In this document: piece after piece, positions 1-20,204 of the stretch
How the letters are laid out: each line of letters begins with the position of its first letter
How positions within the stretch are numbered: position 1 is the stretch's first letter
Source of the DNA: a virus
DNA: 20,204 nucleotides
IMG/VR virus record: IMGVR_UViG_3300035703_000471
Span: 1-20,204 of that record
Direction: 5' to 3' (one strand)
The notes under the pieces: model-generated
The model's database searches: none
Told to the model about the DNA's origin: nothing
What the model saw: only the letters and a program-made list of their open reading frames with translations
Made by a program: the position numbers and the translations under genes

Positions 1-104
1 TGTTCGGATCACTACTAAGTAATCTGTTTGCCCCTAGTGATACCGTACCAGGGTTGAATATGACATACGCAGAAGCCTTGTCAAAAGGTCTTATTGCTCC
101 ATAA
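1..104 (+). CDS. C-terminal end of an upstream virion protein (partial)
   Basis: Open from the window edge in the frame starting at base 3 to a TAA at 102-104, giving about 33 residues. The preserved tail reads TVPGLNMTYAEALSKGLIAP. The motif VPG-x-N-M-T recurs near the C-terminus of the next protein (VPGSNIT), so the two products may share a docking peptide. It lies 9 bases upstream of the next gene on the same strand, in the late structural operon. It is probably an internal virion or tail-tube-associated protein by position; the function itself cannot be read from this fragment. Confidence 0.6.
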   Translation, partial: FGSLLSNLFAPSDTVPGLNMTYAEALSKGLIAP

Positions 105-113
105 GGAAACATA

Positions 114-1064
114 ATGGCACAGCAACAGATGAGTTTATTTGGACCTAGCCTAGCACAAGCACAGGCTTCGCTGGCTCAAGAGGATGAGGCAATCACTGCT
201 AGATTAGCACAGCTTAGTCCTGAGCAGCAACTAACAAGGGTAGCCCTACAGGGTGGTAGACAAGCTGGTAGAGCTTTAGGTGGTTTGTTCGGTATTGAAG
301 ATCCTCGGTTGAAGGAAGCAGCACAGCAAGAAGCTATCTTCAAAGAACTGAAGGATAGTGGTGTTGACTTCACTAAACCGGATCAATTATACCCTGCGTT
401 GATTAATGCTTATCAGTCCAGAGGTATGATTGACAAAGCTATCGTAGCCTCTGCTAAGTATGAAGACGTTAAGCAAACACAGCAAAGAGGTAGATTAACA
501 GAGGCTCAGATTAAGTCTGCTGAAGGTACTGAGAAACGTGCTGAAGCAGCCGCTGGAAGAACTGAAGAAGAGTATGATTACAGGAAATCTCAGAGAGCTT
601 TGGATGAAGCAACAAAGCAGTTAACTTTTGTTGCTAAGGTTCAGGATATCAATAGTCGTGGCGTAGCTGCTGAAGCAGCACAGATAGCTCTAGATAAGGC
701 CAAAGCAGAGATGGAAGCAATGCCGTCAGGCTTCTATAAGAGACAGTATGAACTTAAACTAGAAAAGTTAGAAGCTGACATCAAAGCTGCTAAAGCCTTA
801 GCTACTTACCGTGAGCGTGAAAGAGCACCAGAAAGTAAGCGTAAGATGGCTGAGATACCTATCCGTGATGAGCTGGGTACGATCGTTGGTAAAACTATTG
901 TTTACAGTGATGGTACACGAGAAACTGTTATGGGTAATGCTGCTCCGTCTACAGAAGATACAGCCTCTCAGGCAGCTAAAGGTATCGTTCCAGGCTCTAA
1001 CATAACGATGGAACAACTTATTGCAGAACGTAACCGTAGGAAACAACAACCTGGAGCTAAATAA
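114..1064 (+). CDS. Coiled-coil internal virion protein
   Basis: This 316-residue protein is preceded by AAGGA six bases before the ATG. The N-terminal 60 residues are Gln/Ala-rich with a glycine-rich stretch (GGRQAGRALGGLFG). Residues about 120-235 are a long, highly charged Ala/Glu/Lys/Arg helix, probably coiled coil. The C-terminal 80 residues look more globular (RDELGTIVGKTIVYSDG) and contain VPGSNIT. There is no enzymatic motif and no signal peptide. It sits directly upstream of the large gp16-like ORFs and ends in a TAATG overlap with them, the place where T7-like phages keep their internal core proteins (gp14/gp15). I infer an ejection-apparatus protein; family membership is not proven. 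Confidence 0.7.
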   Translation: MAQQQMSLFGPSLAQAQASLAQEDEAITARLAQLSPEQQLTRVALQGGRQAGRALGGLFGIEDPRLKEAAQQEAIFKELKDSGVDFTKPDQLYPALINAYQSRGMIDKAIVASAKYEDVKQTQQRGRLTEAQIKSAEGTEKRAEAAAGRTEEEYDYRKSQRALDEATKQLTFVAKVQDINSRGVAAEAAQIALDKAKAEMEAMPSGFYKRQYELKLEKLEADIKAAKALATYRERERAPESKRKMAEIPIRDELGTIVGKTIVYSDGTRETVMGNAAPSTEDTASQAAKGIVPGSNITMEQLIAERNRRKQQPGAK

Positions 1065-2266
1065 TGGCTATCAGTCCAGAGGCACTAAAGCTTCTTTCTG
1101 ATACTGACCTAGATGCTCTCATAGCTGGTGATGTCCGCAAAGTATCAGATCAAGCACTGAACTTCCTCACTGGTAACATTGGTGCTGGTGAGGCTTTCTT
1201 AAGTAACGTAGAACGTGGTGTTACTGCTTCGATGCGTGGAGCAGGACAGCTTATTAGGCAAGCTGCTCCGTCAGCCTTTGAACAAACTGTAGCTCCTTCA
1301 TCTCCTGAAGAAGTACAGCTACCACAGTTTACAGAAACCCCTGATGTAGAGCGTGAACGTCAAGCTAGGATGGCTAGAGAAGTACGTCCTGTAGCAGGCT
1401 ATGGTGGTCTTATTACTGGTGCTGTAGCTGATCCTCTAAACCTTATCCCAGTAGCTAGAGCAACTAACGTAGCTAGGGGTATTGCTGGCGGTGCTACAGC
1501 AGGTGCATTAGCTGGTACGTTAGAACCTACATTCCAAGAGTTCGGAGATTCTAGACTACAGAACATCGCTGTTGGTACTGCCTTTGGTGGTGCTGTTGGT
1601 GGTTTAATCGGTAAGTTCTTTGGTAAAGAGTTAGACAATATCTCTAAAGGATTAAGGACCACTGATGAGGCTGCACCAACACCAGTCACTGCTGTAGAAG
1701 AACCACTAACAACACCGGCAACCTTCGAATCCCCTGAAGTACAAAGGATACTTGAAGAGTTAGGATCTACTGGTGCTACACCAAGACAGGCTGCACTACT
1801 AACAGAGCAGCCACCTAGACGAAGCCTTGCTGAAATTATGCAGCGAGAACAGGCTAGAATGGCTCCAGAAGAGCCTGTACAGCAAGAAGCTGCTCTACTA
1901 CGTCCTATCGCTGAAGAAGCTCCTACAGGCCCTGTAGGGCTTGCTAGGGTTATGCAGATGGAGCAGCAAAGACTTGCTGAAGAACAACCCAATGTAGGTG
2001 CTTTACTTACTAAGAGGTCTGATGATTACTTTACACAGACTGCTAGAGTAGCGGATGAAGGTATATCTACACCGAAGGTACAACAACTAGCAAAAGATAC
2101 TGGACAAGATATCCGTACTGTGTTAAGAGATGTTAAGGCTAGTGATGATGTATTGAAAGCTTTGGATGAAGCTAACATCACTCAGTTACCTAAGACATTT
2201 GATGAGGCGATTGATGTACTAGAGAATACGCCTTCACTAAGGAGAATACTAGATGCGTGTCTGTAA
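1064..2266 (+). CDS. Large internal virion protein, N-terminal part (split frame 1 of 3)
   Basis: This 400-residue ORF has its ATG overlapping the previous stop (TAATG), with GGAG just upstream. Residues about 105-190 form a Gly/Ala-rich, weakly hydrophobic region (GYGGLITGAVADPLNLIP, GGAVGGLIGKFFG). Such segments are typical of phage ejection proteins that enter the host envelope. Residues 200-310 are Pro/Glu/Gln-rich with a repeated feature (ARVMQMEQQRLAEEQ versus AEIMQREQARMAPEE). It ends at TAA 2264-2266, while the next ORF begins at 2253 in the +1 frame. The three ORFs from 1064 to 4828 add up to roughly 1,250 residues, close to T7 gp16. This one is likely the N-terminal third of a gp16-like protein, or a separate coupled gene. 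Confidence 0.7.
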   Translation: MAISPEALKLLSDTDLDALIAGDVRKVSDQALNFLTGNIGAGEAFLSNVERGVTASMRGAGQLIRQAAPSAFEQTVAPSSPEEVQLPQFTETPDVERERQARMAREVRPVAGYGGLITGAVADPLNLIPVARATNVARGIAGGATAGALAGTLEPTFQEFGDSRLQNIAVGTAFGGAVGGLIGKFFGKELDNISKGLRTTDEAAPTPVTAVEEPLTTPATFESPEVQRILEELGSTGATPRQAALLTEQPPRRSLAEIMQREQARMAPEEPVQQEAALLRPIAEEAPTGPVGLARVMQMEQQRLAEEQPNVGALLTKRSDDYFTQTARVADEGISTPKVQQLAKDTGQDIRTVLRDVKASDDVLKALDEANITQLPKTFDEAIDVLENTPSLRRILDACL

Positions 2267-2855
2267 TGCAGAGGCTGTTATCAGGGCTGTTGTACCACGA
2301 TATAAGTGGCAAGACTTGTCCGATGCACAGCGGGAGAAGATATTTAGACTTGGTCCTGAAGCGTCTAAACATATCATGGAACGTGGTGACACCTTAGATG
2401 GTTTAACCATGAAGGATGTTTATGACAGCATTGGTGAACAGTTCCAACAAAGGATGAATGCAGCATCAAGGAATGTTGTACCTGACAAGAAAGTTATTGA
2501 TAGTGTTGATAAGTTCTTAGCGAACAAAGATGTAGGGTTTGCTGGTGATTGGGTTAAGACAGCATGGTCTAAAGGCAAAGCATTCAATGCTGAAGAACTA
2601 GAGGTAGCTGCTAGAGGTTTCTCTCATGCAGTGAATACTGCTAATGATTCTGCATTACTGAAGTTGGTAGAGCAAGGTGATGAGGCCGCATTAGCTACTT
2701 TGGTACAAGCTCAGAACGATATCGTAGCTCTTCGTGCTGCATTGGAGGGGGCAGGCTCTGAAGTTGGTAGAGCACTGCGCTACATTCAGAATATACAGAA
2801 AGCACAGCAAGAGAATAAACTTATCAACAGTGTCTTTGGAGTTGGTCCATGCTAA
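2253..2855 (+). CDS. Large internal virion protein, middle part (split frame 2 of 3)
   Basis: This 200-residue ORF is in the +1 frame relative to its neighbours. The ATG at 2253 lies 14 bases inside the previous ORF and is preceded by AAGGAG at 2239-2244, eight bases away, a near-ideal ribosome binding site. A stop in this frame (TAG 2250-2252) directly precedes the ATG. The sequence is helical and soluble. Residues about 110-185 (FNAEELEVAARGF, then GAGSEVGRALRYIQNIQ) resemble a segment that, from memory, lies inside very large phage virion proteins in one piece with what follows here in the third ORF. It may therefore be an internal fragment created by two compensating frame changes, or a real coupled gene. 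Confidence 0.65.
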   Translation: MRVCNAEAVIRAVVPRYKWQDLSDAQREKIFRLGPEASKHIMERGDTLDGLTMKDVYDSIGEQFQQRMNAASRNVVPDKKVIDSVDKFLANKDVGFAGDWVKTAWSKGKAFNAEELEVAARGFSHAVNTANDSALLKLVEQGDEAALATLVQAQNDIVALRAALEGAGSEVGRALRYIQNIQKAQQENKLINSVFGVGPC

Positions 2856-4828
2856 AGGTCAGTGAGAATTGTAAGAAGTTCCTTCAAGACTTTGCTAGGA
2901 TGCAGCTAGACGCTAAAGCATCAGGGTTAGCTAGTGAGGCTAACAAGTTATCGTCAGATGTAGTAAAGCTTGTGTCTACTAATCCTACATTGGCTAAGAA
3001 GATGCAAGAGTATTACGTCAATAGCTTAATCTCTGGGTTAGGTACACCAGTTGTTAACGTCTACTCAGCCTTCTTCAAAGGTGCAATAGCACCTTGGGAA
3101 CGAATGATTGAATCTGTTGTTGAACGTGGTGTTGAAGGTAAGACTATCCGTGAAGGTTTGTCAATGTTCCCTGCTCTAGTGACATCGTTCGCTGAAGCAT
3201 GGAGATTTGCTGGTAGAGGTTTTCTCAATGGTGCTCCGCTGGATCTAACCTATGCCGTTGGATCTAAGGATGTAAATAAGTTTCTTGAAAACTTTCGAAC
3301 TAAAGCAATCGGTACAGGTAAGATCACTACCAATGCTGATGATACTGTAACCTATATTGAGCCATCTAAACCTGCTGAAGCACTAGGTGAACTTGTTCGA
3401 TTACCTACCAGGGTATCTGTAGCTGTTGATGAATTCTCTAAAGCATTCTTCCGTAGGATGGAAATCAATGCATTGAAGTATCGCTATGCTTACGGTATGA
3501 GTGATGATCAGTTCCGTAAGATTAACATGAAAGATAATCCAGATGCAACTCCAGAAGAGATTGCTGCTGCTAGGCAGGATTTAGTATCTAAGCTACAAGC
3601 AATTGACTTTCAAGATGAGAACTGGATGACTAAGATGCGCATGGCTGGTCTTGAGAAAGAAGCAGCATCGATCACTCAGTTTGCTAAAGAGAATACATTC
3701 CAAGCAGATTTAGGTAAGGTTGGTAATACGCTGACAAAACTCAGGAACGACTATCCACTATTATCTTTTGTCATACCTTTCATTAAAACACCGATTAACA
3801 TCACTAAAGATTTCTTCAGGTACACGCCAGGAAGTGCTTTAGCCTATGCCGGTACAGATAAGTTTTCGAATGTCACAGCAAAGAACTTAATGGGTCTTGC
3901 GACGATAACAAGCATCATTGGTTTGTCAGAATCTGATCTTGTTACTGGACATCATAGTGATAAGGAACGAGCTACCAAAGAAGCTGCTGGTATACCTGAG
4001 ATGTCTATCAAGATAGGCGATACGTGGTATGACTACTCAAGGATTGAACCAGTATCATCTACACTAGGCTTTACATTAGATACGATGGCTCGCTACAAAG
4101 ATCTTATACGAGACGGTAAAGACAAAGAAGCTAATAAACTAGTATCTAGTTTTATGTCTGTCATGAGAGACAATCTTGTTGAGAAGACATTCTTGGCTGG
4201 TATTGCTAACTTTGTCATGGCTGCAACAGACGCAGAGAGGTATGGTCCACAGATCCTAAACAATACAGTTGGTTCTCTAGTACCTGCTGCTGTCGGCTCT
4301 GTAGCACGTCTACAAGATCCTGTCAACAAAGAAGTAGATAGTGCTATTGCTTCATTGAAGAATCGTATACCAGGCTTAAGAGAAGAGTTACCAACGAAGT
4401 TTGACATCCTTGGTAAACCTAAGACAGTAGCACCAGGACAAGTACTTGGTTTAGCTGCTAGAGAAGCTGAACAGACACCAGTGCAGCAGCTACTTGACAA
4501 TCCTTACTTGACAATACGTCCAGTGACAAAGAGGATGTATGGTATGGAATTAGATGCTGAACAGCTTAGTCGCTTACGTCAGCTTACTGGTGAGGCTGTA
4601 GAGCGAACACTAGCACCTAGAGTAGATGTTTTGAATCGTATCGAAGATCCTAGGGTCAGAGCTACCAGAATAGAGAAGATTGTAGAGAGGGCTAGAGAGA
4701 CTGGTCGTAAACAGTTCATGGCTGAGAATATCAGAAACCCTGAATTTAGAGATGCTTTTGTTAAGTATCGTCAAGAGCAACGAGGTGTCTTTAAAGAAGA
4801 ACTACCTAGATTTGATGTAGGGAGGTAA
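2849..4828 (+). CDS. Large internal virion protein, C-terminal part (split frame 3 of 3)
   Basis: This 659-residue ORF returns to the frame of the first split ORF. Its ATG overlaps the previous ORF by 7 bases and has GGAG at 2838-2841, seven bases away. Near residue 50 is YYVNSLISGLGTPVVNVYSA, a motif style found in large phage internal or ejection proteins. Residues about 300-360 include hydrophobic stretches (YPLLSFVIPFIKTPINI and LMGLATITSIIGL) that could contact membrane. The C-terminal 120 residues are charged and helical (VDVLNRIEDPRVRATRIEKI). It ends in TAATG coupled to the holin-like gene. I infer the C-terminal part of a gp16-like DNA-ejection protein; no lytic transglycosylase motif was found. 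Confidence 0.75.
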   Translation: MLKVSENCKKFLQDFARMQLDAKASGLASEANKLSSDVVKLVSTNPTLAKKMQEYYVNSLISGLGTPVVNVYSAFFKGAIAPWERMIESVVERGVEGKTIREGLSMFPALVTSFAEAWRFAGRGFLNGAPLDLTYAVGSKDVNKFLENFRTKAIGTGKITTNADDTVTYIEPSKPAEALGELVRLPTRVSVAVDEFSKAFFRRMEINALKYRYAYGMSDDQFRKINMKDNPDATPEEIAAARQDLVSKLQAIDFQDENWMTKMRMAGLEKEAASITQFAKENTFQADLGKVGNTLTKLRNDYPLLSFVIPFIKTPINITKDFFRYTPGSALAYAGTDKFSNVTAKNLMGLATITSIIGLSESDLVTGHHSDKERATKEAAGIPEMSIKIGDTWYDYSRIEPVSSTLGFTLDTMARYKDLIRDGKDKEANKLVSSFMSVMRDNLVEKTFLAGIANFVMAATDAERYGPQILNNTVGSLVPAAVGSVARLQDPVNKEVDSAIASLKNRIPGLREELPTKFDILGKPKTVAPGQVLGLAAREAEQTPVQQLLDNPYLTIRPVTKRMYGMELDAEQLSRLRQLTGEAVERTLAPRVDVLNRIEDPRVRATRIEKIVERARETGRKQFMAENIRNPEFRDAFVKYRQEQRGVFKEELPRFDVGR

Positions 4829-5295
4829 TGATGTTTGAACTCATTGGTGCTCTTATCGGTGGTGTCTTTCGTCTAGCTCCAGAGGTCTTAAAGATCTTAG
4901 ATAGGAAGTTTGAAAGAGAACATGAACTGAAGAAGTTAGATGTTGAAGTCTCCATTGCTAAGATGCAAGCAGAGTTTGCTCTACAGCAGGGACATCAACG
5001 TCTACAAGAGCATGAACTAGATGCTATCGGTGAAGCATTCAAACAACAAGCAGAGTCTGATAGCAAGGCTTGGAAGTGGGTAGCATCGCTATCTGCTTTG
5101 GTTAGACCAGCAGTGACATACTGGTTTGTAGCTTTCTACTCAGTTGTTAAAGCTGCTGGACTATACCTAGCTTTTCTTCAGGATGGTTCTTGGACAGCAG
5201 TGTTATTGTCAGGATGGACTGACTACGATGAAGGTATGCTGTCATTAATTTTAACTTTTTGGTTTGTTGGTAGGGTATGGGAATCAAAGAAGTAA
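4828..5295 (+). CDS. Holin-like membrane protein
   Basis: This protein has 155 residues. A strong AGGGAGG (4819-4825) precedes two tandem ATGs at 4828 and 4831; the second has the better spacing. Residues 1-18 are hydrophobic (LIGALIGGVFRLAP). Residues about 20-78 form a charged, coiled-coil-like helix. Two hydrophobic spans follow at about 93-117 (VRPAVTYWFVAFYSVVKAAG) and 136-150 (MLSLILTFWFVGRVW), and the tail is basic (ESKK). The layout resembles the three-span holin family found in phages and gene transfer agents. The endolysin ORF starts inside its last 19 bases. It probably forms the inner-membrane lesion that releases the endolysin; a structural role cannot be excluded. Confidence 0.65.
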   Translation: MMFELIGALIGGVFRLAPEVLKILDRKFEREHELKKLDVEVSIAKMQAEFALQQGHQRLQEHELDAIGEAFKQQAESDSKAWKWVASLSALVRPAVTYWFVAFYSVVKAAGLYLAFLQDGSWTAVLLSGWTDYDEGMLSLILTFWFVGRVWESKK

Positions 5296-5849
5296 TCGCC
5301 ATTGCTGAACCACTAATCAAGAGATTCGAAGGCTGGAGAAGTAAACCCTATCTGTGTAGTGCTAACGTCCCCACCATAGGTTGGGGATCTACCATGTATG
5401 AGAATGGTGATAGGGTTACCTTGGATGATCCTGAGATATCAAAAGAAAGAGGACAGGAATTGTTCGAACTTGATGCAGAGAGATTCCTACTTCAAGTCTA
5501 CAAAGCCTGTCCAGTGTTGACGAAACACCCTAATAAAGCTGCTGCAATACTTAGCTGGACTTATAATCTAGGACCAGCTAGGCTTAGATCATCCACGATG
5601 CGAACAAGAATAAACCAAGAACGATGGGAGGAAGCTGTTCAAGAACTAAAGCGTTGGAATCTTGCAGCAGGTAAAGTAACCAAAGGCCTTGTTCTTCGTC
5701 GTGAAGCAGAGGCGACACTATTCTTCCTTAGCCCATCCAACAACAAAACTGAAGATACCGATGTTGACAAAGACAAAGAACCCTTCGAGAGGGACCTCCG
5801 CTCCGTCCTCGTCAGTTACGACAAAATCATCAGAGTAACAAATCCCTAA
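5277..5849 (+). CDS. Endolysin, GH24 (T4-type) lysozyme with E-C-T catalytic pattern
   Basis: This 190-residue peptidoglycan hydrolase cleaves the MurNAc-GlcNAc bond. The core motif is RFEGWRSKPYLCSANVPTIG, with E18 as catalytic acid and T33 at the T4 Thr26 position, followed by GWGST. The residue nine places after Glu, Asp20 in T4 lysozyme, is Cys27 here. The usual helical part follows (ILSWTYNLGPARLRSSTM, then LVLRREAEATLFF). A charged extension of about 40 residues (NNKTEDTDVDKDKEPFERDL) goes beyond a typical GH24 end. There is no signal peptide or SAR domain at the N-terminus, so export through the upstream holin is expected. AGGG lies very close to the ATG, so translation probably depends on coupling with the holin gene. 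Confidence 0.88.
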   Translation: MGIKEVIAIAEPLIKRFEGWRSKPYLCSANVPTIGWGSTMYENGDRVTLDDPEISKERGQELFELDAERFLLQVYKACPVLTKHPNKAAAILSWTYNLGPARLRSSTMRTRINQERWEEAVQELKRWNLAAGKVTKGLVLRREAEATLFFLSPSNNKTEDTDVDKDKEPFERDLRSVLVSYDKIIRVTNP

Positions 5850-5913
5850 CATGAATCCAGTTAGAAAAGACCAACCATAGATATTCGGCATAGTTTTCCT
5901 TAGTGACCTTTAT

Positions 5914-5939
5914 AGACCCCTTTGCAGGGGTCTTTTTTT
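5914..5939 (+). terminator. Rho-independent terminator after the lysis genes
   Basis: AGACCCC (5914-5920) pairs perfectly with GGGGTCT (5927-5933) around the six-base loop TTTGCA. A run of T at 5933-5939 follows. It ends the + strand late operon 65 bases after the endolysin stop. It lies immediately before the end of the convergent HNH gene (stop at 5942). On the - strand the hairpin is followed by ATAAAGG, so it should work poorly in that direction. Confidence 0.9.
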
Positions 5940-5941
5940 AT

Positions 5942-6457
5942 CTATCTATATTTATCTGCTATTAGTTTACAGGTTGCTATGAAGTAGTCATTATCAAAGT
6001 CTCTTTTCATCATGTTAATATGTTTGTGAACTATCTGTATGTTTTCAACAATGTAATCTTTGTTGCTGTCTATTCTATCTACAGAGGCTGTATTTTCTAA
6101 AAAACTTATAGGACACCCTGATAAAGCACATAGTTTGTTTTGACTTTCAAACGCATTAGAAATATCTTCTAGTGTAATAAAGAACCCTATGTCTCGTGTT
6201 TTAGCATCCCTTCTTAACTTAGAGAACACTTTACCAGGGATATCCTTAAACCCACGCCAAGATGGGTTGTTCTCTTTCTTTACATCTCTTTTCAAAGATT
6301 TATTGTTTTGAGCTGTTCTACAAGAAGGACATAAAGAGTTGTTTCTTAATGCCTTATCAAATGTAGTTTTTCTTTTGTAAAAGACAAGTCTACCACAAGA
6401 ACAGTTCCTAGCGTATAAAGTGGAAGTCGATGTTACACCATGTAATTTAACTTCCAT
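5942..6457 (-). CDS. Free-standing HNH homing endonuclease
   Basis: This 171-residue protein has a zinc-finger-like N-terminus: C19-S-C21 and CPSC (C43, C46). The HNH (beta-beta-alpha-metal) core is near the C-terminus: SVDRID (125-130), then DYIVENIQIVHKHINMM (134-150), with NxQxVH and IN-x-M-K typical of phage HNH enzymes. C110 and C115 sit just before the core. Its ATG overlaps the nrdJ stop codon (TAATG), so it is a parasitic ORF placed exactly behind an RNR gene, a favoured target of homing elements. The coding sequence looks clearly more A+T-rich than its neighbours, which suggests later acquisition. It probably makes a double-strand break or nick in intron-less or insert-less alleles of nearby DNA. 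Confidence 0.9.
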   Translation of the reverse strand: MEVKLHGVTSTSTLYARNCSCGRLVFYKRKTTFDKALRNNSLCPSCRTAQNNKSLKRDVKKENNPSWRGFKDIPGKVFSKLRRDAKTRDIGFFITLEDISNAFESQNKLCALSGCPISFLENTASVDRIDSNKDYIVENIQIVHKHINMMKRDFDNDYFIATCKLIADKYR

Positions 6458-8355
6458 TACAGATCACAAACACCGGAAACACAGGCCAGTTGTTGTGCTC
6501 CTTCAACATTGTCTTCGTTTTCTTTTAACTGATCCCAGTCAATGTCAACAGGCATTTGAGCTAACAAAGCGTTGTATTCTTCTTCTGTGCAATCCTGATA
6601 AGGTGCTTGTCGATATGTCCCTAAATCCATTGGCAGGAACGATACACCAGTACAGATATCAAAGTTGTCATACACCCAAGCCCCTACAGTAGGCCAATCA
6701 TTCTCATTAACTGAGATAGTTACTGAAGGTTTATGTTCGCACCAGTGTAGCTGATAGATACGCCATAGGTTAAGGTGAGATATAGCATCAACATCATCCC
6801 TGGTGATAGCACCTTCAGGAGCCTTCATAGGAAATGAGAACACGGTAGTGCTATCTGGTCTCATCACACAAGGCTCACTAGGAATACCTTGTTCGATCAT
6901 AAACGCCGTGAGAGGGTCTTTTTTATCTGATCGTACACGCCTGATGTAATACTGGGCATGTTGAGGATGAATGCCAGAAGCAGTGCCACAAAGCTGAGAC
7001 ACAGTACCAGAAGGCTTGACGCAAGTGATAGCAGCAGAGACAGGGATATCAAGAGCATTTGCTGTAACTTCATTAGCAACGATTGCTTCATTTCTTAACA
7101 TCTCCAATCTTGCTGGTAACGCTTTATCATCAGGATCATTCAGTAGTTTATGATCATAGATACCTGTCAATGATACACCCAATAGACGCTCTTCAGACGT
7201 ATTCTTTTCCCAGATCTTACGTAGGTATGGGAAGGTAGTCATTGTGCTCTGCCAAGTGCCTAGAACAGCCGCTACACGTACTTTGTACATCAAGTCTTGT
7301 AGAGTGTCCGTATCACGAACAATGACCTCTGTGAGGTTACAGAACTGGTAAGGACGAAGTATGATCTCTGAGCAAGGATTCGTACCGAAGTCATGGTTAG
7401 GATCTCTACGACCATTGATAGCTGCTTGCTTCTTCGATGCGTCTCTGTTAAAGATACCACGTTCACCTGAATGGCTTTCATAGATCGAACACCATTCACG
7501 CATAAACTGCCCTACAGAAGGCTTTACATCATACACAGCAGAGTTGTTGGCAAGGCTACGCTGTCCTTGTTGTTCCCACCATGCTCCTGCTTTAGCGTGT
7601 GCCATACGATCATCACTTAGATCGCTTAAAGATATCATCGCAGAACGCCGCACACCACCCACAACAACAACCTCCCCGATCTTGCACAGAATATCATGGC
7701 ATTCAAGGGACGACAGACGACGATTTTTGGCCGCTTGGAACTTCCTAATAACAAACTTGAATAGTTCAACGAGGGGTTCTGGACCAGAAGCTCTGCCTCC
7801 AAAGGTCTTAAGTCTGGAGCCAGCAGGTCTAACTTTGGATACGTCCCATGTTGCAATTTCTCCAGCGTATAGTAAAGCAATGAGTTGTCGTAATGCTTTA
7901 GCCCAGCCCTCTTTGCTGTCGGATACCACGATAGTAGTTTTACTATCGAATAGCTGATCAGGGACTTCAGGGAGTTGATTAACATACTTAGCCTCTACAG
8001 AGAATCCTACACCAGTACCACAAAGAAGGATGTACATCGCTTCATCGAAGGACTTAGGATCATCAATAGGTAGATAACTACAGTTGTATCCAGCAATGTT
8101 CTGACGCTCCAGAGCCTCACCAGCAGTCATCATACAACGCATGGAAGGCATCACATCCATGTTACGAATAGCTTTCTCTACAGTCTTGTAGATATGCTGT
8201 GGGATCTCATACTTATGTTTGTCTAACAGTTGCTTCTTCATGAAAGCCATGTAGCGATCAACTGTTTCATCCCAATTCTCACGCCTTCCTTGTTCGTCAA
8301 TGAAACGACTGTAACGGCTCTTGTGGATAAAACTTGAATAGTTATTCAACTTCAT
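6457..8355 (-). CDS. nrdJ: Adenosylcobalamin-dependent (class II) ribonucleotide reductase
   Basis: This 632-residue enzyme reduces ribonucleotides to deoxyribonucleotides through a thiyl radical made with coenzyme B12. The active-site block is NPCSE (326-330), with thiyl Cys328 and Glu330. The redox pair is Cys92 (AGYNCSYLP) and Cys339 (QFCNLTEV). The phosphate-binding stretch is VKPSGTVSQLCGTASG (446-461). The C-terminal shuttle cysteines are in ACVSGVCDL (C625, C630). The C-x4-C spacing matches the monomeric Lactobacillus-type enzyme, although the protein is about 100 residues shorter. No intein or intron interrupts it. It starts at an ATGA overlap with the small acidic gene upstream. With ThyX it supplies dNTPs during infection, and it ties the phage to a host that has B12. 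Confidence 0.96.
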   Translation of the reverse strand: MKLNNYSSFIHKSRYSRFIDEQGRRENWDETVDRYMAFMKKQLLDKHKYEIPQHIYKTVEKAIRNMDVMPSMRCMMTAGEALERQNIAGYNCSYLPIDDPKSFDEAMYILLCGTGVGFSVEAKYVNQLPEVPDQLFDSKTTIVVSDSKEGWAKALRQLIALLYAGEIATWDVSKVRPAGSRLKTFGGRASGPEPLVELFKFVIRKFQAAKNRRLSSLECHDILCKIGEVVVVGGVRRSAMISLSDLSDDRMAHAKAGAWWEQQGQRSLANNSAVYDVKPSVGQFMREWCSIYESHSGERGIFNRDASKKQAAINGRRDPNHDFGTNPCSEIILRPYQFCNLTEVIVRDTDTLQDLMYKVRVAAVLGTWQSTMTTFPYLRKIWEKNTSEERLLGVSLTGIYDHKLLNDPDDKALPARLEMLRNEAIVANEVTANALDIPVSAAITCVKPSGTVSQLCGTASGIHPQHAQYYIRRVRSDKKDPLTAFMIEQGIPSEPCVMRPDSTTVFSFPMKAPEGAITRDDVDAISHLNLWRIYQLHWCEHKPSVTISVNENDWPTVGAWVYDNFDICTGVSFLPMDLGTYRQAPYQDCTEEEYNALLAQMPVDIDWDQLKENEDNVEGAQQLACVSGVCDL

Positions 8356-8528
8356 TCTTCTTCCTCTTCGGTGTCATCTAGTTCGTCAACAAGTTGGTCA
8401 AACATGGCTTCGATTCTGTCCTCAAACCTGTCTACCAGTTCTTCTGATGTTATCCCTAAGATCTCCATGAGTGAGATCTCATCCAGCCTCTTAAGTTTAT
8501 CAAACAAGTCCAGAATCGTTAAAGCCAT
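8352..8528 (-). CDS. Small acidic protein coupled to nrdJ
   Basis: This 58-residue protein has a strong AAGGAG five bases before the ATG. It is helical and acidic (MALTILDLFDKLKRLDEI at the start; the end is five consecutive Glu after DDTE). Its stop overlaps the nrdJ start as ATGA. A similar short acidic ORF (DLFDKL, LGITSEELVDRF) is common in podophage replication regions as far as I recall, but I know of no assigned function. The coupling suggests it is made in a fixed ratio with the reductase; a regulatory or stabilising role is only a guess. Confidence 0.8.
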   Translation of the reverse strand: MALTILDLFDKLKRLDEISLMEILGITSEELVDRFEDRIEAMFDQLVDELDDTEEEEE

Positions 8529-8530
8529 AG

Positions 8531-8773
8531 CTACTCCTTATAGTACTTCTTAATCACGGTATCATAGTTTGCAATCACATACTCCAGATAGTGTACTGCT
8601 TTCTCTAAATCTTCTCTACCATTCTTACGTTGATGTCGTTGGACATACTTAACAACATTAGCTAACCAAGGATCTAAGGACCATGCTGAGATAACATCCC
8701 AAGGTTGTAGTGTTGTTTCCTTGTAATGATTACCACCAACCTGTTTAGCTTGGTTTGAGTATTTCGGCAGCAA
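8531..8773 (-). CDS. DUF3310 protein (SaV-like, putative nucleotide-related)
   Basis: The hallmark of this family is present: QVGGNHYKETTLQPWDVISA, followed by NVVKYVQRH, GREDLEKAVHYLEYVI and a tail YDTVIKKYYKE. The preferred start is TTG at 8773, because AAGGAG (8782-8787 on this strand) lies eight bases upstream. This gives 80 residues and a 29-base overlap with the exonuclease gene. An in-frame ATG at 8962 would add 63 residues of low-complexity sequence and overlap the exonuclease zinc ribbon by 218 bases, so it is unlikely. DUF3310 proteins occur widely in phages and have been loosely labelled nucleotide kinases, but I see no P-loop here. The activity is unknown. Confidence 0.8.
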   Translation of the reverse strand: MLPKYSNQAKQVGGNHYKETTLQPWDVISAWSLDPWLANVVKYVQRHQRKNGREDLEKAVHYLEYVIANYDTVIKKYYKE

Positions 8774-9479
8774 TTGGTTCACTCCTTCTTTGTTGTTGCC
8801 ATCCACCGCAGTCTTGGCACTGGTAACGCTGATACTTTCCGGTAAGGGACGTACTGAATCCACGCCTTTGTAGATTGATGCTACCACATCTTGTGCAGCT
8901 CCGATGATCCCCTGAGACGGAGATGTTCGGGTGGGTTCGAATCCAGGGAAGAAATCGCTCATAGACTTTTTCCAGTAAGATTACATCTTGTTTGTTGTAC
9001 TGCTCCATGACTTCCCACGCTGCTTTGTCTTTGTTCATACACTTGATCCAAAGTTCAAAGCCTTCATGCTTAGTCTTCTGTCCTAGTCCTAATGCTCTAG
9101 CGACATAGTCCAGTTTGTTACTAGGAAACCTAAATTCCTTTCTAGCAGTCTTTAACAGGTCAATCTGATGGTAAGGTGCTGGAGGAGACATACCAGCCTC
9201 GAGGAACTCTTTATTAAGTGTTGGTATGTCAAACCTAGTTCCATTGTAATGTACCACAGCATCGCATTCATCTAAGAGACTATGGATCTTCTTTAGCATA
9301 GTCTTCTTACCGTTTAGGATGCTGCTGAACATTAACTGATCACCTTGATACCACTTAGCGGACCAACACAAAACACTACTGCTGTCTACGATCTGACTGA
9401 TACTGATGTTCTGTTGAAACAAACCCCAGACATAAGCAGTGTTTGGTGCTGATTCAATATCAAGTAGCAGGATTCTCAT
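8745..9479 (-). CDS. DEDD-family 3'-5' exonuclease with C-terminal zinc ribbon
   Basis: This 244-residue RNase H-like exonuclease has motif I LLLDIES (D7, E9), motif II VVHYNGTRFDIPTL (D84), and motif III YNKQDVILLEKVY (Y161, D165), so it is of the DEDDy type. Beyond the fold is a four-cysteine zinc ribbon, CTRCGS (C195, C198) and CQDCGG (C221, C224). This shows that the frame continues to 8745. It probably acts on DNA ends or recombination intermediates. It is separate from the proofreading domain that the phage DNA polymerase already carries. The ATG overlaps the upstream gene by 20 bases. The substrate (DNA, RNA or both) cannot be told from sequence. Confidence 0.88.
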   Translation of the reverse strand: MRILLLDIESAPNTAYVWGLFQQNISISQIVDSSSVLCWSAKWYQGDQLMFSSILNGKKTMLKKIHSLLDECDAVVHYNGTRFDIPTLNKEFLEAGMSPPAPYHQIDLLKTARKEFRFPSNKLDYVARALGLGQKTKHEGFELWIKCMNKDKAAWEVMEQYNKQDVILLEKVYERFLPWIRTHPNISVSGDHRSCTRCGSINLQRRGFSTSLTGKYQRYQCQDCGGWQQQRRSEPIAAEILKPS

Positions 9480-9768
9480 CAGCTTCTGAGTCTGTGTCAG
9501 TGCTTACAGGATCATCATGTCCGAAGATGTTAACGATCTTTCCGAACTGATTAACAAACACTTTACCCTTGACATCGTAACCGTAGTAAGCACCAATAGC
9601 TTCACAGGCTGTTTCTAACAACTTAGGCCAAGCAATACCACTATCAAAGGTAACATTGATATCAACCATATGCTGTAGTGGAAAACCATAGTCAGCGTTG
9701 TGTTTTTTTCCTTCTTCATCTTCTTCTGACATTATCGACACATGAAAACTAATTTTACTGTTGCTCAT
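9460..9768 (-). CDS. Uncharacterised acidic protein between thyX and exonuclease
   Basis: This protein has about 102 residues when started at the ATG at 9768, which has GGAG six bases upstream; the ATGs at 9774 and 9780 are alternatives. It starts MSNSKISFHVSIMSEEDEEG and has a mixed alpha/beta middle (VDINVTFDSGIAWPKLLETA, then YDVKGKVFVNQFGKIVN). The tail is acidic and probably disordered (TDTDSEADE). It has no catalytic motif, membrane span or Cys cluster. It overlaps thyX by 14 bases and the exonuclease by 20, so it belongs to the same translation unit. I do not recognise the family. Confidence 0.75.
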   Translation of the reverse strand: MSNSKISFHVSIMSEEDEEGKKHNADYGFPLQHMVDINVTFDSGIAWPKLLETACEAIGAYYGYDVKGKVFVNQFGKIVNIFGHDDPVSTDTDSEADENPAT

Positions 9769-10465
9769 CTTCATCTCCATTCATTAGGGCATCCCAGGCA
9801 TTAGGGAATACTTCAGAGCAGGCTCGGCAGATGTTCTCTGCAACGATCCTTGTCTCTGCTTGGGCTTCCTTTGCTAACCTTAATTGACATACTCTAGCAA
9901 AGGCGTAAAGGCTCCCACTCCAATACCATTCAGTCATCATGGATTGGGGGAGAATCATCCTAGCCTGCTCAGGGCAAATACCTTCCTTAAGCATCAGCTC
10001 ATACAATGTTACCATATAAGCAGTGTACTTGTCAACTGTTTCATTCCAGTCAGTGAAACTTTTTACAGGCTCTGACGAACTACCTTGCTTGACATTAGGT
10101 GCTTTACGTCTGAAGTAAGTAGGTTGGTAGAACTCTGGTTTACTGTCAACATAGCGTCTACTGACTTCATTCCAGGCTAGCCCTACTGTATGCTTCATCA
10201 ACTGCCTAGCTACAAAGATTGGTGCTTTGATCCTGAACTGGATAAAGCAATGACTGAATGGACTCCAATGGTTGTGTTTAGCTAGATAGTTAATCAGCTT
10301 GATATCTTTAGGATCTAACACAGGTAAAGGAAAGTAATGATTGCTTTGCTCTGTGTCGTACCAATCAACAGCTTCTGACTCTTTATCGAAGCTAACACGG
10401 GCAGCATTGACAACTGTTAAGTCATCGCCCATGTGGTTTAGGTAATCAACCTTTATGTTTGCCAT
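9755..10465 (-). CDS. thyX: Flavin-dependent thymidylate synthase
   Basis: This 236-residue enzyme converts dUMP to dTMP using methylene-tetrahydrofolate, NADPH and FAD. It shows HWSPFSHCFIQFRIKAP (66-82), then ARQLMKHTVGLAWNEVSRRY (86-105), the phage variant of the ThyX signature. The central RHR is KHT here, and the spacing to the Ser is one residue longer than RHR-x7-S. Later come EQARMILP and the substrate-side block GSLYAFARVCQLRLAKEAQA. The gene overlaps the PD-(D/E)XK nuclease by 20 bases and the next gene by 14. It works with NrdJ to raise dTTP supply. ThyX rather than ThyA is usual where host dihydrofolate reductase is limiting. Confidence 0.94.
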   Translation of the reverse strand: MANIKVDYLNHMGDDLTVVNAARVSFDKESEAVDWYDTEQSNHYFPLPVLDPKDIKLINYLAKHNHWSPFSHCFIQFRIKAPIFVARQLMKHTVGLAWNEVSRRYVDSKPEFYQPTYFRRKAPNVKQGSSSEPVKSFTDWNETVDKYTAYMVTLYELMLKEGICPEQARMILPQSMMTEWYWSGSLYAFARVCQLRLAKEAQAETRIVAENICRACSEVFPNAWDALMNGDEDEQQ

Positions 10466-10877
10466 AGACTTTTCTCAATGTGGTTGCTAGTTTACTTTGC
10501 TCTACAGTCTTCTGTCGTTGCTGGATCTCATACAACTTAGCCTTTGATGCTAGCTCTATGAAGTGATCAAGATCAACAACAGCTAAAGGTGTAGATCTAT
10601 TCTGCTTCAGAACCAGTAAAGGCTCTGTTTCTTTTCCTTCACAGTGCCGTATTGCTTGTTCGTAGTCGTTGAAGATAGCGATTCTTGCTCTGTTCTTGCA
10701 TTCGATGCCGTAACGGAATCTCTCCAAAGCATTCGACGAGAGCCAGACATCCTCGCCCTGTGTACCCATTGGTGTACTTTTGCAGTCATGTTCGCTCAGA
10801 TTAAAAGTATCTCTTAGTTTCTCAACTACTAGCTTTTGCAGTAGTCTTCCTTTGTTTTTTGCGCTTGAAGGCTTCAA
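10446..10877 (-). CDS. PD-(D/E)XK nuclease, possible Holliday-junction resolvase
   Basis: This 143-residue protein starts at TTG (10877), supported by GGAG seven bases upstream. The N-terminus SSAKNKGRLLQKLVVEKLRD is a helix like those that precede the nuclease core. The core has GEDVWLS (D43) followed by YGIECKNRA (E59-C-K61), a clear PD-(D/E)XK pattern, then LVLKQNRSTPLAVVDLDHFI. This layout is common in a small phage nuclease family often annotated as endonuclease or resolvase. It fits a role like T7 gp3 in resolving branched DNA, although it is not obviously homologous to gp3. The neighbours are a FEN-type nuclease and thyX. Substrate preference is inferred. Confidence 0.8.
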   Translation of the reverse strand: MKPSSAKNKGRLLQKLVVEKLRDTFNLSEHDCKSTPMGTQGEDVWLSSNALERFRYGIECKNRARIAIFNDYEQAIRHCEGKETEPLLVLKQNRSTPLAVVDLDHFIELASKAKLYEIQQRQKTVEQSKLATTLRKVYGKHKG

Positions 10878-11103
10878 TATCGATCTCCGTCCATTGACTA
10901 ATCCATGCTTTAGGAATGATCATCAATCCATTACACTCATCATCATGTATGGTGGCTGCGATGTGTACACAATCATTGTTCTCAAACGTCATGAACCCTA
11001 TTGCTTTACACTTTGCAGTATCACCAACACCCTTCTTAGACCATCCTGAGCTGGCTACTGCATCAACCCATTCTAAGTAAACTATTGTGTCGGTGGTTGC
11101 CAT
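10822..11103 (-). CDS. Conserved small phage protein, function unknown
   Basis: This 93-residue protein has its start 22 bases inside the FEN nuclease gene, with AGGAAG upstream. Its end overlaps the next nuclease gene by 56 bases. The core is beta-rich: TIVYLEWVDAVASSGW, then AIGFMTFENNDCVHIAATIH and GLMIIPKAWI. The tail is basic (EAFKRKKQRKTTAKASS), perhaps for nucleic-acid contact. Proteins with a WxDA..SxGW start and an IP+ motif near the end occur in many phages as far as I recall, without a known role. The overlap with two nuclease genes suggests co-expression for DNA processing. Confidence 0.75.
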   Translation of the reverse strand: MATTDTIVYLEWVDAVASSGWSKKGVGDTAKCKAIGFMTFENNDCVHIAATIHDDECNGLMIIPKAWISQWTEIDIEAFKRKKQRKTTAKASS

Positions 11104-11771
11104 AGCTCATCTTCCTGTCGTCTAATCCATAACAATTGACCATTCTCTATTACACGTTCTTGATTGTTATCGTAAGCCTTCAGCACAGCTTCATACATCT
11201 TTAGCTCTGTCTCAGCTTCAGCAAGGATCTTATCTGCTTTCTTAGGACCGATACCACGTAAGCCTTCGATGTTATCTACCTTGTCTCCAGTAAGGATTTG
11301 TCGGTAGAAGTTTTTAATAGCTTCTTTGTCGTCGATGTAATAACTCTCTTTCTTGATTGGATTGTAGTGATAACCAGGAATCATGTCTAAGTCTTTGTCA
11401 ATGGTAACGATTACCGATTTGTCTCGTAAGCTCGTGGCATGGATTCCAATAGCATCATCAGCCTCTTGTCCGTCGACCACTCTGAAGTCCCAAGCAGTAT
11501 GCAGGTACTCACGAAGGCGAGGAAGATGAATTGGCCTAGCTGCATCTTTTCTGTTTCCTTTGTAGGGTTGTGTCTTAGCAATGTCGTATCTAAAGTTATT
11601 AGATCCTGTCAGGTAGCCGACACAATCGTCAGAAGAGAGGTCTATAAAGACCAGCTCTTCCAACAACTCTGCCATGGTTTTGATGGCTACACTCTCAGTC
11701 TCTTCATTGCAGGCAAAGCCTACTCTGTAGCAGAGAATGTCACCATCAATGATTGGCAGTTTAGAGGACAT
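11082..11771 (-). CDS. 5'-3' exonuclease (FEN/PIN type)
   Basis: This 229-residue flap-endonuclease-family protein has metal ligands along the chain: IIDGDILCY (D9, D11), GQEADDAIG (E103, D105, D106), VTIDKDLDMI (D125, D127), and TGDKVDNIEG (D163, D166). The helix-hairpin-helix GIGPKKADKIL (173-183) binds the DNA backbone. It corresponds in role to the T7 gp6 exonuclease: removing RNA primers, degrading host DNA for precursors and processing ends. Its ATG lies 11 bases inside the ssDNA-binding protein gene. The length is normal for phage stand-alone members. Confidence 0.92.
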   Translation of the reverse strand: MSSKLPIIDGDILCYRVGFACNEETESVAIKTMAELLEELVFIDLSSDDCVGYLTGSNNFRYDIAKTQPYKGNRKDAARPIHLPRLREYLHTAWDFRVVDGQEADDAIGIHATSLRDKSVIVTIDKDLDMIPGYHYNPIKKESYYIDDKEAIKNFYRQILTGDKVDNIEGLRGIGPKKADKILAEAETELKMYEAVLKAYDNNQERVIENGQLLWIRRQEDELWQPPTQ

Positions 11772-12165
11772 CTTCCGTTTCTTCCTGATCCTGTTGTGGA
11801 TTGGAACTATAAGTAACTAGGTCAGTAATGACTAGCTTCTTCAGTGACGGTGAAACACCTTTCTTATTCTTAAAGGACCAGCTATAAGCACCTAAGACGC
11901 ATACAGCTTTGGTTCCATTACCGATATGAGCTAAGACCTCATCACCATTCTTATCTAATGCCTTGATGGTGTGGTTACTCTTAGCGGTAATAAAGAAGCC
12001 TTTACCTTCTTTGTTACGAACAGTGATACCCATATCCTCTAAAGCCCTTACAGCCTTCTCTGACAGGTTTGTCAGATCTACTTGATACTTACCAGACATG
12101 TCGTTAGGCTTGTCTAGGAAAGGCCACATAAGGGTTGCTTCGATACGTACAGGTTTGATATCCAT
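11761..12165 (-). CDS. Single-stranded DNA-binding protein
   Basis: This 134-residue OB-fold type protein starts MDIKPVRIEATLMWPFLDKP, with GKYQVDLTNL, the glycine-bearing strand GNGTKAVCVLGAYSWSFKNK, and KKLVITDLVTY. The very acidic C-terminus (DQEETEDVL) is the usual protein-interaction tail of phage and bacterial SSBs, such as T7 gp2.5. Its place between DNA polymerase and the FEN nuclease fits that role. It binds exposed single strands and recruits polymerase and helicase. GAGG precedes the ATG by five bases. Identification rests on size, fold hints, tail and context. Confidence 0.85.
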   Translation of the reverse strand: MDIKPVRIEATLMWPFLDKPNDMSGKYQVDLTNLSEKAVRALEDMGITVRNKEGKGFFITAKSNHTIKALDKNGDEVLAHIGNGTKAVCVLGAYSWSFKNKKGVSPSLKKLVITDLVTYSSNPQQDQEETEDVL

Positions 12166-12172
12166 AGTTTCC

Positions 12173-12388
12173 TCAGTTTAACTTTGCTTTATCAATCGCC
12201 ATCATTGCCATGATGTCTGCTCTTACACTCTCCTCTGCTGATTGTGCAACAGAGTATAACAACGTAACCATCGTACCATTTGATACAAGTTTGTCAGTAC
12301 TTATATCCATCAGTATATCACCATCATCACTCCTTGTAAAGCGAACAGTAACAGTTAGTTCATCGATCTTTAATGGATCGGTAATCAT
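12173..12388 (-). CDS. Small uncharacterised protein between ssb and pol
   Basis: This 71-residue protein starts in a TGATG overlap with the DNA polymerase stop, so it is translated by coupling. It is predicted to be alpha/beta: strands in ELTVTVRFTRSDDGDILMDI, then a helical second half (MVTLLYSVAQSAEESVRADI) ending MMAIDKAKLN. It has no Cys, no membrane span and no catalytic signature. It could be a polymerase accessory factor given its position, but that is inference only. Confidence 0.75.
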   Translation of the reverse strand: MITDPLKIDELTVTVRFTRSDDGDILMDISTDKLVSNGTMVTLLYSVAQSAEESVRADIMAMMAIDKAKLN

Positions 12389-14028
12389 CAGTGTGTTTCC
12401 TTCCAGTTGTTTCCTACTTTGTATTCACCCGTTAGAGGACAACGTAAACCCAAGGTAACACCAGCCTTCTCAATAGCTGCTACAGCGAGTTTACCAACAT
12501 CATCAGCGTACTGCTTAGGACATTCTATCTGCCATTCATCATGGACGTTAGCCACAAAGTGTGCAGGTATCTTATGTTTCTTCAGTGACTCATGTAGGTG
12601 GATCAGACCTTGCTTCATCGAGATCGCACCAGCTCCTTGAAGTAACGTGTTAAGTGCTGCGTGTTCCGACCGTACCCATAATCGACGACCGTCAAGGGCA
12701 GGTAAATACCCCTTCTCTGCATACCTGCTAACTTTATCTTTAAGTGTTTTGAGAGCTGGCGTATTCTTAAGGAAACGGGCGATGAGTTTCTTTCCTTCCT
12801 CGGCACTGCCTTGAGCAATTGATCCAATCTTAGCTGGCCCTGCTCCATAGAGAAAGGCATAGATAAACGTCTTTGCTTGCGCCCTACTCTCAAGACCAGC
12901 AGCGAGTTGGTTTTTAGTGTGGACATCCCCATTGATCACCTCCTTAGTGTACTCATCATCTTTCATGTAATGAGCTAACATACGTAGTTCTAACCCTGAA
13001 GCATCACAACCAACTAAGACATTGCCAGGATCTACAGTCCATACTTGTCTGCATATCTCACCATAGTCAGCATTGACAGCAGGAACCTGTGCCATATTAG
13101 GGCTGTGATGCGTCATGCGCCCTGTGACAGCACCATTAGTGATGACCTTACCGTGTACCCTACCATCATCAGCAACGTGCTCTAACCACGATGTAGCCTG
13201 TGCTATACGCTTCTGGATAAGTAGGTACTCAGCCATTGCCTTAGCCTCTGGATACGATAACTTAGACAGGATCACTTCATCAACCATTGGTTTACCTGTC
13301 TCAGTGAACTTATCAGGCTTCCATCCTAAAGATATCAGTCTACGTCCTATCTGATCTCTTGATCCTGGATTAAACACTTCGACATGATCCTTTAACTTCT
13401 TACCTGTCTTCTCACTGATACGCTCTGTAGTGATCGGTGGAAATATAGTCTGTAGTTCTTCCTCAATGTCAGATAACTTTGTCTTAAGATCAGAGACAAA
13501 TGAAGTACATAGTGGTATATCAAGTTTGAATCCATGTCTTTCTTGCTGTGCAACGATAAACTGTACAGTATGTTCGAGGTCAATGCTTTGTGGTGAAAAG
13601 TCTTTAAGTTCTGTACATAGTTTACTATGCAGTTCACCAGTGAGGTTAACATCTTGGATACAGTACTCAATCATCTCTTGTGTCAGAGCAGTGAAGTCTT
13701 GGAATTCAATCTTGTGATTCCCTAATCTTTTCCCCCATGCTTCTAGACTGTGACCTCCTTCTATACTGGGATTCCATAGCCTCGACAGCACGAGCGTATC
13801 TGAGGCCTTCTTGAGTGGTATCGTAATGTTCCACAATCTCCGAAGGTGGTAACCGTCGAAGCTGATTAGATTGTGTCCGATCACTGTGTCGTAATCCTCT
13901 ATAAGAGGCTTTAGTGTATTTGGATGAGTATGACATACCACCTCACTTGTTGTCAGATCCTTCGTGACTACGCAGAAGATAACAGTCTGTTCCATGTCTG
14001 TTTCGATGTCCAGCACTAAGCTCTTCAT
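12388..14028 (-). CDS. DNA polymerase, family A (T7 type) with 3'-5' exonuclease domain
   Basis: This 546-residue polymerase has exonuclease motifs LVLDIETD (D7, E9), IGHNLISFDGYHL (N53, D58) and EYCIQDV (Y122, D126). Polymerase motif A is VGCDASGLELRMLAHYM (D342). Motif B is QAKTFIYAFLYGAG (K386, Y390, Y394). Motif C is VANVHDEWQIE (H496, D497, E498). The residue equivalent to E. coli Pol I position 762 is Tyr390, as in T7, a state linked to virulent phages. It is shorter than T7 gp5 (704), mainly between the exonuclease and thumb. It has no good ribosome binding site of its own and starts inside the small coiled-coil ORF, so it is likely translated by coupling. Confidence 0.96.
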   Translation of the reverse strand: MKSLVLDIETDMEQTVIFCVVTKDLTTSEVVCHTHPNTLKPLIEDYDTVIGHNLISFDGYHLRRLWNITIPLKKASDTLVLSRLWNPSIEGGHSLEAWGKRLGNHKIEFQDFTALTQEMIEYCIQDVNLTGELHSKLCTELKDFSPQSIDLEHTVQFIVAQQERHGFKLDIPLCTSFVSDLKTKLSDIEEELQTIFPPITTERISEKTGKKLKDHVEVFNPGSRDQIGRRLISLGWKPDKFTETGKPMVDEVILSKLSYPEAKAMAEYLLIQKRIAQATSWLEHVADDGRVHGKVITNGAVTGRMTHHSPNMAQVPAVNADYGEICRQVWTVDPGNVLVGCDASGLELRMLAHYMKDDEYTKEVINGDVHTKNQLAAGLESRAQAKTFIYAFLYGAGPAKIGSIAQGSAEEGKKLIARFLKNTPALKTLKDKVSRYAEKGYLPALDGRRLWVRSEHAALNTLLQGAGAISMKQGLIHLHESLKKHKIPAHFVANVHDEWQIECPKQYADDVGKLAVAAIEKAGVTLGLRCPLTGEYKVGNNWKETH

Positions 14029-14122
14029 ATTTATGTACCAGTTTCTGATAGTCTTCTAGCAGTGTATCATATTTCTTCTTTAGCTCTGCATGGTCAGCTA
14101 ACAGCCTATCCATTACCCACAT
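13943..14122 (-). CDS. Small coiled-coil ORF overlapping the polymerase start
   Basis: This 59-residue ORF (ATG at 14122) begins in a TAATG overlap with the preceding gene, with GGAG seven bases upstream. Its first 36 residues form a perfect amphipathic helix (ADHAELKKKYDTLLEDYQKL), so they look selected. The last 23 residues run out of frame through the first 86 bases of the polymerase gene and look unstructured. Its translation would deliver ribosomes to the polymerase ATG at 14028, which lacks a clear Shine-Dalgarno. It may be a helper peptide, a translational leader for the polymerase, or both. Confidence 0.55.
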   Translation of the reverse strand: MWVMDRLLADHAELKKKYDTLLEDYQKLVHKYEELSAGHRNRHGTDCYLLRSHEGSDNK

Positions 14123-14313
14123 TAACCTTCTCCCCTGATGATGTCTGCTGCATCAGCATAACCTCTTCTTTCCAAGGCTTCAATACAGCGATCTAGTCTT
14201 TCTTCACTGGCTTGGAAGGCTACCATCTCAGCAAACTTCTCAAAGTCAAAGCGTTCACAATCCATGCGGTTGTTCCAGCATTGGCTCATCATGTCTCTAA
14301 GTGTTTGTTTCAC
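14122..14313 (-). CDS. Small uncharacterised helical protein
   Basis: The most likely start is GTG at 14313, with AAGGA eight bases upstream, giving 63 residues. An upstream ATG at 14358 would add 15 residues but overlap the preceding gene by 62 bases. The sequence is all-helical and charged (MKQTLRDMMSQCWNNRMDCE, then EERLDRCIEALERRGYADAA), ending RGEG. It has three Cys but no paired metal motif. It lies in the chain of tiny coupled genes between primase-helicase and polymerase. Function unknown. Confidence 0.65.
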   Translation of the reverse strand: MKQTLRDMMSQCWNNRMDCERFDFEKFAEMVAFQASEERLDRCIEALERRGYADAADIIRGEG

Positions 14314-14476
14314 TGCCGCTGTCCTTCCAATCAAAGTTCTGTGCTTTTTGATAAGCAAGTTTTATTGCTTCTTTGATACCCCACTGAATCAACATCTTAA
14401 CCTCTTCTTCAGTTAGATCCAAGTGTAGTGTAGCTGTACCGTCATCATGCTCTTCAATGCTTTGTACATCAGCCAT
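14297..14476 (-). CDS. Small uncharacterised acidic protein
   Basis: This 59-residue protein has AGGAG six bases before its ATG, and the ATG overlaps the previous stop (TAATG). It starts MADVQSIEEHDDGTATLHLD, with an amphipathic helix TEEEVKMLIQWGIKEAIKLA. It ends KDSGSETNT, with a 17-base overlap into the next gene. The strand-then-helix layout and acidic start are typical of small phage regulators or inhibitors, but no family is recognised. Confidence 0.75.
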   Translation of the reverse strand: MADVQSIEEHDDGTATLHLDLTEEEVKMLIQWGIKEAIKLAYQKAQNFDWKDSGSETNT

Positions 14477-14646
14477 TATGGTCTCCTATCAGCATCTTGG
14501 GTAGCTTCTAAGTAGTCTGATGCTCTTCTGATCTCATTGATGATCTCTTCGAACGAACAAACTACTTCACCCATTGTAGACCCTGTACGTATCTGCTGTA
14601 AAGCAAATCGTTTCGTATCCTCTTTCAAATCTTCATAAGTCTTCAT
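14476..14646 (-). CDS. Small uncharacterised helical protein
   Basis: This 56-residue protein starts at the ATG at 14646, inside the last 14 bases of the primase-helicase gene, with AGAGG nine bases upstream. A longer frame to 14784 would overlap the helicase by about 150 bases and is unlikely. It starts MKTYEDLKEDTKRFALQQIR, with a second helix CSFEEIINEIRRASDYLEA. There is no catalytic motif. Its stop is shared with the next start (TAATG), so it is one link in a translationally coupled chain. Confidence 0.7.
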   Translation of the reverse strand: MKTYEDLKEDTKRFALQQIRTGSTMGEVVCSFEEIINEIRRASDYLEATQDADRRP

Positions 14647-16240
14647 CTTGTGTGACCTCTGATAACCTTCCTGTTGAGTGGCTGTAATAGACGTTACAGG
14701 CTGGACCTGTGATGCCTGAAAAACGGTTCTTGAGTACCCTAATCCTGGTGGTATTGCGTTCACGTTCATCATCATGCTGTGCATTCCTTTCCATACCGAT
14801 CACCATATCAGACAACTGTGCAATGCTACCAGATCCTCTAAGTTGACCTAGTGAAGTAGCTGCTCCTTCTTCATGGCCTTTACCATCTGGTCTCTTAAGA
14901 TGGCTGACAATCAACAGTGCTATGCCTGTCTCCTGAACAATCATCCTAAGCTTGGTCATGATCTCATCTAATGCTTTACGTTCATCGCCAACATCGCCAG
15001 AACTGACGACAATACTAATATGATCCAACACAACAAAGCTACATCCGAGTCCTTTAGCCATGAATCTGACTCTTGATAGTATGTTGTCAATTGATGTACT
15101 CCCAAAATGATCAAAAAGATAAACCCTATTAGTGCCAAGAGTGTGCTCGAAGGCATCTCTAAACTCCTCATCAGTGTACGCTGTGTCAGGTAGATGCAGT
15201 GGCTTGTTCGCATGGATAGACATGATACCTTTAGCAGTGCGAACAGTAGACTCCTCCAAGAACATCAAGCCAATGTTGTCCTCAGTCTTACATAGGATGT
15301 GGTAAACAATCTCCCTAAGCACCTGTGATTTACCCAGTCCAGATCCTGCTGTAAACGTCACCAGTTCACCTTTACGGATGCCATAAGTCAAAGCATTAAG
15401 ACCTTGCCAGGGATAGTCACAAGAGGCTTTAATGGCTGGTGTGTTGATCTCTTCCCAAAGCTTTGATCCTTCGATGATCCCATCAGGTACATAGACTTCA
15501 GCAGCAAACCAATCCTGGATATACTCCTTAATCATCTCATCTTTGAGATAGTCATTAGCATCCTTGTGTGGTTGCCTGTGCTTGACTATCTTAGCCTTAG
15601 CACCGAATAGATCCGCTACCTTCGTAGCAGCCTGCTTACCAACTTCATCAGCATCAAAGCTGATAACAATGGTTTCAAAAGAGTCAAGATATTCATAGTT
15701 GTCTTTGCAGTCCTTAATTGCTGATTGTGCGCCATTGCGTATGCTTACTACTGGATACCGCATACCATTCATTTGATAGACAGCAACAGCATCAAACTCA
15801 CCTTCAGTAATGGTAATGCTCTTACCACCTTTAGGGAATAAATGCTGTCCGAACAAAGTAGCCTTAGACCAATCACCTTTGATAGTGCAGTCAGTCTTCA
15901 TTGCATCATGTCTTACCTTGTATGCAGTGACCTTACCATCAGCATCACAGTAGGGAAAAGCTACACCACCCTCATCAGTGATCATCACACCAAAGGCTTT
16001 TAAGGCATCTCTGGAGAGGTTTCTTAGCGGTATAGACTGATACTTACCATCTAACATTGGAATCACCTTAGCAGACTTTGTATGCTTTTGTCTAAAGTTA
16101 TCAACATCTTCAGACATTTTCGTATTCGTACCACAAGCAAAACAGTGTGACCAAGTCTCTCCTTTATCATTAACAGATACAGACAGTGCATCACTAGATC
16201 CACAATCATCACAGCCAACATGCGTGGCTAAGTAGTTCAC
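14633..16240 (-). CDS. Primase-helicase (T7 gp4 type)
   Basis: This 535-residue bifunctional protein starts at GTG (16240), with AGGAG seven bases upstream and a GTGA overlap with the previous gene. The zinc-binding domain has C10, C13, C33 and C36. The Toprim primase core has TITEGEFDAVAVYQ (E146) and VISFDADEVGKQAA (D196, D198). The DnaB-like RecA motor has Walker A TAGSGLGKSQ (297-306), the FLEES motif (E330), Walker B VVLDHIS (D406), VSHLKRP (H447) and LRGSGSIAQLSDMVIGMERN (467-486). It unwinds the fork and lays primers for the family A polymerase encoded downstream. The C-terminal tail QDEDL is acidic, as in T7 gp4, where it binds the polymerase. Confidence 0.96.
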   Translation of the reverse strand: MNYLATHVGCDDCGSSDALSVSVNDKGETWSHCFACGTNTKMSEDVDNFRQKHTKSAKVIPMLDGKYQSIPLRNLSRDALKAFGVMITDEGGVAFPYCDADGKVTAYKVRHDAMKTDCTIKGDWSKATLFGQHLFPKGGKSITITEGEFDAVAVYQMNGMRYPVVSIRNGAQSAIKDCKDNYEYLDSFETIVISFDADEVGKQAATKVADLFGAKAKIVKHRQPHKDANDYLKDEMIKEYIQDWFAAEVYVPDGIIEGSKLWEEINTPAIKASCDYPWQGLNALTYGIRKGELVTFTAGSGLGKSQVLREIVYHILCKTEDNIGLMFLEESTVRTAKGIMSIHANKPLHLPDTAYTDEEFRDAFEHTLGTNRVYLFDHFGSTSIDNILSRVRFMAKGLGCSFVVLDHISIVVSSGDVGDERKALDEIMTKLRMIVQETGIALLIVSHLKRPDGKGHEEGAATSLGQLRGSGSIAQLSDMVIGMERNAQHDDERERNTTRIRVLKNRFSGITGPACNVYYSHSTGRLSEVTQDEDL

Positions 16241-16527
16241 TGATTAGCTCCTAAGTTAAAAGGGTTATGCCAACAGATACCAGTATTGTCCCTGGTGTTG
16301 TATCCACCTAATGAGTAAGATATCAAGTATTGATGATCATCCTTTCTAATATCCCTATCAACAGTGTAGTTATCCACTAACTTAGACATAGAGTCTCTGA
16401 TCTGCTTAGAGGTCTTGTCAGGGAATGCCTCTAGGAGGTCTTCTAAGGTAGCATGACGGCCATGATTCTCTAGGTAGGCTACGTAGGGGTTAACCTTACG
16501 CTTTCGTGGCTGTATAAGCTTTCTCAT
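16237..16527 (-). CDS. Winged-helix-like small DNA-binding protein (putative)
   Basis: This 96-residue protein has a basic N-terminus, MRKLIQPRKRKVNPYVAYLE. It is followed by a helix-turn-helix-like block, ATLEDLLEAFPDKTSKQIRD and SMSKLVDNYTVDRDIR. A strand-like YLISYSLGGY resembles a wing. It overlaps the upstream gene (ATGA) and primase-helicase by four bases. The iteron-like dyad lies about 230 bases upstream of its start. A role as origin-binding protein or repressor acting on those repeats is attractive but unproven. The C-terminus (CWHNPFNLGANQ) is not recognisable. Confidence 0.7.
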   Translation of the reverse strand: MRKLIQPRKRKVNPYVAYLENHGRHATLEDLLEAFPDKTSKQIRDSMSKLVDNYTVDRDIRKDDHQYLISYSLGGYNTRDNTGICWHNPFNLGANQ

Positions 16528-16715
16528 ACGTTGAACCCTTTAGCATTCAGAGCCTTAGTCAATTGCCTCATCATAAAGTAAAAACCATACTCTTGACATA
16601 AGCGAACAAAACGATTCAGTACATCATTGATGTTATGGTCTTCGTGCATATCTTCATACTCGCCTTTAGTGTAATCAAAGGCTTCTTCAGGTAAAAACTC
16701 ATCATCAGGGTACAT
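16524..16715 (-). CDS. Small acidic protein, first gene after the iteron region
   Basis: The start is taken as the ATG at 16715, with AAGGA nine bases upstream. A TTG at 16724 would sit directly against that site. The 63-residue product starts MYPDDEFLPEEAFDYTKGEY and is strongly acidic in its first half. The second half is an amphipathic helix with aromatic residues (VRLCQEYGFYFMMRQLTKAL). Its end overlaps the winged-helix-like gene by four bases (ATGA). It is the first gene downstream of the promoter at 16847-16875. Function unknown; acidic DNA-mimic proteins can look like this, but so do many others. Confidence 0.75.
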   Translation of the reverse strand: MYPDDEFLPEEAFDYTKGEYEDMHEDHNINDVLNRFVRLCQEYGFYFMMRQLTKALNAKGFNV

Positions 16716-16750
16716 TTCGAACAATCCTTATGTTAAGCCCTACTGTACAT

Positions 16751-16836
16751 AGGCTAAATAGTCTAAGTACTAAGTATATATTAAATATTATACATAGTAT
16801 ATACTTAGTACATAGCCTAAGTAGCCTACATAGCCT
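16751..16836. repeat. Iteron-like inverted array, candidate origin or operator
   Basis: The + strand (16751-16780) reads two 9-base units (AGGCTAAAT, AGTCTAAGT) and then ACTAAGTATATA. The - strand, read from 16836 to 16798, has three units (AGGCTATGT, AGGCTACTT, AGGCTATGT) followed by the identical ACTAAGTATATA. The two halves face each other across a 17-base A+T-rich spacer (16781-16797). The inner arms (16763-16780 and 16798-16815) match at 17 of 18 positions. The dyad lies in the 161-base gap between the ORF ending at 16877 and the gene starting at 16715, directly before the primase-helicase operon. As DNA it looks like an initiator or repressor binding site; as RNA it would form a long leader hairpin. 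Confidence 0.85.
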
Positions 16837-16846
16837 ATATAGATTT

Positions 16847-16875
16847 AGGGTATCAGAAAAAAACAAAGTTGTCAA
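16847..16875 (-). promoter_or_regulatory. Sigma70-like promoter for the replication operon
   Basis: On the - strand a perfect TTGACA (16875-16870) is followed by 17 bases and TACCCT (16852-16847). The TGA immediately before the -10 makes an extended -10. It begins just after the stop codon at 16877 and would start transcription near 16840, inside the iteron array. A protein bound to the repeats could therefore block or assist it. Confidence 0.6.
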
Positions 16876-16876
16876 G

Positions 16877-17074
16877 TCATTCATCATCAATGTTACGTTT
16901 GCTTACAATATCATCATCTCCTTCATTGATCAATCGTACATTACCTACAGCAGCGATCTCATCTCGGACATACTTAAAACAATCATTGCATAAGTCAATG
17001 TACTGGTGTGTTCGAACACTACGCCTAGAGGCTTCATAGTCACTTAAGGCTTCGTTACAACTGAGACACCTCAT
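16877..17074 (-). CDS. Small zinc-ribbon protein
   Basis: This 65-residue protein has two CxxC pairs: MRCLSCNEALSDYEASRR (C3, C6) and IDLCNDCFKYVRDEI (C29, C32). Together they make a compact treble-clef or zinc-ribbon site. The tail is acidic (NEGDDDIVSKRNIDDE). Similar one-domain zinc proteins starting MRCxxC are frequent in podophage early regions as far as I recall, without a defined function. It starts in an ATGA overlap with the gene upstream. DNA or host-protein binding is possible. Confidence 0.82.
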   Translation of the reverse strand: MRCLSCNEALSDYEASRRSVRTHQYIDLCNDCFKYVRDEIAAVGNVRLINEGDDDIVSKRNIDDE

Positions 17075-17247
17075 TTTAGATCATCCTTCATAGCGTTAAT
17101 CAGTGAAACAACCTTATGATACTGGATCATCTCTGCTTCTGCTTCTTTTGATGCAACATCGGAATAGTGACCTAATGCCAAGGCAATGTTAGCCTTTATT
17201 TGAAGCTCGATTAAGTACAGCAATTCATCTAACATCTCTTTAGTCAT
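17071..17247 (-). CDS. Small helical protein
   Basis: This 58-residue protein starts MTKEMLDELLYLIELQIKAN and continues in helices (ASKEAEAEMIQYHKVVSLIN), ending MKDDLK. GAGGG lies eight bases upstream of the ATG at 17247. The stop overlaps the zinc-ribbon gene start (ATGA). It probably folds as a two-helix hairpin, possibly a dimer. There is no recognisable family. It follows the hairpin and direct repeats at 17258-17298, so its expression may be set by that intergenic element. Confidence 0.75.
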   Translation of the reverse strand: MTKEMLDELLYLIELQIKANIALALGHYSDVASKEAEAEMIQYHKVVSLINAMKDDLK

Positions 17248-17257
17248 AGAATACCCT

Positions 17258-17291
17258 CTAGAATCGATTAAAACAGGCCTAGAAGCGATTA
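17258..17291. repeat. Direct repeat pair CTAGAAkCGATTA with 21-bp period
   Basis: CTAGAATCGATTA at 17258-17270 and CTAGAAGCGATTA at 17279-17291 match at 12 of 13 bases and begin exactly 21 bases apart, two helical turns. They lie in the 66-base gap between the genes at 17314-17523 and 17071-17247. A regulator binding both copies would sit on one face of the helix. Confidence 0.7.
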
Positions 17292-17298
17292 TCTAGGC
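17277..17298 (-). terminator. Intergenic hairpin, possible weak terminator or leader structure
   Basis: GCCTAGA and TCTAGGC form a perfect 7-bp stem around the 8-base loop 17284-17291. On the - strand the stem is followed by CTGTTTTAA, a short U-rich tract. It could reduce read-through between the early genes at 17314 and 17247, or protect the processed end of the downstream mRNA. It overlaps the second copy of the 21-bp-spaced repeat. Confidence 0.45.
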
Positions 17299-17313
17299 TA
17301 AGGTGGCACCTAC

Positions 17314-17523
17314 CTACATTGGAGCATCTTCAATGCCTTGTAGAGCCTCTAATCGCTTAGCATGTTTAGACTGCCTAAGCTTAGACAATACGCTGGGATT
17401 AACCCAAGTATAATTAGGGAAAGGCCAGTTAGGATTATCAGCAGCATAGCGTATACAGACTAAGCCTTCAGCGTCTGGACCTTGGACAATCTCACATGGT
17501 TGATCATTGAATGTAAGGCTCAT
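17314..17523 (-). CDS. Small uncharacterised protein
   Basis: This 69-residue protein has AGGA seven bases upstream and an ATGA overlap with the preceding gene. The N-terminal half is beta-rich and compact (MSLTFNDQPCEIVQGPDAEG, then VCIRYAADNPNWPFPNYTWV), like a small SH3-like barrel. The C-terminal half is a basic helix (LSKLRQSKHAKRLEALQGI). This could be a nucleic-acid-binding early protein, but I recognise no family. Confidence 0.75.
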   Translation of the reverse strand: MSLTFNDQPCEIVQGPDAEGLVCIRYAADNPNWPFPNYTWVNPSVLSKLRQSKHAKRLEALQGIEDAPM

Positions 17524-17747
17524 TTGGTAATCCTGTATTGTTTCCTGAATTCTATGGTATCAAGATCTGTAAAGGTTTCCCTATAGTGTTCTGCTAATTC
17601 AGTATCAGATAGATTATTGAAACCACCTTCAGAGAGAAAGCGAACAATCTCATCGTAGACCTCTGGGAACTTAACAGAGGCAACAGCATACTCCAACTCT
17701 TTAGCTGTACAGTCATACAGTACTTCAGACTTACGTAAAATGATCAT
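17520..17747 (-). CDS. Small uncharacterised protein
   Basis: This 75-residue protein has AAAGG seven bases before the ATG. Both ends overlap neighbours by four bases (ATGA). It starts MIILRKSEVLYDCTAKELEY, is mainly helical (FPEVYDEIVRFLSEGGF, then SDTELAEHYRETFTDL), and ends EFRKQYRITK. It has no motif I can name. It belongs to the early cluster of host-takeover-type small genes. Confidence 0.75.
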   Translation of the reverse strand: MIILRKSEVLYDCTAKELEYAVASVKFPEVYDEIVRFLSEGGFNNLSDTELAEHYRETFTDLDTIEFRKQYRITK

Positions 17748-17824
17748 GATTTAGCCTTTACATAGAGACAAAGGGCGATCATGTACGCTAACATAATCGC
17801 TGCAGCTTTCAGTGCATCCTTCAT
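17744..17824 (-). CDS. 26-residue single-span membrane peptide
   Basis: The ORF reads MKDALKAAAIMLAYMIALCL and then YVKAKS. It is one hydrophobic helix (residues 6-22) flanked by Lys on both sides. It fills the gap between two early genes exactly, with ATGA overlaps at both ends (17821-17824 and 17744-17747). AGGG is present upstream. Such exact double coupling is hard to explain unless the peptide is translated. It would insert in the inner membrane; a regulatory or superinfection-exclusion role is only a guess. Confidence 0.7.
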   Translation of the reverse strand: MKDALKAAAIMLAYMIALCLYVKAKS

Positions 17825-18198
17825 TCAACCCTACCAACAGCAGTGATGAAAGTAGCTTTACCTGTGGATTCTAGGCAGCAGGCATCAGAATATTGTACAG
17901 GTTGATCAAAATCAGCTGTAACAAAGGTACTGTACTTGTATGGGTTATACTTCAAGGGTGTACGATCATTAGACCCAGTTTCAATAGGCATTTGACTGAG
18001 TGTACCGACAACACCAGCGTGTACGTTTTTCTTACGCTCACGTAAAACTCGTTGTCTGCCAGCTTCAGATACTTTGTAGCGAACATTCTCCAACCATACA
18101 AAACGAGTATGTCGGATAACTAAACCTTTCTGCGGACCTTCCAAAGCCTTAACAGAAAAACACTTTTTATGTAGATTGAAGTATACGAAAACTTTCAT
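17821..18198 (-). CDS. Conserved phage early protein, function unknown
   Basis: This 125-residue protein is basic at the start (MKVFVYFNLHKKCFSVKALE). A central block, KVSEAGRQRVLRERKKNVHA and GVVGTL, is followed by a beta-rich C-terminus with NPYKYSTFVTADFDQPVQYS and CCLESTGKA. The MKV-x-VYFNLHKK..SVKALEGP start together with VSEAGRQRVLRE-KKNVHAG is, from memory, conserved across many unrelated phages without a known function. AGGAGAG precedes the ATG. It is the largest of the middle early cluster and a good candidate for host interaction. Confidence 0.82.
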   Translation of the reverse strand: MKVFVYFNLHKKCFSVKALEGPQKGLVIRHTRFVWLENVRYKVSEAGRQRVLRERKKNVHAGVVGTLSQMPIETGSNDRTPLKYNPYKYSTFVTADFDQPVQYSDACCLESTGKATFITAVGRVE

Positions 18199-18200
18199 GA

Positions 18201-18368
18201 TTACTCTCCTGATAGGTCAACAATGGGGTTGATAGCGTATTCTGTCAATTCTGAAGTCTCAGCATACTCTTCAGCTTTCGCCAGTGTATCAAAGCGATCC
18301 AGGTGGGTTAAACCAGAATACTCTGGATAGCGATAAGTTAACAGATAACCGACAATCTTAAATTCCAT
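18201..18368 (-). CDS. Small uncharacterised protein
   Basis: This 55-residue protein (ATG at 18368, GAGG five bases upstream) begins MEFKIVGYLLTYRYPEYSGL and continues HLDRFDTLAKAEEYAETSEL, ending DLSGE. The stop is two bases before the next gene's ATG. The pattern of a strand, an aromatic turn, F-D-T-L and a charged helix resembles the protein encoded at 18376-18585 (strand, RTFTNRYEMNEFIESI), so the two may be distant paralogues. Function unknown. Confidence 0.75.
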   Translation of the reverse strand: MEFKIVGYLLTYRYPEYSGLTHLDRFDTLAKAEEYAETSELTEYAINPIVDLSGE

Positions 18369-18375
18369 GATAGCC

Positions 18376-18585
18376 TCACTTTATAACGGCAGCATCTTCC
18401 GGTGGTTTAATGTTATCTGGATCTTGAACTACAAATCGATTAGAAATCCTGATAGCAGTTGCACAGCTGCGGATTGATTCAATAAACTCGTTCATTTCGT
18501 AACGATTAGTAAATGTTCTATACCACCAAACACCTCCTGGGCGCTCATAATTTGTCGGAAGGAAAGCAAAAAATACTTGTTTCAT
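18376..18585 (-). CDS. Small uncharacterised protein
   Basis: This 69-residue protein starts MKQVFFAFLPTNYERPGGVW, then WYRTFTNRYEMNEFIESIRS and NRFVVQDPDNIKPPEDAAV. It appears alpha/beta with several aromatics. AGGGG lies about six bases upstream of its ATG. It is separated by seven bases from the next gene (18201-18368), which has a similar strand-helix order. No enzymatic signature. Confidence 0.75.
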   Translation of the reverse strand: MKQVFFAFLPTNYERPGGVWWYRTFTNRYEMNEFIESIRSCATAIRISNRFVVQDPDNIKPPEDAAVIK

Positions 18586-18594
18586 GTTAAACCC

Positions 18595-18681
18595 CTATAG
18601 TGATAAGTAAATCATTGCAGCATACAGTGCACCGAACAATGCACCACCTAAGACTAAGATTACATCATTAGACTTTGACAT
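18595..18681 (-). CDS. 28-residue membrane peptide
   Basis: The ORF reads MSKSNDVILVLGGALFGALY and then AAMIYLSL. After a short polar start it is a continuous hydrophobic helix rich in Gly and Ala. AAGGG lies upstream and the start is two bases past the stop of the GP88-like gene. It fits exactly into the gap before the 18585 gene. It is the second single-span mini-protein in the early cluster. Function unknown. Confidence 0.65.
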   Translation of the reverse strand: MSKSNDVILVLGGALFGALYAAMIYLSL

Positions 18682-18683
18682 GA

Positions 18684-19331
18684 TTAACCCTTTGCAAGTT
18701 TAAGTCTAATGACTTTTGACATCTTTTGACCGTGGGCAGCATAGCCAATAATTGGTATTGATTTGTCCCAGCACTTCCGACACCCTTTACACTTTCCGCC
18801 TTGCTGATACGCTGGGCAGACACTAATGCTATCATCATTGTAGGATTCAGCAATAGTGCTAGACCAAGGTGCATCGAGTACTTCGCCGATAACAGAATCA
18901 GACGAACGACGAACAACCACATTCGGAAGTGCATCCATTTGTTCCAAGATTGCTTGATACTTAGGAAACTTATACATCCTAGTCGGCAACCAGTGTTTAC
19001 ACCATGGTGTGCGTTTCATGACCTCAAGCATTTTCTTTGCAAGCTTGATTGTGTACATGTCCCCAGAGTCGAACCACCGAAAGTAACGATCGGAGTCTAA
19101 GGCTTGCACCATGTCATCAACCCAATCATCACGCTGCCAGTCTTGTTTATTATGCTCACGTGGAGCTTTAACATTAGGATACAGATAATTGCCAGTAGTA
19201 GCATAGCAGCCAGCGCAGGCATCAACTAATTCGCCAGTGTAAACGTTGATACTACCCGAACAAGTATCCAAAGCTTGTAAACTCCAAGATCTAATCCCGT
19301 CAAGCTTGCTAGTGATTGATAATTTGAGCAT
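18684..19331 (-). CDS. Cysteine-rich GP88-like phage protein, putative Fe-S protein
   Basis: This 215-residue protein has two Cys clusters. One is near the start: VDACAGCYATTGNY (C39, C42), with C24 upstream. The other is near the end: CPAYQQGGKCKGCRKCWD (C172, C181, C184, C187). Between them are RYFRWFDSGDMYTIKLAKK, WLPTRMYKFP and NVVVRRSSDSVIG. This layout matches what I remember of the Gene product 88 family and recalls the radical-SAM-derived Gp37/Gp68 phage proteins, but the classic CxxxCxxC is absent. An Fe-S or zinc site is likely. GAGG precedes the ATG by five bases. Its 5' leader contains the hammerhead ribozyme, so the mRNA should begin at 19379 after cleavage. Confidence 0.8.
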   Translation of the reverse strand: MLKLSITSKLDGIRSWSLQALDTCSGSINVYTGELVDACAGCYATTGNYLYPNVKAPREHNKQDWQRDDWVDDMVQALDSDRYFRWFDSGDMYTIKLAKKMLEVMKRTPWCKHWLPTRMYKFPKYQAILEQMDALPNVVVRRSSDSVIGEVLDAPWSSTIAESYNDDSISVCPAYQQGGKCKGCRKCWDKSIPIIGYAAHGQKMSKVIRLKLAKG

Positions 19332-19351
19332 GATATCCTCAAAGGTTAGTT

Positions 19352-19406
19352 GGACTCATCAGTATAGTATTAAACTATAGACCCTACACTTGGCAGGGTT
19401 TCGTCC
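19352..19406 (-). ncRNA. Type II hammerhead ribozyme
   Basis: Read on the - strand: GGAC (19406-19403, stem II 3' strand), core GAA (19402-19400), stem III ACCCTGC-CAAGT-GTAGGGT (19399-19381, including the A15.1-U16.1 pair), C17 (19380), stem I TATAGT-TTAAT-ACTATA (19379-19363), core CTGATGA (19362-19356), and GTCC (19355-19352), which closes stem II with GGAC. Every conserved core base of the hammerhead is present. Stem I is 6 bp. Stem III is 5 Watson-Crick pairs plus G-U and C-G. Stem II is 4 bp and open, which defines type II. Cleavage is expected between 19380 and 19379. It sits between the stop at 19411 and the GP88-like start at 19331. Confidence 0.92.
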
Positions 19407-19410
19407 TGGG

Positions 19411-19659
19411 TTAGATATATTGCTTACTTGTAATTTTCTCATGTCGGACAAAATCAATGTTAGTATTCCATACTGTGTAATCGCCTAGTTTTGGTCGACG
19501 GATCGTTGATCGGAAGACGCCTTTACTGATTAGGATGCCGTTGATTCTGCCATGCTTTGTGTACGCTGTTATAAATCTTGTATGCGATGTCTTCTTAACG
19601 ATTGTCATAAGTTTCAATGCTTTGTAAGTTTGCTTGATTTCCTGGATCAGGTTTTTCAT
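19411..19659 (-). CDS. First early gene, small basic protein
   Basis: This 82-residue protein has AAAGGAG eight bases before the ATG, the best ribosome binding site of the early block. It is very basic: MKNLIQEIKQTYKALKLMTI, then KKTSHTRFITAYTKHGRING and FRSTIRRPKLGDYTVWNTNI. It is probably beta-rich, which suggests nucleic-acid binding. It is the first gene after the promoter at 19711-19739. Its TAA is only four bases from the 5' strand of the hammerhead, so ribosomes finishing this gene would cover part of the ribozyme. No family recognised. Confidence 0.78.
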   Translation of the reverse strand: MKNLIQEIKQTYKALKLMTIVKKTSHTRFITAYTKHGRINGILISKGVFRSTIRRPKLGDYTVWNTNIDFVRHEKITSKQYI

Positions 19660-19710
19660 TTCGTTTGCTCCTTTGGTTTTGACTTAGCGATGTGCTTTGT
19701 CGATGTATCC

Positions 19711-19739
19711 ATTATGCCTAGGTTTGCTATGCTTTGCAA
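19711..19739 (-). promoter_or_regulatory. Sigma70-like promoter for the leftward early operon
   Basis: TTGCAA (19739-19734), a 17-base spacer and CATAAT (19716-19711) on the - strand. Transcription would start near 19704, about 45 bases before the ATG of the first early gene. Confidence 0.65.
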
Positions 19740-19792
19740 GTCGTCATAGTGGCTCTAGAGGGTCCACCATAGATATCCCCCATTGTCAAGTG

Positions 19793-19834
19793 CCATTGGT
19801 CAGTCTATATCGTCCACTCGTCAGTCTATGATGA
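19793..19834. repeat. Tandem 21-bp repeat with GTCAGTCTAT core
   Basis: Two adjacent 21-base units start CCATTGGTCAGTCTAT (19793) and CCACTCGTCAGTCTAT (19814). GTCAGTCTAT is identical in both. Degenerate CCATT starts at 19780 and 19835 may be decayed neighbours. The array lies upstream of the promoter at 19711-19739. Confidence 0.75.
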
Positions 19835-19866
19835 CCATTCATCGGAGATATCGCTATAGTTTCTGA

Positions 19867-19902
19867 GCTGATGAACGGTAGATCTACGCAGATAAACGGT
19901 AG
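19867..19902. repeat. Direct repeat pair GCwGATrAACGGTAG with 21-bp period
   Basis: GCTGATGAACGGTAG (19867-19881) and GCAGATAAACGGTAG (19888-19902) match at 13 of 15 bases and start 21 bases apart. The palindrome GTAGATCTAC lies across the junction (19878-19887). The second copy runs into a G-rich tract (GGGGGAGGGGG). Confidence 0.75.
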
Positions 19903-20033
19903 GGGGAGGGGGTAACAATGTTGTTCTAGCGTAGTAGCACCACAACAGCCTCAAAAAAGAGCAAAATAGACAATGCTAATGATAATCCATTACTATTAAG
20001 AAATCTCTTTAGAATCAATAGGTTATCTATATT

Positions 20034-20085
20034 GCCTCTGCGGAGCCTCTGACACCATGTTAATGGAGTCCCGCTGAAGCCTCTA
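20034..20085. repeat. GCCTCT repeats around a stem-loop
   Basis: GCCTCTG occurs at 20034 and 20045 (11 bases apart), and GCCTCTA at 20079. Between them GACACCAT (20051-20058) pairs with ATGGAGTC (20063-20070), with one mismatch, around the loop GTTA. Outside this, GCGG (20040-20043) can pair with CCGC (20071-20074). It could act as an RNA leader structure for transcripts from 20112-20139, or as a protein-binding site. Confidence 0.5.
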
Positions 20086-20111
20086 AAGACTGTGCAATCT
20101 GTGCTGGATAT

Positions 20112-20139
20112 GTTGTAATAACCCTACAGTAGTAGTCAA
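20112..20139 (-). promoter_or_regulatory. Possible distal leftward promoter
   Basis: TTGACT (20139-20134), a 16-base spacer and TACAAC (20117-20112) on the - strand. It would produce a leader of about 450 bases across the repeats. It is weaker than the other candidates in its -10. Confidence 0.4.
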
Positions 20140-20144
20140 GGGTC

Positions 20145-20174
20145 TTTACAGCAATATCATTTGTATGCTACAAT
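20145..20174 (+). promoter_or_regulatory. Rightward sigma70-like promoter with extended -10
   Basis: TTTACA (20145-20150), an 18-base spacer and TACAAT (20169-20174), preceded by TGC as an extended -10. It points out of the window, so genes to the right should be transcribed on the + strand, divergent from the early operon. Confidence 0.6.
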
Positions 20175-20204
20175 AAGTCTACTATGTAGAAACGATGAAC
20201 AGAC

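Follow-up and report, generated by a model that had tools for sequence, protein, structure and literature searches.

The question raised by this locus is whether a short stretch of the - strand, lying between two phage genes, is a genuine type II hammerhead ribozyme and, if so, what it would do for the mRNA that carries it. The window (the whole stretch of DNA that was analysed, a complete IMG/VR record, 20,204 bases long) has a gene for an internal virion protein on the + strand and, on the - strand, genes for GP88, an L5 gp82-like protein, a primase/helicase, a family A DNA polymerase, an exonuclease and a B12-type ribonucleotide reductase. The DNA polymerase is nearest to those of Pelagibacter and Roseobacter phages (43-49% identity), and a tRNA search of the window found none. 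The original prediction had placed the ribozyme between two phage genes of an early operon. Its position was correct, the neighbours being an 82-aa gene and GP88; the operon is probably early, as judged from the - strand block of GP88, primase/helicase, DNA polymerase, exonuclease and ribonucleotide reductase genes. Read from 19406 to 19352, the - strand gives GGAC GAA ACCCUGCCAAGUGUAGGGU C UAUAGUUUAAUACUAUA CUGAUGA GUCC, in the order stem II, GAA, stem III hairpin, C17, stem I hairpin, CUGAUGA and stem II (parts and flanking genes below).

19411 to 19659, - strand: upstream gene, 82 aa, without known family, with 4 nt between the end of its stop codon and the ribozyme
19352 to 19406, - strand: complete type II hammerhead ribozyme (sequence, fold and independent covariance model)
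19403 to 19406, - strand: stem II 5' arm GGAC, which pairs with 19352-19355; GGAC/GUCC swaps with GGUC/GACC in relatives
19400 to 19402, - strand: core GAA (G12 A13 A14), invariant across all copies
19381 to 19399, - strand: stem III hairpin ACCCUGccaagUGUAGGGU, with A15.1-U16.1 closing the core (fold; every cell paired in relatives)
19380, - strand: C17, with predicted cleavage between 19380 and 19379; C, A or U in relatives
19363 to 19379, - strand: stem I hairpin UAUAGUuuaauACUAUA, loop UUAAU (fold)
19356 to 19362, - strand: core CUGAUGA (C3 to A9); CUGANGA in relatives, with variation at position 7 only
19352 to 19355, - strand: stem II 3' arm GUCC (family alignment)
19349 to 19351, - strand: 3' tail AAC, the first A being the probable partner of the conserved loop I U
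19337 to 19340, - strand: GAGG ribosome-binding site of the downstream gene (sequence), 11 nt past the stem II end of the ribozyme
18684 to 19331, - strand: downstream gene, 215 aa, Pfam GP88 (PF17338; 98.2 bits, E = 8.6e-28)

Stem I has 6 bp and a 5-nt loop, stem III has 7 bp including one G-U and a 5-nt loop, and stem II is an open stem of 4 bp. All core positions (C3 U4 G5 A6 N7 G8 A9, G12 A13 A14 and H17) are present and in the right order, and the two core-adjacent pairs, A15.1-U16.1 (A19399-U19381) and 10.1-11.1 (G19355-C19403), were invariant in both alignments used below. Since stems I and III are closed by loops and stem II is open, both in the fold and in the model alignment, the topology is that of type II. 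Sequence reading, folding and the covariance model R1 (see below) bore out the type, core, stems and cleavage site originally proposed, and 19352-19406 (- strand) is confirmed as a genuine type II hammerhead motif, right to the base. The accompanying remark that type II is a less common topology is outdated: in bacteria, it is as frequent as types I and III (Perreault et al., 2011, PMC3088659).

Folding calculations agreed with this reading. The isolated strand folded exactly into the hammerhead structure (-17.3 kcal/mol, 48% of the ensemble, z = -2.2), which was also included in the minimum-energy fold of a 171-nt stretch. With 40 nt of flanking sequence on each side, pairing probabilities were 0.94 for stem I, 0.97 for stem III and 0.54 for stem II, the last figure, about half of the ensemble, coming from a calculation that leaves out the tertiary contact; several relatives had a low predicted stem II probability. 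A set of 82 distinct copies with a 17-nt stem I shows two conserved bases, both shared by the window: loop I opens with U in 81 of them, and stem II is followed directly by A in at least 69. This conservation suggests that the loop I U and the tail A form a tertiary contact, apparently of a non-Watson-Crick kind. Contacts between loop I and stem II are known to speed hammerheads (PMC6155905), and the conserved U and A fit such contacts without calling for the base-paired pseudoknot that the Rfam form has. As for the loop I-tail pseudoknot (the subclass with at least 4 bp), AGUU can pair with AACU of the tail only by opening the top of stem I; in contrast to the type II hammerheads of PMC3088659, the window shows no evident loop I pseudoknot of 4 bp that would spare stem I.

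Searches with Rfam at gathering thresholds gave no match in the window, and its type II model, RF02276, found none in the window's own record, nor did it with E up to 10. The only hammerhead match obtained at E up to 10, to RF00008 (Hammerhead_3) with 16.4 bits, was discarded, being in the wrong register, with downstream sequence replacing GAAA and with unpaired ends. The gathering cut-off of RF02276 is 37 bits, which the window copy does not reach. When this model was run on ten contigs with clear type II hammerheads, the cut-off was reached in one only (L164), whose copies have a 2-3-bp stem II and mostly a 22-24-nt stem I, and all 22 copies listed by a structural descriptor in the other nine contigs were missed. 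In permissive mode on three contigs, four sister copies were recovered at 27-33 bits, the form with a 4-bp stem II and a 17-nt stem I scoring 32-33 bits and a copy with a shorter stem II scoring 27. Since sister ribozymes of the same architecture also score below the cut-off, the Rfam negative reflects the narrowness of the RF02276 model and not the window sequence.

A pattern scan of viral contigs yielded many unrelated hammerheads for an independent model. The alignment behind it (A1) comprised 64 distinct hammerheads with a 17-nt stem I from other phage contigs, the window family being excluded. Under the hammerhead structure, 99.6% of its cells were paired, against 67% after shuffling; these sequences had been pre-selected for stem formation, and it is the spread of compensatory changes that carries information, with 12 of the 15 pairs altered on both sides. 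Covariation at all six pairs of the 17-nt stem I was found among unrelated phages. The model built from this alignment (R1) scored the window copy at 59.7 bits (E = 3.2e-18) against 13.7 bits for the runner-up in the window; its E-values are rough, coming from a short calibration, and the margin is very large. The covariance-model check suggested with the original prediction thus gave no significant score with the Rfam model and a clear one with R1. The runner-up, at 6854-6898 (- strand) within the ribonucleotide reductase gene, was set aside as chance. In the 1.73 Mb of fetched loci, the strict structural descriptor had 229 matches; reversing or only complementing the same sequences left it with none. 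Because hammerhead patterns had been used to fetch most of these loci, the 229 matches cannot be read as a frequency, and the weight lies on the empty control. A chance match to the hammerhead core, which would agree with the absence of a significant Rfam match, is refuted by the R1 E-value and by these empty controls, and its probability is negligible.

We then asked how the ribozyme varies among its relatives, using a family made up of contigs with a related GP88 gene (fetched regardless of ribozyme) and contigs with the stem I sequence. The exact 55-mer was found in two other viral contigs. None of the 20 distinct versions has a core base change, and the core substitutions in homologous phages that the original prediction had named as evidence against it did not appear among these relatives. 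The variable sites of the core region are N7 (U or C) and H17 (C, A or U, a choice demanded by the descriptor and by the viral-contig pattern scan and left free by the stem I pattern and the GP88 loci). Stem I is invariant across the family, by construction for the contigs fetched with its sequence; R1, which does not require that sequence, found no copy with a different stem I on the GP88 contigs. Because stem I and most of stem III are invariant, covariation inside the family rests on one pair of 17, the others being invariant or changed on one side.

The compensated pair of stem II is A-U in 12 versions, U-A in 5 and mismatched in three mosaic contigs (L010, L018 and L020), in which the 5' arm of one type is joined to the 3' arm of the other. 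The 5' arm tracks the upstream gene: GGUC occurs only with a gene ending in ISESN, and GGAC with all others. Since the 5' arm follows the upstream gene and these contigs carry mixed arms, the mosaics point to recombination inside the ribozyme. Among the 23 GP88 contigs with at least 83% protein identity, the ribozyme lies directly upstream of GP88 in 12; in L018 it lies upstream of a small inserted gene, and in L022 only a remnant, ACTGACGAGACC-AACTAACC, is found within 40 bases upstream of 4001, the 5' half having been exchanged for other sequence. The remaining contigs of those 23 are without ribozyme. About half of the close GP88 relatives have none at all, and the ribozyme is therefore not essential. 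For the GP88 homologue in MW202484, the annotated upstream gene ends 16 nt before, which leaves too little space for a ribozyme. An internal deletion has cut GP88 down to a frame of 50 aa in L090 (downstream of 663) and in L095, with the ribozyme upstream left intact.

Five ribozyme-free contigs (L012, L017, L029, L039 and L041) have a short hairpin, looped by GAAA or UUUC, in the same region upstream of GP88; one example, CCAA-GGGC-GAAA-GCCC-TTTCAACTAACC, resembles ribozyme stem II plus GAAA with the intervening part removed. It might be argued that the window element is non-catalytic in practice and that its hairpins act as a transcription attenuator or an mRNA-stabilising structure, given that a simple scan rates stem III as terminator-like and that a plain GAAA-loop hairpin (e.g. 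GGGC-GAAA-GCCC) occupies the same place in three of these contigs (L012, L017 and L029). However, shuffled sequence is expected to give 0.7 such sites, against the one called here at stem III, the T run after stem III belongs to stem I and sister ribozymes are without a T run there, and a hairpin role needs no invariant CUGANGA, GAA, A15.1-U16.1 and H17. We regard this explanation as very unlikely.

The position of the ribozyme relative to genes proved to be tightly kept. In the window, it begins 4 nt past the stop codon of the 82-aa gene, and the distance from the cut to the GP88 start is 48 nt. Throughout the family, it is always found between two co-directional genes and on their strand, 4-10 nt after the upstream stop (cases measured) and, except in L101, 48-52 nt before the downstream start, and this geometry holds for five kinds of gene on the upstream side and three on the downstream side. 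The same arrangement extends beyond the family: a purine-rich site and a start codon were found within 150 nt downstream in 152 of 178 distinct viral type II hammerheads, with a median cut-to-start distance of 53 nt. A ribosome-binding site and start codon 40-65 nt past the cut were present in 69% of the 178, compared with 10% for random positions on the same strand and 6% for the other strand; the gene test was crude, being made without a gene caller, and the contrast is nonetheless large. An ORF-overlap test was discarded, as spurious long ORFs in GC-rich contigs confound it.

These data bear on whether a real, cutting ribozyme could bring no benefit to gene expression and be a harmless passenger at a module joint, kept as a shared patch for recombination. 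Several observations would suit such a joint: one and the same ribozyme links upstream genes of five sorts to downstream genes of three, the stem II 5' arm goes with the upstream gene while three contigs mix arm types by exchange inside the ribozyme, and the ribozyme persists where GP88 is internally deleted (L090 and L095) or replaced (L084, L088 and L092). On the other hand, the core is never broken, its variation being limited to the tolerated H17 and N7, and a tight start-codon distance across unrelated phages is unexpected for a passive joint; on balance, we consider the passenger explanation improbable. The ribosome-binding site and start codon of GP88 can themselves pair as a hairpin (UUUGAG...CUCAAA, window 19322-19343, - strand), as in some relatives only. 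Together with the location in a 5' leader, this pairing could be taken as a sign of a regulated, riboswitch-like ribozyme. Such regulation is extremely unlikely: there is no adjoining extra conserved domain, the flanks change with the neighbouring genes, and the ribosome-binding-site hairpin is not conserved.

Type II hammerheads that flank phage genes, with cleavage shown, were described by Perreault et al. (2011, PMC3088659) and reviewed later (PMC6155905), and a search of the open-access literature found nothing on phage type II hammerheads later than PMC3088659 and reviews. The window ribozyme is a further copy of this kind, known in phages since 2011. It has in common with the phage and prophage type II hammerheads of PMC3088659 the core, the permutation with stem II as the only open stem and the site between co-directional phage genes, and differs from them in occurring as a single copy and not in a cluster of several, and in having a stem II of 4 bp and a stem I of 17 nt whose loop is UUAAU. 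Topology and core are also those of Rfam RF02276 (Hammerhead_II), which fits a stem II of about 3 bp and a stem I of 21-24 nt; RF00008 (Hammerhead_3) has the same core, but stem III is closed in the window, which is thus not type III. Mildly new are the Rfam blind spot, the near-fixed start-codon distance and the trace of recombination inside the ribozyme.

A BLAST search of the ribozyme against named phages returned chance-level pieces only, and a pattern scan of bacterial genomes returned mostly non-hammerheads, with 47 distinct descriptor matches in the loci read, 3 of them of the 17-nt form. One repeat, dispersed over contigs of Betaproteobacteria bacterium MS502-56 (L222, L234, L235, L256, L268 and L291), matches a loose hammerhead pattern and was rejected because no stem I hairpin closes before CTGA and no stem II forms. 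Two loci from Saccharothrix and Streptomyces genomes (L274 and L276) have type II hammerhead-like copies, two per 8-kb stretch, possibly prophage arrays. Arrays of four to eight type II hammerheads on one strand, spaced by a few hundred to about a thousand bases, were seen in the phage contigs L103, L110, L118, L121, L122, L129, L164, L168, L181 and L195.

Taken with the alternatives above, the window element is very probably a working type II hammerhead that processes the polycistronic early mRNA of the phage, catalysis being predicted. Motif, conservation, covariation and placement are the observed part of this reading; we infer cleavage and the chemical ends from established hammerhead chemistry, which predicts a 2',3'-cyclic phosphate after C17 and a 5'-hydroxyl on the following base. 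Once made and free of ribosomes, the RNA would fold and cleave itself after C17 (19380). Of the two products, the upstream mRNA would retain its entire gene and have the stem III hairpin, bearing a 2',3'-cyclic phosphate, as its 3' end; the downstream mRNA would carry a 5'-hydroxyl on the stem I hairpin, after which comes the remainder of the 48-nt leader, including the ribosome-binding site of GP88. With a hairpin at each new end and no phosphate at the new 5' end, decay should be slower, and the two parts of the operon would then have separate lifetimes and translation, effects on mRNA stability and translation that we infer from placement. A terminating upstream ribosome may cover stem II and delay folding, a guess from the geometry of the nearby stop codon. 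There is precedent for such processing: clustered phage hammerheads cleave in operon transcripts of about 2 kb in vitro, a hammerhead set of A. tumefaciens cleaves in E. coli, and Perreault et al. suggested that a long phage transcript is processed into gene-sized mRNAs, the same purpose that is taken here (PMC3088659).

More speculatively, and with considerable doubt, type II hammerheads with a 4-bp stem II and a 17-nt stem I could be abundant and largely unannotated makers of phage mRNA ends, set a few bases past a stop codon and about 50 nt before a start codon, where the terminating ribosome would uncover the ribozyme and so time the cut, and where the ribozyme might also be a joint for module exchange. 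The locus is a clean and conserved case from a podovirus-like metagenomic phage and lies outside the prophages from which clusters of this kind had been described. RF02276 misses an architecture that is common in phage contigs, and phage annotations consequently under-count self-cleaving RNAs. The near-constant distance of about 50 nt from cut to start codon provides a direct, testable prediction on phage mRNA processing.
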